Shown one piece after another: positions 1-64,000 of a stretch of DNA of 64,000 nt. The position numbers were made by a program, and so were the translations under genes. The stretch spans positions 1 through 64,000 of IMG/VR virus record IMGVR_UViG_3300042691_018527. The stretch is one strand, 5' to 3'. The notes below the pieces were generated by a model. The model was not told the origin of the DNA. It saw only the letters and a program-made list of their open reading frames with translations, and made no database searches. The stretch is from a virus. Numbering within the stretch: the stretch's first letter is position 1; every line of letters starts with the position of its first letter.

Positions 1-439
1 CATGTCTAACTGTGGTTGTGTTGCTGGGAGATCCAAGATATATACTAGCATTAACACCTGTTATGGGATCAGTTTCGGTTCCCCAATCAAACCAAGGCAT
101 TTGTGCTAATGTTCCGTAATTTACAGAAAATGAACCATTACAAGTAAGAGAAGTGGATACAGTTCTACTAGCTTTCAATTTTCCACCGGATAAACAAATA
201 GCATTAGATAAGATATTTGCTTCGGTGTCAAACACTTCTTGGGTGGTACCATCTCCAAACATTCCATTAACATCATATTCAACAACTACACCAGCACCTC
301 TGATAACAATTTTTTCGTTAGCCCCTGACTGCGGCGGTGCTCCAGCATCAGCAGTTGGAGAAAATGTGCCATTAGCAGCAGTTAACCAAATTGTTGCTGA
401 ACTCCAAAGACCAGATTGTTTAGAAATATACGTTGCCAT
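1..439 (-). CDS. Left-edge partial fibre/adhesin-like protein (N-terminal 146 codons)
   Basis: The reading frame opens with an ATG at 439 and runs off the left edge with no stop, so only the N-terminus is present. The start lies 1 nt downstream of the stop of the neighbouring minus-strand gene, so it is the next gene of the fibre operon. The N-terminal 55 residues have a GxWSSATIW segment followed by a Gly/Pro-rich turn and a hydrophobic strand (KIVIRGAGVVVEYD). That arrangement resembles the G8-type beta modules of phage and bacterial surface proteins. The remainder is Thr/Ser/Gly-rich and beta-like. Function as an exposed tail or virion protein is inferred mainly from operon position. Confidence 0.6.
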   Translation of the reverse strand, partial: MATYISKQSGLWSSATIWLTAANGTFSPTADAGAPPQSGANEKIVIRGAGVVVEYDVNGMFGDGTTQEVFDTEANILSNAICLSGGKLKASRTVSTSLTCNGSFSVNYGTLAQMPWFDWGTETDPITGVNASIYLGSPSNTTTVRH

Positions 440-440
440 G

Positions 441-1004
441 TTATAAAATTATTTTTTTGGTTGCTATGAGATTACTTAGCGTGGGGTTATTGAAATTTCC
501 ATAGAAAGAATCTTCGCTTCCATCAGTTGCTATGTATCTATAATATGTTTTGTCACTACCAGATGTACTAAATGTATAGTCATATACGTCTCCAGCTGGC
601 AGGGAAACATTTAAGACTGGAGTTGTTTTATATCCTCTGACTAATGTCATCCAATCAAGTATTGTTCCTTGATAGAATTTTGCAGAAACAGTGTTTGTTA
701 CTGTTATATTGGTTGCTGTAAGATTAACAGAATTTGCACTAACATATGCATATGCTGTTTGCCAATTAGCTGAATTAGTTTGTATGAAAGTACTAGTATC
801 TCCTCCTAATTCAATCCAAGTATCCTTTGCTGAGTTTAATTGGTATGCTTTATTTGTTTCTAAGTCAGTTACAATTTGCCCAGAATATCTTAATGGGTTT
901 GTTAAATATGTTAATCTGGCTGATGTAGTTGTAAACACTTGATCTTGATCAAGTGGTCCACTGTACTGTCTTTCAAATTGTAATGGGAATAATAAACTAG
1001 CCAT
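441..1004 (-). CDS. Small fibre-associated structural protein
   Basis: A 187-residue protein immediately downstream (1 nt) of the long fibre gene. Residues about 70-90 carry one copy of the NSANWQTAYAYVSANS motif, the same Asn/Ser-rich unit that is repeated many times in the upstream 1406-residue fibre. The N-terminus (LLFPLQFERQYSGPLD) is not repeat-like and may be an attachment segment. The C-terminal half is Thr/Tyr/Ser-rich and predicted beta. It could be a fibre tip, a connector or a small paralogue of the fibre. No enzymatic motif is visible. Confidence 0.6.
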   Translation of the reverse strand: MASLLFPLQFERQYSGPLDQDQVFTTTSARLTYLTNPLRYSGQIVTDLETNKAYQLNSAKDTWIELGGDTSTFIQTNSANWQTAYAYVSANSVNLTATNITVTNTVSAKFYQGTILDWMTLVRGYKTTPVLNVSLPAGDVYDYTFSTSGSDKTYYRYIATDGSEDSFYGNFNNPTLSNLIATKKIIL

Positions 1005-1005
1005 A

Positions 1006-4000
1006 TTATATTGTTACGTTATATGTTGCTGCTTGTGTAAAAGCTGTAACCGGTGTATACTTATAAACTTTATAATTTGTAGCCGTATACGAATTAGCAC
1101 CTTCAACTGAAACTGTACTGGATGTAAAGTTTCCCTTAACATCCGCATCAAAACCTTCTTCATATAAAACAGATGTTACGTTTCTTAATGAACTAGGATA
1201 TGCAAAAACAACATTGGTCGTTCCTATCGGAATAGATATTGTAAAAGTTGATCCATTTGATGGGTTTAATAATGATCCAGCAAGACTTCTGATGTCAGAA
1301 CTATTTGCTGCATTATTATCAACACCATAAAAAGCTTTTCTTCTACCATAAACTGGTGTTGAAACAACTATTGTATTAGATGCAAGAGGAGATAGATAGT
1401 TTTGACCTTTGCTATCAACTGGTTGTGGTCCGGTTGCATATGTAACGCTACCGTTAAATGTATTTGTTCCTTCTTGTATAATTGCAGCTGCTGATGTGTA
1501 TGAAGATGTTGTTCCGTTATTTACACCAAGTATTATATATTGTGTTGCTGTTCCAGATCTATAATCTTGTAAAGTATTTGGATCCCAAATGCCAGAAACC
1601 GTTTTTCCTGTTATTGCACCTCTATTAAGATTTACTGTTAATGTAATTCCTTGAGTTCCTGCTTCAACATTTGTTCCAATACTAGAAGACATCGTGGCAG
1701 ATGGTTCTGTTATTGTTGGGTAATACACTTTTGTTAACAACGTTTCAACAAATTGTTGGAATGAAGTATTCTTTGGAATAACTTGTGAAACTTCTATTCC
1801 ACCAACAGTAACATCGGATGTAACTGGAGACGATAGTGATGTTGCTGTTAATGATGAATTTAATGAAGCAGATACAGAACTAAATTGTGTATATGTTTCT
1901 TGCCAAACACCAGAAGCGTTTTGATATGTTGTGGTTGGAAGAAGTGTTGCAGTAGTCAATGCAACATTTGTTTTATATGTATCAAAATCAGTTGTTAATA
2001 CTAATTGACCTGTCAACGTATTAGTGGTTGTTGTCAATGTCAAAAGAGAAGATACTGAATTTAAAATTGTGTTGGTAACTAATGATGCAGAATTTGTGCT
2101 ATATACAGTCGCATATGAATATGTCGTATCCCAATTAGCAGAAGTATTATTAACTTTTGTGTTAACTTCTAAAATATTTGCAGAATTGTTTTGAACAAAT
2201 GTATTATTAGAAGAATTGAAAGAACTATTCAAGTTAACATATGAATAAACAGAATTCCAATTAGCAGATGTATTATTAACTCTAGAATTTACTTCAAGTA
2301 TGTTAGCTGAATTATTGTTTACAAAAGTATTCGCAAAAGAGTTTAATGAACTATTTGTTTGATAAGAACTGTAAACAGAATTCCAATTTGCAGATGTTGT
2401 ATTTACTCTTGTGTTTACTTCTAATGTATTAGCAGAATTATTACCAACAAAGGTTCTAGTTGCTAGTTCAAACGCACTATTTGAATTTGTATAAGAATAA
2501 ACACTGTTCCAATTCGCTGATGTTGTATTAACTTTACTATTGACATCTAATATATTAGAAGAATTATTATTAACAAATGTTCTTGCTGCTAATTCAAATG
2601 CACTTGTGTTATTATTGAAACTATAAACAGAATTCCAATTAGCAGATGTGTTATTAACTCTTGTGTTAACTTCAAGTATATTAGCTGAATTGTTGTTTAC
2701 GAAAGTATTTGCAAAAGAATTTAATGAACTATTTGTTTGATAGGAACTATAAACAGAATTCCAATTAGCTGAAGTATTATTAACTCTAGAATTTACTTCT
2801 AAAATGTTTGCAGAATTATTATTTGTAAATGTTCTTGTTGCTAGATCAAATGCGCTATTTGAATTAGTATAACTATATACTGAATTCCAATTAGCAGAAG
2901 TATCGTTAACTCTACTATTAACTTGGAGTATATTAGAAGAATTATTTTGTACAAATGTATTATTTGCTGTGTTAGTAGAACTGTTTAAATTGACATAAGA
3001 ATAAACAGAGTTCCAATTTGCAGATGTATTATTAACTCTACTATTAACTTCAAGTATATTAGCAGAATTTGTATTTACAAATGTTCTTGATGCTAGATCG
3101 AATGCACTATTAGTATTTGTATAACTATAAACAGAATTCCAATTAGCGGATGTATTATTGACTCTTGATGAAACGTCAACTAAATTTGAACTATTTGAAT
3201 TTACAAAATTTCTTACTTGTAATTCAAGACCGCTTATGTTATTTGTATAACTATAAACAGAGTTCCAATTTGCAGATGTATTATTAACTCTACTATTAAC
3301 TTCAAGTATGTTAGCAGAATTGTTGTTTACAAAAGTTCTGGATGCTAAATCGAATGCACTATTTGAATTTGTATAACTGTAAACAGAATTCCAATTTCCA
3401 GTCAATGATTTTATGCTGGTATGTGTTTCAATTCCAATGTTTATGTTTGGTTGAATTATGCTTAATAATTCTTGCCCACCAGAAAGTATTCTACCACTTG
3501 TCCATATACTACCACTTGCACTTATCTGACCATTGACTGTGAAATCAACATTTGGACTACTTGTTTTAATACCAACACCGGGAAAATTTCCGTTTGCACC
3601 ACCAACATGTAATACCTCAACGTTTTGATCTATATCATAAAAGGATGCAATGTCACCAGAACCGGTTTGACCAACATAAAGAGCCGGTCCATCTCCAACA
3701 TGTACTACACTAAGTGCTGATGTTGTAGTATAATAAGTGTTAGCAAAATAAGTTCCACCTGTTGCTGACAATACACCATATATTGTTACATTGTTATTAA
3801 ATGTTGTCTGTCCTGTTACTAGACCACCACTATTTGGTAAAAATTTAGAATCAACATAGTTAATTTTTGCATATGTACTGCTATTTGAATTATAAAAACT
3901 ATATCCACTATTCCAATTAGCAGACGTATTGTTTACAACGGTTGAAACATTTACTAAATTAGAACTATTTGAATTTACAAAGTTTCTTACTTGTAACTCC

Positions 4001-5226
4001 AAACCACTCGTATTATTAGTATAACTATAAACACTGTTCCAATTTGCAGATGTGTTATTAACTCTTGTGTTAACTTCAAGTATGTTAGCAGAATTGTTAT
4101 TAACAAATGTTCTAGCTGCTAAATTAAATGAACTATTATTGTTTGTGTATGAATAAACGGAGTCCCAGTTCGCAGAAGTGTTGTTAACCTTTGTGTTTAC
4201 TTGTAAAATATTAGCTGAATTATTATTTGTAAATGTTCTAGCCGCTAGATCAAATGTACTATTAGTATTTGTATAACTATAAACACTGTTCCAATTTGCA
4301 GATGTGTTATTAACTCTTGTGTTAACTTCAAGTATGTTAGCAGAATTGTTATTAACAAATGTTCTAGCACTTAAGTTAAAAGCACTATTTAAATTTGTGT
4401 AACTATAAACAGAATTCCAATTAGCAGAAGTATTATTAACTCTAGAATTTACTTGTAATATATTAGCTGAATTATTACCAACAAATGTTCTTGCCTGTAA
4501 TTCTAACGAACTAGATCCTCTTACGTACGAATAAACACTATTCCAATCCGCAGATGTATTTTTAACTGCCGTGTATACTTCCTGTGCTAAGTTTAAAGTA
4601 GGTTGTAATAGACTTAAAAGCTCAACACCACCGGATAAAAATCTACTTCCGGTATACACGTCTCCGGTTGAACTTAAATTGTTAACATATACAAAAAAAC
4701 TTGAATGTGTTGTTATGTTATCACCTAAAATATATGTGCTTTCGTGGTTTGCTGTATTACTTGTGCCACCTAATATTGCAGAATAATTAGCAGCAGATAA
4801 GATTGTGTTGTTAGAACCACCTAATATTGAAGAAAAATTTGCATTATCTTTTATTTCGTTTGTATACCCACCTAAAATAACAGAAAGATCGGAACTTACT
4901 TTATTTGTTTCTCCATTTAATATTGAGCTACCAGCACCATCTACCGTATTGTTTACACCACCTAAAATAATATCATATGCTTGTGATACATTATTATTTC
5001 CATACTGCGCTTTTATAGAACTAAGAGCACTATTATAAAGATAAGGATATTCTTCTGAATTTAAAAATTTAACAACATATTCACTGCTGTTTGTTTTTTT
5101 CTTTAAAAATAAAATACCATCCGCTGTGTTTACCGCAATTTCACCAGCAGTCAAAGAATTTACTAAAGGAGAATGGCCAATTACATCGCTCTTTTTTAAC
5201 AGAATTTTATTTATAGTTTGCGCCAT
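1006..5226 (-). CDS. Long tail fibre with YadA-like head and 42-residue stalk repeats
   Basis: A 1406-residue Asn/Ser/Thr-rich virion fibre. The N-terminus (residues 1-50) resembles those of the neighbouring fibres (IKxxLLK, SLTAGEIAVNTADG) and is a likely attachment domain. Residues about 80-165 contain repeated SILGGxxNxx units, the pattern of YadA/Hep_Hag trimeric-autotransporter heads. Two blocks of a 42-residue unit (core TSANWNSVYSY, then ARTFVNNNSANILEV) fill about residues 215-460 and 600-1040. Between them lies a module with VGIKTSSPNVDFTVNG, similar to the GIGT-SP motif of many phage fibres. The last 370 residues are unique and beta-rich, the likely receptor-binding end. A strong terminator lies just upstream, so it probably has its own promoter within 5227-5282, where no clear late motif is seen. 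Confidence 0.85.
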   Translation of the reverse strand: MAQTINKILLKKSDVIGHSPLVNSLTAGEIAVNTADGILFLKKKTNSSEYVVKFLNSEEYPYLYNSALSSIKAQYGNNNVSQAYDIILGGVNNTVDGAGSSILNGETNKVSSDLSVILGGYTNEIKDNANFSSILGGSNNTILSAANYSAILGGTSNTANHESTYILGDNITTHSSFFVYVNNLSSTGDVYTGSRFLSGGVELLSLLQPTLNLAQEVYTAVKNTSADWNSVYSYVRGSSSLELQARTFVGNNSANILQVNSRVNNTSANWNSVYSYTNLNSAFNLSARTFVNNNSANILEVNTRVNNTSANWNSVYSYTNTNSTFDLAARTFTNNNSANILQVNTKVNNTSANWDSVYSYTNNNSSFNLAARTFVNNNSANILEVNTRVNNTSANWNSVYSYTNNTSGLELQVRNFVNSNSSNLVNVSTVVNNTSANWNSGYSFYNSNSSTYAKINYVDSKFLPNSGGLVTGQTTFNNNVTIYGVLSATGGTYFANTYYTTTSALSVVHVGDGPALYVGQTGSGDIASFYDIDQNVEVLHVGGANGNFPGVGIKTSSPNVDFTVNGQISASGSIWTSGRILSGGQELLSIIQPNINIGIETHTSIKSLTGNWNSVYSYTNSNSAFDLASRTFVNNNSANILEVNSRVNNTSANWNSVYSYTNNISGLELQVRNFVNSNSSNLVDVSSRVNNTSANWNSVYSYTNTNSAFDLASRTFVNTNSANILEVNSRVNNTSANWNSVYSYVNLNSSTNTANNTFVQNNSSNILQVNSRVNDTSANWNSVYSYTNSNSAFDLATRTFTNNNSANILEVNSRVNNTSANWNSVYSSYQTNSSLNSFANTFVNNNSANILEVNTRVNNTSANWNSVYSFNNNTSAFELAARTFVNNNSSNILDVNSKVNTTSANWNSVYSYTNSNSAFELATRTFVGNNSANTLEVNTRVNTTSANWNSVYSSYQTNSSLNSFANTFVNNNSANILEVNSRVNNTSANWNSVYSYVNLNSSFNSSNNTFVQNNSANILEVNTKVNNTSANWDTTYSYATVYSTNSASLVTNTILNSVSSLLTLTTTTNTLTGQLVLTTDFDTYKTNVALTTATLLPTTTYQNASGVWQETYTQFSSVSASLNSSLTATSLSSPVTSDVTVGGIEVSQVIPKNTSFQQFVETLLTKVYYPTITEPSATMSSSIGTNVEAGTQGITLTVNLNRGAITGKTVSGIWDPNTLQDYRSGTATQYIILGVNNGTTSSYTSAAAIIQEGTNTFNGSVTYATGPQPVDSKGQNYLSPLASNTIVVSTPVYGRRKAFYGVDNNAANSSDIRSLAGSLLNPSNGSTFTISIPIGTTNVVFAYPSSLRNVTSVLYEEGFDADVKGNFTSSTVSVEGANSYTATNYKVYKYTPVTAFTQAATYNVTI
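2100..3415 (-). repeat. 126-bp tandem repeats, C-terminal stalk block
   Basis: About ten in-frame units of 126 bp (42 codons) inside the long fibre gene. Each contains the NWNSVYS core, followed about 15-20 residues later by TFV-NNNSAN-IL-V. Units differ by scattered substitutions, and some share variant centres (SSYQTNSSLNSFAN occurs twice), which suggests local duplication. The period equals six heptads. Confidence 0.85.
2553..2604 (-). repeat. 52-bp inverted repeat, copy 1 (in long minus-strand fibre)
   Basis: On the minus strand this reads the codons for SAFELAARTFVNNNSSN. It is identical over 52 bases to 11846-11897 on the plus strand, which lies in another fibre gene in the same reading frame. 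Confidence 0.85.
3860..4580 (-). repeat. 126-bp tandem repeats, N-terminal stalk block
   Basis: About five to six units of the same 42-codon repeat as the 2100-3415 block, separated from it by a roughly 450-bp non-repeat beta module. Reading order on the minus strand is head, this stalk, spacer module, second stalk, C-terminal domain. Confidence 0.8.
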
Positions 5227-5282
5227 TTGATATATTACTTATTTTTAAAATTTCTTTTATCAATATAAATTTACATTGAATA

Positions 5283-5320
5283 AAAAAACCCGAATTAGTT
5301 GGATCTAATTCGGGTTTTTT
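5283..5320 (-). terminator. Rho-independent terminator between two fibre genes
   Basis: A perfect inverted repeat: AAAAAACCCGAATTAG at 5283-5298 pairs with 5305-5320 around a 6-nt loop. The core is a GC-containing 10-bp stem flanked by A- and T-runs, so it can work in both directions. It lies 18 bases after the stop of the 5339-6556 gene (minus) and upstream of the start at 5226. It would end the transcript of the upstream fibre gene. Confidence 0.9.
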
Positions 5321-5338
5321 GTTTTGAATTACAATTTT

Positions 5339-6556
5339 TTAGAATGATCCACCATCTACAATGAAGTTATAGAGATTGGATACAGCTGATCCCGATAATG
5401 AACCTAGCATTGATATGCTACCATACCCATCCGTATTGATGGTGTAATTATCAAGACTTGATTTACCTGTAACTGTTAATGTATCATCTACTGTTACTTT
5501 TTGGTAGAAGGTTGCATCATTAGCAGTAACAATCATATTACCACCAGCGGCAGAAATATTATTGTTGATGGTTATAGAACCATTTCCATCTGTAACAATT
5601 GTATAATTGTCAAGATTAGATTGACCAGTAACTGTTAATGTATCATCGATTGTAACCTTTTGATAGAAGGTTGCGTCATTAGCAGTTATGATTGTATTTC
5701 CACCAGCAGCAGAAAGATCGTTGTTGATGGTGAGCGAACCAGTCCCAGTGGATGTAATTGTACCACCATCAAAACTTACAGTTCCTAATGCGACTAATCC
5801 TTTTGCTGTGTAAATTAAATCAGTTGCGGAAATTTTACCAGAAACTGTTAATTTTTCATTTGGAGTAGCAGTACCAATACCAACATAACCAGGAGCAGAT
5901 GTTGTTCCATCAATGAACAATGCGGTTGCACCGTCATCTTGGAAATGTGCAATTGGTTGTTGACCTAACTGATTAACATTAAGAGCTACTTGTGATCCAG
6001 AGTTTGTGATGCTAAAAGAGCTTGTAACACTAACTTGTGTATCGAGTTGAGTTGCATTTCCTAATACAGTCAAATCACCTTGTATTGTGACATCACCAGA
6101 TGCATCAATGTCTGTAAAAAATCCTTTTCTGTTTGAATCAATTACTTCAGTTCCATTGATAGTATAATTGTTTGCTTCAACACTAGAAAGAACATCCAAT
6201 GTACTATTAATAGTAACTGCTTTTTCAACGGTTACAACATCTTCGAATACGAATGATTTTATTGCTCTACCAGATTCATTGAAAGTAACTGGTGCATTAG
6301 CAGTAACAGTTGAATTGAAAGTAACTGGAGCTTGAAAAATTTTAGCACCAGAAACATCTTGTGCTAAAACTCTACTAACAAAAGCACCAGGGCCTGCAAT
6401 TGGCATTGCAGACATTCCAAGAACTGTACTTAATCCATAGTAAAGAATTTCATTTTGTTCATTAAATCCAAGTTCACCACTTGTAAGACTTGGCAAGCCT
6501 GTTTGGGAACTATTTAATAACCTACGTTTAATTTGAAGGATGTTTGGTGTTGACAT
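5339..6556 (-). CDS. Fibre-like structural protein with 53-residue repeats
   Basis: A 405-residue protein starting at the ATG at 6556 (MSTPNILQIKRR); an in-frame TTG lies four codons upstream and is less likely. The N-terminus (LTSGELGFNEQNEILYYG) matches the form of the attachment region of the 1406-residue fibre. The middle has a GDVTIQGDLTVLGN strand series and the phage-fibre motif VGIGTATPNEKLTVSG. Residues about 260-370 are two copies of a 53-residue unit (SAAGGN, TANDATFYQKVT, DDTLTVTG, DNYTI). No C-terminal chaperone domain is seen. A short fibre or fibre-associated protein is most likely. Confidence 0.75.
   Translation of the reverse strand: MSTPNILQIKRRLLNSSQTGLPSLTSGELGFNEQNEILYYGLSTVLGMSAMPIAGPGAFVSRVLAQDVSGAKIFQAPVTFNSTVTANAPVTFNESGRAIKSFVFEDVVTVEKAVTINSTLDVLSSVEANNYTINGTEVIDSNRKGFFTDIDASGDVTIQGDLTVLGNATQLDTQVSVTSSFSITNSGSQVALNVNQLGQQPIAHFQDDGATALFIDGTTSAPGYVGIGTATPNEKLTVSGKISATDLIYTAKGLVALGTVSFDGGTITSTGTGSLTINNDLSAAGGNTIITANDATFYQKVTIDDTLTVTGQSNLDNYTIVTDGNGSITINNNISAAGGNMIVTANDATFYQKVTVDDTLTVTGKSSLDNYTINTDGYGSISMLGSLSGSAVSNLYNFIVDGGSF
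5471..5788 (-). repeat. Two tandem 159-bp (53-codon) units
   Basis: The string AACTGTTAATGTATCATC recurs at 5471 and 5630, exactly 159 bp apart, and the surrounding codons align unit to unit with few changes. The repeat keeps the reading frame of the fibre-like gene that holds it. Confidence 0.8.
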
Positions 6557-6598
6557 AAATTGTTTCAAATAATATTTACTCTAGTTGTTTTACAAAAA

Positions 6599-8383
6599 TT
6601 AAAAATATCCACATTCAATTATTCCAGCATCTACCCATGTAAAAGCATAATTCCAGTTTTGTGAATTACCTGATGCATCATATATGATAGAATTTGCACT
6701 AATTGAGCCATTGACTGTAAAATCAACATTCGGTGTGCTTGTTTTTACACCAACGTTAGGATAGTCGCCATCGGCTCCACCAACATGGAAAACTTCTATA
6801 TTTGTATCTAAATCGTAAAGTGATAATATATCACCCAACCCTCTACTTGCAATATATACAGCAACGCCTTCTGGTGCAGTATGCATAATGCACAAAGATG
6901 TACTAGTAGTGTATATTGTGTTTTGAAAATAAGATGTGCCTAATGCAGAAATAGATCCATAGACGGTAAAGTTATTTTGAACTTTTAAATCACCAGAAAC
7001 GGACCCACCACTTATTGGTAAAAATTTTGAATAAACATCTTCAGATGATATATAAGTTGAACTATTTTGATTGTATGTTGTGTAATTAGAATTCCATTGA
7101 TTTGAATTTCCATTATTATCGGAAATTACAGTATTTGAATGTATTTCACCATCTACGTTTAATTTGTATGTTGATGTGTCATCAGTTCCTATTCCAACGT
7201 TTGATGCGAGATATATACCATTTTCTGCATTTAAAGTAATTTGGTTGTCTTGTGTTGTTTCTAATTTGGAATTTCCAGATGTTGCATTTAATACTATTAC
7301 ATTGTCGTTTTGTGCAATAACGTTTGAACCAATTATTTTATTATTACTTGATGCTAGTAATATAAAACCATTTGTTGAAAATGCTTGTATTGTGTCAAAT
7401 TCAGCAAATAATAAATTTAACGAAACATTATACCCTGCTAATGTAAATTCAAATGATCTATTTAAATCATACGCATAACCAATAAATTTATTACCAATTG
7501 TTAACTCTGATGGTGAAAATAAACTTGTTATTGAATTAGAAAATTTAAATGATTTACTAAATCTTTCATACTCAACATATGCTGCCTTTTTACCAATAAC
7601 ATTATTACTTCCAAGTATAATGTTTTGATCTCCTCTAATGGCATTGAAATCTCCGACTATATGGTTTTTGCCGCTAAAGGTTGGTTGATTTAATGGAATT
7701 AAACTTGGTAAATTAAAATTAAGATATCCTTGAGAAAAGAAATCAGATATTTCTAAATTACCAGTAATTTTTCCACCAGTTAAATATAAAAAGTTATTAA
7801 TTAAAAAATCGTATACTTTATATCCTTCCAAATAAAGGGAAGAATTGGTATATAAATTAGTATAAGCTTCTTGCCAATAACCAGATGCTGTTTGTAATAA
7901 AACAGTGTTTACACCAGAAAGAAAAATTGCTGAATTTGTGTATAATGTGGTGTAACTATCTAAATATAAAGAAGAATAAGGAGAATAAAACAAATAAGCT
8001 TCGTTTCCTCTTTTTACTTGCAAATTTGTATTTAAATAAAAATCATCAACTGAATTAGTTAATATATTAAAATCACTTAAATCAGCCTTTAAATTTAATG
8101 CACTTATTGCTAATAAAGAAAGTGGTTTATTTAAGTCACTTGTATTATCAACATTTGAAAGACCGATATCTTGTTTTGTTAAAACAACATTACCTATCTT
8201 ACCATTAACACTTTTAACACCAGATGATTCACATTCTTGAATAAAAACTATGTCATCACCACAATCGGATGAATTTACAATTAAATCAGTTCCATTTGCA
8301 GTTAAACTCAAGCATTCAGAAGAACAGTCCTCGTGTCCGCCGTTATTATCAGATGATAATGTTATAACAATCGTTTTACTCAT
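6599..8383 (-). CDS. Tail-fibre protein with a phage-fibre repeat and head-like segment
   Basis: A 594-residue protein starting at ATG 8383. The first 55 residues are Cys/Ser-rich (six or more cysteines), unlike the other fibres. Residues about 58-95 hold SVNGKIGNVVLTKQDIGLSNVDNTSD, in pieces typical of phage tail-fibre repeat domains. Residues about 235-280 have an IRGDQNIILGSNNVIG segment, again YadA-head-like. The C-terminal 170 residues repeat the module seen in the 1406-residue fibre, including FHVGGADGDYPNVGVKTSTP and VDFTVNGSISAN. It is probably part of the same adhesion apparatus and a paralogue made by domain shuffling. Confidence 0.75.
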   Translation of the reverse strand: MSKTIVITLSSDNNGGHEDCSSECLSLTANGTDLIVNSSDCGDDIVFIQECESSGVKSVNGKIGNVVLTKQDIGLSNVDNTSDLNKPLSLLAISALNLKADLSDFNILTNSVDDFYLNTNLQVKRGNEAYLFYSPYSSLYLDSYTTLYTNSAIFLSGVNTVLLQTASGYWQEAYTNLYTNSSLYLEGYKVYDFLINNFLYLTGGKITGNLEISDFFSQGYLNFNLPSLIPLNQPTFSGKNHIVGDFNAIRGDQNIILGSNNVIGKKAAYVEYERFSKSFKFSNSITSLFSPSELTIGNKFIGYAYDLNRSFEFTLAGYNVSLNLLFAEFDTIQAFSTNGFILLASSNNKIIGSNVIAQNDNVIVLNATSGNSKLETTQDNQITLNAENGIYLASNVGIGTDDTSTYKLNVDGEIHSNTVISDNNGNSNQWNSNYTTYNQNSSTYISSEDVYSKFLPISGGSVSGDLKVQNNFTVYGSISALGTSYFQNTIYTTSTSLCIMHTAPEGVAVYIASRGLGDILSLYDLDTNIEVFHVGGADGDYPNVGVKTSTPNVDFTVNGSISANSIIYDASGNSQNWNYAFTWVDAGIIECGYF

Positions 8384-8537
8384 ACTATTCTTTGATAGAA
8401 TATTTAAAATTTAAAAAATACAAATTTATAAAATATGTATAAGAAATGTTAAAATAATTCACACAATTATTTATTAAAAAATAAATTGGTTTTATTTTAG
8501 AAAATAACAAACTTATTAAAAAATTTCCAATTTCAAG

Positions 8538-8560
8538 TACCATATATAGTACTTATGGTA
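8538..8560. promoter_or_regulatory. Dyad in the largest intergenic gap
   Basis: TACCATA at 8538-8544 pairs with TATGGTA at 8554-8560 around 9 nt, and an alternative AAGTAC/GTACTT pairing overlaps it. It lies in the 199-bp gap between the portal stop and the next fibre start. It could be a weak terminator or processing hairpin; there is no T-run on the minus strand. The rest of the gap is A/T-rich and shows no clear promoter. Confidence 0.25.
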
Positions 8561-8582
8561 TTTTGAACGTTATTTAAATTAA

Positions 8583-10466
8583 TTATGTTTGCGCAACTTC
8601 TGGTGTTGCTTCTGGCGTTTCACCAGCTTCTGGTGTAGCCTCTGGTGTTGTTGCGGAAGCTGCATCTGGTGTAGCTTCTGGTGTTGCTCCACCAGCAGAA
8701 CCGAATTCTGGTATTTCAGATGCGGTCATTCCTGCGCCTCCTCCGGTTGGCGATCCTCCCATTTCACCTTGTGCTGATTTTGCTGCGTTTTCTGCTGCCT
8801 CTACGTGTTCTCTCCAATTTGGTCCTGTGGTTGCAATTTGTTCAAGTTCCCACTTCATTGCAGCATCTTTTCTTAACCATTCCATGTTTTCACTTATTCT
8901 TGAATCATTATAACCAAGATAGTGTCTTTGTGCAAAAGTTTTTGAAATTGATTCATTTTGAGAAACATCACTAAATAATTTGTATTTAAGTTCAAATTCT
9001 TGATTTTTTCTAATTGCAAAAAAGTTAGAAGGGGGATTAAATTCTAAATTAAAATAAGATTCATGTAATTTATATTCTTTCCACCAATTTCTTATTTTTA
9101 AGTGTGTTATAAATGCATTTTTAATTCCCTCTGCAAACTGATTTTGAAGTCTTACGACAAATTTTGCAAATCGCAATTCTTCTCTTAATATCTCAGCCCC
9201 ATCTTTATATCCATCTTCTGGATTAAGTCTTGTTAAAGGTACTTTTAAACTTTTGTATAATTTATTAACAAAATACATAAGATCTTTAAGTTCACCAAGA
9301 TTTTGACCACCTTGCATTAATTCAACATCTGAACCTTCGCCACCGGCTCTTTTTGCAAACCAATATGAATCAAGCATTGATTGTGGATCAAATACATTTG
9401 CCGCACCATTATTACCACCAGATGATCCACTACCTTGACCATTGTATGCTTTTTTATTCCAATATGATTGCATCAATTGTTTTAAATATGCTTCTGCTTT
9501 TGCTGGTGGCATATTGCCAACATCTATTTTAAATTTAAGTCTTTCTGGTGCTCTTACTAATCTGTAAATAACAATAGAGTCTTCTATTAAAGATAATTGT
9601 TTATAAGCTCTTCTGCAACTTTCTATAAAAGGTAGCCTTATGGACTTGTCTTCATTCCATAGACCAGAGTTTATATATGTTATTTGATTTCCTTGAAATG
9701 TAAGAATTTGTTGTTGTAATGCGTTTGTAGGTGATGGCTGATTGTTTGATAATGAACCATTTTTATCGTCCAATGCAATTGGTTTTTGAAATATAAAATT
9801 TTGTATTACATTATTTTGAATATTATCATATAATGGGTTGATAAGTTCTGATGGTATATTTAAAACACCAATAATGCCTAAATCTGGTTTTAATTCATGT
9901 ATAATGTTTTCAAAAAACAATTCACCTTCAATTAAAAGTTGTCTACAATACCCCCATGCTTTATTTTCTAAATCATATATATTTAAAAATTTGTAAAATT
10001 CTTTTTCTATTTCTTCTCTCTCTTCACTTTCCAGTTTACCAAAGCTGGAAAAATTAAGTTTCATTATTTTTCCATTTTCATCTAAATTTATAAATTCATC
10101 ACAAATTTCATCCAAACAATCGGATACTTCTGCGTATGCTGCCATTCTTCTATATTCTGCGATTCTTCTTAATTTATCTGTGTCTATTTGAGCATAAATA
10201 TATTTGTGATATGCATGATCAGAAATACATGAATTTGGGTCTTGATATCCGCCAAATTCATCTTTCATTGATGGTCCCGTTATAATGGACTGTCTCATCA
10301 ATCTTAATTCTTTTCGTTTGGATAAACGATCAAACAACTCATATCTTGGATTGTTGTTTTCTATTTCTACTGTGTTCCTAACATAAGGTAATTTTGATAA
10401 AATAGAAGATACAAAACTTCTTCCGGTATCCGGTTGTGTGTTACTTGTTGGTAAAAAATCAGCCAT
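8583..10466 (-). CDS. 20: Portal vertex protein (T4 gp20-like)
   Basis: A 627-residue protein that forms the dodecameric portal at the capsid vertex, through which DNA is packaged and ejected. Recognised by the run from SIITGPSMKDEFGG through the helix IAEYRRMAAYAEVSDCLDEI and the LLIEGELFFENI region, and by the later RAPERLKFKIDVGNMP and LNPEDGY segments, all characteristic of the gp20 family. T4 gp20 is 524 residues; the excess here is a Gly/Ala/Pro-rich C-terminal tail with repeated ATPEA units (about residues 585-627), which looks like a disordered extension. The start ATG 10466 has an AATAAATA late-like motif 12 nt upstream on the minus strand. Prohead protease, scaffold and capsid genes are not adjacent, unlike in T4. 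Confidence 0.9.
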   Translation of the reverse strand: MADFLPTSNTQPDTGRSFVSSILSKLPYVRNTVEIENNNPRYELFDRLSKRKELRLMRQSIITGPSMKDEFGGYQDPNSCISDHAYHKYIYAQIDTDKLRRIAEYRRMAAYAEVSDCLDEICDEFINLDENGKIMKLNFSSFGKLESEEREEIEKEFYKFLNIYDLENKAWGYCRQLLIEGELFFENIIHELKPDLGIIGVLNIPSELINPLYDNIQNNVIQNFIFQKPIALDDKNGSLSNNQPSPTNALQQQILTFQGNQITYINSGLWNEDKSIRLPFIESCRRAYKQLSLIEDSIVIYRLVRAPERLKFKIDVGNMPPAKAEAYLKQLMQSYWNKKAYNGQGSGSSGGNNGAANVFDPQSMLDSYWFAKRAGGEGSDVELMQGGQNLGELKDLMYFVNKLYKSLKVPLTRLNPEDGYKDGAEILREELRFAKFVVRLQNQFAEGIKNAFITHLKIRNWWKEYKLHESYFNLEFNPPSNFFAIRKNQEFELKYKLFSDVSQNESISKTFAQRHYLGYNDSRISENMEWLRKDAAMKWELEQIATTGPNWREHVEAAENAAKSAQGEMGGSPTGGGAGMTASEIPEFGSAGGATPEATPDAASATTPEATPEAGETPEATPEVAQT

Positions 10467-10546
10467 TGTTATAAATCATATTTATTGTTGAAATATATTT
10501 AATCAATAAAAATTAAACATTTTTGAATAAGTAGATAGAGATTTTA

Positions 10547-12328
10547 ATGAACGCCAGAACATATATACACTCTTTACCAGACGCTCCACTTGTTTTAAAT
10601 CCTAATGCATTTACTCTTATAGATTATGCAAATGAGCTTGGTGAGTATTACACAAATAAAATTACTTTGTGTGCTATTGCTGATTTTACTATTTTGGCTT
10701 ATACATATAGTGAATTTTTTCAAGAATCTGAAGAAGCAAATGCATGGGTTAATTCAAACTCAGCTGTTTTAACAATAGATAATATAAACGTAGGGTCTTT
10801 CCAAAATAACAGTGTCACTGTTCCATTGTCTGTATATTCAAATTCAAATTTCCCAGTATATGTATCTGTTAAAAATATAAATTCTGGTCAAGACACAACA
10901 AGTGAAATTAGGTTTGAAAATAATAATTTTTCAAAATATTTAGTTGCTGGCATTCAAGGTACAAATTTTTTCAATCCAACTTGGACAATTGGTCAACCCG
11001 GCGATTCTTATTTATATAGTAGAGGTTCTAATTTACAAATTGGAACAAGAGATTCTAACGATGTTATAATATATTCAAATGGTGCATTCAGAGGAAATGA
11101 AAGAATTGTAATAAAAGGAGATGGTTCTGGTTATATTGGAATAAACACAAGGGAACCAAAATCAAGTTTAACTGTTGCTGGTACAATATCAACAAATGAT
11201 ATCGTGATAGATGCTACTAATAATTTAAATTTTTGGAAACAAGTAGATTCTTATGTGACGGGAACTAGTGCAGCACACAATCAAGTTTTAAATTTTGTAA
11301 ATTCAAATAGTTCTCAACTTTTATTTAAAACTGGTGGTATCGTATCGGGACCATTAATAACAACAAAAACATCAATACCTACATTCTTAACAAATGAACT
11401 AGTTTCAAAACGATATGTTGATGCTATTGCATTTAATACTACTGTATCTGGAAATTTTATTCCTGAGTTATATTATACAATCACTCAAGTTGATGATTTA
11501 TTAGTAAATCCATATTCGGTTTATGCATATGTGAATTACATTAGTTCTTTTAACCAAGAATCTAATTCTTTCACTGAACAAAATAGTTCAAATCTAATTA
11601 ACGTATCAAATTTAGTAAATTTAGTTTCCAGTGATTGGAACAGTGTTTATTCATACATAAACAATTCAAGTGCAGATGAAGCAAATCAAAATAATTCATA
11701 TTTATTTGTTTTTTCAAATAGCTCAAATATAACTGAAGTATCAAATTATATAAACTCAAATTCAGCATCATTTGATATTTTAAATACAGTAGTCAATTCA
11801 ACAACTGCCAATTGGAACTCAGTTTATTCTTACACTAATTCAAATAGTGCATTTGAATTAGCAGCAAGAACATTTGTTAATAATAATTCTTCTAATACAT
11901 TAGATTTAACAACAACAGTTAATTTTCTTTCATCTCGTTGGCAAGATGCTTACACATACACAAGAGATTATAGTTCAATAAACAACGAAGTAAATAGCTA
12001 CGTAAATTCAAATAGTGGTTATATTGGAATATCTTTAGATTCTTATTATGAATCAGCCCCAAACTGGAATTCAGTTTATTCAAATGTAAATTCAAACAGC
12101 GCAACATATACAACAAAAACATATAATGACTCCTTGTATGTTAGCAAAGAAGATGGTGGTACTGTTAATGCAGACGTTAAAATATATGGTGCTTTTTATG
12201 CTGATACTTTTGGTGTTGGTAATCTTGAACCAGCTTCTACATTAGGAAATTTAATAGGTCGTATTGAAATTTTTAATGATGAGAAAACATCTATTGGATA
12301 CTTGCCAGTATACGATAATATAACTTAA
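10547..12328 (+). CDS. Plus-strand tail fibre with NWNSVYS repeats
   Basis: A 593-residue fibre, divergent from the portal and with its stop overlapping the next minus-strand gene by 4 bp. The N-terminus (YIHSLPDAPLVLNPNAFTLI) differs from the minus-strand fibres. Residues about 195-225 carry the fibre motif SGYIGINTREPKSSLTVAG. Residues about 345-520 contain four to five diverged copies of the Asn/Ser repeat (DWNSVYSYINNSS, NWNSVYSYTNSNSAFELAAR), one of them identical in DNA over 52 bp to the long minus-strand fibre. The C-terminus is short and unique. It may be an alternative fibre or a partner subunit. No late TATAAATA box is obvious upstream; a purine-rich GATAGAGA precedes the ATG. Confidence 0.8.
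   Translation: MNARTYIHSLPDAPLVLNPNAFTLIDYANELGEYYTNKITLCAIADFTILAYTYSEFFQESEEANAWVNSNSAVLTIDNINVGSFQNNSVTVPLSVYSNSNFPVYVSVKNINSGQDTTSEIRFENNNFSKYLVAGIQGTNFFNPTWTIGQPGDSYLYSRGSNLQIGTRDSNDVIIYSNGAFRGNERIVIKGDGSGYIGINTREPKSSLTVAGTISTNDIVIDATNNLNFWKQVDSYVTGTSAAHNQVLNFVNSNSSQLLFKTGGIVSGPLITTKTSIPTFLTNELVSKRYVDAIAFNTTVSGNFIPELYYTITQVDDLLVNPYSVYAYVNYISSFNQESNSFTEQNSSNLINVSNLVNLVSSDWNSVYSYINNSSADEANQNNSYLFVFSNSSNITEVSNYINSNSASFDILNTVVNSTTANWNSVYSYTNSNSAFELAARTFVNNNSSNTLDLTTTVNFLSSRWQDAYTYTRDYSSINNEVNSYVNSNSGYIGISLDSYYESAPNWNSVYSNVNSNSATYTTKTYNDSLYVSKEDGGTVNADVKIYGAFYADTFGVGNLEPASTLGNLIGRIEIFNDEKTSIGYLPVYDNIT
11846..11897 (+). repeat. 52-bp inverted repeat, copy 2 (in plus-strand fibre)
   Basis: Perfect match to the reverse complement of 2553-2604. 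Both copies are read in the same frame in their fibre genes. The two genes diverge from each other, so the copies bracket about 9.2 kb that holds both N-termini and the portal gene. Confidence 0.85.
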
Positions 12329-12885
12329 CTATAAAAAGCTGCTATTATATTTTGACTAAATTGTGATTCTAATATTTCTTTATCATCAGATGTTGATATG
12401 AAATATTCTCCAAAATAATCTATTAAATCCACTACTTTTATTCCAGACACACATGGTTTTTGTATGTCTATAGCACCTTCAAATGTTTTTTCAAAAGGTA
12501 ATCTACTTCCAACTGTAAGTTTTCCATAGCCAGCCTCATTTTCAACTATTACATCAACAAAACCAGAACCTTTTGGTATTTGTGGAAATTCAAATGAAAT
12601 ACAATTTTCATTGTATGAAAATAATGGTAGTTTTATCCCATAAAAACCAATATTATCAGCTGATAATTTTCTAACTGCGGAAAATGGATTATAAAAAGTG
12701 ATACCATCAAACATCTGTGGGTTTGAAGCACTCAAGTAAACCGATCTTATATCATAAAATGGTTTACCTTTAATCAAAAAACTAAAGTTTTGAGATTGTA
12801 CCAAATCTTGGTTTAATACATAAACAGAACTTGGTTTAACATCAGTTAGTCTTGGTTTCGCGTATATGAAAAATCTGTCAAACAT
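12325..12885 (-). CDS. Tail/neck-region protein with Ig-like (IPT/TIG-like) fold
   Basis: A 186-residue protein 16 nt downstream of the gp15-like gene. Residues 18-50 (SSVYVLNQDLVQSQNFSFLIKG) and 105-125 (SGFVDVIVENEAGYGKL) look like the strands of an IPT/TIG-type immunoglobulin domain, in which a position-dependent hydrophobic pattern ends in VxVxNxxG. No cysteine pairs or catalytic motif are apparent. The position next to gp15 suggests a tail completion or decoration protein. I do not recognise a T4 counterpart. Confidence 0.6.
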   Translation of the reverse strand: MFDRFFIYAKPRLTDVKPSSVYVLNQDLVQSQNFSFLIKGKPFYDIRSVYLSASNPQMFDGITFYNPFSAVRKLSADNIGFYGIKLPLFSYNENCISFEFPQIPKGSGFVDVIVENEAGYGKLTVGSRLPFEKTFEGAIDIQKPCVSGIKVVDLIDYFGEYFISTSDDKEILESQFSQNIIAAFYS

Positions 12886-12895
12886 TTAATTTTAA

Positions 12896-12903
12896 TATTT
12901 ATT
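12896..12903 (-). promoter_or_regulatory. Late-like promoter element AATAAATA
   Basis: On the minus strand AATAAATA (one mismatch to TATAAATA) is followed by 10 nt and the ATG at 12885. It overlaps the end of the gp15-like gene. Predicted leader is about 4-5 nt. Confidence 0.4.
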
Positions 12904-13639
12904 AACAAGAACAACAGAAATAATCTTCAAGGTTTTGAATTAGTTTTTCTGATTCTGGTAAAGGTGTTGTTTCATCTGCAAAATAATCAGATTGAATAGT
13001 ATATATTTTACCAACTGGTTCTTCTAATTTTTTAAATAACCATCCTTTTATCGTGAAAGATGTATCTGCTGTTATTCTAAATGGTTGTGTTGGTCCTATA
13101 TCATTTGGATATTGTATGTTCGTAGTACCAGACCATAATATTTCGGATCTTATTTCGTATGGTGTGTTTGTTTTATCTGTGAATGGTAATTTCCAAGATA
13201 TAACAATATATGGATCACAATATGGAATAAAATTTGACAGAATTTGATCCATATCATTTTGGTATTTTGTTATTATTGTCATGTTTACGCCAATATTAAT
13301 AGGGACTGGTTGTAATATATTTCTTAGATATGCACCACTTTCATCTAAAGGATTATGATATATATTAAAGGAATCATTTTTATTAAAAACTCTATTTTGA
13401 TCCCTAGTTATTCCATTTATACTAACGGCTATCACAGGAACTATAATGCCACCGGGAGCAGGATTTTTTAAACCATTAAAAACTCTTTGTTTTGGTGCAT
13501 ATACATATGCTACTTTAATTGGATCAACACCAACTTGGTTTTTTGATTTGTCGTACCTTTTAATCGATACATCATTAAAAGCACCAATAAATTGCTCTAA
13601 TAAAGTTTGTATTTCCCACCCGAAGGTATATTTTCTCAT
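12902..13639 (-). CDS. 15: Proximal tail sheath stabilisation protein (T4 gp15-like)
   Basis: A 245-residue homologue of the T4 tail terminator that caps the tail tube and sheath and joins tail to neck (T4 gp15 is 272 residues). The family signature is visible in order: FNDVSIKRYDKS near residue 22, IKVAYVYAPKQRVF near 42, NIGVNMTIITKYQNDMDQIL near 118-135 followed by FIPYCDPYI, and TSFTIKGWLFKK near 200. These match the T4 pattern IQIKR, ITYASKEHF, LSIFTRYEDDMFQIVEQILPYF and FEVNGWMYP. The start ATG at 13639 lies 10 nt after a TATAAATA late promoter, consistent with a structural protein. The C-terminus ends in a CCSC cluster not seen in T4. Confidence 0.85.
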   Translation of the reverse strand: MRKYTFGWEIQTLLEQFIGAFNDVSIKRYDKSKNQVGVDPIKVAYVYAPKQRVFNGLKNPAPGGIIVPVIAVSINGITRDQNRVFNKNDSFNIYHNPLDESGAYLRNILQPVPINIGVNMTIITKYQNDMDQILSNFIPYCDPYIVISWKLPFTDKTNTPYEIRSEILWSGTTNIQYPNDIGPTQPFRITADTSFTIKGWLFKKLEEPVGKIYTIQSDYFADETTPLPESEKLIQNLEDYFCCSC

Positions 13640-13649
13640 ATATAACTAA

Positions 13650-13657
13650 TATTTATA
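13650..13657 (-). promoter_or_regulatory. T4-type late promoter for the gp15-like gene
   Basis: Perfect TATAAATA on the minus strand, 10 nt before the ATG at 13639. If start sites follow T4 rules (start 6 nt after the box) the leader is about 5 nt. Confidence 0.7.
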
Positions 13658-13671
13658 TGAGAATGATTTGA

Positions 13672-13926
13672 TTAAGATGGATTAGGTTCCGGTAGTAATG
13701 ATTTTATTAAATCAAAATCAATATTTTTTCTAATACATTTACATATTTGATATGAAAGGTTAGTTGTGTCTCTTCCATTCTGACCTCTACCATAGCATTT
13801 AGAACAACTACTAGACGGTTTCTTAACAAGAGGAATTTGTCCAATATCAAGCATTTTAACATCTTTTTCTGGAATATCGTAAAAAGTACCAGAAAATACA
13901 CTATATATTGTCTTTTTATTATTCAT
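13672..13926 (-). CDS. Small zinc-finger-like protein
   Basis: An 84-residue protein overlapping the upstream gene by 8 bp. It has a CxxC pair followed by G-R-G (CSKCYGRGQNGRD) and a second CKC about 20 residues later (ICKCIRKN). That is the spacing of a DnaJ-type or rubredoxin-knuckle zinc site. The rest is unremarkable. A structural or regulatory role cannot be chosen from sequence. Confidence 0.6.
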   Translation of the reverse strand: MNNKKTIYSVFSGTFYDIPEKDVKMLDIGQIPLVKKPSSSCSKCYGRGQNGRDTTNLSYQICKCIRKNIDFDLIKSLLPEPNPS

Positions 13927-14275
13927 TTGCGGATATTAATAATATTGTGTCCCAAAATTTGTTATTTTTAATTTTTTTGGGATATACTAATAAATTTGTT
14001 TCAATTTCAGGAGCATGTTTAGATAAAGCTTTAATTCTATAATCAAAATAGATTAAATTCTCATCATCATAAAATTCTACACCATACGGTATTGGTATGT
14101 CAATTTTTTCTTTTTCTTTTTTTGATGTATTTAATATAAAAGTAATGTAAAAATTTGTTTGATAAAAAATTATAAGTTTTCCTTGTTTATAAGTTTTATT
14201 TTTTAATTCAAGTGTAATATTTTTTTGCAATAAAAATTTACATGCTTTTTCAATTTCTGTTCCGTGTATTGTCAT
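13919..14275 (-). CDS. Hypothetical protein, tail/neck operon
   Basis: A 118-residue protein, Lys/Ile-rich, starting at ATG 14275, 2 nt after the stop of the upstream gene. It has alternating hydrophobic strands (KLIIFYQTNFYITFIL) and no cysteines beyond one. I do not recognise it. Tight spacing in a minus-strand operon that runs from about 16094 to 13672 supports it as a real gene. Confidence 0.6.
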   Translation of the reverse strand: MTIHGTEIEKACKFLLQKNITLELKNKTYKQGKLIIFYQTNFYITFILNTSKKEKEKIDIPIPYGVEFYDDENLIYFDYRIKALSKHAPEIETNLLVYPKKIKNNKFWDTILLISANE

Positions 14276-14277
14276 TC

Positions 14278-14658
14278 TTATTTTTCCATGAAAGCAAGTT
14301 TTTCCATTGCTGACATTTTACTCAATCTTTGATTGAAGAATTTTAAAAATGATGCCAATGGTCTGGTTGGAATAGCTGATACAACTTCTACAGCATCAGC
14401 TGGAATATTTCTATAATCTTGCATTATAATATCCCAAACAGTCAATAGTCCTCTAGCTGCTGCATTATATCTTGGTGGTTTAGTTGGTGCTCTAAAATTA
14501 AGTAAATTTTTACCAGCATCGGAATTTAACAAAATAGAATCCAACGTACAAAGCATTCTTCTTGTTGGTGGGATTCTCAACTTATTTCTGCGAACAAATT
14601 TAAGTTCAACAATATTAGTTGAACAAATTTTAGCTAAATTTTGTAATCCCACTGCCAT
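14278..14658 (-). CDS. Conserved phage protein, WYL_2/DUF2693-like small beta-barrel candidate
   Basis: A 126-residue protein starting at ATG 14658, 1 nt after the GroES-like gene. The pattern VELKFVRRNKLRIPPTRRMLCTL near the N-terminus, then GLLTVWDIIMQDYRNIPADAVEVV, resembles small SH3-like phage proteins in which a basic F-x-K-K strand, an R-x-M-x-C-T strand and a VWD strand are conserved. The function of that group is not settled; nucleic-acid binding is a fair guess because of the basic N-terminus. The domain assignment is tentative. Confidence 0.6.
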   Translation of the reverse strand: MAVGLQNLAKICSTNIVELKFVRRNKLRIPPTRRMLCTLDSILLNSDAGKNLLNFRAPTKPPRYNAAARGLLTVWDIIMQDYRNIPADAVEVVSAIPTRPLASFLKFFNQRLSKMSAMEKLAFMEK

Positions 14659-14659
14659 T

Positions 14660-15043
14660 TTATTGATCTTTTAACTGACAGACTCCGAAAATTCTAGATT
14701 CATTTAAAAACACAACATGTTTCAAATCATTCATATTTGCTACTTGTATTCCTTTATCGTTTGGAAAAACAACAACATCTCCTTCTTTAACAGTTTTACA
14801 ATCTGGTCCAGCTAAAACAACTTTAGCTAATCTCCAAGTAAAGTTTACTGCATTGATTGGAACATATATGCTTCCTCTTTTTACTTCAGTGCCATCTTCA
14901 CTTACATCGATATATTGACACATTAAAATGTCATCTAATACTTTTGTTAGTTTCCATCCATCTAAATTAAAATCTTGTCCTAGATAATGATCTATTTGGA
15001 TTTTTCCACCGATTACGTCTTCTTGTTTTGGTCGTGCTATCAT
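14660..15043 (-). CDS. GroES/gp31-like co-chaperonin candidate
   Basis: A 127-residue protein. The C-terminal half (WRLAKVVLAGPDCKTVKEGDVVVFP, then KHVVFLNESRIFGVC) fits the GroES fold: a V-x-x-x-GP strand, a K-x-GD-x-V turn and a final hydrophobic strand. The middle (residues 30-70) would hold the mobile region. T4 gp31 (111 residues) replaces GroES so that the capsid protein folds in GroEL, and the gene lies here among virion-assembly genes. No gp31 hallmark is unambiguous, so host-range-specific co-chaperonin activity is inferred. It starts at ATG 15043, 5 nt after the preceding stop. Confidence 0.6.
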   Translation of the reverse strand: MIARPKQEDVIGGKIQIDHYLGQDFNLDGWKLTKVLDDILMCQYIDVSEDGTEVKRGSIYVPINAVNFTWRLAKVVLAGPDCKTVKEGDVVVFPNDKGIQVANMNDLKHVVFLNESRIFGVCQLKDQ

Positions 15044-15048
15044 GATTA

Positions 15049-15426
15049 TTAATTATTACTGTTGTTTAATTCTTCAAGTGTTTTTGTAAAAAAATCAATT
15101 TCTCTTTTAGAACATTCAAACCTACTTGCTGTTATATAATTCTCTTCATCGGAATCAATCTCTTTTGATGTTTTTTTAATGTAATTTATTCTCTTTGTAT
15201 GTTTAGGTAAAACTGTTCTATAAAAAGAAGAAATATCAAAATCCTTGTAAACATCTAACCATTTGTTTGTTGTTAAATTAATTATATGACAATAACTTTC
15301 ATTTGCCATCGAAAGCCACCGATTTATTAAAAAATAAGGCGGGTTATAATCTTCAAATTTTTTATTTGTCTTTTTTGTTATCCAATCCAAAAAACAAAAC
15401 AAACTATCATCTTTATTTTTCATCAT
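15049..15426 (-). CDS. 62: DNA polymerase clamp-loader small subunit (gp62-like)
   Basis: A 125-residue protein, shorter than T4 gp62 (187). The pattern resembles the phage clamp-loader A subunit family: FLDWITKKT near residue 12, YNPPYFLINRWLSM near 28-41, then FYRTVLPKHTKRINYIKK near 68-85. Family members read roughly YNPFxxNRxLS and FLxxxxRKxKRFxxW. The protein would pair with gp44 to load the gp45 clamp; no gp44 is present in this window. It overlaps the preceding gene by 4 bp (ATGA), so translation is coupled. Its place in a virion-assembly operon rather than beside gp45 is unusual. Confidence 0.65.
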   Translation of the reverse strand: MMKNKDDSLFCFLDWITKKTNKKFEDYNPPYFLINRWLSMANESYCHIINLTTNKWLDVYKDFDISSFYRTVLPKHTKRINYIKKTSKEIDSDEENYITASRFECSKREIDFFTKTLEELNNSNN

Positions 15427-16094
15427 TTATACAATTTTTGAAATTTTAACGAGCTTTGCATCCACTCTTCAGTATTCATGCTGTCTCCAAGACCGAAATG
15501 AGTAACCTTTATTGGATATACACCTATTTTTAACTTATTTTTATTTGCATTCAAGCAAAATGTTATGTCGTAGTGGTGAAAATCAAAGTTTTCATCAAAT
15601 CTTGTGTTTGAATCTAATAATTTTTTGACAGAAACCGCTATAAAAAGACCATCTATAATCAATGCTCTGGAATCAGTAGGACCAAACACAGTTGTCCAGT
15701 AAACTTTATCCTTTGAGTGTGCTACTTCTCCAACGTGGTCTTGTCTTTCGCTCATTAAGTGCCATGCTGGTGGTTTTGTTATGTCACATTTCTTAGTTCC
15801 TGCCAATCCAACAATGTCGTACTTCTCAAATGCTACATCTAGTTTTTCAAATAAAAAAACATCTTCAATCAAAACATCGTCGTGTACAAAAATTATTTTT
15901 TTATCAGAATTTTCTTGAGTTATGAAACTGTTGTATACTTTAGTAAGACTAGTTTTGTTTTCATATAAAACAGTACTATTTGAAAAATTTTCAGTTTTAT
16001 CTAAAAATAAACAAATTGGACTGTTTTTTTTAAAATTTTCTTCATTATTCTGTGTTGCAACTACAAAATGATAATTATTTAGAGATTTATACAT
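15423..16094 (-). CDS. GT-A type glycosyltransferase
   Basis: A 223-residue protein from ATG 16094 (MYKSLNNYHFVVA); an ATG 21 nt upstream is possible but would lie inside the promoter spacer. A nucleotide-sugar-binding core is suggested by KIIFVHDDVLIED (DD at about residue 83) and the later DGLFIAVS and HHYDITFCLNA segments, typical of StrF-like/GT2-like enzymes. The domain is compact with no membrane segment. It lies far from the glycan island and heads the operon that includes gp62- and gp31-like genes. Its acceptor is unknown. Confidence 0.7.
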   Translation of the reverse strand: MYKSLNNYHFVVATQNNEENFKKNSPICLFLDKTENFSNSTVLYENKTSLTKVYNSFITQENSDKKIIFVHDDVLIEDVFLFEKLDVAFEKYDIVGLAGTKKCDITKPPAWHLMSERQDHVGEVAHSKDKVYWTTVFGPTDSRALIIDGLFIAVSVKKLLDSNTRFDENFDFHHYDITFCLNANKNKLKIGVYPIKVTHFGLGDSMNTEEWMQSSLKFQKLYK

Positions 16095-16101
16095 AGACAA
16101 G

Positions 16102-16109
16102 TATAAATA
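16102..16109 (+). promoter_or_regulatory. T4-type late promoter for the 16124 gene
   Basis: Perfect TATAAATA on the plus strand, 14 nt before ATG 16124, giving a predicted leader of about 8-9 nt. It overlaps the -10 element of the divergent promoter at 16106-16133. Confidence 0.6.
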
Positions 16110-16133
16110 TATCATATATAGCCATGAAATCAA
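16106..16133 (-). promoter_or_regulatory. Sigma70-like promoter for the glycosyltransferase operon
   Basis: Minus strand TTGATT (16133-16128), 16-nt spacer, TATATT (16111-16106), then 11 nt to ATG 16094. The -35 lies within the first codons of the divergent gene. Confidence 0.5.
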
Positions 16134-16738
16134 AGAAAAAGGAAAATAAAAAAGTTAAATACAAAAAGATTGAAAACGAAGTAAAGAGAATTTTGCGTTC
16201 GAACAAAGATCGATTGAACTTACATGAAGACATTAATCCTTTTGCGGCTAGAGTTTTGTTTTCTTTGATTAAAGAACAAGAGGAAGAATCTTCCGAAGAT
16301 GTTAAACAGCAAGAACAACCAAAGGTAAAGACACCAGAAGATTTTACACCAGAAGCAAACAAAGAAGATTTTCAAAAATCATTAGATCCAGAAACTTCTC
16401 CAGACCAATTTGATGTTGAAGGAGTCTCTGCCGATTTAACAGCAGAAACTATAAACACTATCAAAGAATGGTCTAAAAAGTTAGATGATTTTGCTGAATT
16501 TTTAAATAATCCAGATCAAGCAACCAGTGAAGGAAAACCATCACTCCATAAAATTTTATCAGACGGTGATAGGACTGGAAGTCTTTTACGCGGTGTTACA
16601 AGAAAAGCATCCGATAGTATAACAAGAATTGCCGGTGAAATTGAAAAGTTAAAAGAAATTCTTAACACGTATATTATTACAGCACCTAAGAAACTTCGTG
16701 ACACCGAAGGTCAAGTGTCTGGATGGACTCAGTTTTAA
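16124..16738 (+). CDS. Charged hypothetical protein, late-expressed
   Basis: A 204-residue protein isolated on the plus strand between two minus-strand operons. The N-terminus is very basic (KSKKKENKKVKYKK). Residues 50-95 are acidic and Pro/Gln-rich, probably disordered. Residues 100-190 are helical (TINTIKEWSKKLDDFAEFL, ITRIAGEIEKLKEIL), a possible coiled coil. The preceding TATAAATA box suggests late expression, so a scaffold, internal head or other virion protein is plausible. It overlaps the convergent primase stop by 4 bp. Confidence 0.65.
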   Translation: MKSKKKENKKVKYKKIENEVKRILRSNKDRLNLHEDINPFAARVLFSLIKEQEEESSEDVKQQEQPKVKTPEDFTPEANKEDFQKSLDPETSPDQFDVEGVSADLTAETINTIKEWSKKLDDFAEFLNNPDQATSEGKPSLHKILSDGDRTGSLLRGVTRKASDSITRIAGEIEKLKEILNTYIITAPKKLRDTEGQVSGWTQF

Positions 16739-17694
16739 TATAAACTGTTCAATATAATATTATAGTCTATTTGGTTAGTTTCTTCAAACATAACCATTTC
16801 GTTAAAATCTTTATATGACATGTGTAATGGCCATTTAAAGATATTTTCTCCATCTAATAGCATTTTCTTGGTTTTTTCCTTAGACGCATCATCCATTTTA
16901 GGATTATCTAGAACCCAAATTTTTTTATGAAACGGAAACTCTGATAACTGTGTTTGCTGGGTATCTGATAATGTTAAGCCAGCAACGCTTACTCCGTTTT
17001 TAACAAACATTGCATCGATTGGTCCTTCAAAAATAAAAATATATGGAAGATTGATATCTACTTTATCTATATTAAACACAGATTTCTCTGATCCTTCTTT
17101 GCCCAAGTATCTTGGATGTGAGTTATCCAAACACCTAGTTTGATAAAAAATAATTTTATTATTTCTATCGTAAAACGGAATGCAAATTCTATTTTTGTGT
17201 ATAAAATCTTTAAAACTAACAAATAAATTAGACGGTCTGTTTATTGCAACATCCAATCTTCTTTCTTTTAAATATTTCAAAGCAATATTAAATTCTTTAT
17301 TGTTTGAATAGAATTTAATTTGAGTTTCATCAAACAAATTTATTGAATCATATGGAAGATCCATGTTTTGTCGTCTTTTCGATATAGGAACAATTTGTTG
17401 TTTTTTAAAAATATCAACAGATGTGTCATTACTCATTATCTCTTGATCTATTTCATCCTTTGATAAACCCGACACTTGTTTAATCCAAGATAACGAAGAC
17501 CATGTTCTAGAACAATTAAAACAATGCATTGTTCCAGTGTTTGGATAAAAAAACAATCTTTTCTTCTTTCCTAGACTCTTACCTTCTCTACAAACAGGGC
17601 ATCCAGCGTTGTAAGTGCCATCATGCTTTCTAAATGTAGGTTCTATTGAATATGAATAGAATTTATTTAAAATATATGTTTCTGGTAACTTCAT
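16735..17694 (-). CDS. 61: DNA primase (T4 gp61-like)
   Basis: A 319-residue DnaG-type primase that makes RNA primers with the gp41 helicase. The start is ATG 17694; the in-frame TTG three codons upstream would put the start into the promoter. An N-terminal zinc-binding site is visible (C32-x2-C35 and C58-x2-C61, in GCPVCREG and MHCFNCSRTW). A TOPRIM core follows: IFIFEGPIDAMFV with the acidic Glu near residue 225, then WVLDNPKMDD supplying the Asp pair. The length is close to T4 gp61 (342). It has its own promoter in the 38-bp gap before it. Confidence 0.9.
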   Translation of the reverse strand: MKLPETYILNKFYSYSIEPTFRKHDGTYNAGCPVCREGKSLGKKKRLFFYPNTGTMHCFNCSRTWSSLSWIKQVSGLSKDEIDQEIMSNDTSVDIFKKQQIVPISKRRQNMDLPYDSINLFDETQIKFYSNNKEFNIALKYLKERRLDVAINRPSNLFVSFKDFIHKNRICIPFYDRNNKIIFYQTRCLDNSHPRYLGKEGSEKSVFNIDKVDINLPYIFIFEGPIDAMFVKNGVSVAGLTLSDTQQTQLSEFPFHKKIWVLDNPKMDDASKEKTKKMLLDGENIFKWPLHMSYKDFNEMVMFEETNQIDYNIILNSLY

Positions 17695-17701
17695 TTTGAC
17701 C

Positions 17702-17730
17702 AATATGAATCAAAATAAACCGACAGTCAA
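17702..17730 (-). promoter_or_regulatory. Sigma70-like promoter for primase
   Basis: Minus strand TTGACT (17730-17725), 17-nt spacer, CATATT (17707-17702), then 7 nt to ATG 17694. Predicted transcription start is at or next to the ATG. Confidence 0.55.
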
Positions 17731-17732
17731 GA

Positions 17733-18380
17733 CTATTTAAATGTTGCTGGGATAATATCAGAAATCAAACTTTGGTCTTCACCGAATGCTTTGCCTTCTT
17801 CTGTCAAATAAAGCTCGGTTAGCTTTATTCTCTCTTGTTGATTTCCAAATATTTCAATTAATGCTGGAGAATCTTCAACTGGAAACACTCTACCGTCTCC
17901 TCGGTTATATGAGTCTTTAAACGCCTTAAATATAGTATCAATCTCTTGTCTATAAAGTGAATCTACTTCTCTAAACCCATTATCTTCTATCTCAACTGGA
18001 GAAACTTTTGTTAGTGGGATAAAAAACAAAATATCATATAATTTAAGCGTTTCCCTGATAATAATTCTTTGCTGATCTAAGAATTTGTCTGAAACTTTTT
18101 CATATAAATTCAGCCATGTTGAATATGCCAACACATCAAGAACACTCCTATCATAAATAACAGATTCTTGTTTTGATGTTTCGGTTAATTGGTCAATTAA
18201 ACTGTTTAAAATTAAAGTTTGAGTTTCTTCTGTTGAATCTTTACTATGTGGTAAATTAAGTTCTTTCAGTTTATCTCTGTAAGAATTCGAAGGTGTTTTA
18301 TACATCGACCATTTATTAATAAAATCGTTTATGTATGTTGTTTTACCTACACACGTGGTTCCTATAATTGCAATTTTCAT
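17733..18380 (-). CDS. P-loop kinase (AAA_28/NadR-type)
   Basis: A 215-residue ATP-binding protein. The Walker A motif is IGTTCVGKTTY at residues 6-16. YDRSVLDVLAYSTWL near residue 100 is the DR-S segment of thymidylate-kinase-like and NadR kinase-like P-loop proteins, and DILFFIPLTKVSPVE follows. The substrate cannot be named; nucleoside monophosphates or a ribosyl compound are options. The ATG overlaps the stop of the 18377 gene (ATGA). Confidence 0.7.
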   Translation of the reverse strand: MKIAIIGTTCVGKTTYINDFINKWSMYKTPSNSYRDKLKELNLPHSKDSTEETQTLILNSLIDQLTETSKQESVIYDRSVLDVLAYSTWLNLYEKVSDKFLDQQRIIIRETLKLYDILFFIPLTKVSPVEIEDNGFREVDSLYRQEIDTIFKAFKDSYNRGDGRVFPVEDSPALIEIFGNQQERIKLTELYLTEEGKAFGEDQSLISDIIPATFK

Positions 18381-18655
18381 ATAATATTTTTACTTAAATC
18401 AGGAAAAAATTTTGGTAGTTCGTTAGAATGTTGATCGAAAAAAGTATTGTCGTCAATACCATGCAATACTACATTTTCCGTTACTACGTTTGGATACGTT
18501 GTTCTTATCTTAACTGCTAAATCTATTATTTTATACATCTCATCTTTATCCCAAAATGAACAAACATCAACTGAACTTGAAAATAGCAAAGATTCCAAAA
18601 TCAATTTTATATCTTCTTCTTGAAGATCGTCTAAGATGTATTTTTTATTTTTCAT
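18377..18655 (-). CDS. Hypothetical protein
   Basis: A 92-residue acidic, helical protein upstream of the P-loop kinase and translationally coupled to it by a 4-bp overlap. No cysteine cluster, signal peptide or membrane segment is seen. I do not recognise it. The coupling suggests expression with the kinase. Confidence 0.55.
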   Translation of the reverse strand: MKNKKYILDDLQEEDIKLILESLLFSSSVDVCSFWDKDEMYKIIDLAVKIRTTYPNVVTENVVLHGIDDNTFFDQHSNELPKFFPDLSKNII

Positions 18656-18702
18656 GACATTATTAATAATAATATCAAAAAATAAAAAATAATCAAATTT
18701 TA

Positions 18703-19095
18703 TTATATGTCAGTTGATGATTTGATTTCTTGTGGTTCAGTTTTAACTGAAACCGGATTAAAAATACTTTTAAGTGTTTTTAAAATTTTAACAATATCTT
18801 CCGATTGTTTAGAATTTCTAGGATTTAAAGATAAAATTTCTTTAATATCACTGTCTTTTAATTTAGACTCAGGGTTTGAGTAAAAAATTTTCATTGAATT
18901 TGCCAATTCTGCAATTTCATCATTACTGACAATAGGCAATTCTGATTGTTCAGGTTCTTGTTGTTCTACTGGTTGTTCTACTGGTTGTTCTACTGGTTGC
19001 GATTGATCGGGAACAGGTGATTGTTGTTGCATCTGCTCATCTTGTTCATTTAAAATGTTTTCTATTTTATTGCAAAGATTTAAAAATTTACTCAT
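18703..19095 (-). CDS. Hypothetical protein with VEQP repeats
   Basis: A 130-residue protein. The start is chosen at ATG 19095 (MSKFLNLCNKIENIL), which lies exactly 5 nt after a TATAAATA box; a longer in-frame reading upstream would run through the promoter. Residues 25-50 are Gln/Glu/Pro-rich with three VEQP units in tandem, probably disordered. The C-terminal half is helical and charged. Late expression and low complexity fit a virion or assembly protein. No function is recognised. Confidence 0.65.
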   Translation of the reverse strand: MSKFLNLCNKIENILNEQDEQMQQQSPVPDQSQPVEQPVEQPVEQQEPEQSELPIVSNDEIAELANSMKIFYSNPESKLKDSDIKEILSLNPRNSKQSEDIVKILKTLKSIFNPVSVKTEPQEIKSSTDI

Positions 19096-19100
19096 AATGA

Positions 19101-19108
19101 TATTTATA
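19101..19108 (-). promoter_or_regulatory. T4-type late promoter, 5 nt from the ATG
   Basis: Perfect TATAAATA on the minus strand followed by TCATT and ATG 19095. With T4 spacing (start 6 nt after the box) transcription would begin on the A of the ATG. Confidence 0.75.
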
Positions 19109-19348
19109 CTATTTTTTTGATAATTCAAAAAGTTCCTTCAGTGCTTCTTCAAAAGAAACGGGCCTAACATCTAAAGATTTTTCACTTTTAATATTGGTTT
19201 TGGGTTCTTCTGGTATTATACTTTTCATTTGTTGAAATACTGTTTTCTCTAAATTAAGTATTGTGGGATCTCTCTCAATTGGCGGTAATCCAAAAGCCGA
19301 AACTCTTGATTTGTTTACTTGTGTTTGATATACTTGGTCTAAATCCAT
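19109..19348 (-). CDS. Small hypothetical protein after the endolysin
   Basis: A 79-residue protein starting at ATG 19348 (MDLDQVYQTQVNKSR), 1 nt after the endolysin stop; the GTG three codons upstream is less likely. It is charged with a helical C-terminus (SFEEALKELFELSKK). No recognised domain. Position suggests co-expression with the lysis genes. Confidence 0.55.
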   Translation of the reverse strand: MDLDQVYQTQVNKSRVSAFGLPPIERDPTILNLEKTVFQQMKSIIPEEPKTNIKSEKSLDVRPVSFEEALKELFELSKK

Positions 19349-19349
19349 A

Positions 19350-19964
19350 TTAAACACAAGATTCTACTAGCTTTGCTTCAGCTTCTCTTCTTTCTAGTAA
19401 ACCATCGAGTCCTTTACCTTCCCAAATTCTTTTCATTTTTCTCAATTCTCTTGCAATTCCTTTATAATTTTTTTTAGGTACAAGATTTTTTATATTTCTC
19501 ATTTCTAATCTAGAATCTCCATTTAAACTTGTTCCTCTATTAAAAACCAAAGAAACTATTGCACCGTATGCATTATCACAGAGTTGATCTAAACCAGGAA
19601 AAGTTTTTTCTGCCAATTTTGTAAATTTTGGCCAAGTTAATTTTTCAAAAATTTTAATTGCATCTTCCCATTTAACAGTGATGTTTGATTTTCTCAAAAT
19701 CTTTGTATATTCTTTTCCTTTTTGTCCTGTTTTACCAGAAGCTTTTGTGATTAATTCAATTTCACTTTGAGATAAGAAATTAAAAATTTTTTTTAATTCT
19801 TCTGGTGTGTAGTATGCACAATCAACTCCTATTCCAATAGTTGGACCAGATGCGCCCTCTGGCCACGTGAATTTAGATAAAAATTTGTCATAGTATGCTT
19901 TACCGCCACCAACTTCATATTTTAATAATAAATTAAATGTATCTTCTGATAATTTATAATTCAT
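19350..19964 (-). CDS. Endolysin, lysozyme-like muramidase (pesticin/T4L type)
   Basis: A 204-residue peptidoglycan hydrolase that cleaves the glycan strand at lysis. The start is the second of two close ATGs (19964), which has AAGGA at correct spacing. Catalytic candidates are Glu17 (KYEVGGG), Thr42 and Asp48 (GPTIGIGVD). The Thr-Asp gap of six matches pesticin (T201/D207), and the Glu-Thr gap (25) is close to its 23. YGAIVSLVFNRG near residue 135 is the conserved C-terminal lobe helix. No signal peptide or SAR helix is present, so export must rely on a holin, and a membrane-protein gene overlaps its start by 11 bp. Confidence 0.85.
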   Translation of the reverse strand: MNYKLSEDTFNLLLKYEVGGGKAYYDKFLSKFTWPEGASGPTIGIGVDCAYYTPEELKKIFNFLSQSEIELITKASGKTGQKGKEYTKILRKSNITVKWEDAIKIFEKLTWPKFTKLAEKTFPGLDQLCDNAYGAIVSLVFNRGTSLNGDSRLEMRNIKNLVPKKNYKGIARELRKMKRIWEGKGLDGLLERREAEAKLVESCV

Positions 19965-20379
19965 AATCATCTTCCTTTGAATTAGATATAATATATGTTA
20001 TTTGTTCTTCTTTTATAAACGTTTGATCTCCAGACAAACTAACATCTGAATTAGATTGCATTCTATAATCTAATATGGTTTGAACTCCTAAATAACTAGC
20101 TATTATAACTGCAAGTATTTTAATTGTTTCCGTAAAGATTGAAACAAACGGAACTGTTAAAGTTGGAGATGCTGCTGTTAAAAATAATACAAATATGCTT
20201 ACACCATAAAATATTGCAAGAATTATAACCGAACAAAAAACAACATAAAATTTTTTGGAAGCTAAAAAATTAACTTTACTCAGGTCATCTTTGTATTGCA
20301 ATGGTGTATTAGGTGGAACTTTACCACTATGCAACATTGAAGATGCGGTTTGTGCAATCTGTACTATTTTTTCCCACAT
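19954..20379 (-). CDS. Two-helix membrane protein, holin candidate
   Basis: A 141-residue protein with two hydrophobic segments (YVVFCSVIILAIFYGVSIFV at about 44-63, and IKILAVIIASYLGVQTIL at about 85-102) flanked by polar tails. The gene overlaps the endolysin start and follows a 39-residue single-helix gene and a spanin. Two membrane helices and this position fit a class II holin, but no family motif proves it. Confidence 0.6.
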   Translation of the reverse strand: MWEKIVQIAQTASSMLHSGKVPPNTPLQYKDDLSKVNFLASKKFYVVFCSVIILAIFYGVSIFVLFLTAASPTLTVPFVSIFTETIKILAVIIASYLGVQTILDYRMQSNSDVSLSGDQTFIKEEQITYIISNSKEDDYEL

Positions 20380-20380
20380 T

Positions 20381-20500
20381 TTAAAATATAAAAGCTAATA
20401 ACAATCCGGTAATAATACCTAAAATAAATAAAAATGCTCTTGGATATGCCCAAGAAAAATCTATTATTTTTTCTTTAATTTTTTCTATTGTAGTTTTCAT
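20381..20500 (-). CDS. 39-residue single-helix membrane protein in the lysis cassette
   Basis: A short gene from ATG 20500 to a TAA at 20381. It encodes an amphipathic N-terminus (MKTTIEKIKEKIIDFSWAYP) and a hydrophobic C-terminal helix (FLFILGIITGLLLAFIF). AAAGGA lies at proper spacing before the ATG, and the ATG overlaps the spanin stop (ATGA), so translation is coupled. Its stop is 1 nt from the next gene. It could be a small holin, an antiholin or a pinholin-like protein. Confidence 0.65.
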   Translation of the reverse strand: MKTTIEKIKEKIIDFSWAYPRAFLFILGIITGLLLAFIF

Positions 20501-21165
20501 AAAATTCCTTTAATTCTGAGGTAAATACCTCCAACTATACTTAATATTAAACCGAATATGGTTATATAAAGTCTTGTTATTAGTAAATCTTTTTCTACTA
20601 ATTTTTTTTGCATGTTATTTAAATCAATAACCATTTGGTTATTATATTTTAATTGTTTTTGCAATTCAGCATCTATGTCGTTTGCTAGTTTTTTAAGATT
20701 TGCATTATCAACTTCCAACTGTTCTTTAAATTTTTTAGTTTGTAACAATTCATTCCATTCTTCAGAATTTTCTATTAACAACTTTGCATGTTTAAGTGAT
20801 TCTGGTATAACCAATCTTAATACTTGTTCATCTTCTTCTGTTTCAGAAGTAGCTTTTATAATACTTGTGTTGATTTTAGAACCGGTATTAACGTTACTAG
20901 ACCCTCTTTTAACGACTGTCGTTTTATTGATTGCTTCAATTTTTTTTGTAGATGATGTAATTATAGGTGGAACTGTTATTTGAGTTTTAGGTGCATATGC
21001 CAATCTTTTTGCTTGTTCTGCATATGGACCGGCTTTATCAAACCTAGCATTTTTTATACTTTCAGCAGTAGCATAAACTGCTTGAGATAATGCTTCACTT
21101 CTTTTTTCTGTGTACACCGCACAGCCGCACAAAAGTATTAGAATCAATATTAATGTATATTTCAT
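20497..21165 (-). CDS. Unimolecular spanin (u-spanin) candidate
   Basis: A 222-residue protein with an N-terminal lipoprotein signal (LILILLCGC, lipid-modified Cys at about residue 15) and a C-terminal membrane helix (LYITIFGLILSIVGGIYL) ending in a short basic tail. Anchors at both ends, in the outer and inner membranes, with a periplasmic coiled-coil region between them (EQLEVDNANLKKLANDI and following) define the u-spanin type known from phage T1, which fuses the two membranes in the last step of lysis. Its place at the head of the lysis cassette supports this. It implies a Gram-negative host. Confidence 0.7.
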   Translation of the reverse strand: MKYTLILILILLCGCAVYTEKRSEALSQAVYATAESIKNARFDKAGPYAEQAKRLAYAPKTQITVPPIITSSTKKIEAINKTTVVKRGSSNVNTGSKINTSIIKATSETEEDEQVLRLVIPESLKHAKLLIENSEEWNELLQTKKFKEQLEVDNANLKKLANDIDAELQKQLKYNNQMVIDLNNMQKKLVEKDLLITRLYITIFGLILSIVGGIYLRIKGIL

Positions 21166-21264
21166 ATATTAATATTTACTTTAATATATTTAATATATTA
21201 ATTATTAAAAAGAAATATAAAAGAAATATAAAAAGGATGACATCCTATTTTACCCACCACCTAT

Positions 21265-21783
21265 TCAAATGTCAATAGGCAATTTTGATTTTTTTATATT
21301 TTTTTGCAAAAATAACTCATCTTCACCAGAAGGAAGTAAACAAGGTATTCCACTAAAACTACCTTTAATCTTTTCAAAAAGAAAAACATTTTCATTTTTA
21401 TTTTCAATAAAATTAGGTAAAATGTTTTTACATATTCTTTTACAATGTTTTATAAATTTTTCACAATCTTCGAAATATTCACACCAAACATTTAAAACTG
21501 GTTTTTTAACAAAAAAACAAAAAGTCGAACAATGTTGTTTTAAAACAAATTTATTAAATTTTTCAAAATCTTGTAAAATTCTTCTATTTAAAAACTCTTT
21601 TACAATTTTATTCTTATAAATTATTTTTTCTTGTTTTACCATATTCCATTCATGTAGGTAGTCAACAAGTTCTGATCCCAATTCTTCAATATAATCGAAT
21701 ACGTCAAAAATTAACACATTCTCTTTTAAATAATATATGAAATAATCTTTATTACTTCTTTTCACCACTATCCAGTATAGCAT
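21265..21783 (-). CDS. Hypothetical Cys/Phe-rich protein
   Basis: A 172-residue protein starting at ATG 21783, inside the end of the upstream zinc-binding gene (32-bp overlap). It is rich in Phe, Lys and Cys (HCSTFCFF, CEYFEDCEKF, CKRICKN), with no ordered zinc motif. The C-terminus reads SGIPCLLPSGEDELFL. I do not recognise it. A 99-bp gap with a short 6-bp dyad (AGGATG/CATCCT at 21234-21246) follows on the minus strand. Confidence 0.55.
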   Translation of the reverse strand: MLYWIVVKRSNKDYFIYYLKENVLIFDVFDYIEELGSELVDYLHEWNMVKQEKIIYKNKIVKEFLNRRILQDFEKFNKFVLKQHCSTFCFFVKKPVLNVWCEYFEDCEKFIKHCKRICKNILPNFIENKNENVFLFEKIKGSFSGIPCLLPSGEDELFLQKNIKKSKLPIDI

Positions 21784-22288
21784 CAATCAAAACTTCTTCC
21801 ACGATTTCTTGTGGTAAACTTAGATTTGCCATTTTTACTGTTTCGTTTATTTCTTTATATTGTACAGACAATCTTTTTTTAATCTCAAATACTTTCAAAT
21901 GTTGTTCTTTTGATAGATTTGCAAAAGTTGGTCTTGTGTGAATGCTCAATGCTTCCATTAACGATTGACTAGCTGATGCGATAATACCACACATTCTTTT
22001 GTAGAATCTATTTAACGGAGAAACATAATCATTGTCTTTTATGTTTAAATTTTCAAACAAATAATTCAAAACAACCGATTTTTCGGTATGTTCTTTTACA
22101 TTTGCCAAAAATTCTGGACCTCTAACGTGTGATTTACCAAAAGGGTTATATAAACAACCACCACCTAAGTATTTGGAACCGCAATATATACATTTATCTG
22201 GTGAATCAAAATGGACGTGTGTTTTTGTAGAAGAAAACAAACAAGGCTTCCCATAAGAAGTAGAATTACAGTATATACAACGACCCAT
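21752..22288 (-). CDS. Zinc-binding protein with two CxxC treble-clef-like units
   Basis: A 178-residue protein. The N-terminal 55 residues contain two similar units: CIYCNSTSYGKPCLFSSTKTHVH and CIYCGSKYLGGGCLYNPFGKSHV (each with C-x2-C, then about eight residues, C, and a distal His). These form two likely zinc sites. The helical remainder has no recognised domain. A TGTAAATA motif lies 8 nt before the ATG. Such zinc repeats may bind nucleic acid or protein; function is unknown. Confidence 0.65.
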   Translation of the reverse strand: MGRCIYCNSTSYGKPCLFSSTKTHVHFDSPDKCIYCGSKYLGGGCLYNPFGKSHVRGPEFLANVKEHTEKSVVLNYLFENLNIKDNDYVSPLNRFYKRMCGIIASASQSLMEALSIHTRPTFANLSKEQHLKVFEIKKRLSVQYKEINETVKMANLSLPQEIVEEVLIDAILDSGEKK

Positions 22289-22291
22289 ATT

Positions 22292-22729
22292 TTATATATT
22301 TACAATATTTTTAAACTTTACCAATTCATCTTTAGGTGGGGTGCCAATTCTGACATTAATAATTCCATTATAATAATTTTCATCAAGAAGAACGTTTTTA
22401 TCAATTTGTTCTTTTATCTCATAATAGGCCAATGACCATTTGGAATCACACACTCTCATTATCTTGAATGTAAAATTTTCTTTTCCATATTTTTGAATAT
22501 CTTCGTTTAAATCTTTAGATGAACTTGTATAAGATTTCCAATCCGATTCTTTAAAATCAATTCTTTTTCTTTTTTTACCCTTTAAAGGTTTTCTTCTAAT
22601 TTTTGAAATACATTGTTTTTTACCAATATATTTTTTATTTGTTATATTATTCGTTATTTCGTATATAAAACCAAACGTTTCTTCTGTTATTAAAACGTTT
22701 TCATTTAAAATCCAATGTCCAGTTTCCAT
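22292..22729 (-). CDS. GIY-YIG-type nuclease
   Basis: A 145-residue protein. GFIYEITNNITNKKYIGKKQ at residues 20-39 is the GIY-YIG signature (FIY and YIG). It is followed by the basic, glycine-containing segment of this family (KPLKGKKRKR) and ESDWKSYTSSS, which holds the conserved S/G strand. A Glu near residue 107 (AYYEIKEQ) is a candidate metal ligand. Members include free-standing homing endonucleases of T4-like phages and DenA-type degradative nucleases; which one this is cannot be settled. The ATG overlaps the previous stop (TAATG). Confidence 0.7.
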   Translation of the reverse strand: METGHWILNENVLITEETFGFIYEITNNITNKKYIGKKQCISKIRRKPLKGKKRKRIDFKESDWKSYTSSSKDLNEDIQKYGKENFTFKIMRVCDSKWSLAYYEIKEQIDKNVLLDENYYNGIINVRIGTPPKDELVKFKNIVNI

Positions 22730-22968
22730 TACATTGATGGTTTTGGTCTACGAATAACTTTAGGAAAAAATTTCTTTTTCTTTTTCTTTTTGCTTTTTTT
22801 ATTTGGCAATGCAGTTGCCATTGCACCTTTTATGTTATCAGTATACCCACCAATAGGGTTTATAGACGTTGGGTTTGATATTTCAGCACCAATAGCCGGT
22901 GTCCCAAATGCAGTGGCACTACTATTTTCCAAAATACTAGATATTAAAGTTTGAAATTTATTAAACAT
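22729..22968 (-). CDS. Small protein with poly-lysine C-terminus
   Basis: A 79-residue protein divergent from uvsY with a 25-bp gap between starts. The N-terminal part is neutral and Ala/Gly/Ser-rich. Residues 56-66 are a Lys run (KKSKKKKKKK) and the end is basic (RRPKPSM). It probably binds nucleic acid or a virion surface. No family is recognised. Confidence 0.55.
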   Translation of the reverse strand: MFNKFQTLISSILENSSATAFGTPAIGAEISNPTSINPIGGYTDNIKGAMATALPNKKSKKKKKKKFFPKVIRRPKPSM

Positions 22969-22978
22969 ATATTATAAT
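22951..22978 (+). promoter_or_regulatory. Sigma70-like promoter at the head of the uvsY operon
   Basis: TTGAAA (22951-22956), 16-nt spacer, TATAAT (22973-22978), then 15 nt to ATG 22994. This is the best -10 hexamer in the window and heads a plus-strand operon that may run 20 kb. Confidence 0.65.
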
Positions 22979-22993
22979 ATAACATATATACTT

Positions 22994-23392
22994 ATGGACC
23001 TCTTTTATCAATACGTGGAAGAAATACAAGAAGATGTTAAGTTTGACCAAATAAACATCTTAGAAAAACAATTGTCTCTTCCTGCAATAAAACACAAATG
23101 GGTGTCTCGGTTAATTACACAAAAAAGAAACAAAAATAATCTTGAACAGAAAAAAATAGATTTAAAGGAAGATGTTTTAAAAACTTTAACTGAAAAAGGA
23201 ATTCCTACTGGAATTCCAAAAGCTGCTTTAACTGCAAAAGTAGAATCTTCTGAAACAATTAGAAAAATAAATCAAGATTTAAAAGAAATTGATCTAATAA
23301 TAGAGTATTTAGAAAAAGTTGAAAAAATAATGTCTTCATTAACTTATGATATTGGAAATGCCACCAAAATAATGACATTAGAAGTAACATGA
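22994..23392 (+). CDS. uvsY: Recombination mediator UvsY
   Basis: A 132-residue protein, close to T4 UvsY (137). It resembles UvsY in order: EEIQEDVKFDQINILE near the N-terminus (T4: QEELKKDVFID), the HKWVSRLITQKRNKN basic segment, a Gly-Pro-containing turn near residue 72, and the C-terminal helix LEKVEKIMSSLTYDIGNATK. UvsY loads UvsX onto gp32-coated single-stranded DNA. It is directly followed by uvsW with a 4-bp overlap, the same pairing as in T4. Confidence 0.8.
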   Translation: MDLFYQYVEEIQEDVKFDQINILEKQLSLPAIKHKWVSRLITQKRNKNNLEQKKIDLKEDVLKTLTEKGIPTGIPKAALTAKVESSETIRKINQDLKEIDLIIEYLEKVEKIMSSLTYDIGNATKIMTLEVT

Positions 23393-24813
23393 TTGTTAAT
23401 TTTAAAAAGAATAATAAAAACGGTCAGATATTATCAGATATAGATACTTTAAATTTGATAAGAGAATACTTTTCGGTCCCAAATAAAGCATTTGGTAGAA
23501 GAAACAATAGATTTTCACAAAGAAGACTCTACGCAATAACACAATCGGGAAAATTTGAGATTGGAATGTTAAAAAATATAATCCAATTTTTGGATTTGAA
23601 TCAAATAAAATACTCAATAGATGATGATTTGTTAAAGTCAATAAATCCAGTTATTGGTAATATACAAATTAAAACATTTAAAAATCTTATATACAGAGAA
23701 CATCAACAAAAATCAATAGAGTTAGCTCTTAAAAATGGTAGAGGCTTGGTTATTATTCCAACAGCTGGTGGTAAAACACTTATTATGGCTGGAATAATAG
23801 AAAGTATTCGCAAAAGCTTAAATCAACCAGATGCACTAGCAATGGTTTTAGTACCATCCATACAACTTGTAGAACAAACATCAAAAGACTTTGAGGAATA
23901 TGGTATCGAAAAAGTAACTAAATGGTCTGGTAACAATAAACTTGATGACTCAGCAACTACCATAATAGCAGGAAATCAATTTTTATTGAGTGATAAAACA
24001 GATCTTTCTATTTTATCAAATGTTAAAATATTATTAGTTGATGAAGCTCATGTTGTGAGAAAAAACAACGAAATAAACAAAATTTTTAATTTAATTAATA
24101 CTGATTATATATTTGGGTTTACTGGAACTTTACCAAGTACACCATTGGATGAATGGAACATAATAGGCAAAATTGGACCTATTCTATATGAGGAAAAAAC
24201 AAAAGATTTAAAAATTAAAAAATATGTTTCTAATTTTAAAATTATTGTTTTAAACATTAATCACAAAAATCCTCCTAGATTTACACCAAATCCATTAAAT
24301 CCAACTGAGGCGTATTCAAACGAGATAGATTATTTGATGAACAATCAAAGACGGAATGAAATTATAGCAAAAATAGCACACAAAATTAAAAATAACACAA
24401 TAATAATGGTCGATAGAATTGACCATGGTATAAACTTAGAAAATGAACTTAAAAAAATGTGTGGTGATGAAAAACTTATATATTTTATAAGAGGTTCCAC
24501 CGAAATGGAAGAAAGAGAACAAATAAGAAAACTTATGGAACAAAAAAGTAACGTTGTTGCAGTTGCTGTCTCAAAAATTTTTAGTACTGGTATTAACATA
24601 CCAAACCTCCATAACATTATTTTTGCATCTGCTGGAAAAGCAAAAATCAAAATAATGCAGTCAATTGGTCGAGCATTAAGATTGCACCCTACAAAGCAAA
24701 TGGCAGCCATAATCGACATAGCAGATAATACAAAATATGGAATAACACATTTAAAAGAAAGAACAGAACTTTACAAAAAAGAAAACTACAATTATGAAAA
24801 AAAAGAAATATAG
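23389..24813 (+). CDS. uvsW: Recombination helicase UvsW
   Basis: A 474-residue superfamily 2 helicase that unwinds branched DNA and R-loops and helps switch from origin to recombination-dependent replication (T4 UvsW is about 500). Motifs in order: YREHQQKSIELAL (Q-like), IIPTAGGKTL (Walker A, about 122-131), VDEAH (motif II, about 217), GFTGTLP (motif III), and QSIGRALR (motif VI, about 424). The start overlaps uvsY (ATGA), and the end overlaps gene 55 by 20 bp. Confidence 0.9.
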   Translation: MIVNFKKNNKNGQILSDIDTLNLIREYFSVPNKAFGRRNNRFSQRRLYAITQSGKFEIGMLKNIIQFLDLNQIKYSIDDDLLKSINPVIGNIQIKTFKNLIYREHQQKSIELALKNGRGLVIIPTAGGKTLIMAGIIESIRKSLNQPDALAMVLVPSIQLVEQTSKDFEEYGIEKVTKWSGNNKLDDSATTIIAGNQFLLSDKTDLSILSNVKILLVDEAHVVRKNNEINKIFNLINTDYIFGFTGTLPSTPLDEWNIIGKIGPILYEEKTKDLKIKKYVSNFKIIVLNINHKNPPRFTPNPLNPTEAYSNEIDYLMNNQRRNEIIAKIAHKIKNNTIIMVDRIDHGINLENELKKMCGDEKLIYFIRGSTEMEEREQIRKLMEQKSNVVAVAVSKIFSTGINIPNLHNIIFASAGKAKIKIMQSIGRALRLHPTKQMAAIIDIADNTKYGITHLKERTELYKKENYNYEKKEI

Positions 24814-25435
24814 CAAAAAAGCATTTAAAGATGATTTAGATGATTTAGAAGAATTATACGATCTTCAAATTGAAGATGAAACAGATGAAACCATAGAAGA
24901 CGATGGTTTTGTTTTACCTGATTCGGAAATAGATTCATTTGAAGAAGATTCAGATGAAATATTAGAAGAAGAAGAAGAAGAAGAAAAAGAAATACAAGAA
25001 CTTCCACCAAAAGTAAAAAAGAAAGCATTAAAAGAAAAATTTTACGTAGAGCCGAAATTGTTTGACGAGGAAATAATGAAATATTATGATAGTGGTGTTA
25101 TGACAAACGAACTAGCTGAGATGGTTAGTAAAATTTCACATAAACTTAGCTATGCAAGTAATTTCATCAATTATTCTTATAGAGAAGAAATGGTTGGTGA
25201 CGGAGTCATACGAATGATGAAGGCGTTGATTTCAAAAAAATATAACAGAACTAAAGGAACTAACCCGTTCTCTTATTTTACAAGAATAGCATTTAATGCT
25301 TTTAGAAATAGAATTAAAAAAGAAAAACACATACACGAAACTCACGAAAAATACAAAGAAGAGCTAATGTTCATGTCTGGTTGTGTAAGCAATTTAAACA
25401 AAAATAAAAACGGAAAGAAAAAAAATAATTACTGA
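24794..25435 (+). CDS. 55: Late-transcription sigma factor (T4 gp55-like)
   Basis: A 213-residue divergent sigma-70-family protein that directs host RNA polymerase to TATAAATA promoters. The core (about 90-190) reads YYDSGVMTNELAEMVSKISH, REEMVGDGVIRMMKAL, FSYFTRIAFNAFRNRIKKEK, matching sigma region 2 of gp55. Residues 10-75 form a very acidic extension with a run of seven Glu, so the protein is longer than T4 gp55 (185). The C-terminus is basic (NKNKNGKKKNNY) rather than the hydrophobic/acidic clamp-binding tail of T4 gp55. Perfect TATAAATA boxes in the window support its role. Confidence 0.9.
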   Translation: MKKKKYSKKAFKDDLDDLEELYDLQIEDETDETIEDDGFVLPDSEIDSFEEDSDEILEEEEEEEKEIQELPPKVKKKALKEKFYVEPKLFDEEIMKYYDSGVMTNELAEMVSKISHKLSYASNFINYSYREEMVGDGVIRMMKALISKKYNRTKGTNPFSYFTRIAFNAFRNRIKKEKHIHETHEKYKEELMFMSGCVSNLNKNKNGKKKNNY

Positions 25436-26469
25436 TGAAAATTAAAAGCAAAAAAATTGGATGTTTTTCCGACATACATCTTGGTCTTGGTCAAGATGGT
25501 GAAATGTGGCATAAAATATCTTTGGATTTTGCTGAATGGGCATCTTCTCTATATAGAGAAAAAGAAATAGATGAAATAATAATACCAGGAGACGTGTTTC
25601 ACAATAGAAGTCAAATTTCAGTAGAAACATTGTCGATTGCAAAAAAGTTTTTTGATTATTTTAAAGATTTTAAAATACTAATTTCAGCTGGTAATCATGA
25701 TTGTTTTTTAAAAAACACAAGCGTTATAAATTCGATATCATTGTTAGATGGTTGGAACAATATAACAGTTGTTGATAAAGATCCACTTGTCATAGAAGCT
25801 AATAATAAAAAAGTATCATTGATACCTTGGGGCGTTGAGATAGACCAAATGCCAAAAGTTGATATTATGTTTGGTCATTTTGAAATTAATTCTTTCCATA
25901 TGAATTCTTACAAAATATGTGAGCATGGAATGTCATATTCAAATCTTTTAAAAAAAGCTAAGACGGTTATATCTGGACATTTTCATAAAAAAGACCATAA
26001 AACATATCAAACTGGACAGATTGTGTATTTAGGAAGTCCATATCAACACAATTTTGGTGATATGCTAGATGATAGAGGGATTTATATATTTGATATAGAA
26101 AATGAATCATTTGAGTTTATAGAAAATACAATATCACCCAAACATTATAAAATATATACTAGCAAATACGATGAAAGTGATGAAAAAACAAACCAAATAA
26201 TAAAAAATAATATAATCAGTTTGGTTGTTGATAAAAAAATAGAACAAGATGAATTTATTAAACTAACATCAAAAATATCAAAACACGTCCCCCTTAACAT
26301 TAGATCTGAATATGAAGAAAGACAAGAAAATCAAGAGGAAGATGTAGAAAAAGAGTATGATTCCGGTAATTTATTAAAAGATATAGACGATTATATTCAG
26401 AATTTAGATATTCAACATAAAAAAGAAGTTGCGGACTATATCAAACAACTATATACTTTATTAACATGA
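25435..26469 (+). CDS. 47: Recombination nuclease subunit gp47 (SbcD/Mre11-like)
   Basis: A 344-residue calcineurin-like phosphoesterase (T4 gp47 is 339) that resects DNA ends with gp46. Metal-binding motifs are in order: SDIHLG (Asp13, His15), GDVFHN (about 52), SAGNHDC (about 91), FGHFE, and SGHFHK (about 182). The start overlaps gene 55 by 1 nt (TGATG) and the end overlaps the first island gene (ATGA). In T4 gene 46 follows directly; here about 15.6 kb of glycan genes come between them. Confidence 0.9.
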   Translation: MKIKSKKIGCFSDIHLGLGQDGEMWHKISLDFAEWASSLYREKEIDEIIIPGDVFHNRSQISVETLSIAKKFFDYFKDFKILISAGNHDCFLKNTSVINSISLLDGWNNITVVDKDPLVIEANNKKVSLIPWGVEIDQMPKVDIMFGHFEINSFHMNSYKICEHGMSYSNLLKKAKTVISGHFHKKDHKTYQTGQIVYLGSPYQHNFGDMLDDRGIYIFDIENESFEFIENTISPKHYKIYTSKYDESDEKTNQIIKNNIISLVVDKKIEQDEFIKLTSKISKHVPLNIRSEYEERQENQEEDVEKEYDSGNLLKDIDDYIQNLDIQHKKEVADYIKQLYTLLT

Positions 26470-27221
26470 CAACACAAGACATTGGAATAGCCATATTAGA
26501 CGTTTATACCGAGGCAGATTTATTAAATTGTTATAATAGCGTATCTGGACTTGAAAACGTTTTAATAGTTTCTAATACAAAAAATAATTTACCTGATTGT
26601 AATTCAAGAAGATATGATAACCAAGTTCCTTTTGCAACACTTAGGAATCATGCATTGTCTCAGTTTAGATTAATGGGTTTAAAACATTTCTTTTTGATAA
26701 ATTCAAACCAAATTATTAAAAATAAAAATGTGTTTTCGGATATTATAAAAACAGCAGAGATATTTGGAACGTGGTGCATAACGGGACCATCTGAAAAATT
26801 ATTGAGTATTGAAGACGATAAAACAAATACATCTTTAACTATATCTGAAAAATTAAATAGCGATTTTATTTACATATTCAATGGTATAGTTTCCAATGTT
26901 GGTTATTTCGATGAAAGATTTTTTAACACAAAAGACTTGGATGTACTTGATTATATTTTAAGAATGAGAGAAAAAGGAGTTTATCCTGTAAAAAACTATC
27001 ATCCAGTTTACACAGAAAACATAGATTCTTCTAATAGTTTGATTCAAAAAATAAACCATAAAGAAATGAATGATGCTGATCAAAGTGTTAATTTATCTTA
27101 TGCATATTTTTTACACAAATATCAATATATGCCATCGCAAAATGACCCAGCGTCAGTATCAAAAGATGAACTTTTAAAAAATTTAGAGGAAATTCAACAA
27201 AAATACGCTAAAAATGAATAA
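26466..27221 (+). CDS. GT-A-like glycosyltransferase-related protein
   Basis: A 251-residue protein, first gene of the glycan island. FATLRNHALSQFRLMGLKHFFLINSNQIIKNKNVF parallels the CRNDAVNFLL and HIFLIEDDMIIKDKNIF region of the next gene, so the fold is GT2-like. In this copy the DD pair is replaced by N-S-N, which may mean loss of activity or a different metal arrangement. VPYFDERFFNTKDLDVLDYILRM-like text near residue 155 is an acceptor-loop feature. It could be a partner or decoy subunit. Confidence 0.6.
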   Translation: MTTQDIGIAILDVYTEADLLNCYNSVSGLENVLIVSNTKNNLPDCNSRRYDNQVPFATLRNHALSQFRLMGLKHFFLINSNQIIKNKNVFSDIIKTAEIFGTWCITGPSEKLLSIEDDKTNTSLTISEKLNSDFIYIFNGIVSNVGYFDERFFNTKDLDVLDYILRMREKGVYPVKNYHPVYTENIDSSNSLIQKINHKEMNDADQSVNLSYAYFLHKYQYMPSQNDPASVSKDELLKNLEEIQQKYAKNE

Positions 27222-28998
27222 CAAAATAGGTCTTGGTTTAATTACATGTGACAGAATTGACTTTTTTACAAAAAGTTTAAATTCTGTTTTAGCATGTTCA
27301 AAGAACATTTCAAATTTTGAATTAGTTGTAATAAATGATGGAAATGAAAAGATAAAAAGATCCGAAAATATTAAAATAATTCAAACTAATGGAAAAACTG
27401 GTGTAGGTAAAGCTAAAAACTTAGCATTAAAATATCTCATGAAAAAAGAGTGTGAGCATATTTTTTTAATGGAAGATGATATCATTATTAAAGATGAAAA
27501 AGTTTTTGATTTATACATAAACACTTCAAAAATAACTGGCATCAAACATTTAAATTATGGGTTACATGGAAATCACAATAGAGATCCACTTGGATCTCCA
27601 GTTGTAAGAAAGACAGTAACATACAAAGACAATGTTACAAAGATAAATCTATACCCAAACATATTAGGTGCATTTAGTTATTATCATATTGATTGTTTAA
27701 ACAAGATTGGTTTGATGGATGAGCAATATTATAATGCAATGGAACACGTCGATCACACATATGTTGCGTTTAAAGCAGGGTTTCACCCACCATTTAGATG
27801 GTTTGCTGATGTATTTGGTTCTGAAAATTATCTAGAAGACATTGTACCAGACCATAAACAGAGTAAAATTCGTAGCGAAGAAAATTTCCAAGAAACTTTT
27901 AAAAAGGGATTAGATATTTTTATAAAAAAACATAATTTTAGTGTAATTGGAAATTACGGACCACCCGAATATCTGTATTCAGAAGAAGAGTGTCTTAAAG
28001 ACTTAAAAAAAATATGGAAGACGCACAATTCAGAAAAAAATAAAGGATATATTCAGACAATTTTAGATAGTTTCTGGACTCCAAAAGCAGATGACATAAA
28101 AAAAAATGAGATTTTGAATAACACAGTTGAAAATATACAAGAAAAAGAACCAGAACCATTACCTGATCCTGAACCTGAAAAAAAAGAAGTAAAGATGATT
28201 AAAAAACAAAAAGTAAAACAAGGGAAGTATGGGAAAATAGGAATAGGAGTAACAACTTATAATTCTGAAGAATATTTCAAAACATTGTTTAATAGTTTAT
28301 ATGATTGTGAATACCAAGAACTTGTAGTTGTTAATGGTGGAGATGAATATAAAGAAAAATATGATTGTGATTGGATACAACACAACTCTAACAACTACCC
28401 ATCTGTGTGCAGAAACGACGCAGTAAATTTTTTATTAAATAGAGGATGTGATCATATCTTCTTAATAGAAGATGATATGATTATTAAAGATAAAAACATA
28501 TTTCAAGAATATATCAAAGCATCTATTAATAGCGGATTAAAATATTTTTCTTTTACTAGTATGTCATGGGAATCTGGCAAACCATTCGAAAGAACACCTA
28601 GACTGACAGTTAATTATAAAAACGGCGTAAGTGTTTCTTTTTATAGAAATATGTGCAATGAGTTTACGTATCACCATAAATCATGTTTTGAAAAAACTGG
28701 ACTATATGATACTCAATTTAGAGATCCATTTGACATAGATATGGCATATAGAGAATCTCAAACCGATTATGCTGCACCATTTTGGTGGTTTGCTGACATA
28801 ACTAATGCTGATCAATACATTCAAAACAACGAAAACGCAAAAAGCAGATTACAGTCAGATAGACCAGATGGATCAAGAGAAGAAAGAATAAAAGAACAAT
28901 GGCAGTTGTTTTATAAAAAACATGGAAAACTAGTACAAGAAATACCAGATACTAACAAAGAAGATGTTGTTAAATTTTTGAAAAAAACGATGAAATGA
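27214..28998 (+). CDS. Tandem two-domain glycosyltransferase (GT2-like)
   Basis: A 594-residue protein made of two related halves. Domain 1 (1-270) has IGLGLITCDRIDFF, VVINDG and HIFLMEDDIIIKD. Domain 2 (345-594) has IGIGVTTYNSEEYF, VVVNGGDE and HIFLIEDDMIIKD. Both keep the EDD metal and nucleotide-sugar site, and both end in a PFRWFADV/PFWWFADI segment. A Glu/Pro/Lys linker (EPEPLPDPEPEKKEV) joins them. This is an internal duplication that may add two sugars in sequence. It overlaps its neighbours by 8 and 4 bp. Confidence 0.8.
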   Translation: MNNKIGLGLITCDRIDFFTKSLNSVLACSKNISNFELVVINDGNEKIKRSENIKIIQTNGKTGVGKAKNLALKYLMKKECEHIFLMEDDIIIKDEKVFDLYINTSKITGIKHLNYGLHGNHNRDPLGSPVVRKTVTYKDNVTKINLYPNILGAFSYYHIDCLNKIGLMDEQYYNAMEHVDHTYVAFKAGFHPPFRWFADVFGSENYLEDIVPDHKQSKIRSEENFQETFKKGLDIFIKKHNFSVIGNYGPPEYLYSEEECLKDLKKIWKTHNSEKNKGYIQTILDSFWTPKADDIKKNEILNNTVENIQEKEPEPLPDPEPEKKEVKMIKKQKVKQGKYGKIGIGVTTYNSEEYFKTLFNSLYDCEYQELVVVNGGDEYKEKYDCDWIQHNSNNYPSVCRNDAVNFLLNRGCDHIFLIEDDMIIKDKNIFQEYIKASINSGLKYFSFTSMSWESGKPFERTPRLTVNYKNGVSVSFYRNMCNEFTYHHKSCFEKTGLYDTQFRDPFDIDMAYRESQTDYAAPFWWFADITNADQYIQNNENAKSRLQSDRPDGSREERIKEQWQLFYKKHGKLVQEIPDTNKEDVVKFLKKTMK

Positions 28999-29768
28999 AA
29001 ATTTCAATAGGAATTAATATACATGGCGCATATAAAAGACAAGATCAATGTATTTTTGTTTTAAAAAAACTAAAACAAAAATATCCAAACATAACGTTAT
29101 ATAACATCACATTTAGTGATGAATTTAATTTTGAGAAAGAGTTCATACATTTACCATTTTTAAATAAAACAGCATCAGACGTTATAACCGATTCAAATTC
29201 CAAAAAACCAATAGCAAATCAATTTTTTGATATTTTATCACGAACAGACTGTGATTATTTTTTATTTTTAAACAGTGACATTCTTTTAACTGAAAAGGCG
29301 CTTAAATTAATAACAAATGATTATGATACATATTGTTTTTCAAGAACCGACGTTGTATCAACTGACAAATTATCAGAAATCGTTCCTTGGCGAATAGAAA
29401 TAGCTGGGTTTGATGCATGGGCAGTTAAAAAAGAATGGTGGTTAAACAATTCAGATCATTTTAGTGATGAATACGTGTACGCAGAACACCTTTGGGATGT
29501 TTTTTTCACATTAACAATGTTTAATAACAGTAAATGCATGTTGGGTAATAAAGAAAATTACATAATACATGAAAAGCATGAATTAAATTGGAATGAAACT
29601 TCACCAGAAGCAACACATAATAGCAATTTATGGACCAAATCTCCATACGGAGAAAGGTGGAGAAAGTTTATATACGAAAATTTAATAAAAAGACAACCCA
29701 TGGGTCAATTTTTAACCCCATTAGACAACGAGACTGAATTAGAACAAACATTTTTAACGGTGAAATGA
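28995..29768 (+). CDS. GT-A-type glycosyltransferase
   Basis: A 257-residue protein coupled to the previous gene by ATGA. A GT-A core is suggested by DYFLFLNSDILLTEKALKLI (Asn-Ser-Asp as DxD-like site, about residue 93) and by IEIAGFDAWAVKKEWW, a typical acceptor-domain Trp region. The C-terminus repeats Trp/His-rich elements. There is no signal peptide or membrane helix, so it is probably cytoplasmic. The donor sugar is unknown. Confidence 0.65.
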   Translation: MKISIGINIHGAYKRQDQCIFVLKKLKQKYPNITLYNITFSDEFNFEKEFIHLPFLNKTASDVITDSNSKKPIANQFFDILSRTDCDYFLFLNSDILLTEKALKLITNDYDTYCFSRTDVVSTDKLSEIVPWRIEIAGFDAWAVKKEWWLNNSDHFSDEYVYAEHLWDVFFTLTMFNNSKCMLGNKENYIIHEKHELNWNETSPEATHNSNLWTKSPYGERWRKFIYENLIKRQPMGQFLTPLDNETELEQTFLTVK

Positions 29769-30421
29769 AAATTAGCGGTTTTTATGAAAAAATATATGTC
29801 GTTCATTGGAAACCTTTAAAAGACAGAAAAGAATATTTAGAAAAAATTTTTAAAGATCTTGGTTTAAACAAGATGGTTGTTTGGGTTGACCAGTATGAAT
29901 CAGAAAAAGACGTTAAAGATATTAAAAATCCATTTAATTTAAATTTAAAATTATTAATGGTTAATATGTCTCATCTTTTTTGTTATAAAGACCAATTAAA
30001 AAACGGATATAAAAATATTTTAATACTCGAAGATGATATTGACTTTGAACATTTAAACGTGATCGCTTATTTAAATCAAGCAGCAGAAGAGTTTCAACAA
30101 TTAGATGGTGATATTGCTTTTCTTAGTACTTGTTGTGGATTGAATGTAAAAAACATAAAACCACCACAGCTATTATATTACAATCCTAATTATATAACAA
30201 GATGTTGTGGTGCATATATTGTTAATAAAAGATGTGTTGAAAAATTAATAGAATGTGTTATAAATTGTCATGCGATAGATAGAATGTTAAACGCTCTTAT
30301 ACCATTAATAAATGTTCGTTGTTTGTGGAGTGGACATCCAATAAAACAAGGTTCAGAAACTGGGAAATATACCAGTGCATTATTGGATATAAGAGACAGT
30401 GACGGTAATTATACGCTATGA
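29765..30421 (+). CDS. Glycosyltransferase family 25-like
   Basis: A 218-residue protein. The GT25 pattern is clear: KIYVVHWKPLKDRKEYLEKIF at residues 9-29 (I-N-L-x-R-x-x-R region in other members), CYKDQLKNGYKNILILEDDIDF (EDD at about residue 93), then FLSTCCGLN and GAYIVNKRCVEKLI. LPS galactosyltransferases of this family use UDP-sugars. The coupling is ATGA at both ends. A second GT25 gene lies at 34514. Confidence 0.8.
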   Translation: MKISGFYEKIYVVHWKPLKDRKEYLEKIFKDLGLNKMVVWVDQYESEKDVKDIKNPFNLNLKLLMVNMSHLFCYKDQLKNGYKNILILEDDIDFEHLNVIAYLNQAAEEFQQLDGDIAFLSTCCGLNVKNIKPPQLLYYNPNYITRCCGAYIVNKRCVEKLIECVINCHAIDRMLNALIPLINVRCLWSGHPIKQGSETGKYTSALLDIRDSDGNYTL

Positions 30422-31110
30422 AATTATATACAGTTTTTACAGAATCACATTATGGGATGTTTAAAGATTATTTTATAAAAACATTTCCATTTGATTCAAA
30501 TTTAGAATTAGTTGTTAAGTTCAAACCACAAGTATGTCCATCTTCAGAGTTTCAAAGCGAAGGATGGAGAGACACGATGATGTATAAAGTACAGTGTTTT
30601 ATTGATGCTGCATATGAAACAAAAGATGGTGAATGTTTTATGTTTTCTGATCCCGACATTCAGTTTTTTAAACCATTCTCACAAGATGTTATTGAACACT
30701 TGGGAGATTATGACGCAGCATTTCAAAATGATTTTGGTGGTGGCGTAAACACTGGATTTTTTATAATGCGATCAACATCTAAGACTAGAGCTTTTTTGAA
30801 AACAGTACAAGGAAATCTTCATATGTTTCCAGAAGAACAAGTGTGTTTTAACCATCTAATACAAAATTTTAACGTATATCCAAAAATAGCTTTCCGTGCA
30901 AAGTTTTTACCAAGAGAATATTGGACTTATGGTGAATTGGCAATACAAAGAAGAACACAAGAAAACCAAGTAGGAACGTGGCAAGGACATGAAGATTTTG
31001 ATTTACCAGAAAATATAGTAATTCATCATTCAAACTGGACTGTTCCGTTTTCAAATAAAATAAAACTTTTAGATGTTGTTAGAAAGAAATACAATGATAG
31101 AAAAATTTAA
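30418..31110 (+). CDS. Nucleotide-sugar transferase (GT-A, DxD)
   Basis: A 230-residue protein with KLYTVFTESHYGMFKDYF at the start and CFMFSDPDIQFFKPF at about residue 76, where D-P-D serves as the DxD site. VNTGFFIMRSTSKT and FPEEQVCFNHLIQ follow; these are typical of the Nucleotid_trans/GT77-like group. ENIVIHHSNWTVPFSNKIKLL near the end supplies the C-terminal His found in many GT-A enzymes. No membrane anchor. Confidence 0.7.
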   Translation: MKLYTVFTESHYGMFKDYFIKTFPFDSNLELVVKFKPQVCPSSEFQSEGWRDTMMYKVQCFIDAAYETKDGECFMFSDPDIQFFKPFSQDVIEHLGDYDAAFQNDFGGGVNTGFFIMRSTSKTRAFLKTVQGNLHMFPEEQVCFNHLIQNFNVYPKIAFRAKFLPREYWTYGELAIQRRTQENQVGTWQGHEDFDLPENIVIHHSNWTVPFSNKIKLLDVVRKKYNDRKI

Positions 31111-31981
31111 AAAATATTTAGTGAAAGCACAATCACCAGCATATCCACCTTACCATACTGGACCTTATTTAGAAGAATATTTTCTATATTATTATTTTAA
31201 AAATATAGAAAAATTTAAAAATGTAAAACATCAATATATACCGGTATTATGGACTGAGTTATATCTACATGTTGCGAGTTTAGTTGATGATTTACAAAAT
31301 GATTTAAATGAATTAGATAAAGACAAGTTTTACTTTACAGTATCTCAACATGATGATGCACCTTTTCAACAACTACCACCAAATACTATTAATTTTTCAG
31401 CTGGTGGAAATCAACCAAACACAACACCAATTCCTTTAATCTGTAGTCCAATTACAGACGTTAAAGAAGTTGAAAAGGACATATTCTGTAGTTTTGTTGG
31501 TAGTATAACAGCACCATTAGAAGGTTGGGGACTAGTTTCACATAATCTTAGAATGAAGATGTTAGAAACGCTTGTTGATAAAAAAGAATATGTATTAAAA
31601 CCAAAATCTTGGACAAATGAAGTTAAAAAAGACCGTCAAGATATGTTCTTGGATTTAACAGCAAGAAGTAAATTTACATTATGTCCTCGTGGATATGGAG
31701 CAACTAGCTTTAGGTTATACGAAGCAATGCAGTTAAAATCAGTGCCAGTTTACATATATTACGAAAAACCACACTTACCTTTTGTTGATAGAATAAACTG
31801 GAATGATATTTGTGTTTTAATTAACATTGATGATATTGGAAAATTAGATGATACATTAAAAAATATTTCAAATGAAAAGTATGCAAATATGGTTAAAACC
31901 ATGCAAGAAACATATCAAAAATACTTTACACTAGAAGGTATGTGTAATGGTATACTGGAAACACTAGAAAATATAAAATGA
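31094..31981 (+). CDS. Exostosin-family-like glycosyltransferase (GT47)
   Basis: About 295 residues from ATG 31094 (MIEKFKKYLVKAQ), which has purine-rich AGAAAGAA upstream; an ATG seven codons earlier (31073) is possible and would lengthen the overlap with the previous gene. The C-terminal part has the GT47 nucleotide-binding signature: SKFTLCPRGYGATSFRLYEAMQLKSVPVYI, then DRINWNDICVLI. The N-terminal half has YIPVLWTELYLH and DIFCSFVGSIT. Exostosin-like enzymes act on polysaccharides in cells, and phage copies are known in marine T4-like phages only as accessory genes, so the role is unknown. Confidence 0.75.
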   Translation: MIEKFKKYLVKAQSPAYPPYHTGPYLEEYFLYYYFKNIEKFKNVKHQYIPVLWTELYLHVASLVDDLQNDLNELDKDKFYFTVSQHDDAPFQQLPPNTINFSAGGNQPNTTPIPLICSPITDVKEVEKDIFCSFVGSITAPLEGWGLVSHNLRMKMLETLVDKKEYVLKPKSWTNEVKKDRQDMFLDLTARSKFTLCPRGYGATSFRLYEAMQLKSVPVYIYYEKPHLPFVDRINWNDICVLINIDDIGKLDDTLKNISNEKYANMVKTMQETYQKYFTLEGMCNGILETLENIK

Positions 31982-32745
31982 AAAAAATATTATTTGTTAT
32001 AGCAAAATACAACGATGGTAGACAAAAAATATTTGATGAAATTATTTCGCCTAGAAATAAACATTACTGTGATAAACATGGATTTAAATATGTTGAAATT
32101 AAAAATGAAACGCAGTTAACTTTGTTCAGAAACAATCCAACTTGGTGGAAATTTACAATAGTTAAAGATTTAATTGATAGTAATAAAGTAACTGACGGTG
32201 ATATTATTGCTCACATAGACGCGGATATGTATTTTGTAAAGGATGATGTTTCAATAGAAACACCAAAGTCATTTTCTTATTCAATTGACAGTGGTAACAC
32301 TCATTGTATGGGGTGGTACAGTTTAAAGATAAACGAATGGACAAAAAATCTTGTAAAAAATATCTTATCCGATGAAAGATTCAATCGTTTAAATGATAAA
32401 GTAACGATACACGATAGATTTAAAACATATTCTAGTTTCTGGCATGACTTTAGAGAACAAGCAAGTTGGTATAGTTTGGCAGGAATAAAAAGACATTCTG
32501 ATAAACCATTTTGGGAATATCCAAATAATGGTTTTTATAGTCAATATGACGAAAATGTTATATACACAATCGATGAACTCAAAGAAAACGTTGAAATATT
32601 TAAAACCAGCTTCAATGTAACAGAATGGGTTGGTGAAAGTTCTTGTGAATTTAACATCAATAACAATGTTAAAAAAGAAGATGTTGTCATAAGACACTTT
32701 GCCGGTGGACAAGACTGGAATAATGTTAGAAATTGGATTCAGTAA
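31978..32745 (+). CDS. GT34-like galactosyl/mannosyl transferase
   Basis: A 255-residue protein. KILFVIAKYNDGRQKIFDEI, then NKHYCDKHGFKYVEI and TWWKFTIVKDLI lead to IIAHIDADMYFVKDDVSIE (D-A-D at about residue 78), the order seen in the GMA12/MNN10 family. VVIRHFAGGQDWNNVRNW at the end supplies the late His. The start is coupled (ATGA). It is the last gene before a possible new promoter. Confidence 0.7.
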   Translation: MKKILFVIAKYNDGRQKIFDEIISPRNKHYCDKHGFKYVEIKNETQLTLFRNNPTWWKFTIVKDLIDSNKVTDGDIIAHIDADMYFVKDDVSIETPKSFSYSIDSGNTHCMGWYSLKINEWTKNLVKNILSDERFNRLNDKVTIHDRFKTYSSFWHDFREQASWYSLAGIKRHSDKPFWEYPNNGFYSQYDENVIYTIDELKENVEIFKTSFNVTEWVGESSCEFNINNNVKKEDVVIRHFAGGQDWNNVRNWIQ

Positions 32746-32749
32746 TGTA

Positions 32750-32777
32750 TTGATTTAAAAAAAAATTATTATACACT
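32750..32777 (+). promoter_or_regulatory. Possible weak sigma70-like promoter inside the island
   Basis: TTGATT (32750-32755), 16-nt spacer, TACACT (32772-32777), 10 nt to ATG 32788. The -10 matches TATAAT at 4 of 6 positions. Support is the geometry shared with better sites. Confidence 0.3.
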
Positions 32778-32787
32778 AATATATATT

Positions 32788-33462
32788 ATGAGCATAAACG
32801 AAATAACAAATTTTTTAAATATTAAAAATTTTAATTTTGCAGAAGGTGGAGTATTTCACGAAGAAGGGCAAGTTGATATATTTTTTAATATATTAAAAAA
32901 CATAAACACAGAAGAACCTAAAATGTTTGAATTGGGTAGTTATGAATCGTTTTATTCTGTTGTTTTTAATAAATTTTTCCAAAATAAAAACGTAACAAAT
33001 GTTTGTTTAGAAATATGTAAGCCATGTTTAGACATAGGTGTTCAAAATTCAACCAATAATGAATGTAAAAACATGAGTTTTGAATATGCTAGTGTTGGCG
33101 AAACAAATTTAGGGATTTATAACGGAACCACACAATTTAAAGATTTAGAAATATCAGATAAAAAACTAACAGTTAAATATCTATTTGATTTCTATAAAAT
33201 AGACGTATTAGATGTATTACACGTAGACGTTCAAGGTTCAGAGGGGTCGGTTTTAGAAGAAATACAAAAAGAAAAATTGAAAATTAATTACTTTTTTATT
33301 AACATACACGATGACAGTATAACAAATAATTTTTACGGTTATAGTGTATATGAAAAATGTAAACAAATATTAGATACTTTTGATGTCGATTATATCTATG
33401 ATAATAGAATTTATGGTGGATATGGTGACGGCTTAATAGTAGCTAAAACTAAAAAAATATAA
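32788..33462 (+). CDS. FkbM-family methyltransferase
   Basis: A 224-residue SAM-dependent methyltransferase-like protein. The motif I region is KMFELGSYESFYSVVFNKFF followed by LEICKPCLDIG; the hallmark DVLHVDVQGSEGSVLEEI (D-V-Q-G-x-E, about residue 155) matches the FkbM signature DVEGxE. Such enzymes often O-methylate sugars in capsule and LPS clusters. The GxGxG site is degenerate (ELGSYES). One of three FkbM-type genes in the island. Confidence 0.75.
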   Translation: MSINEITNFLNIKNFNFAEGGVFHEEGQVDIFFNILKNINTEEPKMFELGSYESFYSVVFNKFFQNKNVTNVCLEICKPCLDIGVQNSTNNECKNMSFEYASVGETNLGIYNGTTQFKDLEISDKKLTVKYLFDFYKIDVLDVLHVDVQGSEGSVLEEIQKEKLKINYFFINIHDDSITNNFYGYSVYEKCKQILDTFDVDYIYDNRIYGGYGDGLIVAKTKKI

Positions 33463-33470
33463 AACACACA

Positions 33471-34376
33471 ATGAAAAAAATTAAAATAAACTTTGTAGAT
33501 TTTTGGCCCAATCTTATTAAAGATGACAATTATTTTTATAATTTGTTAAAAACAAAATATGATGTAGAAATAGATGAAGTAAATCCTGATGTTTTGTTTT
33601 TTTCGGTTGATTATGGTAATGCCAGAGAAAGAGATCGTTATAAAAATTGTTTAAAAGTGTTTTATACGGGAGAAGATGCAGCCCCCAACTGGAATGAATG
33701 TGATTTAGCATACACATTCAGACACTCGTCCGACCCTAGAGAATATAGACTTCCGCTATGGGCATTATACTTTAATTGGTTTAACAGACCATATAACGAT
33801 GATAGAGATCAAGCATTGTTATGGGACATGAAAGACTTTTTAAATAAGCCCACACAGGTTAATAAACCAAATTTTTGTGGATTTATTAATATGCAACCTA
33901 AAGGAAAACGAGTTGAGTTTGTTCCAAAACTAATGAATTACAAAAAAGTAGATTGTGCTGGTCCGTTATACCACAATACACCATATGTTATTACAGATAG
34001 TCGTGGAAATTTAGCTAGAGGTGATCAAAAATATAAAGTTGATTGGTTATCTTCTTATAAGTTTTCAGTTTCAATGGAAAATTGTTGTTCGCTAGGATAT
34101 TGTACTGAAAAAATAATACATGCTATGTTTGCCAACTGTATTCCAATTTATTGGGGTTCAGAATCTGTTAATCAAGATTTTAATGAAAATTCTTTTATAA
34201 ATTGTCATAATTTTTCTTCTGATGAAGAAGTTATAGAAAAAATTAAAGAACTAGATTCAGATAATAGAAAATATGCAAAAATGTTAATGGGAGAACCTTG
34301 GTTTAATGATAATAAAATACCAGATTTTGTTCAACCTGATTCTGTTTTGACTTTACTTTCAAACAAATTAGATTAA
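33471..34376 (+). CDS. Alpha-1,3-fucosyltransferase-like (GT10)
   Basis: A 301-residue enzyme. The family signature is strong: KVFYTGEDAAPNWNECDLAYTF (acceptor domain), KFSVSMENCCSLGYCTEKIIHAMFANCIPIYWGS (donor-binding domain; usually FENS-x-x-x-GYVTEK). GT10 enzymes move L-fucose from GDP-fucose to N-acetylglucosamine-containing glycans. No GDP-fucose pathway gene is visible, so the donor would come from the host or differ. Length fits bacterial GT10 members without a heptad tail. Confidence 0.85.
   Translation: MKKIKINFVDFWPNLIKDDNYFYNLLKTKYDVEIDEVNPDVLFFSVDYGNARERDRYKNCLKVFYTGEDAAPNWNECDLAYTFRHSSDPREYRLPLWALYFNWFNRPYNDDRDQALLWDMKDFLNKPTQVNKPNFCGFINMQPKGKRVEFVPKLMNYKKVDCAGPLYHNTPYVITDSRGNLARGDQKYKVDWLSSYKFSVSMENCCSLGYCTEKIIHAMFANCIPIYWGSESVNQDFNENSFINCHNFSSDEEVIEKIKELDSDNRKYAKMLMGEPWFNDNKIPDFVQPDSVLTLLSNKLD
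34347..34374 (+). promoter_or_regulatory. Sigma70-like promoter inside the fucosyltransferase end
   Basis: TTGACT (34347-34352), 16-nt spacer, TAGATT (34369-34374), 11 nt to ATG 34386. It overlaps the last codons of the upstream gene and would drive the small gene at 34386 and the genes after it. Confidence 0.4.
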
Positions 34377-34385
34377 TATATATTT

Positions 34386-34514
34386 ATGAGTACAGATTTT
34401 GATGAAAATGATTTTAGAAAATATAAAAATGATTGTAGTGTTTTTATAGAAACTGGTTCTAATATTGAGTACTATAAATCTTCAAACGAAAACGTTTTCT
34501 TAATTTCTGTGTAA
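34386..34514 (+). CDS. 42-residue protein coupled to a GT25 gene
   Basis: A short reading frame from ATG 34386 to TAA 34514, whose stop overlaps the next start (TAATG). It is acidic and polar and ends VFIETGSNIEYYKSSNENVFLISV in part, where FIETGSN recalls the first strand of FkbM-type methyltransferases. It could be a leader peptide for coupling, or the remnant of a methyltransferase N-terminus. No function is assigned. Confidence 0.5.
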   Translation: MSTDFDENDFRKYKNDCSVFIETGSNIEYYKSSNENVFLISV

Positions 34515-35224
34515 TGAAACCAGATAAGATATACATTGTTCATTATACAAAATTAAAAGACAGATATGATACTTTAGTTCCGTTTTTAGAAAACTGCAAA
34601 ATACCTTATGAGTTTATAACTGAATTTGACCAAGAAGTTTTAGACGAGAAAGTATTAAATAATTTTTATAATCCAGACAAACAAAAATTTGAAAATAAAA
34701 TTAAAAACTTATGGGACTTGAACATCCATAAGTTTCGTCATTTAAATAAACCAGAAATTTCATGCACAATAAAACATCTAGTTGCAATTAAAAAATTATC
34801 ACAAGAATGTAAAAATTTTGGTCTAATCTTAGAAGATGACGTTTTGTTTTATGATAATTTTAATAAAAATTATAAAACATATATTGAAAACACACCAGCA
34901 GATTGGGATTCAATTTTTTTGGGTGACGGTTGCGGTATAAATTTTCAAAATGAATCTATAATAAAAAGTAAAAGAATAAACGATAATTTATTTTTAATGC
35001 CACATCCAGCAACTAACTGCGCAGAGGCATATTTACTAAAACCAGATATAGCTAATAAAATTTATGAATCTTCTATCCCGTTTCAGTTAGTATCCGATTG
35101 GGAATTAGCGTATCAGTTTTTTAAATTAGATGCTAAAGTTTATTGGTGGTATCCATCCTTAGTAACACAAGGATCTAGAAATGGAAAATATAATTCAACG
35201 TTAGATTTAGGTCAACGACTATGA
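34514..35224 (+). CDS. Glycosyltransferase family 25-like, second copy
   Basis: A 236-residue protein. KIYIVHYTKLKDRYDTLVPFL at residues 5-25, SCTIKHLVAIKKL then FGLILEDDVLFYDNF (EDD at about residue 116), and SIFLGDGCGIN then AYLLKPDIANKI follow the GT25 order. VYWWYPSLVTQGSRNGKY near the end resembles the VRCLWSGHPIKQGSETGKYTS ending of the other GT25 gene, so the two are paralogues. The end overlaps the next gene by 4 bp. Confidence 0.8.
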   Translation: MKPDKIYIVHYTKLKDRYDTLVPFLENCKIPYEFITEFDQEVLDEKVLNNFYNPDKQKFENKIKNLWDLNIHKFRHLNKPEISCTIKHLVAIKKLSQECKNFGLILEDDVLFYDNFNKNYKTYIENTPADWDSIFLGDGCGINFQNESIIKSKRINDNLFLMPHPATNCAEAYLLKPDIANKIYESSIPFQLVSDWELAYQFFKLDAKVYWWYPSLVTQGSRNGKYNSTLDLGQRL

Positions 35225-36309
35225 AAAAAATAGCATTTATTAAATTCGCAGGAATGGCATCTGGTGGTATTGAAAAATATCTTCAAACCATTGCAATCTT
35301 GTTAAAACAACAAAATCACCACGTTGATTTTTATTACACAAACGCAGCACCCTTTACGAATGGTTGGAAACACCCAGAAAATAGTGAAGAAAGAAGAAAA
35401 TACGTAAAAGCTAACGGAATTAATACAATTGAAGTTCATGTTGATTACAAGATAGGAGAAAGAGAGCCTTATGAATGGGTTGGTACTAATTTTTGGGATA
35501 TTTTTGATGAAAAAGAATACGATTTTATACAAACCGGAAGAGGTGGATATCCAGAATACCCATTTAATTTAATTAATGAATGTAGTATAATTGACAGTAT
35601 TCATAGTTTTACTGGAGAAGACAAACCAAATATCAAGAAAGCAATATTATTATGTAAATGGCAAGCTGATAGATGGGCAAATAGCGGAGGAAACATTAAT
35701 AAAGCTGAAATAATACCATCGATTGTATATGTTCCAGAGAAAAAGAAATCATCACTAAGAGAAGTATTAAACATTCCAGATGATATGTTCATATATGGTT
35801 TTCATCAAGCAAATAGAGAAGATATTTTTTCACCAGTATCGTTATTATCATATGCTCAAGTACAAAACGACAAAACATGTTTTGTTATATTGGGTGGAAG
35901 TCAACAACACGTTAACTTAGCAAAACAATTAAACTTAAAAAACATGTATTTCTTAGAATTTACAAGTTCTACCGAAGATATTCATGATTTTTTATCCGGA
36001 ATAGATGTTTTTGCACACGCAAGATCTGATGGTGAAGTATGTTCTGCTTCGATTATAGAAGCAATGTATCACGGAAAGCCAGTTATAAGTCATCCAGCAT
36101 TAAACATGGGACATGCTGAACAAATAGATGGGTGTGGAAAGGTTTGCAATTCTTTAGAAGAATATGTAAACGAAATGAAACTTTTAAAAAATGAAAAAAA
36201 TTATTATTCTGAAAAATCAGAAAAAACATTAGATCGTTATAATGAAAAATACAATTATAAAAAAGTTGAAAAGGCTATAATAGACTTATATAACAATATT
36301 GAAAATTGA
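35221..36309 (+). CDS. GT-B glycosyltransferase, family 4 type
   Basis: A 362-residue enzyme. The N-terminal Rossmann lobe starts IAFIKFAGMASGGIEKYLQTIA, the usual G-G-x-E/K acceptor loop. The C-terminal lobe has FVILGGS, FLEFTSSTEDIHDFLSGIDVFAHARSDGEVCSASIIEAMYHGKPVISHP, in which the E-x(7)-E-like donor site is recognisable in SDGEVCSASIIEAM. It is the only clear GT4 member inside the island and may act on the same chain as the GT2/GT25 enzymes. Confidence 0.85.
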   Translation: MKKIAFIKFAGMASGGIEKYLQTIAILLKQQNHHVDFYYTNAAPFTNGWKHPENSEERRKYVKANGINTIEVHVDYKIGEREPYEWVGTNFWDIFDEKEYDFIQTGRGGYPEYPFNLINECSIIDSIHSFTGEDKPNIKKAILLCKWQADRWANSGGNINKAEIIPSIVYVPEKKKSSLREVLNIPDDMFIYGFHQANREDIFSPVSLLSYAQVQNDKTCFVILGGSQQHVNLAKQLNLKNMYFLEFTSSTEDIHDFLSGIDVFAHARSDGEVCSASIIEAMYHGKPVISHPALNMGHAEQIDGCGKVCNSLEEYVNEMKLLKNEKNYYSEKSEKTLDRYNEKYNYKKVEKAIIDLYNNIEN

Positions 36310-36333
36310 CTTTTAAAAATTATTTATTAATAT
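36306..36333 (+). promoter_or_regulatory. Sigma70-like promoter within the island
   Basis: TTGACT (36306-36311) overlaps the upstream stop codon; 16-nt spacer; TAATAT (36328-36333); 6 nt to ATG 36340. The expected start point falls on the ATG. It would drive the methyltransferase and heptose half of the island. Confidence 0.55.
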
Positions 36334-36339
36334 TAATCT

Positions 36340-37005
36340 ATGACATTAGAACAAAAAATTGACGAAATCGAATATCGATTAAAAACAGAATCAAAGATAA
36401 TGGCAAAACATGATTACCATGAAACGTTTCATTTAGCTTGTACGGAATATGTTAAACTAGATGGTCTTTGGATGGAATTTGGTGTATTTACTGGTAGGAG
36501 TATTGAACAATTTTCAAGAAAAGCACCACTCATATATGGTTTTGATTGTTTCGATGGACTACCAGAGTATTGGGACGAAAATAATCCAAAGGGTTGTTAT
36601 GGTTTAGGTGGTCAAATTCCACCAGGTTATATCGTTGGTGAAAATCATTCAATGTTTAATAGCAATCTTCCAACAAATTGGAAGCCTTGGCCAGAAAATG
36701 TTAAATTGATTAAAGGGTATTTTGAAGATACACTTCCAGTTTTTTTAAAAAAATTTGAAGGTGATGTTTCTTTTGTACACATTGATGGTGATTTATATTC
36801 ATCCGCAAAAACAGTTTTGGATAATTTAAAACCAAGATTTAAAAAAGGTTCTATATTATTATTCGATGAAATTGTAGATTATGAAGCTTACAGAGAACAT
36901 GAAATAAAAGCATTTGCCGAGTTCCTATTGGATACTGGGTTTGATTATACACCACTTTTGTATCAAAATTTAGGATATAGTCAAGGTCTATTTGAACTAA
37001 AATAA
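36340..37005 (+). CDS. TylF/MycF-like O-methyltransferase
   Basis: A 221-residue SAM-dependent methyltransferase. LWMEFGVFTGRSIEQFSRKAP (motif I, E-F-G-V-x-x-G-x-S), YGFDCFDGLPEYW (F-D-x-F-x-G-L-P) and FVHIDGDLYSSAKTVLDNL (H-I-D-x-D-x-Y) are the TylF hallmarks, including Asp residues that bind metal. ILLFDEIVDYEAYREHEIKAFAEF follows. Members methylate sugar hydroxyls in macrolides and polysaccharides. Confidence 0.85.
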   Translation: MTLEQKIDEIEYRLKTESKIMAKHDYHETFHLACTEYVKLDGLWMEFGVFTGRSIEQFSRKAPLIYGFDCFDGLPEYWDENNPKGCYGLGGQIPPGYIVGENHSMFNSNLPTNWKPWPENVKLIKGYFEDTLPVFLKKFEGDVSFVHIDGDLYSSAKTVLDNLKPRFKKGSILLFDEIVDYEAYREHEIKAFAEFLLDTGFDYTPLLYQNLGYSQGLFELK

Positions 37006-37006
37006 A

Positions 37007-37645
37007 ATGTATTCATTAAACAACTTGGATGAAAAATTATTAAAATATTTAAATTTTAATAATGGATTCTTTATAGAAGCTGGTGCAAATGATGGCATTA
37101 GTCAGTCGAATACTTTGATGTATGAGCAGAAATTCAATTGGTCTGGTTTACTAGTTGAACCTTCTTTCATAAAATATGAAGAATGTAAGAAAAATAGACC
37201 AAACTGCATAGTTGAAAACTATGCACTTGTTAATGAAAATTATAAAGAGAAAACAATTTACGGTGATTTCGATTACTTTGAAAAACACCAGTCTTTATGT
37301 GGTCAAATTACAAGAAAAGAAGAATATTTCGATGATGATCTAAAGTGGAACCTAGACGAAAAAAATAAAAACAGCAAGATAATAGAAGTTCCTTGTGCAA
37401 CACTAAACTCTATTTTAGAAAAACATAACATAAACCATATAGATTTTTTTAGTTTGGATGTTGAAGGTTATGAAATAGAAGTTTTAAGCGGCTTTAATGT
37501 TCAAAAATACAAACCAAAATATTTTTTAATTGAAACTGGAAACGAATACAGATATAATACTATCTGTTCTTATATGTTTTCTAGAAATTATAAAATATTA
37601 GAAAACATATCGGACGTTGACACACTTTTTACATATGAAAACTGA
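37007..37645 (+). CDS. FkbM-family methyltransferase
   Basis: A 212-residue protein, 1 nt after the TylF-like gene. NGFFIEAGANDGISQSNTLMYE is a well-kept motif I (F-I-E-x-G-A-N-D-G), WSGLLVEPSFIKYEEC is motif II, and HIDFFSLDVEGYEIEVLSGF is the FkbM signature. It probably methylates a sugar in the structure made by this island. The downstream SIS gene starts 11 bp before its stop. Confidence 0.85.
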   Translation: MYSLNNLDEKLLKYLNFNNGFFIEAGANDGISQSNTLMYEQKFNWSGLLVEPSFIKYEECKKNRPNCIVENYALVNENYKEKTIYGDFDYFEKHQSLCGQITRKEEYFDDDLKWNLDEKNKNSKIIEVPCATLNSILEKHNINHIDFFSLDVEGYEIEVLSGFNVQKYKPKYFLIETGNEYRYNTICSYMFSRNYKILENISDVDTLFTYEN

Positions 37646-38198
37646 AAAATATATATTGAAATATTTTAGTGAAATTAAACAAATAATAGATTCTATAAAG
37701 ATAGCTGAAATAGATAATTTTATTAACGTAATAAAAAATATAAAACAATCTAATGGTAGACTTTTTGTTTTAGGTGTTGGTGGAAGTGCTGCAAATGCAA
37801 GCCATGCTGTTAATGACTTTAGAAAAATCCTTAATATCGAAACATACGCTGTAACAGATAATGTTTCAGAATTAACGGCTAGAATAAATGACGAATCATG
37901 GGAAGTATCATATTTAAATTGGTTAAAAGGAAGTAAACTTTCATCTAAAGATGCCATTTTGGTTTTTTCTGTTGGTGGTGGATCACAAAACACATCTCAA
38001 AATCTTGTAATGGCAATGAAATATGCTAAAAAGATGAATAGTAAAATACTCTCCGTTGTTAGTAAAGATGGTGGATATGCTAAAAAATTATCAAATGCAT
38101 GTGTATTGATTCCTGTTATTGATGAAAAAAGAACAACCGCACATGCCGAAGAATGGCAAGGAATAATATTGCACTTAGTAGTAAATTATTTTTTATAA
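37635..38198 (+). CDS. gmhA: SIS-domain phosphosugar isomerase (GmhA-like)
   Basis: A 187-residue protein from ATG 37635 (MKTEKYILKYF); a TTG six codons upstream is less likely. LFVLGVGGSAANASHAVNDFRKIL fits the sedoheptulose-7-phosphate isomerase signature (G-N-G-G-S-A-x-x-A-x-H). AILVFSVGGGSQNTSQNLV corresponds to the phosphate loop, and TTAHAEEWQGIILHLVVNYF to the C-terminal helix. GmhA turns sedoheptulose 7-phosphate into heptose 7-phosphate, the first step of ADP/GDP-heptose synthesis. HddA-type kinase and nucleotidyltransferase genes lie downstream. Confidence 0.8.
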   Translation: MKTEKYILKYFSEIKQIIDSIKIAEIDNFINVIKNIKQSNGRLFVLGVGGSAANASHAVNDFRKILNIETYAVTDNVSELTARINDESWEVSYLNWLKGSKLSSKDAILVFSVGGGSQNTSQNLVMAMKYAKKMNSKILSVVSKDGGYAKKLSNACVLIPVIDEKRTTAHAEEWQGIILHLVVNYFL

Positions 38199-38203
38199 TA
38201 TAA

Positions 38204-38779
38204 ATGAACAAAGTATTCATAGATTGTGGGTCTAATAAAGGACAAGGGTTTCGTTCATTTATTGAAAAATATAATATAGACGAATCTTGGATAATTGAAT
38301 TATATGAACCAAATCCACTATGTGATTTAAAAAACAATATAGCTGATTTAAATAATTCTTTAAACATATCAATATATGATTGTGCTATATTTGATTACAA
38401 TGGAAAAATAAAATTTTCTCAGTTTTTAGAAAACGACGAAGGTTCATCGGTAAATTGTTTAATGTCAAAAGGTGTATGTAGTGATGTAAATCATCCGTCT
38501 TATAGAAAGCATGACACAATAATAGAAGTTGAATGTAAAGATTTGTCTGATGTATTGAGCAGATATAATAAAAATGATTTCATTGTAGTTAAACTTGACA
38601 TAGAAGGTGCAGAATTTTCAACATTAAGAAAGTTATTAAAAACAAATTCAATTGAAAAAATTAATGACTTATGTGTTGAATGGCACACGGCATATGTAAA
38701 TAACGAAGATGATTCATCATGCAATGAATTAAAAACAAAAATAACAGAAAAAGGAATAAACTTATATGAATGGCATTAA
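38204..38779 (+). CDS. FkbM-family methyltransferase
   Basis: A 191-residue protein. KVFIDCGSNKGQGFRSFI is motif I (F-I-D-x-G-x-x-x-G), IIELYEPNPLC is motif II, and FIVVKLDIEGAEFSTLRKLL is the FkbM hallmark. The C-terminal CVEWHTAYV is a typical substrate-side segment. The end overlaps the transaldolase-like gene by 14 bp. It is the third FkbM-type gene of the island. Confidence 0.8.
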   Translation: MNKVFIDCGSNKGQGFRSFIEKYNIDESWIIELYEPNPLCDLKNNIADLNNSLNISIYDCAIFDYNGKIKFSQFLENDEGSSVNCLMSKGVCSDVNHPSYRKHDTIIEVECKDLSDVLSRYNKNDFIVVKLDIEGAEFSTLRKLLKTNSIEKINDLCVEWHTAYVNNEDDSSCNELKTKITEKGINLYEWH

Positions 38780-39473
38780 TATATACGCAGACACGTCGAA
38801 TATTAAAGAAATATTCGACATATACGAAAACAACAAACACATTACTGGATTTACAACAAATCCAAGTTTAATGAAAAAGGCGGGAATAACTGAGTACATT
38901 CCCTTCATTGAGGAAGTTACTAGTAAAATTTCAGATTTACCATTTTCATTTGAAATTTTTGCCGATGAACTAAATGAAATGGAGTATCAGATTAAAAAGA
39001 TATCCGAGTTTGGACAAAACATATACGTTAAAGTACCAATAACAAACACAAAAGGTGAAAGCACTGTTCCTTTAATTGAAAAAATGTCAAGCGAGGGAAT
39101 TAAAATCAATGTAACTGCTGTTTTTACAAAAAACCAAGTAGAAAATTTACTTAAAGATTTAATTAACACAAGAACACCAATGATAGTTTCTATTTTTGCT
39201 GGAAGAATTGCGGATACTGGTGTTAATCCGTGTCCATTAATTGAAGAAACGTCAAATTTGACTAGACCAACTGGTTTTATTAAAACATTATGGGCTAGTA
39301 CTCGCACTATATATAACGTTTACGAAGCACAAAATTCAAAATGTGATATTATAACCGTTACACCAGACTTAATACCTAAGTTAAATCTTAAAGATAAAAA
39401 TTTAGATGAATTTTCTTTAGAAACTGTTAAAATGTTTTATAACGACGCTATAAACGTTGGTTATAAACTATGA
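38766..39473 (+). CDS. Transaldolase/fructose-6-phosphate-aldolase-like enzyme
   Basis: A 235-residue TIM-barrel aldolase. NIYADTSNIKEI (Asp9), HITGFTTNPSLMKKAG (T-T-N-P) and IYVKVPIT with the Schiff-base candidate Lys89 are the family markers. GVNPCPLIEETSN and GFIKTLWASTRTIYNV follow, as in the TalC/FSA group, though it is slightly longer (usually about 215-220). In context it may supply sedoheptulose 7-phosphate to the neighbouring GmhA-like isomerase, or another aldol product. T4-like cyanophages also carry transaldolases, but in a carbon-metabolism role. Confidence 0.85.
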   Translation: MNGINIYADTSNIKEIFDIYENNKHITGFTTNPSLMKKAGITEYIPFIEEVTSKISDLPFSFEIFADELNEMEYQIKKISEFGQNIYVKVPITNTKGESTVPLIEKMSSEGIKINVTAVFTKNQVENLLKDLINTRTPMIVSIFAGRIADTGVNPCPLIEETSNLTRPTGFIKTLWASTRTIYNVYEAQNSKCDIITVTPDLIPKLNLKDKNLDEFSLETVKMFYNDAINVGYKL

Positions 39474-40453
39474 TATTAAGTAGAACACCTTTAAGAATTA
39501 CATTAGCTGGAGGCGGAACAGATTTACCTAGTTTTTATTCTAAAAATGAAGGATTTGTTGTGTCAATGGCAATCAACAAGTATATTTATTTAACTTTTAA
39601 AGAAGATTTTTTCGAGACAGATTTAAAATTAAGATACTCACACATAGAAATTGTTAAGAGTGTATATGAATTAAAAAACCATAGAGCAAAGGAAGCTCTT
39701 TTATTGCATAATATTAAAGATAGTTGTGAAATTAATTCTTGTGCTGATTTACCCTCAAACACAGGACTCGGTTCATCTGGTAGTTTTTTAGTTGGTTTGT
39801 TAAATTTGGTTAGAGAATACAAAAGATTAAACACAGAACCTAAAATTCTTGCAGATGAAGCATGTGATATTGAAATTAATCGTTTAAATGAACCAGTTGG
39901 TAAACAAGATCAATACATTGCTGCTTTTGGTGGACTTAGAATATTTGAAATAGATAAAAATGGAAACGTTTCAGTTAAAAATTTAGAAATTAATCAAAAC
40001 ACACTCAAAGAATTAATATCAAATACTTGTATTTATTTTTTGAATATTAAAAGAGATGCATCTGAAGTTTTAGTCGATCAAAAAAATTTAAAAGGAAATT
40101 CCGAAGAATTATTAAAAATAATCAAAGAACAAGCATATCAAACAGTTGAATATTTAAAAAATTCAGATCTGGATTCATATGGTAAAATAATGGATGACTA
40201 TTGGAATCTAAAAAAACAGTTATCAAATAAAATATCTGTTCCAATAGTTGATGAAATATATGAAACAGTAAAAAAAGATTTTAATGTTCTTGGAGGAAAA
40301 ATAATAGGTGCTGGTGGTGGTGGTTTTTTAATGTTATATTGCAACAAAAATCATTTAAAACTAGATGAATTTATGAAATCGGCTGGATATTCTAGATTAC
40401 ATTTCAATATAGATAACACAGGTTCTACAATTTTAGGAAATTTTTCTTGTTAA
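39470..40453 (+). CDS. hddA: GHMP kinase, D-glycero-D-manno-heptose 7-phosphate kinase (HddA-like)
   Basis: A 327-residue kinase. SRTPLRITLAGGGTDLPSFY at residues 4-23 and VVSMAINKYIYL are the HddA-type N-terminus; LPSNTGLGSSGSFLVGLL (about residue 97) is the GHMP phosphate loop; GGKIIGAGGGGFLMLY is motif 3. Length fits the family (about 330). HddA phosphorylates heptose 7-phosphate at C1 in the GDP-heptose branch. The start overlaps the transaldolase-like gene (ATGA), and the next gene begins 1 nt after its stop. Confidence 0.85.
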   Translation: MILSRTPLRITLAGGGTDLPSFYSKNEGFVVSMAINKYIYLTFKEDFFETDLKLRYSHIEIVKSVYELKNHRAKEALLLHNIKDSCEINSCADLPSNTGLGSSGSFLVGLLNLVREYKRLNTEPKILADEACDIEINRLNEPVGKQDQYIAAFGGLRIFEIDKNGNVSVKNLEINQNTLKELISNTCIYFLNIKRDASEVLVDQKNLKGNSEELLKIIKEQAYQTVEYLKNSDLDSYGKIMDDYWNLKKQLSNKISVPIVDEIYETVKKDFNVLGGKIIGAGGGGFLMLYCNKNHLKLDEFMKSAGYSRLHFNIDNTGSTILGNFSC

Positions 40454-40454
40454 C

Positions 40455-41189
40455 ATGATATATTGCTTTGATTTAGATAATACTTTATGTTTAACTGAAC
40501 ATAAAAAATACGCAGATGCAACACCAATTTTAAATAGAATACAACGAGTAAACGAGTTGTATGATAAAGGTGATTATATAAAGATATACACCGCAAGAGG
40601 AATGACAGAATTCTCTGGTTGTCTTCCTAAAATATTAGACAAATATTGGGTAATAACAAAGAACCAATTAACAAATTGGGGCGTAAAACACCATGAATTG
40701 ATATTAGGAAAACCATCATATGATTTTTTTGTAGACGATAAAGCATGTCACAGTGATTTTTATTTTAAACCTTTGAATAGAACATATGGTGTAATAATAG
40801 GATCTTTTGATGTTATACACCCTGGTTATGTAAAAGCATTTAGAGAAGCAAAGGAACACTGTACACATCTTACAGTTTTTTTACACGAAGACCCATCAAT
40901 TGATCGACCAAATAAAATCAAACCGGTTTTGTCGGTTAAAGAAAGAACAGAAATATTATTGGCAATCAAATATATTGATGATATTATACCATATAAGACA
41001 GAAGAAGAACTTCTATCTTTATTAGAACAAAATTTAGACATGATCAATATTAGATTTGTTGGAGATGATTACGAATTTAAAGATTTTACGGGTAAACATC
41101 TTAATATACCAATACACGTATTAAAAAGAGATCATGGATGGAGTTCAACAAAATATAAGAATTTAATTTATGAACAACTCAAAAAGTAA
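40455..41189 (+). CDS. HAD phosphatase-nucleotidyltransferase fusion
   Basis: A 244-residue bifunctional protein. Residues 1-110 are HAD-like: CFDLDNTLC (Asp6, Asp8), IYTARGM and FVDDKACHSDF. Residues 111-244 are a cytidylyltransferase-like domain: GSFDVIHPGYVKAF (116-129), SVKERTEIL, and HGWSSTKYKNLI. The usual HxGH motif is HPGY here, as Tyr125 replaces the second His. In heptose pathways a phosphatase (GmhB) and a nucleotidyltransferase (HldE-C/HddC) act after the kinase, so this fusion could supply both steps. The substrate is inferred. The end overlaps the epimerase gene by 20 bp. Confidence 0.8.
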   Translation: MIYCFDLDNTLCLTEHKKYADATPILNRIQRVNELYDKGDYIKIYTARGMTEFSGCLPKILDKYWVITKNQLTNWGVKHHELILGKPSYDFFVDDKACHSDFYFKPLNRTYGVIIGSFDVIHPGYVKAFREAKEHCTHLTVFLHEDPSIDRPNKIKPVLSVKERTEILLAIKYIDDIIPYKTEEELLSLLEQNLDMINIRFVGDDYEFKDFTGKHLNIPIHVLKRDHGWSSTKYKNLIYEQLKK

Positions 41190-42078
41190 TATAGTAGTAA
41201 CCGGTGGATGTGGATTTATAGGAAGTCATTTGGTTGATGCGCTAGTAGATGATTATATTGTTTATGTTATTGATGATGAATCAGCAGAAGCAAATGATGT
41301 TTTTTATAAAAATAAAAAAGCAAAATACATAAAAGAAGATATTTGTAATGCTGATAAGCTAAATTCTTCAATATTTAAAAATACAAAAGCTATATTTCAT
41401 TTAGCAGCAGAATCTAGAATTATACCATCAATTGAAAATCCGATAAAAGCAACAATGTCAAATGTTGTCGGTACCACTTCTCTTTTAAATTTATGTAAAA
41501 AATATAATATACAAAAATTTATTTATTCATCAACCTCCGCAGCATATGGATTAAAAGCAGATATACCAACTGATGAAAACAATCAAATTGATTGTTTAAA
41601 TCCTTACTCTGCTACTAAATTTGCTGGAGAAGAAATGATAAGAATGTTTACTAAATTATATAAGGTAGATTCTTGCATTTTTAGATACTTTAACGTGTTT
41701 GGGGAAAGATCACCAACCAAAGGTTTATATGCGCCGGTTGTTGGTATATTCTTAAACCAATATAAGAATAAACAAAAACTCACTGTGGTTGGCACAGGAC
41801 AACAAAAAAGAGATTTTGTACATGTTAGCGATGTTGTTAATGCTAATTTACTAGCATTAAATTATAAAAAAGCATTAAATGGAAATGTTTTTAATATTGG
41901 TAGCGGAAAAAACTACTCAATAAACCAAATAGCAAGAATGGTAGACAAAAATATAAAATATATACCTAGTCGCCAGGGTGAATGTAAAAACACTCTAGCT
42001 GATATTACAAAAGCAAAAAAAATATTGAAATATTCACCAAAAATTGATATAAAAGATTGGATTAAAACACAAAAATAA
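41170..42078 (+). CDS. NAD-dependent sugar-nucleotide epimerase/dehydratase (extended SDR)
   Basis: A 302-residue protein. VVTGGCGFIGSHLVDAL (G-x-x-G-x-x-G, about 9-25) binds NAD. FHLAAESRIIPSIENP, KFIYSSTSAAYG and PYSATKFAGEE (Tyr-x3-Lys catalytic pair) follow, then IFRYFNVFGERS and the C-terminal VGTGQQKRDFVHVSDVV. These are typical of UDP-glucose 4-epimerase-like enzymes. It would act on an NDP-sugar, possibly the NDP-heptose of the upstream genes. It is the last island gene, 6 nt before gene 46. Confidence 0.85.
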   Translation: MNNSKSNIVVTGGCGFIGSHLVDALVDDYIVYVIDDESAEANDVFYKNKKAKYIKEDICNADKLNSSIFKNTKAIFHLAAESRIIPSIENPIKATMSNVVGTTSLLNLCKKYNIQKFIYSSTSAAYGLKADIPTDENNQIDCLNPYSATKFAGEEMIRMFTKLYKVDSCIFRYFNVFGERSPTKGLYAPVVGIFLNQYKNKQKLTVVGTGQQKRDFVHVSDVVNANLLALNYKKALNGNVFNIGSGKNYSINQIARMVDKNIKYIPSRQGECKNTLADITKAKKILKYSPKIDIKDWIKTQK

Positions 42079-42084
42079 AGTTAA

Positions 42085-43884
42085 ATGAAAAAAATTATAT
42101 TTAATAATATAAAAATTCAAAATTTTTTGTCTATAGGTGATTCAGTCTTTGAACTAACATTCCAAAACGGGATAAATTTAATAACAGGCGAAAACAAAGA
42201 CAGAGGTGGTAAAAACGGTGTCGGTAAAAGTACTATAGCTGATGCAATTTATTGGAATTTGTTCGGAAATACCATAAGAGAACTTAAAAAAGATAAAATC
42301 CAACACAATAAAAACAATAAAGAGTGTAGAGTTAGTTTAAATTTTTCAGTTGAGACTGAAAAAGAAACTAAAAACTATGAGATAGTAAGAATATTGAACC
42401 CTAGTAAAGTTGAAATACTTTGTGACGGGTCTGATATTACACCTTCTACAATTTTAAAAAGCGATGAGCTTATCAAGAAAATAATAAGTGCAAACGAAGA
42501 AGTATTTAACAACGTTGTATTGATGTCTTCAGACAATACTTTGCCATTTATGGCGCAGAAAAAAGTAGATAAAAGAAAATTTATAGAGGGAATGCTACAA
42601 CTTAATATTTTCAGTGAAATGTTGTCAAAAACAAGATCTGATTATAATGAGACAAAAAAACAAAATGATATAGAGTGTAACAATTTTATTAATTTACAAA
42701 AAAATTTAGAGATTTTTGAACAACAATCTAAATTGGAGAATGAAGATAAAGAAAAAACATTAAAAAATTGGGAATATACGATTGAAACTAACCTTAAAAC
42801 AATTGAAGAGTTAAAAAATAAAAATTTTCCAGATGTCCAAGAAGTAGATGATCAAATAAATAAGCTTGAGACTGAAAAACTTGTAAAATTAAAACAGTTC
42901 TTAAAGAAAACAAATTCTGATAACACTGAAAACAATTCTAAAAAATATACACTAATAGCTGATATTAAAAATTTAAAAAATGAAAAACAAAAAATTTTAG
43001 ATAAAGGGAATGTTTGCCCAACCTGTAATCGAGAATATTGTAAAGATGATATTGAGACAATTAATAATAAAATTGTTGAGCTAAATGGTTTTATAGAAAC
43101 ACATGAATCACAATTGGAAGAAGTGAATAAAAAATATTTAGAGTTTCAAAATAAAATCCAAACAATAGAAGATGGTATTGATAAAGTTGAAGTCAAAATC
43201 AAAGAGCTTAACAAATTTAAACAATCAATTGTAACCAATAAAAATAAAATACATGAGTTAGAAAATCATAACAGGTTAGCTAGTCATCAAATTAAAGAAC
43301 TACAAAACAAAAAAGTCATTTCAAATACAAACATCGAAAGTTACAAGAAACAGATAGAAGAAAAAGAAACACAACTGAAAAAAATAAAAAAAGAATTGTC
43401 AATATTAGAGGATGTTAAATTTATTGTTTCTGAAGAAGGAGTTAAAACATATATTGTTAAAAAAATGATAGATGTTTTGAACTCTAGGTTAAATTTTTAC
43501 TTAAATGAGTTGAACGCACCATGTAAATTTGTTTTTGATGAATTCTTTGAAGAAACAATATACAACAATAGTGGAAACGAATGTTCATATTATAACTTTA
43601 GTGGTGGAGAAAGAAAGAGAATAGATGTTGCAATTCTTTTTATGTTCCAAGATATGTTGAGACTACAATCAAATACTTCGTTTTCTTTGAATATATATGA
43701 TGAATTGTTTGATTCTGCTTTAGATGAAGTTGGTGTGGAAAAAATATTAACTATTTTAAAACAAAAAGTTGAAAAACACCAAGAATCGATTTATATTATA
43801 TCTCACAAGAATAATACAAGAAATTCCGTAGATAATGTTATCTTATTAGAGAAAGTAAACGGAGAAACAAAATTAGCGGCTTGA
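42085..43884 (+). CDS. 46: Recombination nuclease subunit gp46 (SbcC/Rad50-like)
   Basis: A 599-residue SMC-like ATPase (T4 gp46 is 560) that works with gp47 in end resection. Walker A is GKNGVGKS at residues 42-49. A coiled coil runs from about 175 to 460 and is interrupted by a zinc-hook CPTC (NVCPTCNREYC, about residue 311). The C-terminal half carries the ABC signature YNFSGGERKRIDVAI, Walker B (FSLNIYDELFDSALDEVG) and IIYISHKN-like His loop. The position directly after the glycan island separates it from gene 47. Confidence 0.9.
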   Translation: MKKIIFNNIKIQNFLSIGDSVFELTFQNGINLITGENKDRGGKNGVGKSTIADAIYWNLFGNTIRELKKDKIQHNKNNKECRVSLNFSVETEKETKNYEIVRILNPSKVEILCDGSDITPSTILKSDELIKKIISANEEVFNNVVLMSSDNTLPFMAQKKVDKRKFIEGMLQLNIFSEMLSKTRSDYNETKKQNDIECNNFINLQKNLEIFEQQSKLENEDKEKTLKNWEYTIETNLKTIEELKNKNFPDVQEVDDQINKLETEKLVKLKQFLKKTNSDNTENNSKKYTLIADIKNLKNEKQKILDKGNVCPTCNREYCKDDIETINNKIVELNGFIETHESQLEEVNKKYLEFQNKIQTIEDGIDKVEVKIKELNKFKQSIVTNKNKIHELENHNRLASHQIKELQNKKVISNTNIESYKKQIEEKETQLKKIKKELSILEDVKFIVSEEGVKTYIVKKMIDVLNSRLNFYLNELNAPCKFVFDEFFEETIYNNSGNECSYYNFSGGERKRIDVAILFMFQDMLRLQSNTSFSLNIYDELFDSALDEVGVEKILTILKQKVEKHQESIYIISHKNNTRNSVDNVILLEKVNGETKLAA

Positions 43885-43908
43885 ATTAAACACCTTTACA
43901 ATTAAATT
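43881..43908 (+). promoter_or_regulatory. Sigma70-like promoter for the 43914 glycosyltransferase
   Basis: TTGAAT (43881-43886, overlapping the gene 46 stop), 16-nt spacer, TAAATT (43903-43908), 5 nt to ATG 43914. Confidence 0.45.
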
Positions 43909-43913
43909 TTCAT

Positions 43914-45224
43914 ATGGCATTAAAAATAAAAGAAAACAAAGAAGAACTTAAAAATATAGTTTTTGAGTACAAACCATTTGCTGCTGGATTACCTATGTCG
44001 CCACCTGTTTTACCAGCAGGAATGCCAACATACAGTTACGTTGAACTTAAACCAGTACATATCCCAGCACCACCACCGGTTGAAATGCCAGAAGCAAAGC
44101 TTCCAAGAGCATTAAATTACTATGCTGACTATGGTGGATGTGGATTCTGGAGAATGATATGGCCAGAGTTTTTATTGAACTCATACCAGAAGATGTGTAT
44201 TAGTGGACTAACCAGCATGGTATTAGATTTAAGGTTTTACCAAGGCATAAAAGCAATTAGAATGCAACGCCAAGCTACACCAGTACAAAGAAACTTTATT
44301 AAGGAATTACGTAAAGCCAGCAAAGACATGGGCTTTAAATTACTTTATGAAGTAGATGATATTGTTTTTAAAGATGATATCCCCGATTACAATAGATGCA
44401 AAGAAGCGTTTGTATCACAGGAAATAATTGATAGTATATTAGACATCATGGGAATGATGGATGAAATCACGGTCACATGTAAATACATGAAAGAATATTA
44501 TCAATATAAAACTGGTAATAAGAATATCACAATTATTCCAAACTATCCTCCTAAATTTTGGTTAGACAGATTCTACGATAAAGACAGAATTGAAAAATTA
44601 TACGAGAAGAATAAGAAACGTCCTAGAATTTTATACTCTGGTTCCGGTACACACATTGACGTATTAAATAAAACTGGCTTGAAGGATGATTTTGAGCATG
44701 TAACCGAAGCAATTATCAAAGCTAGAAAGAAATTTAAATTTGTTTGGAAGGGATGTTATCCACTTGCAATAAAACCATACATCGATAACGGAGAAATGGA
44801 ATATATTGACTGGTCAGCATTACCAAACTACCCACAAGGACTTGTTGATACTAATTGTAATGCTGTTTTTGCACCTTTACAAGACAACGTGTTCAATAAA
44901 TCAAAGAGTAATATCAAGATGGTCGAAGCTGGTGGATTGGGATTACCCGGAGCATATCAAGACCTCTGTACATACGAAGAAGCAGAGCTAAAATTCAAGA
45001 CTGGCGATGAGTTAATCGATCACTTATCATATATCACAAAAGATTTTGATAGATACATGGATCTTTCTCAAAAATCTAGAGAATTTACAGAAAAACTTTG
45101 GATGGAAGACCATCTGAATGAATACGAGGCGTTGTATAATACTGATTTTGGGTCAAAGGAAAGAAAAGAAATGGCACCAAGATTAATAGAAAACAATCCA
45201 GATCAAGATTTCGAAAAAAAATAA
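43914..45224 (+). CDS. GT-B glycosyltransferase-like protein outside the island
   Basis: A 436-residue protein with a Pro-rich N-terminus (residues 24-65, PPVLPAGMP and IPAPPPVEMP). YYADYGGCGFWRMIWPEFLL is the acceptor-side loop of a GT4-like enzyme; LLYEVDDIVF, RILYSGSGTHIDVL and FAPLQDNVFNKSKSNIKMVEAGGLGLP give the donor-side lobe, with K-S-x-x-K-x-x-E-A as the usual phosphate/nucleotide-binding stretch. It has its own promoter and sits between gene 46 and DNA polymerase. Possible substrates are phage DNA, virion protein or host glycan; none is shown. Confidence 0.75.
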   Translation: MALKIKENKEELKNIVFEYKPFAAGLPMSPPVLPAGMPTYSYVELKPVHIPAPPPVEMPEAKLPRALNYYADYGGCGFWRMIWPEFLLNSYQKMCISGLTSMVLDLRFYQGIKAIRMQRQATPVQRNFIKELRKASKDMGFKLLYEVDDIVFKDDIPDYNRCKEAFVSQEIIDSILDIMGMMDEITVTCKYMKEYYQYKTGNKNITIIPNYPPKFWLDRFYDKDRIEKLYEKNKKRPRILYSGSGTHIDVLNKTGLKDDFEHVTEAIIKARKKFKFVWKGCYPLAIKPYIDNGEMEYIDWSALPNYPQGLVDTNCNAVFAPLQDNVFNKSKSNIKMVEAGGLGLPGAYQDLCTYEEAELKFKTGDELIDHLSYITKDFDRYMDLSQKSREFTEKLWMEDHLNEYEALYNTDFGSKERKEMAPRLIENNPDQDFEKK

Positions 45225-45231
45225 TTTCAAC

Positions 45232-45260
45232 TTGCTTTTTATTTCAACATAACCCATAAT
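45232..45260 (+). promoter_or_regulatory. Sigma70-like promoter for DNA polymerase
   Basis: TTGCTT (45232-45237), 17-nt spacer, CATAAT (45255-45260), 7 nt to ATG 45268. Confidence 0.5.
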
Positions 45261-45267
45261 ATAGAGT

Positions 45268-47853
45268 ATGGGATACCGAAATATTTTTTATGATATCAAA
45301 AAGTCTATTGTTCACTTGTGGACATGGACAGAAGATGGCGAAAGAATAAAAACAGAGTGTTCTTTTGAACCATATTTGTACATAGAAAGCAAAGACCATG
45401 AAGATGCAGTTTCCATTTTCAACACACCGTTAAAAAAATTAAAATTTAACAATCAATTTGATAGAGCTAGGTATGTAAAAGATACACCATTAAAACGTTT
45501 ATTCTATAATATAAACGTTGAGCAACAGTTTTTATTAGATACTTTTAAAAATGAAGTTTCAAAGCCTAGTTTTGGAAACTTTCCTCTTAAAATTTTTTAT
45601 TTGGATATTGAGACATATGCAACTGATCATTTTGCAACACCACAAGAAGCATCTGATCCAATAAATCTAATTACAATATATGATTCTTTACAAAATAGGT
45701 ATTTTACATGGGGATGTAAAAACTATTCCACGTTAGAAGAAGATGTTACATATTTTAAATGTAAAGATGAAAGAGATTTATTAAGAAGTTTTGTAAAATT
45801 TTGGAAAAATGATCCACCAGATATTGTTACTGGTTGGAATATTCATGGATATGATATTCCATACATCATGAATCGTTTGAGCATTATCTTCGATGAAGAT
45901 TATAACAAAAAACTTTCTCCAGTAGAAAGAATTCAGTTGATAGAAAATGCAGCAGTTAATAAACTTGGAAGACAAATTGATAGATGGGTTATTAAGGGTG
46001 TTAGCATTTTGGATTACATGGAACTCTATGAAACACTGTGTGGTGGTAAAAGAGAGTCGATGTCACTCAATTATATTTCAGAATTTGAATTGGGTGATTC
46101 TAAAATAGCAATTGAAAGCACATCACTATCAACTTTAGCTGATACAGATTGGTTTAAGTTTGTTGACTATAACATACAGGACGTAAGACTTCTAATAAAA
46201 TTAGAAAACAAGTTAAAATATTTAAGACTTGTTAAAAATCTTTCATATAGAGGATTTATTCCATTTGAAAAATCAATGGGTAAAGTTTCTATGATTACCG
46301 GTGCGGTTGCACATCAAGCATTGAACCAAAAATTAATAATTCCTACATTTAACCAAGAAAATATTAAACAAAAGTTTGCTGGTGGATTTGTATATGAACC
46401 AATACCAGGTTTATATGAAAACCTTGTAACATATGATGCAAACAGTCTATATCCGAACACAATTATAACTTTGAACATTTCACCAGAGACTAAAATTGGT
46501 AAAATTTTAGAAAACAAAAATGGTAATTTGAAAATAAGGTTAATAAATGGAAAAGAATTAAATGTTACACAGGAACAATTTGAAAAAGTCATAGAAAAGG
46601 AAAAATTATCAATAACTAAAGCAAACGTTTTATATTCTCAAAAGTTCAAAGGGGTTATTCCTAATTTAATTGATAAACTTTATAATGATCGTGTTGAAGC
46701 AAAAAACAAAATGATCAAAGCTAAAAAACTATTGAGTAAAGCAACATCAGAAGAAGATAAGTTAAAATTAGCTGAACAAATCAACGACAATGATACGTTA
46801 TCAAACGTGTATAAGACATTTCTTAATTCAATTTATGGTGTATTCTCGCAAATTTATTCTCCTTTTTTTGATATAGACCATGCTGAAAGTATTACATTAA
46901 CAGGACAAGCTGTAGTTAAACAAGGATCTCAAATTATTTATGATCACGCAAAAACTTCAGGTTTTGAAGGAAAAATAGAAGACGTTTGTGTATACCAAGA
47001 CACTGATAGTGAATTTTTCTCATTTGATGATATTTTAAAATTAAAAAATGTAAAACTTTTAAATGATAAAAATGAAATTACAAAAGAAGCATATGACATA
47101 ATTGAAGAATATGGTGATATTTTAAATAAAGAAATTAATGATTGGGCTAAAACAGAATTAAAATCAACTGATCCTAGATATTTCTTTAAGAGAGAAAAAA
47201 TATGTGACGTTGCTTTGTTACAAGCTAAAAAGTATTACATTTTACATATATTAGATAAAGAAGGGGTGGTTCCTAAAGACGATGAAATGTTTGAATATAA
47301 GGGAATGGAGGTCGCAAAAGCTATTTTTTCAAAGGAAGTAAAATGTTTGATTAAAAATATTATAGAATCTGCAATAATGGCTAAAGAAAGAAAGAAAGCA
47401 ACAAAATTGTTTCATGAAGCATATGAAAATTATTGTAATCTGTCACCAGAACAAATTTCAAACAGAAAAAAAGTAAACAATTACCAAAAATATAAAGATA
47501 TTTATGACGAAACAACATCTGAGTTTGGAAAAGGAACACCACATCACGTTAAAAGCTCTATAAATTTCAACGATGCCCTTAAAAAATTAAACATCGATTC
47601 AAAATATCCTGTTATTGAAAACGGTACAAAAATGAAACATTTTTATTGTAAGAAAAATATATATGGATATGAAACAATTGGATTTATCCATCATTATCCA
47701 AAAGAATTGTTAAATGTTGTAAAACCTGATTACAAATTTATGTTTGAAAAAAACGTAATTCCAATTATTAGTAAAATATTCCAAATTATTGGATGGCCAA
47801 TACCAGCAATCGGTTGTGAAGAGTATACTGACTTGAATGAATTATTTTCCTGA
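45268..47853 (+). CDS. 43: Family B DNA polymerase (T4 gp43-like)
   Basis: An 861-residue replicative polymerase (T4 gp43 is 898). Exonuclease motifs: FYLDIET (Asp113, Glu115), GWNIHGYDIPY and YNIQDVRL. Polymerase motifs: YDANSLYPNTI (motif A, Asp390), FLNSIYGVF (motif B) and VYQDTDSEFF (motif C, Asp578 and Asp580). All catalytic acids are present. The C-terminus YTDLNELFS resembles the hydrophobic sliding-clamp-binding peptide of T4/RB69 polymerases. It converges on the 47842 gene with a 12-bp overlap. Confidence 0.95.
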   Translation: MGYRNIFYDIKKSIVHLWTWTEDGERIKTECSFEPYLYIESKDHEDAVSIFNTPLKKLKFNNQFDRARYVKDTPLKRLFYNINVEQQFLLDTFKNEVSKPSFGNFPLKIFYLDIETYATDHFATPQEASDPINLITIYDSLQNRYFTWGCKNYSTLEEDVTYFKCKDERDLLRSFVKFWKNDPPDIVTGWNIHGYDIPYIMNRLSIIFDEDYNKKLSPVERIQLIENAAVNKLGRQIDRWVIKGVSILDYMELYETLCGGKRESMSLNYISEFELGDSKIAIESTSLSTLADTDWFKFVDYNIQDVRLLIKLENKLKYLRLVKNLSYRGFIPFEKSMGKVSMITGAVAHQALNQKLIIPTFNQENIKQKFAGGFVYEPIPGLYENLVTYDANSLYPNTIITLNISPETKIGKILENKNGNLKIRLINGKELNVTQEQFEKVIEKEKLSITKANVLYSQKFKGVIPNLIDKLYNDRVEAKNKMIKAKKLLSKATSEEDKLKLAEQINDNDTLSNVYKTFLNSIYGVFSQIYSPFFDIDHAESITLTGQAVVKQGSQIIYDHAKTSGFEGKIEDVCVYQDTDSEFFSFDDILKLKNVKLLNDKNEITKEAYDIIEEYGDILNKEINDWAKTELKSTDPRYFFKREKICDVALLQAKKYYILHILDKEGVVPKDDEMFEYKGMEVAKAIFSKEVKCLIKNIIESAIMAKERKKATKLFHEAYENYCNLSPEQISNRKKVNNYQKYKDIYDETTSEFGKGTPHHVKSSINFNDALKKLNIDSKYPVIENGTKMKHFYCKKNIYGYETIGFIHHYPKELLNVVKPDYKFMFEKNVIPIISKIFQIIGWPIPAIGCEEYTDLNELFS

Positions 47854-48123
47854 AAAGAAATAATCCTTGAAGCTTTCAGATAATTTTTTTCTTAATTCAG
47901 CAAACATTTTTGTTATTTCTTCATCAGTAGCTTGCAATTGTTCTCTTTTTGGTTTCTTAATTGAAGAAATTTCATTATTAATTTCTTGTAATTTTGAATT
48001 TAAAAAATTTGTTAATTCATCATCTGACATATCTTTAAATAATTCAGAATCAATAGATACAGGATATTCTTTGTGCCTGTATTCGTTTGTATATGGGTGG
48101 TATATAAATTCTTTTTTTATCAT
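47842..48123 (-). CDS. Small hypothetical protein under a late-like promoter
   Basis: A 93-residue charged, helical protein on the minus strand in a plus-strand region. Its ATG (48123) is 5 nt after GATAAATA, the same spacing as three perfect late boxes in the window, which supports this frame over the overlapping plus-strand reading. SDDELTNFLNSKLQEINNEIS suggests a coiled coil. No family is recognised. Confidence 0.6.
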   Translation of the reverse strand: MIKKEFIYHPYTNEYRHKEYPVSIDSELFKDMSDDELTNFLNSKLQEINNEISSIKKPKREQLQATDEEITKMFAELRKKLSESFKDYFFSGK

Positions 48124-48128
48124 TTTTA

Positions 48129-48136
48129 TATTTATC
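48129..48136 (-). promoter_or_regulatory. Late-like promoter GATAAATA, 5 nt from ATG
   Basis: Minus strand GATAAATA (one mismatch) followed by TAAAA and ATG 48123. It lies back-to-back with the plus-strand promoter at 48140-48167. Confidence 0.5.
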
Positions 48137-48139
48137 CTG

Positions 48140-48167
48140 TTGATTTTTTAGTAAATCATATTAATAT
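48140..48167 (+). promoter_or_regulatory. Sigma70-like promoter for the 48177 gene
   Basis: TTGATT (48140-48145), 16-nt spacer, TAATAT (48162-48167), 9 nt to ATG 48177. Confidence 0.5.
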
Positions 48168-48176
48168 ATTAATGAT

Positions 48177-48560
48177 ATGAGTAATCAAAACAACAACACA
48201 AACCTAACAACATTCCTAGATGCAGTCGGTCGTACGATCTTAGGAGAACCAGTAGAAACAACAGACACACATGTTAAAGTTAAAAACCCAGTAGTTTTAC
48301 ATGTTGTTCCAACCGATAACACAGGAAAGATGTCAGTCCAGTTACTTCCTATTTTCTTTAGAGAATTCTTGGCTGATAAGACGGGTGATGTTGTTTTCAC
48401 ATATGAAAAGAGAAACGTGACTTTAACTGATATTGATGCCTTGGATTTTAGACTCCAAGCTCAATATTCACAGATGTTCAACAAGAACAATACTTTTGTA
48501 ACTCCTCAACAGCAACCACAAGCCCCATCACAAAGCGTAATAAATTTGTTTGACGAATAA
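48177..48560 (+). CDS. Conserved-looking small protein between polymerase and uvsX
   Basis: A 127-residue protein with an Asn-rich start, a beta-rich centre (NPVVLHVVPTDNTGKMSVQLL, then FREFLADKTGDVVFTYEK) and a Gln/Pro-rich linker leading to a C-terminal INLFDE. The short hydrophobic-acidic end resembles sliding-clamp-binding tails. The gene is monocistronic, with its own promoter and a hairpin after it. It could be a replication accessory or a transcription regulator; I do not recognise the family. Confidence 0.65.
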   Translation: MSNQNNNTNLTTFLDAVGRTILGEPVETTDTHVKVKNPVVLHVVPTDNTGKMSVQLLPIFFREFLADKTGDVVFTYEKRNVTLTDIDALDFRLQAQYSQMFNKNNTFVTPQQQPQAPSQSVINLFDE

Positions 48561-48583
48561 TAAAATCAAATAAAGTTTATTTA

Positions 48584-48617
48584 AGAAAACCTCAAAATTG
48601 ACTTTTTGAGGTTTTCT
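48584..48617 (+). terminator. 14-bp perfect hairpin with TTGACT in its loop
   Basis: AGAAAACCTCAAAA (48584-48597) pairs perfectly with TTTTGAGGTTTTCT (48604-48617). The 6-nt loop is TTGACT, the -35 hexamer of the uvsX promoter. It lies 24 nt after the stop of the 48177 gene, so it is a likely terminator or processing hairpin, although no long T-run follows. Confidence 0.65.
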
Positions 48618-48625
48618 GTTATTAT
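48598..48625 (+). promoter_or_regulatory. Sigma70-like promoter for uvsX
   Basis: TTGACT (48598-48603), 16-nt spacer, TATTAT (48620-48625), 6 nt to ATG 48632. Most of the spacer is the right arm of the hairpin. Confidence 0.6.
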
Positions 48626-48631
48626 AAAAAC

Positions 48632-49747
48632 ATGGCTAAAACAAAAAAAGAAAACGTAGAAGAAGTAATAACAGGTGAAATCGAAGACGCGTTCCAAGTT
48701 TTGGATGACTTAAATCCAAATGCAGCATTTTTAAATGATAATTCGTTATCAAATGTTAAAGATTGGATTGATACCGGATCAATGGCGTTAAATGCTATCG
48801 TGTCTGGTTCATTATATGGTGGAATTCCCATGGGTAGATTAACAGGGTTTATTGGACCAGAATCGTGTGGGAAAACTTTAATGGCTAATAAAATTATGGC
48901 AAATGCTCAAAAGAAAGGAATGCACGTGGCATATTTTGATACAGAAGGAGCATTGGATGAAGATACGGCAAAACGTCTTGGGTGTGATTCATCTAAAATC
49001 AAACATGTGCCATCCGAGGTAACTGAAGAGTGTAGAAACCAAGTTGTTAAATTTTTAGATACGGTTATTCAGAAAAATTTACACGGCAAAGTTCTGATTG
49101 TTATTGATTCTCTTGGAAATCTTATAACAACACAAGAAAAGAAAAAAATCGAAGAGGGTAGTGATACACCGGATATGGGTAATAGAGCAAAGGCGCTCAA
49201 AAGCATGTTAAGAGCAATAACACATTATGCTGCAAAGGCGAATTGTCCTGTTATTTTCACAAACCACATTTACGATGACCCATCTCAACTACATCCATCA
49301 GCATTAAAGAAGCAAGCTGGTGGCTCTGGCCCTCTTTATATGGCATCGGTTATTATACAGATGGCAAAAAAAACAGAACGAGTGAGTGATAGTAAGAATA
49401 AAGATTCAAACGAAGAAACAACATTCCTATCAAAAGACATTAACGGTTTAACTTTAAGGGCATTAACTACAAAAAATAGATTTGTGGTTCCATTTTTAGA
49501 ATGTGAGATGTATTTAAATTTTAAAAATGGATTAAACAAATACTCTGGATTGGTTGAAATGGCAGAAGCATATAAAGTAATCGAAAAACAAGGACATCGA
49601 TATGTTTTAGATGGAGAAATGTTAGGCTTTTTCAAAGAATGGAAAACAAATCAAGAAATTTGGGGTAAAATTCTACCAAAACTTGAAGATAAATTAAAAA
49701 ATGAACTATCATTTAAAAATGAAAATGTGACCGAGGAATTAGAATAG
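48632..49747 (+). CDS. uvsX: Recombinase UvsX (RecA family)
   Basis: A 371-residue strand-exchange ATPase (T4 UvsX is 391). Walker A is GPESCGKT at residues 75-82; a RecA-type Glu follows in AYFDTEGALDEDTAKRLG; Walker B is VLIVIDSLGNLI near 155; the L2 region is rich in Gly (KKQAGGSGPLYMASVII). It coats single-stranded DNA and works with UvsY and gp32. The acidic C-terminus (ENVTEELE) matches many recombinases. It is transcribed alone from a nearly leaderless promoter. Confidence 0.93.
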   Translation: MAKTKKENVEEVITGEIEDAFQVLDDLNPNAAFLNDNSLSNVKDWIDTGSMALNAIVSGSLYGGIPMGRLTGFIGPESCGKTLMANKIMANAQKKGMHVAYFDTEGALDEDTAKRLGCDSSKIKHVPSEVTEECRNQVVKFLDTVIQKNLHGKVLIVIDSLGNLITTQEKKKIEEGSDTPDMGNRAKALKSMLRAITHYAAKANCPVIFTNHIYDDPSQLHPSALKKQAGGSGPLYMASVIIQMAKKTERVSDSKNKDSNEETTFLSKDINGLTLRALTTKNRFVVPFLECEMYLNFKNGLNKYSGLVEMAEAYKVIEKQGHRYVLDGEMLGFFKEWKTNQEIWGKILPKLEDKLKNELSFKNENVTEELE

Positions 49748-49755
49748 GTTTTTGA

Positions 49756-49784
49756 TTGCCTTTTTCAAAACTATACATTAGTAT
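49756..49784 (+). promoter_or_regulatory. Sigma70-like promoter for gene 41
   Basis: TTGCCT (49756-49761), 17-nt spacer, TAGTAT (49779-49784), 6 nt to ATG 49791. Confidence 0.45.
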
Positions 49785-49790
49785 TTTTAT

Positions 49791-51218
49791 ATGGCAGCTA
49801 AAAACCTATCATTGGATTTAGACTTTTTTGAAAAGATTATAATTTATAATTGTTTAACCGATCAAAATTATTTAGAGACAATCATTGAGCATTTAAAGTC
49901 TTCTTATTTTAAAGAAAAACAACACGCAACTATAATTTCTTTGGTTAAAAACTTTTATTCTGAACATAGCGTCTTTCCAAACCTAACAGAATTAAAAGCG
50001 TATTTAACAACACAAGAACAGAGAGAACACTTCAAAGAAGTAATCATATCTTTTAATTCTATTGATAAGAATTACAATAAAGATTTACTAATAAAAAACA
50101 CAGAGAAATTCTTAAAAGAAAAGGCAGTGTTAAACACAATGTTTGACACGTCAGTAAATGTTCAAAGTGGAAATATTGATACTGCATCGATATTAAAAAA
50201 GTTTGAAGAAGCTTGTAGTATATCATTGGTTGATAATATTGGATTTGATTACTTGGAAGATATTGAAAAACATTGTGAAGATTTACAAAAAGTTTTTAAA
50301 ACTGTTTCAACTGGTTGGAAATGGTTAGATAAAAATCTTGGTGGTGGATTTATGGCAGAAGGAAGGGCTTTGTATGTATTTTTCGGTATTACAAACGTAG
50401 GAAAATCCATATTTCTCGGAAATATTGCAACAAATATCTTAAATCAAGACAAAACAGTTGTTTTAATTAGTCTAGAAATGCCAGAACAGGTATATGCAAA
50501 AAGAATTTCGGCACAATTATCAAAAATACCTTCTGATGATTTAAAATTACAAATAAGTCCACTTAAAAACTTTTTAAATCAATATAAAGTAAAAAATAAA
50601 TCAGCTAAATTGGTTATTAAAGAATTTCCACCAAAAGGTGTGACTGTTTTAGGTATTAAAAGCTATTTAAAAAAACTTGAAAAGAATAACATTAAGCCAG
50701 ATGTTGTTATTATTGATTATTTGAATTTGATAGCACCACCAACAAATGGACTTAGTTCATATGAATCTGTAAAACAAATATCAGAAGAGGTTAGAGCACT
50801 ATCATATCACTTTTCGTGTCCAATTGTGTCTGCAACACAAGCAACGAGAGCGGCTGTAACAACACCAAAACCAGAATTAGATAAAACCAGTGAATCTATG
50901 GGTCTTTCGCATACTGTTGATGCTCAAATTTCAATTTGGACAGAACAAGGTGATTCAGATTTGGGAATTATTCACATGGGTATAGAAAAAAATAGGTTTG
51001 GTCCTAGACAAGTTTATACACACCTCGAAATTGATTATCCAACATTATCTTTATCAGAACCAACGGACGCTATGTTAGATCTTGTTGATTCAAAATCAGC
51101 AAGACCTCCAAAAATTTCGGATGATATTGAAAAAAATTCAATAGATGAAATCGAAAATTCAAATATTTTTGAAACTTTGAATAGTTTTGAAAATGTAAGT
51201 TTTGATGATGAAAAATAA
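49791..51218 (+). CDS. 41: Replicative DNA helicase (T4 gp41, DnaB family)
   Basis: A 475-residue helicase, the same length as T4 gp41. The N-terminal helical domain (1-160) binds primase. The RecA-like domain has FFGITNVGKS (Walker A, near residue 200), VVLISLEMPEQVYAKRISAQ, VVIIDYLNLIAPP (Walker B) and SCPIVSATQATRAA (motif H3). SESMGLSHTVDAQISIW and EKNRFGPRQV give motif H4. The acidic C-terminus (NSFENVSFDDEK) may contact partners. No helicase loader homologue is clear nearby apart from the 52423 candidate. Confidence 0.92.
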   Translation: MAAKNLSLDLDFFEKIIIYNCLTDQNYLETIIEHLKSSYFKEKQHATIISLVKNFYSEHSVFPNLTELKAYLTTQEQREHFKEVIISFNSIDKNYNKDLLIKNTEKFLKEKAVLNTMFDTSVNVQSGNIDTASILKKFEEACSISLVDNIGFDYLEDIEKHCEDLQKVFKTVSTGWKWLDKNLGGGFMAEGRALYVFFGITNVGKSIFLGNIATNILNQDKTVVLISLEMPEQVYAKRISAQLSKIPSDDLKLQISPLKNFLNQYKVKNKSAKLVIKEFPPKGVTVLGIKSYLKKLEKNNIKPDVVIIDYLNLIAPPTNGLSSYESVKQISEEVRALSYHFSCPIVSATQATRAAVTTPKPELDKTSESMGLSHTVDAQISIWTEQGDSDLGIIHMGIEKNRFGPRQVYTHLEIDYPTLSLSEPTDAMLDLVDSKSARPPKISDDIEKNSIDEIENSNIFETLNSFENVSFDDEK

Positions 51219-51227
51219 GTAACTGAT

Positions 51228-51235
51228 TATAAATA
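51228..51235 (+). promoter_or_regulatory. T4-type late promoter, 5 nt from ATG
   Basis: Perfect TATAAATA on the plus strand followed by TCCTT and ATG 51241. The same spacing is found at 19101 and 59049. Confidence 0.75.
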
Positions 51236-51240
51236 TCCTT

Positions 51241-52134
51241 ATGCAAAATAAGATTTATCAAATCTTTACTCATAAGGACTTGGATGGTGCAGGAAGTTTA
51301 TTATCTTTTATTTGGTCGCACCCACAAGCAACTATAACATTTACAGAAATAAATAATAATGAATTATTTAAAATAAAGGATTATGTCAAAAAAACATTTA
51401 ATCCTCCAAGTATTTTGATATTTGATATCTCTTTGAGAGATGAATTTTTACCAGAACTAGATAATAGTAACATTACTATAATAGATCATCACAAAAGATC
51501 TGAAAACAATATATCAAAATTTAAAAATTCAAAAATAGTATATAAAGATTTTTCATCAAACACTCTTCTTTTGAGAAAGTTATTTAAAAACAAAGAGAAT
51601 GATACATTGGATGACAAAAAAAAGAAGTTAATTGCATATATAGATGATTTTGATTCTCAAAAAAATCAATTTAAAGAGTCATACGACTTGAATATTATTT
51701 TTTGGACACAGTTTAAAAATGATTTTACTGGTTTTATAAATTTTTATAAAGATGGTTTTGTTCCTTTTACAGAAAAACAATTAAAATTAATAGAGTATAC
51801 TAAAAATGTAGCAGAAGAAGCTTTAAAAAATATAAAATATTTTTCCGGTGAGTTAATAATAGAAGGTTTTCCAAGAAAAACATTAGCATGTTTGACTAAT
51901 ACTACTAACTTGATAGTTATTGATAAAATAATGAATAAAAATGAACAAAATTTATTCTTTTTCATAAACACTGAAACCGAAAAGGTTAGTATTAAACAAA
52001 AAAAATCCAACTCGATGATAGATTTACCTAATTTTACAAAAAAATATTGCGACGGTGATGGTAGTTTATTAAATTGCGGTGGAAAAATAACACCATTATT
52101 CATGGAACTGACAAAAAAACTTAACCCATTATGA
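51241..52134 (+). CDS. DHH-family phosphoesterase
   Basis: A 297-residue protein with the DHH motifs in order: FTHKDLDGAGSLLSF (H-x-D-x-D-G, residues 10-24), ILIFDISLRDE (second Asp) and ITIIDHHKRSENN (D-H-H). IAYIDDFDSQKNQ supplies the fourth Asp region. The DHH superfamily includes NrnA oligoribonuclease and RecJ. Without a clear RecJ C-domain, oligonucleotide or cyclic-dinucleotide hydrolysis is possible. It lies where T4 has rnh/dsbA relative to the 33-59-32 order and is preceded by a late promoter. Confidence 0.75.
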   Translation: MQNKIYQIFTHKDLDGAGSLLSFIWSHPQATITFTEINNNELFKIKDYVKKTFNPPSILIFDISLRDEFLPELDNSNITIIDHHKRSENNISKFKNSKIVYKDFSSNTLLLRKLFKNKENDTLDDKKKKLIAYIDDFDSQKNQFKESYDLNIIFWTQFKNDFTGFINFYKDGFVPFTEKQLKLIEYTKNVAEEALKNIKYFSGELIIEGFPRKTLACLTNTTNLIVIDKIMNKNEQNLFFFINTETEKVSIKQKKSNSMIDLPNFTKKYCDGDGSLLNCGGKITPLFMELTKKLNPL

Positions 52135-52430
52135 TAATCACATCATCACAACAACTAGAAGAACTATCTAACCCCTCGAATGCAATAAACGTGGAAGAAT
52201 TCGAACAGATAACCATGCGATTTGGTGCTTTTGTTTGTCTATGTAGGGGTAAGAAGATGAATTATTTGAATTTTTTAAAATATTTGATAGAAGATAAAAG
52301 GACACAGAAAATTTATTTTGCTTTACTTGGAGAAAATAATCTGCATAATATTATCAGATTGTATCTAAGCTCTACACCCAACGTGTATAAAAAAATGTTT
52401 AGATCCAAGTATCACAAAAAAAATGAATGA
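52131..52430 (+). CDS. Small protein in the position of T4 gene 33
   Basis: A 99-residue protein between the DHH gene and a 217-residue gene that precedes gene 32; the T4 order is 33-59-32. LCRGKKMNYLNFLKYLIED loosely matches gp33's GMSYLEA-type segment. It lacks the C-terminal LDFLL-like clamp tail that gp33 needs, ending instead in basic KYHKKNE. Late-transcription coactivator function is therefore only a positional guess. It overlaps both neighbours (4 and 8 bp). Confidence 0.5.
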   Translation: MIITSSQQLEELSNPSNAINVEEFEQITMRFGAFVCLCRGKKMNYLNFLKYLIEDKRTQKIYFALLGENNLHNIIRLYLSSTPNVYKKMFRSKYHKKNE

Positions 52431-53076
52431 ATTAACAGATTTCGAGAAATTTATATATAATTCTTATTTAAAATATTCAAGATTTGGATTGCCATTTACA
52501 CCAAGAAGAGATTTTTCAAACATTGACGATAATATCGTTGTTTATCTTAAAAAAATTTCTTATTTTTTAACAAAATATAATCACATTAGCGTTGATGAAT
52601 ACTTTAAATCGTTTGTAGAAATACATAAAGACGAAAAATACCCACAATTAGATTTTTTTTATAGTAGATTAGCACTTAAAACGTATTCTTTATATAAAAA
52701 ACAGCAAGAAAACAGAGATCCAGAAAATCAATTTGATGAAATCAAAAACGGATTTCGTTTTATTGGTAATTTTTGTATTGAAAACAACATCGACATTAAA
52801 AAATATCTACAACATAAAACAGGTTACATGTATTCTTGGTTAAATCATTATAGAGAACATAGAATAAACCCATATTGTTTGATGGAACTTGGAAATGTTG
52901 TTCAAATTTTAGATGGAATACAAAAAGATGAAGTGTCTCTATTCGCAGATAATCTTAATAACACGTTTGTTGCATTTAAAACAAGATATATGAACTCAAC
53001 CAAAACAATATCTCTTGTCAAGCAAGCAACAAAAAAAATAGAGGATTTCGTAAAAAAAGAGTTGACCCAAAAGTAA
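52423..53076 (+). CDS. 217-residue protein in the position of helicase loader gp59
   Basis: The protein is all-helical by composition and has the same length as T4 gp59 (217). It lies immediately before gene 32, as in T4. FDEIKNGFRFIGNFC, GYMYSWLNHYREHRINPY and KQATKKIEDFVKKEL are visible helices. I see no convincing gp59 sequence motif, so the assignment rests on length and synteny. The last codons hold the -35 of the gene 32 promoter. Confidence 0.55.
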   Translation: MNELTDFEKFIYNSYLKYSRFGLPFTPRRDFSNIDDNIVVYLKKISYFLTKYNHISVDEYFKSFVEIHKDEKYPQLDFFYSRLALKTYSLYKKQQENRDPENQFDEIKNGFRFIGNFCIENNIDIKKYLQHKTGYMYSWLNHYREHRINPYCLMELGNVVQILDGIQKDEVSLFADNLNNTFVAFKTRYMNSTKTISLVKQATKKIEDFVKKELTQK

Positions 53077-53089
53077 TCTGTGATATATT
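53062..53089 (+). promoter_or_regulatory. Sigma70-like promoter for gene 32
   Basis: TTGACC (53062-53067), 16-nt spacer, TATATT (53084-53089), 9 nt to ATG 53099. Confidence 0.5.
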
Positions 53090-53098
53090 AATTTTACC

Positions 53099-53926
53099 AT
53101 GAGCAATAAATACAACCAAAGTCTCTTTGATTCACTCAAAGACGCATTAGCAGACAAAAGCAACGTGGAATCCTCTTTCAAGGATTTCCTCAAGTTCGAG
53201 CCAGATAAGACATATGTTGTCCGTTTGGTTCCAAACATCAAAGATGGAAAGAAAACACGTTTCCATTATTTCCAGCATATCTTTGATAGTTGTGTGACAG
53301 GAAAGAAAATCTCTGTTCTCTGTCCAAATACATACGGAGAAAAATGCCCAATTGATGAACATCGTTCCAAGGTTTGGGCAACTAAGAACCAAACATTGAT
53401 TGATCAGGTAAAACCTTTGAAGAAATCTGAAAGATGGCTCTATAACGCATATGTCATCAAAGATCCGACCAATCCTTCTAATGAAGGAAGTGTCAAAATC
53501 TTGAACTCTGGTGCTCAGTTGCAAAAAATTATTCAATCTGCAATTGATGGAGATGACTCTGACGAGTTCGGTTTTAGAATTTTTGATCTTTCCGAGAATG
53601 GTTGCAATTTAAGGATCAAAGTTGAGAAGAATGATGGTGGTTATCCTTCTTATACAAGTTCTAAGTTCCTTTCACCATCAAAAGTAGATGGTCTTACAGA
53701 TCAAGATTCTGCATATGAATCTGTAAAAGACTTAGATTCCTTCTTCCAAAGGAAGACTTATGCAGAAATCAAAGAAATTCTCGATGTTCATTTCTTGGGT
53801 AAAGAAAAAGCAGAATCTATTAATGAAACAGTTGAAGAAGACGAGATTGAAACGGTTCGTGAAGAACCAAAGTCAGCAGTATCTGACATCGACAAAGAGA
53901 TGGAAGACATTTTGAAGGATCTTTAA
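53099..53926 (+). CDS. 32: Single-stranded DNA-binding protein (T4 gp32-like)
   Basis: A 275-residue protein (T4 gp32 is 301) that coats single-stranded DNA in replication and recombination. The N-terminal part is shorter than in T4. The OB core has FLKFEPDKTYVVRLVPNIK, FHYFQHIFDSC and VLCPNTYGEKCPIDEHRS; Cys65, Cys75, Cys83 with His60 or His88 are candidate zinc ligands. ERWLYNAYVIKDPTNPSNEG and GFRIFDLSENGCNLRIKVEK follow, as in gp32. The C-terminus is acidic (DIDKEMEDILKDL) for partner contacts. Its codon use looks richer in C and G than the neighbours, as expected for a highly expressed gene. Confidence 0.92.
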   Translation: MSNKYNQSLFDSLKDALADKSNVESSFKDFLKFEPDKTYVVRLVPNIKDGKKTRFHYFQHIFDSCVTGKKISVLCPNTYGEKCPIDEHRSKVWATKNQTLIDQVKPLKKSERWLYNAYVIKDPTNPSNEGSVKILNSGAQLQKIIQSAIDGDDSDEFGFRIFDLSENGCNLRIKVEKNDGGYPSYTSSKFLSPSKVDGLTDQDSAYESVKDLDSFFQRKTYAEIKEILDVHFLGKEKAESINETVEEDEIETVREEPKSAVSDIDKEMEDILKDL

Positions 53927-53927
53927 T

Positions 53928-54407
53928 ATGTCTCCACAGCAAGAAGCTCTGGAAGCTGCAAAAATGGCGGCGATGATTGGTTCACAGTTAAAAACTGTGG
54001 ACCAATTGTCTATTGGTGGGTCTATTCCAGCAAACCGAATAAACATAAACGAGTTTATTGGATGTGTAAACAACCCAAATGCAAGAATAACTAACAAATT
54101 TGCACAACCACCGCCTGGATTTGCTGCGCCAATTCCAGAAGAAGTAATTCAACAGCAGATTCAGTATACTCCTTTGGTTATACCAACAGAACAAACTCAA
54201 CCTGTTCAACAACAAATTCAACCGGTCCAGTCAGTTTCTATTCCAGAGGCTAAAACAGAACCTATTATTAAAAATGAAAAGGTTCAAGTTAATAGTATAA
54301 AATCTGAAAACGGTTTAGTGGAAGATATCGCATCAATAAAGAAAAGTGTTGACCAAATCAATAAAAATCTGGTAAGATTAGTGGACATTATCAGAAATAA
54401 GAAATGA
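53928..54407 (+). CDS. Hypothetical protein between genes 32 and 45
   Basis: A 159-residue protein beginning 1 nt after the gp32 stop. The N-terminal helix (SPQQEALEAAKMAAMIGSQL) is followed by a Pro/Gln-rich stretch with QPVQQQIQPVQ, and a C-terminal coiled coil (DIASIKKSVDQINKNLVRLV). It probably binds another replication protein. I do not recognise it. The end overlaps gene 45 (ATGA). Confidence 0.6.
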   Translation: MSPQQEALEAAKMAAMIGSQLKTVDQLSIGGSIPANRININEFIGCVNNPNARITNKFAQPPPGFAAPIPEEVIQQQIQYTPLVIPTEQTQPVQQQIQPVQSVSIPEAKTEPIIKNEKVQVNSIKSENGLVEDIASIKKSVDQINKNLVRLVDIIRNKK

Positions 54408-55159
54408 GCGATCTAGAAATACCAATTCCCAAAACATCACTTGAAAAACTTTTAAAACCAGTAAACAGGTTAACAGAAAGTTGTGTCTTAAAAAGTTCAG
54501 ATGACTCAATATATACTGTATGTTCATCTAATGACAATAGTGTAATTTTGTATGCAAAAACCAAATTACCGAACACAATAGACTCTATACGTTTAAATTT
54601 GATCAATATTAAAAAGTTATTGACTGGTTTAGAATGTTTGGGTGATGAAGGAGATTTTAGTATTTCTTATAATCAAAATAACATTGTTTGTAAGTCATCC
54701 AATAATGAAAATGGTGAAAACACTCATTTTAAATATCATTTAGTTGATGATAATATTATTAAAGAATCAACTGTAAATGTTCAAAATATTGCAAAATTGA
54801 AATTTGATACTATTTTTGAAATTTCTACTCAAAAATTGAGACAAATCATTTCTGCATATTCTTTTGTAAACGATGTAAATAAAATTTACTTTTATACAAA
54901 AGAAAACATGGTTTATGCTGAAATAAATGATAGAACATTACAAAATATAGATAATGTTTCATTGTTAGCATCTTCTTCTTATCAAGGCGAAGAAATAAAA
55001 ATACCACTTTCCGTTAAAATTGAAGTTTTTAAAATTCTTGCATCGAATAAAAACTCAATAAAAGTAAAAATAAACAACGAGTTTAAAGTTTTTGTTTTTC
55101 AAACACAAGAAGACGAAAATACTGAGTTAAAATATATTATTTCTGCTCTTGTTAAATAA
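54404..55159 (+). CDS. 45: Sliding clamp (T4 gp45-like)
   Basis: A 251-residue clamp (T4 gp45 is 228), trimeric in T4, which tethers polymerase and activates late transcription with gp55 and gp33. Two repeated beta-alpha-beta units are visible: the first to about residue 115, the second from KLKFDTIFEISTQKLRQIISAYSF to the end. DSIRLNLINIKKLL is the first-domain interface helix, and the C-terminal FVFQTQEDENTELKYIIS is the last strand pair. Length, position after gene 32 and helix-strand order agree with a clamp. Sequence similarity to T4 is low. Confidence 0.75.
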   Translation: MSDLEIPIPKTSLEKLLKPVNRLTESCVLKSSDDSIYTVCSSNDNSVILYAKTKLPNTIDSIRLNLINIKKLLTGLECLGDEGDFSISYNQNNIVCKSSNNENGENTHFKYHLVDDNIIKESTVNVQNIAKLKFDTIFEISTQKLRQIISAYSFVNDVNKIYFYTKENMVYAEINDRTLQNIDNVSLLASSSYQGEEIKIPLSVKIEVFKILASNKNSIKVKINNEFKVFVFQTQEDENTELKYIISALVK

Positions 55160-55176
55160 TAAATTTGTGGTAAATT
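55149..55176 (+). promoter_or_regulatory. Possible sigma70-like promoter for the 55183 gene
   Basis: TTGTTA (55149-55154), 16-nt spacer, TAAATT (55171-55176), 6 nt to ATG 55183. The hexamers are weak; the geometry matches the other sites. Confidence 0.35.
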
Positions 55177-55182
55177 GTTTAT

Positions 55183-55503
55183 ATGGCAAAGAACAAACTT
55201 ACAACTGTTGGCTATTTTATTAAAAGATTAAGAGATTCCGGTTATGTAACCGATAAAGTTTATACTGGATATGCTAAGATAGATCCAAGAGCATGGACTG
55301 TCGTTGTTGATCCAAAACATACTTCTGTTTTTATAACTTGTTATAATAATCACAACTGTTTTGGAGAAGAGTATTTTGAATTTCATGACGGGGGGCAGTT
55401 TGTTCCAGAAAGATTTAAATTAAAAACTAGTTCAATTGAAACTGTAATTGAATATTTGGTTAAATTTAACATAAATAACAAATCAGATACATATAGTAAG
55501 TAG
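55183..55503 (+). CDS. Small hypothetical protein downstream of the clamp
   Basis: A 106-residue protein with FIKRLRDSGYVTDKVYTGYAKIDPRAWTVVVDP near the start and FVPERFKLKTSSIETVIEYLV later. Compact alpha/beta, no cysteine pairs forming a zinc site. It is not recognised. The next start lies 5 nt after its stop, so they probably share a transcript. Confidence 0.6.
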   Translation: MAKNKLTTVGYFIKRLRDSGYVTDKVYTGYAKIDPRAWTVVVDPKHTSVFITCYNNHNCFGEEYFEFHDGGQFVPERFKLKTSSIETVIEYLVKFNINNKSDTYSK

Positions 55504-55508
55504 TTGTT

Positions 55509-55904
55509 ATGGCGAACTATAAGAAAAAATCTGTATCTCAAAATACAAATAATCCTTCGCTATCGTCTGAGAGTATTCAGCAAAAAAAAGGAATGACCGA
55601 TGCTGATGTACAAGAATTAAATAAAAAAGTTTATGCCGCAATAAACAATTTAGAACTTCAAAAAAGTTTAGATAGATTTCTTAAAGAAAATAGAACCCAA
55701 CAACAAACCGCATTAAGAGATTTAGGTCTTTTAAAATCAATAATAACAGAATATTTAGATTCTTTTATATTGTTTGGTTATAGTATAGATGGTGAAAGAG
55801 TAATTATACAGAATTTTGAAAAATCTAAAGACCGAGATGCTCTTATGGAATTTTTAAAGATAATTTTTTTTAAACAACAACAAGATAATTTTTTAGATGA
55901 TTGA
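55509..55904 (+). CDS. Hypothetical helical protein
   Basis: A 131-residue protein with a Ser/Asn/Gln-rich first 30 residues and a helical body (ADVQELNKKVYAAINNLELQ, RTQQQTALRDLGLLKSII). The C-terminus is acidic. No family is recognised. The next gene's ATG is 2 nt after its stop. Confidence 0.55.
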   Translation: MANYKKKSVSQNTNNPSLSSESIQQKKGMTDADVQELNKKVYAAINNLELQKSLDRFLKENRTQQQTALRDLGLLKSIITEYLDSFILFGYSIDGERVIIQNFEKSKDRDALMEFLKIIFFKQQQDNFLDD

Positions 55905-55906
55905 TT

Positions 55907-56935
55907 ATGGAAGAAGAAATACAATATTGTAACACAAGTGCGACAGGTCCAACATTAGGAAAAAGTCCTTTATTAGATCCTTCACTGTTTCCTGTTGGAT
56001 CTGCTACTTTTCTTAATCCAAATTATAACATTTTACCATTTCTTTGTAACTTGTTACAAGTTTCTAACGACGAAACAATCAGTCCAGTTTTAGTCGAACA
56101 ACCAGAGTTTGATATTACACCATATACAGATTTTAGTCTTTTAAATAATGTTGGAGATTCTAGAGTTTCTTTGGGTCAATCATTGTCAGCCGCATTTATA
56201 TATTTTTTACCAAGAGTAATTGTTCAAAATGAAGTTATTAAATCTGGTGGAACTCAAATAATAAATAATTACATTTGTGATGCCGACGGGAATGTTAAAA
56301 AAGAATCACAAACAGTACCGGTTATTTTATCTTTAGATTTAAGTGGTGAAAAAAGTTATAAATATGGTGCAATAGAAGTTCCAGCACAAAAATATGAACC
56401 AGAAGAGTTATTAAAAAGATTTACTGGAGATGATATTACAAACTTTGTAAAAAATTATGTGCAGTCAGAAAAAAATAAACATTCTGAATATTTTGTTAGT
56501 TTTATTAATACACACTTTATACCAGCTGGGTGGATACCAACTTTAAAATGTCATAGTAATTTAAATATTTTTTATGTTGAATTGACTCTTAATACAAAAA
56601 AAGTTTATTTAAAATATTATGATGACGTAAAAGAAAATGTAGCAAAATTGTTAGGAATTGATACCATATATTCATATGAAAATCCCCCAAAAATGAGTAG
56701 TCAAGCACAAGCTTCTGCTGTTTTTGGAAAAGTAGAAGATTATAAAAAAATAATGTCTTCTCTAGAATTAGAGAATAATTTTTTAGATTTTGTTTTAAAA
56801 AATTATTTAGAAGATACAACTAAAACTTTTAGTTTTTTCGATTCAAATACGGCAACTAGTAAAAGTATATTCGATAACTTAGATTCGATTTATAAATCTT
56901 ATAATAACAATATTTCCGAGATAAAAGTAACTTAA
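55907..56935 (+). CDS. Large hypothetical protein, possible virion component
   Basis: A 342-residue protein starting at ATG 55907; the TTG two codons upstream overlaps the preceding stop. The beginning is Pro/Asn-rich (GPTLGKSPLLDPSLFP), the middle has beta-like stretches (IINNYICDADGNVKKESQTVPVIL in parts), and the last third is helical. It has no enzymatic motif. It converges on the baseplate spike gene with a 4-bp overlap. A structural role is only suggested by its neighbours. Confidence 0.55.
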   Translation: MEEEIQYCNTSATGPTLGKSPLLDPSLFPVGSATFLNPNYNILPFLCNLLQVSNDETISPVLVEQPEFDITPYTDFSLLNNVGDSRVSLGQSLSAAFIYFLPRVIVQNEVIKSGGTQIINNYICDADGNVKKESQTVPVILSLDLSGEKSYKYGAIEVPAQKYEPEELLKRFTGDDITNFVKNYVQSEKNKHSEYFVSFINTHFIPAGWIPTLKCHSNLNIFYVELTLNTKKVYLKYYDDVKENVAKLLGIDTIYSYENPPKMSSQAQASAVFGKVEDYKKIMSSLELENNFLDFVLKNYLEDTTKTFSFFDSNTATSKSIFDNLDSIYKSYNNNISEIKVT

Positions 56936-59043
56936 CATTTACCTAAACCGTTGAAACTTGGCGCTGGGTTCATTGAACCATCTGGATTAAATGAATAATT
57001 TCCAGTTTCTGGTGTCAAATTAACATAATTTTGACCGTTAAACCCATTCCCATCACCAACAATGTTGAATCTTTTGTTTCTTTTTGACTTTGCGGCTGAA
57101 ACGTTTCCACCAAAACCAGCACCACCGCCACCACAAGACATAATATCTCCTAAATTGGTATTTCCCGGTGCGGATCCCATTCCCTTTTTCTTTGCAGGAG
57201 TTGGTACATGACTTGGTGATGGTGCTGCTGCTCTAGAAGAAGCCGCGTTTGCATGACCATCAAACGCAGGAACAGAATAATCGTGTGTGTGATCAGTTGT
57301 GGGAGAACCATGTGAATGTGAAAAAGTAAATACAGGTGTTATTTGTCCTGGAACAACATAACCTACAACATCAGTAACAACTGCTCCACCATATGTGCAA
57401 GTACCTTTTCCTATTCCAATCACTTCTAAAGGCATTGCACCATATGGATACCATCCAGTTAAACCATACCCAGTTGGCGATGCTTCATTATCTACTTGGG
57501 TTTTTAATAAAATACCGGAATATGCATCCATTATTTTTCCATAAATATAAGACATTCCTTTATCTATAGCAAAAAGTGACAATACTGCATATACATCCAA
57601 GCATATTGATTTTTTTAATGCGTCATATGCTTCTAAAATTGTAGCTTGGTTTCCATTTAATGGAGTATTCCATGTTGCATTATAATTTATTTCATTAGTA
57701 TCACCGGTTGGGGTGGTACTCAATCTTTCGGATGGGCATGTAATATGTGTACAACACAATCCACCATCCATTACTAAACTACCTTTTAGTCCAATATCAC
57801 CAGTAACACTTAGTTTACCAGCAACAATCGTATTATCTGCCTCTATTCTGCAACCATTATCACCAGAACCGTCTTTGGCATCTATTATAACATTTTTTCC
57901 TTTAATAATAGTTCTATTCGCAGATGTTAGAACAAGTTCACCCTTTGTAGCTGCAATTGTTGCAACCGCAGCATTAGCTTGTAATTTACCAGATGTATTA
58001 ACTTCAACTCCCGGTGAGCCAGCATTTACTGTTAATTTATTACAAACGTTTACAACAAGACTTCCTGGATTTATTAATGGATCAGAATGTATTGCATGTT
58101 CTGTGCTTCCACTAGTATCTAAACACAACCCTGCTCCAACTTGCTTGGCTTTAACAAGAGCAAATGGAGTTACATGTTGACCCTTTTCTCCTTTTCTAGT
58201 AACAACAGTTTCCGCATCATTAGGAACTAATCCAACATCAATTACAACATCACCGGCATATCTTTGAACTTGACTACCACCAGTTCCAAGTTTTTTTTGT
58301 TGTTCTTTTATTTCTTCTTGTTTTGATTCTAATTCCTTTGCTGCTTTGTCGTTTGCTTCTTGTATTGCTGTTATTGCGGTTTTTACTTTACCGTTTTTAC
58401 AACCCGGACTTCCGCAACCCTCACCGCCGTTTAAAGTTGAATTTGGTGTTGCTGTTAAAAACGGAACAATCAACATATTTACGTATTTTTGTATAACATC
58501 CCACGGAAATGGAAATTTTGGTAAATAATCTCTTACTATTTTAAATGCTTTATCAGATATTTGTTGTGCTCTATCTGTTAAAAATTTTTGAGTACAAGTC
58601 GGACACGGCATATCTGCACCTTCTGCATTTTCTATGGTGTCCATTTTTGTTTTATCAACACTTTTTGTTAATTCTTGTAATTTTTTTGCTGCCTTTTGTT
58701 TTTCTTCGGTTTGTTCTCCATATTGAACAGTATGGTTTCCTTGAATATATTCATGTTTATCACCACCATAGTTCCATTGAACGTCTCCTCTTACAGAGAA
58801 ATATAAATTTTGACCAGCATGGATGCACATATCAGAAGCAGCTTTTAAAGTTACTGTTCCTCCGATAAATTGAATCAAACTTTTAAATTTGTCTTGTAAT
58901 AAAACATATGATCTATCATCGGGTATAAGAGATCCAAACTCATCAACCCTAACTTGATTTTTCATCTCAAAAATGCCAGCTTCTGATGCAATAGTATTTG
59001 CTTGATTTGTTTCAGTTTGAGTTGTTTTTGTTTGCTGTGGCAT
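56932..59043 (-). CDS. Baseplate spike protein with beta-prism and HxH apex motifs
   Basis: A 703-residue protein. Residues 55-110 and 300-430 have gp5/VgrG-like strands (NYGGDKHEYIQGNHTVQYG; KLTVNAGSPGVEVNTSGKLQ; IIKGKNVIIDAKDGSG). Residues 110-255 are a helical insert with two cysteine pairs, C147-x2-C150 and C210-x4-C215, a possible zinc site. HSH (576-578) and HTH (585-587) match the metal-binding motifs at the tip of phage membrane-piercing spikes. The C-terminal 115 residues are Gly/Ala/Pro-rich. It follows the hub lysozyme gene in the same direction, and a late promoter lies 5 nt before its ATG. Confidence 0.75.
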   Translation of the reverse strand: MPQQTKTTQTETNQANTIASEAGIFEMKNQVRVDEFGSLIPDDRSYVLLQDKFKSLIQFIGGTVTLKAASDMCIHAGQNLYFSVRGDVQWNYGGDKHEYIQGNHTVQYGEQTEEKQKAAKKLQELTKSVDKTKMDTIENAEGADMPCPTCTQKFLTDRAQQISDKAFKIVRDYLPKFPFPWDVIQKYVNMLIVPFLTATPNSTLNGGEGCGSPGCKNGKVKTAITAIQEANDKAAKELESKQEEIKEQQKKLGTGGSQVQRYAGDVVIDVGLVPNDAETVVTRKGEKGQHVTPFALVKAKQVGAGLCLDTSGSTEHAIHSDPLINPGSLVVNVCNKLTVNAGSPGVEVNTSGKLQANAAVATIAATKGELVLTSANRTIIKGKNVIIDAKDGSGDNGCRIEADNTIVAGKLSVTGDIGLKGSLVMDGGLCCTHITCPSERLSTTPTGDTNEINYNATWNTPLNGNQATILEAYDALKKSICLDVYAVLSLFAIDKGMSYIYGKIMDAYSGILLKTQVDNEASPTGYGLTGWYPYGAMPLEVIGIGKGTCTYGGAVVTDVVGYVVPGQITPVFTFSHSHGSPTTDHTHDYSVPAFDGHANAASSRAAAPSPSHVPTPAKKKGMGSAPGNTNLGDIMSCGGGGAGFGGNVSAAKSKRNKRFNIVGDGNGFNGQNYVNLTPETGNYSFNPDGSMNPAPSFNGLGKC

Positions 59044-59048
59044 ATTTT

Positions 59049-59056
59049 TATTTATA
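59049..59056 (-). promoter_or_regulatory. T4-type late promoter, 5 nt from the spike ATG
   Basis: Perfect TATAAATA on the minus strand followed by AAAAT and ATG 59043. It occupies the short gap after the hub lysozyme gene. Confidence 0.75.
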
Positions 59057-59071
59057 AAGATTTTTTATTAA

Positions 59072-60727
59072 TCAACTTGTCATACCAGCAGCAGCTGCAT
59101 TAGAAGGTTCGTATACATTTGCAAAATAAACTGGGCGTTGTGGGTTTTCTGCTTGAAAGAATACCCAAACCTTTGCACCAACAGCTGGACAAGAAAACAT
59201 ACCAGCCGGTCCACCTATTCTACCGGCATTAACAGATCCTGTTGCCATTTGAAGTTGGTTCGTTGTTCTAAATAATTTATTACCATTACTACCACCAGTG
59301 TATGTTCCATTTGCTTTTTCAGATGCTTTCATGTTTTCTGCTAGTAATTGTTTTTCGTTGTTTGTTAAAAAATTACCAGTTGATGCTCTTTGTACTGGAC
59401 CGTATGCCGTTGATATACCACCCCATCCATATGGGTTCCAAGAAGAAACTAGTGACTTATCTTGAAAAGCTATTTTATTTCTTCCACCATATTTTGAACC
59501 AAAATATAAATCTTCAGAATAATTTATAAAAGATTTAGTATTATCATCTGGATTATATATGTTTCCATTTTTTCCATGTGCTCGCCATGCATCATTACCC
59601 ATTTGATATAATCCATATGATGGTCCACTTGTTGTTTGTGGGTTGAAACTACTTTCTACACTAGCCATTCTAGTAAAAAGATGCGCCCATTCTTCCTTTG
59701 AACCGGTGGTAATACCATATGTTTTACCATCATCTGGTATTATGTATTTACCACCATTTGATGCTGGGTCAAATTTACTACCATTTAAAGAATTTAAAAC
59801 TCTTTCATACTGTGTTTTAAATGCTGGAGACATAGATTTAGTATCACCAATTTCAGTAGAACTATAATTTAATGTTTCTCCGGTATAAGCACCATCTGAT
59901 CTTACAAAACCATCATTCTCAATTTCTATAGGACTAACTTTACCACTAACTGGTTCATTTGTTTTTGGTGCTTGTGCATATCTTTGTAATGTGCCATTTT
60001 TATATTGATTTCCTATATTTTCAAACCACGACGGAGAACCAGCCAAATTTGTTTTAACGCTTTCACTTGGACTATTTCTCCAAAAAACACTCTTACTTCC
60101 ATCTTGTCTGAAACCAACGTGTATATGATTTCCTTCCCATCCAATTTCGGTAGCACCACCTTGGGTCATCCACCAATTAACTATTCTTTCTTGTTCAACT
60201 GGACTAGCTGGCATCGCAACATCTATAGCATTTCCTGATAAATGTAAACTAGTTTGAGAACCTCCTTCTGGCACATAGTCTCTTTTTGCACTAGTTATGA
60301 TTGCATTTGGAAAATTCGCAGCAAATCCACCTAAAGAAGCTTTCATTGTTTCACTTAACCCGGCATCACTTTTATTCGGTGCAAATAATTTTTTATAATC
60401 AGCAGTAGCACCTTGATATGAAAAGGATTGATCAGTTGGAAATGGAGTTGGTTCACCAGTATCAGTATTTACTGGTGCTCCAGTACCACCACCCCATATT
60501 GGAACAGCTGCTTCAGCCCAAGGTAATAAAGACAATAATCTTTCTTTTATTTCTGAATCAAAAATACTTTCTTCAAAAGTTTTAAATTCTATGTTTTCTA
60601 ATTTTTCATTCCAGTTATTATATAATGTTGTTGATATATGTGGAATATAAACTTGAACACGACCTCTATTTTCTGGATCATTTGTATTAACTACAAGACC
60701 AACATGATTCCCAACTGCTGTTTTCAT
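59072..60727 (-). CDS. 5: Baseplate hub protein with two peptidoglycan-hydrolase domains (gp5-like)
   Basis: A 551-residue tail-hub enzyme. Residues 1-80 form the gp5/VgrG OB-fold start (VGLVVNTNDPENRGRVQVYIP, then LLPWAEAAVP), and residues 505-545 supply its remaining strands (GMFSCPAVGAKVWVFFQAEN, RPVYFANVYEP). Between them lie an M15-type peptidase (His162-x6-Asp169 in HLSGNAIDV, and HIH at 201-203) and a lytic transglycosylase-like domain (Glu358 in ASVESSFNP, then GLYQMG). T4 gp5 carries one lysozyme domain after the OB fold; here two enzymes appear inserted inside it. It would cut the cell wall during injection. Confidence 0.85.
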   Translation of the reverse strand: MKTAVGNHVGLVVNTNDPENRGRVQVYIPHISTTLYNNWNEKLENIEFKTFEESIFDSEIKERLLSLLPWAEAAVPIWGGGTGAPVNTDTGEPTPFPTDQSFSYQGATADYKKLFAPNKSDAGLSETMKASLGGFAANFPNAIITSAKRDYVPEGGSQTSLHLSGNAIDVAMPASPVEQERIVNWWMTQGGATEIGWEGNHIHVGFRQDGSKSVFWRNSPSESVKTNLAGSPSWFENIGNQYKNGTLQRYAQAPKTNEPVSGKVSPIEIENDGFVRSDGAYTGETLNYSSTEIGDTKSMSPAFKTQYERVLNSLNGSKFDPASNGGKYIIPDDGKTYGITTGSKEEWAHLFTRMASVESSFNPQTTSGPSYGLYQMGNDAWRAHGKNGNIYNPDDNTKSFINYSEDLYFGSKYGGRNKIAFQDKSLVSSWNPYGWGGISTAYGPVQRASTGNFLTNNEKQLLAENMKASEKANGTYTGGSNGNKLFRTTNQLQMATGSVNAGRIGGPAGMFSCPAVGAKVWVFFQAENPQRPVYFANVYEPSNAAAAGMTS

Positions 60728-60730
60728 TTA

Positions 60731-62422
60731 TTATGTTGATGGTTTTTCAGTTTTAGTTTCTTCTTTCTTTTTAAATGGATTTATTGCATTTAATCCATTT
60801 CCAATAGAACCCGTAAATTTAGAAACACCAGTAATTAATTCATCTTTTGCTAATGATGCATTAACACTAGCATCTTGTAAATTTTTATTCAATAATCTAA
60901 AATCTTCTTTAACGTTTCCAATAATATCAGTTGCTTCAATTGGATTACCATAAACATCCATTTTACCACCACTGTATACATTTGGACCAAGAATTTGATT
61001 AGATGTTGGAAATAAACTTGAACCGTCACCGTATCTATTATAAATTGCTTCTGCCTTTGACAGAATATCACCAATTGGCGATGCTTTAGAATATTGTGGG
61101 CCAAATTTATTAACCAATGCACCAACTAAATTTCCTTGTAATGCTGTTGCAATATATGAATAACCATAGTTTGATAACATGTCAGACATGAAAGATCCCG
61201 GATCACTTCCAATTTGATCAACAGTATCCATAATTTTTTGAACATCTGGTGGTAAAAATCCTTTTAACAAACTTAATGGGTTTGGGTTTGTTAAAATATT
61301 AGATGCTGTGTTCATAAAAGTTTGAATTGTATTTAAATAATTTAAAAACGGTCCTGACATATTAAACAAAGATGTAAAGAAATTTATATCATCCATTATT
61401 ACTTGCAGTGTATCTAACAATAAACAAATTAAATCTAATGGAATAATTTCTTCTATTTTTGCCATTAACCATCTTTGTGCTTCTGCAATTAATCCATTTA
61501 CCCATGCATATACTTGTTGAACATATGCAATTATACCATTATATATGTCTGATATGATAGCATTAAATGCTGCAACGACACCATTTATTGCTCTCACAAG
61601 TCTACCAACAGAACTAAAAGCACCTTTGGGCATCGAAAGATATGAGCGTGTTCTTATTGTATTACAAAATTTTTCTAAATTAGTTACTGCATCCGGATGT
61701 ATGTTATTTAAAAGTCTTTCAACTAAACTTGGTGTTGTTTTCTTTGGTCCAGTTAATGGACTTTCTGCCATATTATCAGCATTTGCTTCAGTTACACCTT
61801 CTTTTCCTATTTCATCAAAACAACCTTTTTGCCATGCTGGTGTTTTTTTCAATGCCTCTTGTAATAATGGTTGTTTTGCCATCTTGAAAAAGTCATTTAA
61901 AAATGCTTCATCTATAATATATTTCTCATGACCTTGTACTGACGATGATAGTGTTTTATTATCAAATCCATATACTAATAATGCCAATAATAAATAATAC
62001 TTGTTTATATTTAAATTACTAAATTGATGTTTTATTCTTGCTAATTCACCGCCAAATAAATATGGATATAATGTTAAGTTAGTTTGTTTTTCAAGTGTTC
62101 TTATTTCTTCTTTAGTAACATCTGTTTTTGCAACAGGTGTGGCTAATTTAGTTTGATCAATAACTTGTTTTGGTTTATCGGCAGGATTTTTTCTTGTTTG
62201 TGGTGGAACTTGGTTTGGTTTTGCAACAACAGAAGGTTGTGGTTGTGTTGGACCATAGTCTCTACCTAATTCTGGAAAGGTAACAGAAGGTTGTGGTTGT
62301 GTTGGACCATAGTCTCTACCTAATTCTGGAAAGGTAACATCATTTGTTTTTGCTTGTCTAGTTTGTGGTGCTGGTTCGTAGTTTCTACCTAGAACTGAAA
62401 ACTCTTCATCTTTTGTTGCCAT
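60731..62422 (-). CDS. Baseplate-region structural protein with LGRDYGP repeats
   Basis: A 563-residue protein, the gene before the hub lysozyme (3-nt gap). Residues 8-70 carry three copies of an F-x-x-LGR-x-Y-x-P-x-x-Q unit; two are identical over 18 residues and match in DNA. The middle (about 255-400) is hydrophobic and helical (INGVVAAFNAIISDIYNGII, IIPLDLICLLLDTLQVIM), which could be buried or membrane-active. The C-terminus is Lys/Glu-rich. It may be a hub or tail-tip protein; no T4 homologue is recognised. ATG 62422 has a weak GAGTAAG upstream. Confidence 0.65.
   Translation of the reverse strand: MATKDEEFSVLGRNYEPAPQTRQAKTNDVTFPELGRDYGPTQPQPSVTFPELGRDYGPTQPQPSVVAKPNQVPPQTRKNPADKPKQVIDQTKLATPVAKTDVTKEEIRTLEKQTNLTLYPYLFGGELARIKHQFSNLNINKYYLLLALLVYGFDNKTLSSSVQGHEKYIIDEAFLNDFFKMAKQPLLQEALKKTPAWQKGCFDEIGKEGVTEANADNMAESPLTGPKKTTPSLVERLLNNIHPDAVTNLEKFCNTIRTRSYLSMPKGAFSSVGRLVRAINGVVAAFNAIISDIYNGIIAYVQQVYAWVNGLIAEAQRWLMAKIEEIIPLDLICLLLDTLQVIMDDINFFTSLFNMSGPFLNYLNTIQTFMNTASNILTNPNPLSLLKGFLPPDVQKIMDTVDQIGSDPGSFMSDMLSNYGYSYIATALQGNLVGALVNKFGPQYSKASPIGDILSKAEAIYNRYGDGSSLFPTSNQILGPNVYSGGKMDVYGNPIEATDIIGNVKEDFRLLNKNLQDASVNASLAKDELITGVSKFTGSIGNGLNAINPFKKKEETKTEKPST
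62229..62336 (-). repeat. Two perfect tandem 54-bp copies
   Basis: 62229-62282 and 62283-62336 are identical over 54 bp, encoding 18 residues with LGRDYGPTQPQP. A third, diverged copy lies nearer the N-terminus. The perfect identity suggests a recent duplication or slippage. Confidence 0.9.
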
Positions 62423-62454
62423 ATAAAAACTTACTCGATTTTAATATTTTATCC

Positions 62455-62482
62455 TTGATATATAATAATTTTTTATTAATAT
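62455..62482 (+). promoter_or_regulatory. Sigma70-like promoter for the dNMP kinase
   Basis: TTGATA (62455-62460), 16-nt spacer, TAATAT (62477-62482), 10 nt to ATG 62493. Confidence 0.45.
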
Positions 62483-62492
62483 AATAATATTT

Positions 62493-63092
62493 ATGCCATT
62501 TTATCCATTAATCGGAATATCCGGTGCTGCAAGAGTAGGAAAAGACACTTTATGTAGAGCTTTAATAAGAGAATTTAAAAAAATAAATTTAATAGCAATT
62601 AGAAAATCAATTGCCGGTGATACTGTTAAAAAAGATTTACAAGAGTTATTAATGCAAAAACTTAATATCGATTCATTTACAGAAAATACCGATGAAAAAA
62701 CTTTATTAAGACCTATTTTAGTAGAATATGGTAAACTGATGAGAAATACTTCACAAGGAAGATATTTTATAGACAACTTCGAATATTCAAGAAACACTAT
62801 TAACATTATTCCAGATATTAGATATGCAGAATATAAAAGAGATGAACTTTCTTGGTTGAAAGACGAATCAAAGGGTGTTTTAATTTTTTTGGAAAGAGAA
62901 GAAATTTCAGATGCAAATGAAACCGAAAAAATTAACAATAAAATAATTAGAAATTTTGCAGACCATTATATAAGATGGGGTAGATTAGATGAAAATGATG
63001 AAAAAGAAAAAACTTTAATTAACTCTTATGCAAGAGAATTTTTAGTTAAAAAATATCTACCACTTGTTGATTGGACAGTGAGAAGCCTTTAG
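62493..63092 (+). CDS. Deoxynucleoside monophosphate kinase-like (T4 gp1-like)
   Basis: A 199-residue P-loop kinase. IGISGAARVGKDTLCRALI (Walker A, residues 7-25, GKD-T form) is the usual start of phage dNMP kinases (T4 gp1: GVKRSGKDT; 241 residues). INIIPDIRYAEYKRDEL supplies the D-x-R strand that binds substrate, and LIFLEREEISDANETEKINNKIIRNFAD the lid and late helix. It would phosphorylate dNMPs for DNA synthesis. It is a lone plus-strand gene among tail genes, and its 3' end overlaps the convergent zinc-ribbon gene by 36 bp. Confidence 0.75.
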   Translation: MPFYPLIGISGAARVGKDTLCRALIREFKKINLIAIRKSIAGDTVKKDLQELLMQKLNIDSFTENTDEKTLLRPILVEYGKLMRNTSQGRYFIDNFEYSRNTINIIPDIRYAEYKRDELSWLKDESKGVLIFLEREEISDANETEKINNKIIRNFADHYIRWGRLDENDEKEKTLINSYAREFLVKKYLPLVDWTVRSL

Positions 63093-63371
63093 GTATGTTT
63101 TAACTGCCATATAGCATCCACACTTAGTACATCTATCTTGTGCGGAGTTAAAAAATTCACAAGAATTACATATCGATTTCCTTTTGGAAACTTCATCGTC
63201 ACTAGCATTTATCGGATTACCAGTAGCAACACTTTGAACCGTTTTAACAACATCTCTTCCTAAATTTTTTGCCATCTGTACAGCAGATGGAAAAGTTTGT
63301 TTATTTGAGTTTGCCAATTTACTTATTTGATGTTGTTGCATCATATTTTTTAAATAATCTTTACCATTCAT
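63057..63371 (-). CDS. Small zinc-ribbon protein
   Basis: A 104-residue protein started at ATG 63371, 4 nt after the stop of the hub gene; a longer frame would begin inside that gene. The C-terminal 40 residues form a four-Cys zinc site: CNSCEFFNSAQDRCTKCGCY, then HC. The N-terminal part is helical (GKDYLKNMMQQHQISKLANS). Similar C-x2-C-x-F...CxxCGC proteins are common in tailed phages, without known function. Confidence 0.65.
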   Translation of the reverse strand: MNGKDYLKNMMQQHQISKLANSNKQTFPSAVQMAKNLGRDVVKTVQSVATGNPINASDDEVSKRKSICNSCEFFNSAQDRCTKCGCYMAVKTYLKASHCPINKW

Positions 63372-63375
63372 AATA

Positions 63376-64000
63376 TTAGAAATTTGTATCTTTTTTGTTC
63401 CAAACTTTATCAAAACTATCTATTTTTACAGCAACAACTTCAGTTATATAAGTTTCTTGTGTAAACAAATGACTAACTTTAGTTATTAACCATTGACCAA
63501 AAAATCTGTCATCAAATGGATTGGAATCATAATCCATTCTGTCTATAAAAATAAAACGACCAGGTGATCTGATTGTTAATCCATATGCTTGGAAACATAT
63601 TGATTGATTCAAAAAAATAGAATCCAATATCATTTCATTTCTTTTTATATCTTCATAAACAAATGACCCATTATAACTTTGTTTTGTTTCAAACATTAAA
63701 CCTGATTGTTTTGTTTTATTTAAATTTAAAAGTATTTGAGCATCTCTTCCTTTTGTAAAACTATATAAACCACCTTTAGCGTATTTTTCTAATGTTTGTA
63801 TAACACTATCTGCTGTGTTATTTTTTACTTTTATATGGAAAGAACCGGTTGAATGATCGTAGTAACTAATTCCAGAATTAGTTATTCGATTGTCATCTGA
63901 TGCAACCATTGGTGAAAAATAATATTTTTGTATTCTTGATGCTATTGGAGACATAACATCACCAGTGTCTGTTGGACCTCTGGAAACATGAGGTTTGTTT
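63376..64000 (-). CDS. Baseplate hub gp27-like protein, C-terminal part (right-edge partial)
   Basis: The frame is open from the right edge to the stop at 63376, so the 5' end is missing; an internal ATG at 63954 is not needed. About 208 residues are seen. SYYDHSTGSFHIKVKNNTAD and RNEMILDSIFLNQSICFQAYG precede FGQWLITKVSHLFTQETYITEVVAVKI, the G-x-W-x-V-x-x-x-x-H-x-F-x-x-x-x-Y pattern of gp27/gpD hub proteins. The position upstream of the hub lysozyme and spike agrees. Similarity is by pattern only. Confidence 0.6.
   Translation of the reverse strand, partial: NKPHVSRGPTDTGDVMSPIASRIQKYYFSPMVASDDNRITNSGISYYDHSTGSFHIKVKNNTADSVIQTLEKYAKGGLYSFTKGRDAQILLNLNKTKQSGLMFETKQSYNGSFVYEDIKRNEMILDSIFLNQSICFQAYGLTIRSPGRFIFIDRMDYDSNPFDDRFFGQWLITKVSHLFTQETYITEVVAVKIDSFDKVWNKKDTNF

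Follow-up and report, generated by a model that had tools for sequence, protein, structure and literature searches.

A probable modular fibre of a T4-type phage, with a UspA1-like beta-roll head and long polar stalks of 42-residue units

Phage fibres decide host range in part. In the window analysed here, the first 64,000 nucleotides of the 86-kb virus record IMGVR_UViG_3300042691_018527, a single open frame (1006-5226, minus strand) encodes a product of 1406 aa, which an initial annotation had described as a fibre built like a trimeric autotransporter adhesin. How is this protein put together, and do its parts come from bacterial surface proteins? The fibre protein matched no family in Pfam or PHROGs at E<=1, including PHROGs families of the T4 long tail fibre (gp34-gp37) kind, nor in NCBIfam at E<=0.01, and its sole match among PDB sequences, when searched alone, was a haem transport protein (E 0.99). 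Phage structural genes lie nearby, namely those of a T4-type portal, a tail sheath stabilizer and other fibre-like proteins, and blocks of the 1406-aa fibre recur in neighbouring genes. From N to C terminus, the protein comprises an N-terminal segment, the SILGGxxN head, stalk 1, a beta-type module, stalk 2 and the tip. The features are the following.

1006..5226, minus strand: fibre gene, 1406 aa
5041..5226, minus strand: N-terminal segment, residues 1-62; related N-termini in a neighbour and in relatives
4711..5004, minus strand: beta-roll (YadA/UspA1-type) head repeats, residues 75-172; from profile searches with a reversed control
4612..4710, minus strand: putative neck-like segment, residues 173-205 (FVYVNNLSSTGDVYTG); a similar segment follows the relatives' heads
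3895..4566, minus strand: stalk 1, residues 221-444; five full 42-residue units and a partial sixth
3427..3864, minus strand: beta-type sequence module, residues 455-600; found in 14 relatives and in the neighbour 6599-8383
2029..3414, minus strand: stalk 2, residues 605-1066; ten full 42-residue units and a partial eleventh
1837..2028, minus strand: Thr/Ser-rich linker, residues 1067-1130
1009..1836, minus strand: C-terminal tip, residues 1131-1406; beta structure in the model, putatively receptor-binding
5339..6568, minus strand: fibre-like neighbour gene, 409 aa; N-terminus related to that of the 1406-aa fibre
6599..8383, minus strand: fibre-like neighbour gene, 594 aa; carries a copy of the module
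8583..10466, minus strand: T4-type portal protein gene (PHROG 213, 1.1e-98)
10547..12328, plus strand: fibre-like gene on the opposite strand, 593 aa; has copies of the 42-residue stalk

We consider it rather probable that the protein is a modular fibre of a T4-type phage that assembles as a homotrimer, combining a beta-roll head, polar coiled-coil stalks, a beta module and a C-terminal host-binding tip. The locus presents a construction set of putative anchor, beta-roll, 14-residue stalk, module and tip, the latter being swapped between phage lineages. This modular layout is familiar; for the repeated stalk, which is very polar, the libraries searched held no matching named family, and no description of a 14/42-residue stalk was found in a literature search that covered few subscription journals.

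The periodicity of the stalks is strict. The motif VxxTSANW is spaced by exactly 42 residues over five intervals in stalk 1 and nine in stalk 2, and 216 residues, among them the module, lie between the last copy of stalk 1 and the following match, which belongs to stalk 2. A 126-base period was detected by Tandem Repeats Finder, and 15 full units plus two fading out were counted. The 42-residue units initially proposed are thus borne out, but not the seven-residue recurrence of Asn, Thr and Val within them: self-similarity of the consensus unit was at chance at lag 7 (p 0.34) and strong at lag 14 (p 0.0002; 5000 shuffles). Among the motif spacings of up to 60 residues in the window and in the relatives' fibre proteins, 204 of 241 were multiples of 14 and a single one was an odd multiple of 7. 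Because of this lag-14 signal and these spacings, the unit is best described as three 14-mers, with which heptads are still compatible. The 686 stalk residues include no proline and 0.6-1.8% glycine, and no stalk column is mainly Gly.

Heptad register analysis singled out one best register of seven, with modest p values. In the window units, the register placing a at the V of VxxTSANW was best by hydrophobicity (uncorrected p 0.019) and by b/c/f variability (p 0.042), and it was also best by variability in the relatives' 14-mers. With a looser selection of the latter, variability gave p 0.039 when all were counted and 0.084 when only different ones were, compared with 0.017 for 14-mers chosen by a letter-fixing pattern, a value biased in favour of the register because the pattern itself prescribes letters at some of the a, d, e and f positions. 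The hydrophobicity p values for the looser selection were 0.006 (all) and 0.013 (different ones), with a second register nearly tied, and that for the typed 14-mer consensus was 0.0024. After multiplication by seven, only two hydrophobicity results (0.0024 and 0.006) stayed below 0.05. The central heptads of the window 42-mer are weak, since column 22, an a position, is polar or charged and the following d is mostly Ala or small. Tests for strand-like alternation in the stalk sequence were negative. A stalk-only profile listed four PDB sequences at E<=10, none significant (E 0.11-0.6): these comprised chemoreceptors, three of them versions of one type, plus one protein whose name refers to a coiled coil. 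In one of 14 relatives surveyed (L024), a textbook heptad stretch precedes the shared module.

A coiled coil is likely, the sequence tests leaning that way. In both stalks, each 14-residue repeat would probably span two heptads of a parallel trimeric coiled coil, and most of these heptad pairs would have Thr/Asn as a polar layer at one of their d positions. Adhesin and phage stalks are described in one report as alpha/beta coiled coils with N@d layers, in which polar d residues follow a regular heptad pattern (PMC4786415); the polar d residue proposed here is of that kind, in a stalk for which the coiled coil itself is only likely. The parallel trimeric coiled coil with polar core layers put forward initially finds some backing in the register tests, and is opposed by a low-confidence beta model of the single chain.

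That model leads to the main alternative, in which the stalk is a beta fibre of 14-residue layers, stacked for example as a roll or a solenoid, so that each 42-residue unit contributes three of them. AlphaFold2 built stalk 1 of the single chain as beta strands in the 42-residue phase, and the C-terminal head of BpaC, a beta-roll, is reported to have a 42-residue super-repeat of three Thr/Asn-rich 14-residue layers (PMC9543794), which resembles our stalk with its 51-54% Ser/Thr/Asn. However, the same report gives each layer a conserved Gly, at layer position 8 fully conserved in the adhesin beta-rolls compared, which has no counterpart in the stalk columns, and the turns of such a fibre would have to do without Pro and almost without Gly. 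The alternation tests were negative and the heptad tests lean positive. The prediction was not a confident one (pLDDT mostly 45-67), and neither of the two AlphaFold2 models, one of stalk plus module and one of the tip, had a PDB match in Foldseek at E<=0.001. AlphaFold2 has moreover been reported to give beta-solenoids to perfect repeats of random sequence (PMC11795689), and the low-confidence beta model falls into this artefact class; the stalk parts of both models were set aside as unusable. We regard a beta fibre as somewhat unlikely. When PDB was searched separately with stalk and module in one profile, the matches were Hermes transposases at E 0.064-0.089 and, at 0.72, a serine protease; we ascribe them to chance.

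A broader proposal, which we make tentatively, is that the Ser/Thr/Asn-rich 14-residue repeat represents an unrecognised fibre fold widespread in uncultured phages, either a polar-layered coiled coil or a new beta fibre other than the adhesin beta-roll. In its coiled-coil version, alternate heptads would each bear a polar layer along a stalk hundreds of residues long, and we know of no longer coiled-coil stretch with such layers. If the stalk is a coiled coil, it would show, as an extreme natural case, how far a fibre of this kind tolerates polar layers in its core; if it is not, it would be an undescribed fibre fold.

The head repeats DIILGGVNN, SVILGGYTN, SSILGGSNN and SAILGGTSN all lie inside residues 85-157, and the likeness to an adhesin head first seen in the SILGGxxN motif was upheld by profile searches. 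With a profile of the window head and its three nearest relatives, UspA1 was the top match among 177,635 PDB sequences (E 1.7e-6, a whole-sequence value summed over repeats, with a best single stretch of E 0.064 and a large composition bias). A profile of nine head pieces matched UspA1 (1.5e-26 and 9e-11) and the adhesin 3wp8 (4.2e-9), whereas the reversed head profile, used as a control, gave a best E of 0.29 and no adhesins. By sequence comparison, the head is thus related to the left-handed parallel beta-roll head of UspA1, a true trimeric autotransporter adhesin, with which it shares repeats of ~15 to 17 residues, a G-G-x-x-N core and an ILG-S/D-N cap. The Pfam family YadA_head (PF05658), in contrast, was absent from the fibre protein (E<=1), from seven relatives' proteins and from the 86-kb record (E<=10). 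A relative's head had no match in 50,697 phage records.

In another respect the fibre differs from UspA1/YadA-type adhesins: its head is N-terminal and its tip C-terminal. Given the usual phage polarity, with the N-terminus as the virion end, the head is probably virion-proximal and would serve as a proximal structural block. The adhesin-like order of head, stalk, module, stalk and tip noted by the initial annotation is indeed present; provided that the fibre attaches to the virion by its N-terminus, it runs the opposite way from that of bacterial adhesins. A YadA domain within a phage fibre is already known from a Pelagiphage, whose fibre was described in 2014 as starting with an N-terminus of T7 type and carrying its YadA domain at the C-terminal end (PMC3909814). 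Both are repeat-bearing phage fibres with an adhesin-type domain; here the phage is of T4 type, the head is N-terminal and the stalk is another one.

Did the gene, then, start out as that of a bacterial trimeric autotransporter adhesin, which a phage took up and turned into a fibre? The relationship of the head to UspA1 and 3wp8 and the head-stalk layout speak for it, as does a single Bacteroidetes contig (L040), found by searching a relative's head against the species-genome collection, whose long beta-roll protein shares 37% identity with that head. No YadA family in Pfam matches this protein, however, but the beta-roll model of grass antifreeze proteins does, and such rolls are widespread, since an ice recrystallization inhibition protein was also among the PDB matches of the head-piece profile. 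The YadA anchor (PF03895) was found neither in the fibre protein (Pfam, E<=1) nor in the 86-kb record, with a positive E. coli control, so that the fibre protein itself is not a trimeric autotransporter adhesin. Six short peptide patterns of the fibre matched 16 stretches in the species-genome collection, none of them in a relative, in a scan that reaches close relatives only. We judge acquisition from bacteria very unlikely, and the initial suggestion that phages and bacteria have exchanged parts of their surface proteins finds no support in these scans.

Exchange between phages, on the other hand, is supported by sequence identities: the tip is 88-91% identical to those of three related loci (L019-L021), as against 44-46% for the heads, 39-42% for the N-termini and 70-72% for the portals (compared for L020 and L021 only). 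In the L020 and L021 fibres (491 aa), the head is joined to the tip with hardly any stalk between them, and some of the blocks of the fibre are found again in 35 loci, distributed over 30 viral contigs retrieved. Stalk units, module and tip are probably multiplied and exchanged among phages, which would set fibre length and host specificity.

Residues 1-62 are 38-41% identical to N-termini of relatives and 27% identical to that of the neighbour 5339-6568, which itself resembles a Synechococcus phage S-CBS2 protein annotated as head decoration (E 1e-4). This segment is probably the virion attachment site, by which the homotrimer would dock; its profile gave two unrelated PDB matches (E 1 and 1.7). 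The module between the stalks, presumably of beta type, is 53-75% identical in the 14 relatives, was modelled with pLDDT of about 35-60, and had no match in the 50,697 phage records.

The tip was modelled as beta structure, with pLDDT 51-75 across the last 127 residues and lower values before. Its alignment profile had no match in PDB; the fibre search gave tip-only matches to C-terminal parts of proteins of Salisaeta icosahedral phage 1 and Faecalibacterium phage FP_Brigit (18-19% of the fibre, about 30% identity), none being reported outside the tip. Among predicted folds, the tip model matched Tenacibaculum phage PTm5 (Foldseek E 4.3e-10) and crAss-like phage proteins. The 50 VIA-align matches listed for the tip reach Z 5.7 and are in many cases immunoglobulin-like; they reflect a common arrangement and were not taken as evidence of kinship. 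We infer that the tip is receptor-binding and would contact the host. In the same model the end of stalk 2 is unstructured (pLDDT 21-25), apart from a short helix around residues 1048-1061, preceded by another of three residues. This counts against the coiled coil and, with the Ser/Thr/Asn content, would suit an intrinsically disordered, flexible polar linker, a highly improbable reading, as the strict 42-residue phase and the Trp, Val, Tyr and Phe columns, invariant or nearly so across 15 units, imply structural constraint.

Pfam matches in the relatives' fibres were ABCA12_C (3.5e-22), which alone passes the cut-off, with DUF948 (0.0098) in L018, DUF948 (2.2e-4) in L022, LAMTOR5 (0.0048) in L005 and LbR_Ice_bind (0.011) in L014. 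DUF948 is helical. All of these weak matches, the beta-roll one excepted, were attributed to the repeats and given no significance as to family. Within the window, residues 55-107 of the 594-aa neighbour matched PHROGs minor tail proteins (best 1.6e-12), and the stalk copies in the opposite-strand gene reach a DNA identity of up to 82% over 133 bases.

The minus-strand frame 5226-1006 encodes a protein of 1406 residues, which is a real phage fibre with an adhesin-like layout. Its parts, with boundaries placed by eye, are as follows (residues of the fibre, minus strand).

1-62, N-terminal segment
75-172, head
173-205, neck-like segment
221-444, stalk 1
455-600, module
605-1066, stalk 2
1067-1130, linker
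1131-1406, tip

Judged by its genes, the neighbourhood of the fibre is T4-type. The portal gene (8583-10466, minus strand) matched PHROG 213 (1.1e-98), a tail sheath stabilizer gene was found nearby in the PHROGs search, and genes for a UvsX-like recombinase, a DNA polymerase and a replicative helicase lie farther along the window, which covers bases 1-64000 of a record of 86,011 bases. Among the best 20 of 2490 records, the portal was about 30% identical to those of Synechococcus and Prochlorococcus phages.

The fibre has one domain in common with adhesins according to profile comparisons, but is not a member of their family. The head did not match Pfam YadA_head. A profile built from nine phage head pieces gave four PDB matches at E ≤ 10, namely UspA1 (3pr7, 1.5e-26; 3ntn, 9e-11), another trimeric autotransporter adhesin (3wp8, 4.2e-9) and an ice recrystallization inhibition protein (3ult, 0.0015). 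A profile restricted to the window head plus its three closest relatives matched UspA1 in the PDB at a whole-sequence E value of 1.7e-6 (0.064 for the best single stretch), all else being at 0.6 or above; when these four sequences were reversed as a control, no adhesin was found in the PDB (best E value 0.29). Since composition bias is large in the PDB matches, this likeness may reflect convergence of a short repeat, but the alignments reveal a FILGSN-like end cap common to the head and its matches, which argues for relatedness. A YadA domain within a phage fibre is described in PMC3909814, and the window fibre resembles that one in carrying an adhesin-type domain.

Scanning species genomes with short peptide patterns from the whole fibre protein, which can pick up close relatives only, matched 16 stretches and yielded no relatives. 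With the head of L012, a related locus, 26 stretches were matched and one relative was found, on the Bacteroidetes contig L040, which bears a PAPS-reductase-type gene and encodes an NHL protein with a type IX secretion tail. The 701-residue beta-roll protein encoded beside these (L040:4146-6251) scored above the Pfam LbR_Ice_bind cut-off and matched no YadA family in Pfam. Predicted beta-rolls of this kind exist on bacterial contigs.

The stalk motif VxxTSANW recurs every 42 residues, all intervals being exact (five in stalk 1, nine in stalk 2), which bears out the 42-residue unit of the initial annotation. Its division of this unit into six heptads is an interpretation; the unit consists of three 14-mers, because self-similarity of the consensus is strong at lag 14 (p 0.0002) and not at lag 7 (p 0.34), because motif spacings of up to 60 residues in the window's fibre proteins and relatives are multiples of 14 in 204 of 241 cases, and because the related fibres of L022 and L025 contain pure arrays of 14-residue units (VKDTSANWDSVYTS-type), with as many as 21 in succession. 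Spacings of 29 residues (11 of the 241) look like one residue skipped. Another stalk type, with 28/29-residue units (NYQGTDIKALTGDWNSTYNTV), occupies residues about 480-700 of the L019 fibre.

For the trimeric coiled coil that had also been proposed, seven heptad registers were compared, and the favoured one puts a on the V of VxxTSANW. Across the 15 units of the window its a/d set was the most hydrophobic of the seven (p 0.019, uncorrected), and its variability excess at b, c and f was the greatest (p 0.042). The first variability test on the relatives gave p 0.017 with 31 different 14-mers, whose selection pattern itself sets the letter at some of the a, d, e and f positions. Under a looser selection anchored on W-N/D-S alone (91 units, 48 different), this register was still top for variability (p 0.039 and 0.084), with hydrophobicity p values of 0.006 and 0.013, a second register being close (0.019 and 0.012); the typed 14-mer consensus gave p 0.0024 in the heptad register test. 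Position d of the first heptad in each 14-mer is mainly Thr or Asn, resembling the N@d layers that PMC4786415 describes for adhesin stalks. The 686 stalk residues include no proline and 0.6-1.8% glycine. A stalk-only profile had no significant PDB match; the four entries listed (E 0.11-0.6) were three chemoreceptor versions and one protein named for a coiled coil. Upstream of the module, one of 14 relatives surveyed (L024) has a textbook heptad stretch (a/d LLVLVIVLA), eight have at least one NSANW-like motif and five have neither, one with few residues there.

The sole structural result for the stalk, an AlphaFold2 model from 17 aligned sequences, has predicted beta strands in 42-residue phase (pLDDT mostly 45-67) and as such counts against a coiled coil. 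It had no PDB fold match at E ≤ 0.001. An earlier AlphaFold2 model left the final part of stalk 2 without structure except for short helices. The beta model was given low weight, since AlphaFold2 is reported (PMC11795689) to yield beta-solenoids from perfect repeats of random sequence. An adhesin beta-roll was rejected for the stalk because Gly at layer position 8 is absent. The polar 14/42-residue stalk, without a match in the libraries searched, looks new.

Adhesins are anchored by their C-terminus, the N-terminal head being distal, whereas phage fibres are normally anchored by their N-terminus. This usual anchoring, together with the kinship (27%) between the N-terminal segment and that of the 409-residue neighbour gene product (5339-6568, minus strand), suggests that the head is probably virion-proximal, with tail or capsid as candidate sites. 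The neighbour's N-terminus resembles an annotated head decoration protein of Synechococcus phage S-CBS2 (E 1e-4).

Loci L019, L020 and L021 each have a relative of this neighbour gene and of the fibre, the latter two also carrying part of the portal. Protein identity to the window was 72 and 70% for the portal (L020, L021) and, across the three, 46-48% for the neighbour gene, 39-42% for the fibre N-terminus, 44-46% for the head and 88-91% for the tip; DNA identity was 85-87% for the tip and 72-73% for the portal. Since the tip is nearer to the window's than the portal is, these comparisons point to its recent exchange between phages, which in this instance looks new; that strong selection keeps the tip so similar is less probable. 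In L020 and L021 the fibre, at 491 residues, has nearly no stalk. Copies of the stalk occur in the 593-residue gene on the opposite strand (10547-12328, plus; DNA identity at most 82% over 133 bases), and the 594-residue gene (6599-8383, minus) holds a module copy. As read from sequence, the 14-mer stalk of L022 and L025 bears other tips. Tip relatives were found by sequence in Salisaeta, Faecalibacterium and one unassigned phage (five records) and by fold, with a model of moderate confidence, in Tenacibaculum and crAss-like phages; the phages bearing them hint at Bacteroidota as a candidate host.

In L022 and L025 the stalk continues into other C-terminal repeats, which match FG-GAP PF14312 in L022 (1.8e-14) and include propeller-like ones by eye. 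The gene truncated at the record's end (2-439) starts, by eye, like a 644-residue frame near 6426 in L025. A 54-base perfect tandem repeat (2.1 copies, 62228-62339) sits within a 563-residue frame that matched no PHROGs family at 1e-5. The phage also carries glycosyltransferase-like genes at 27214-28998 and 43914-45224 (PHROG 2456, 1579, 7162).
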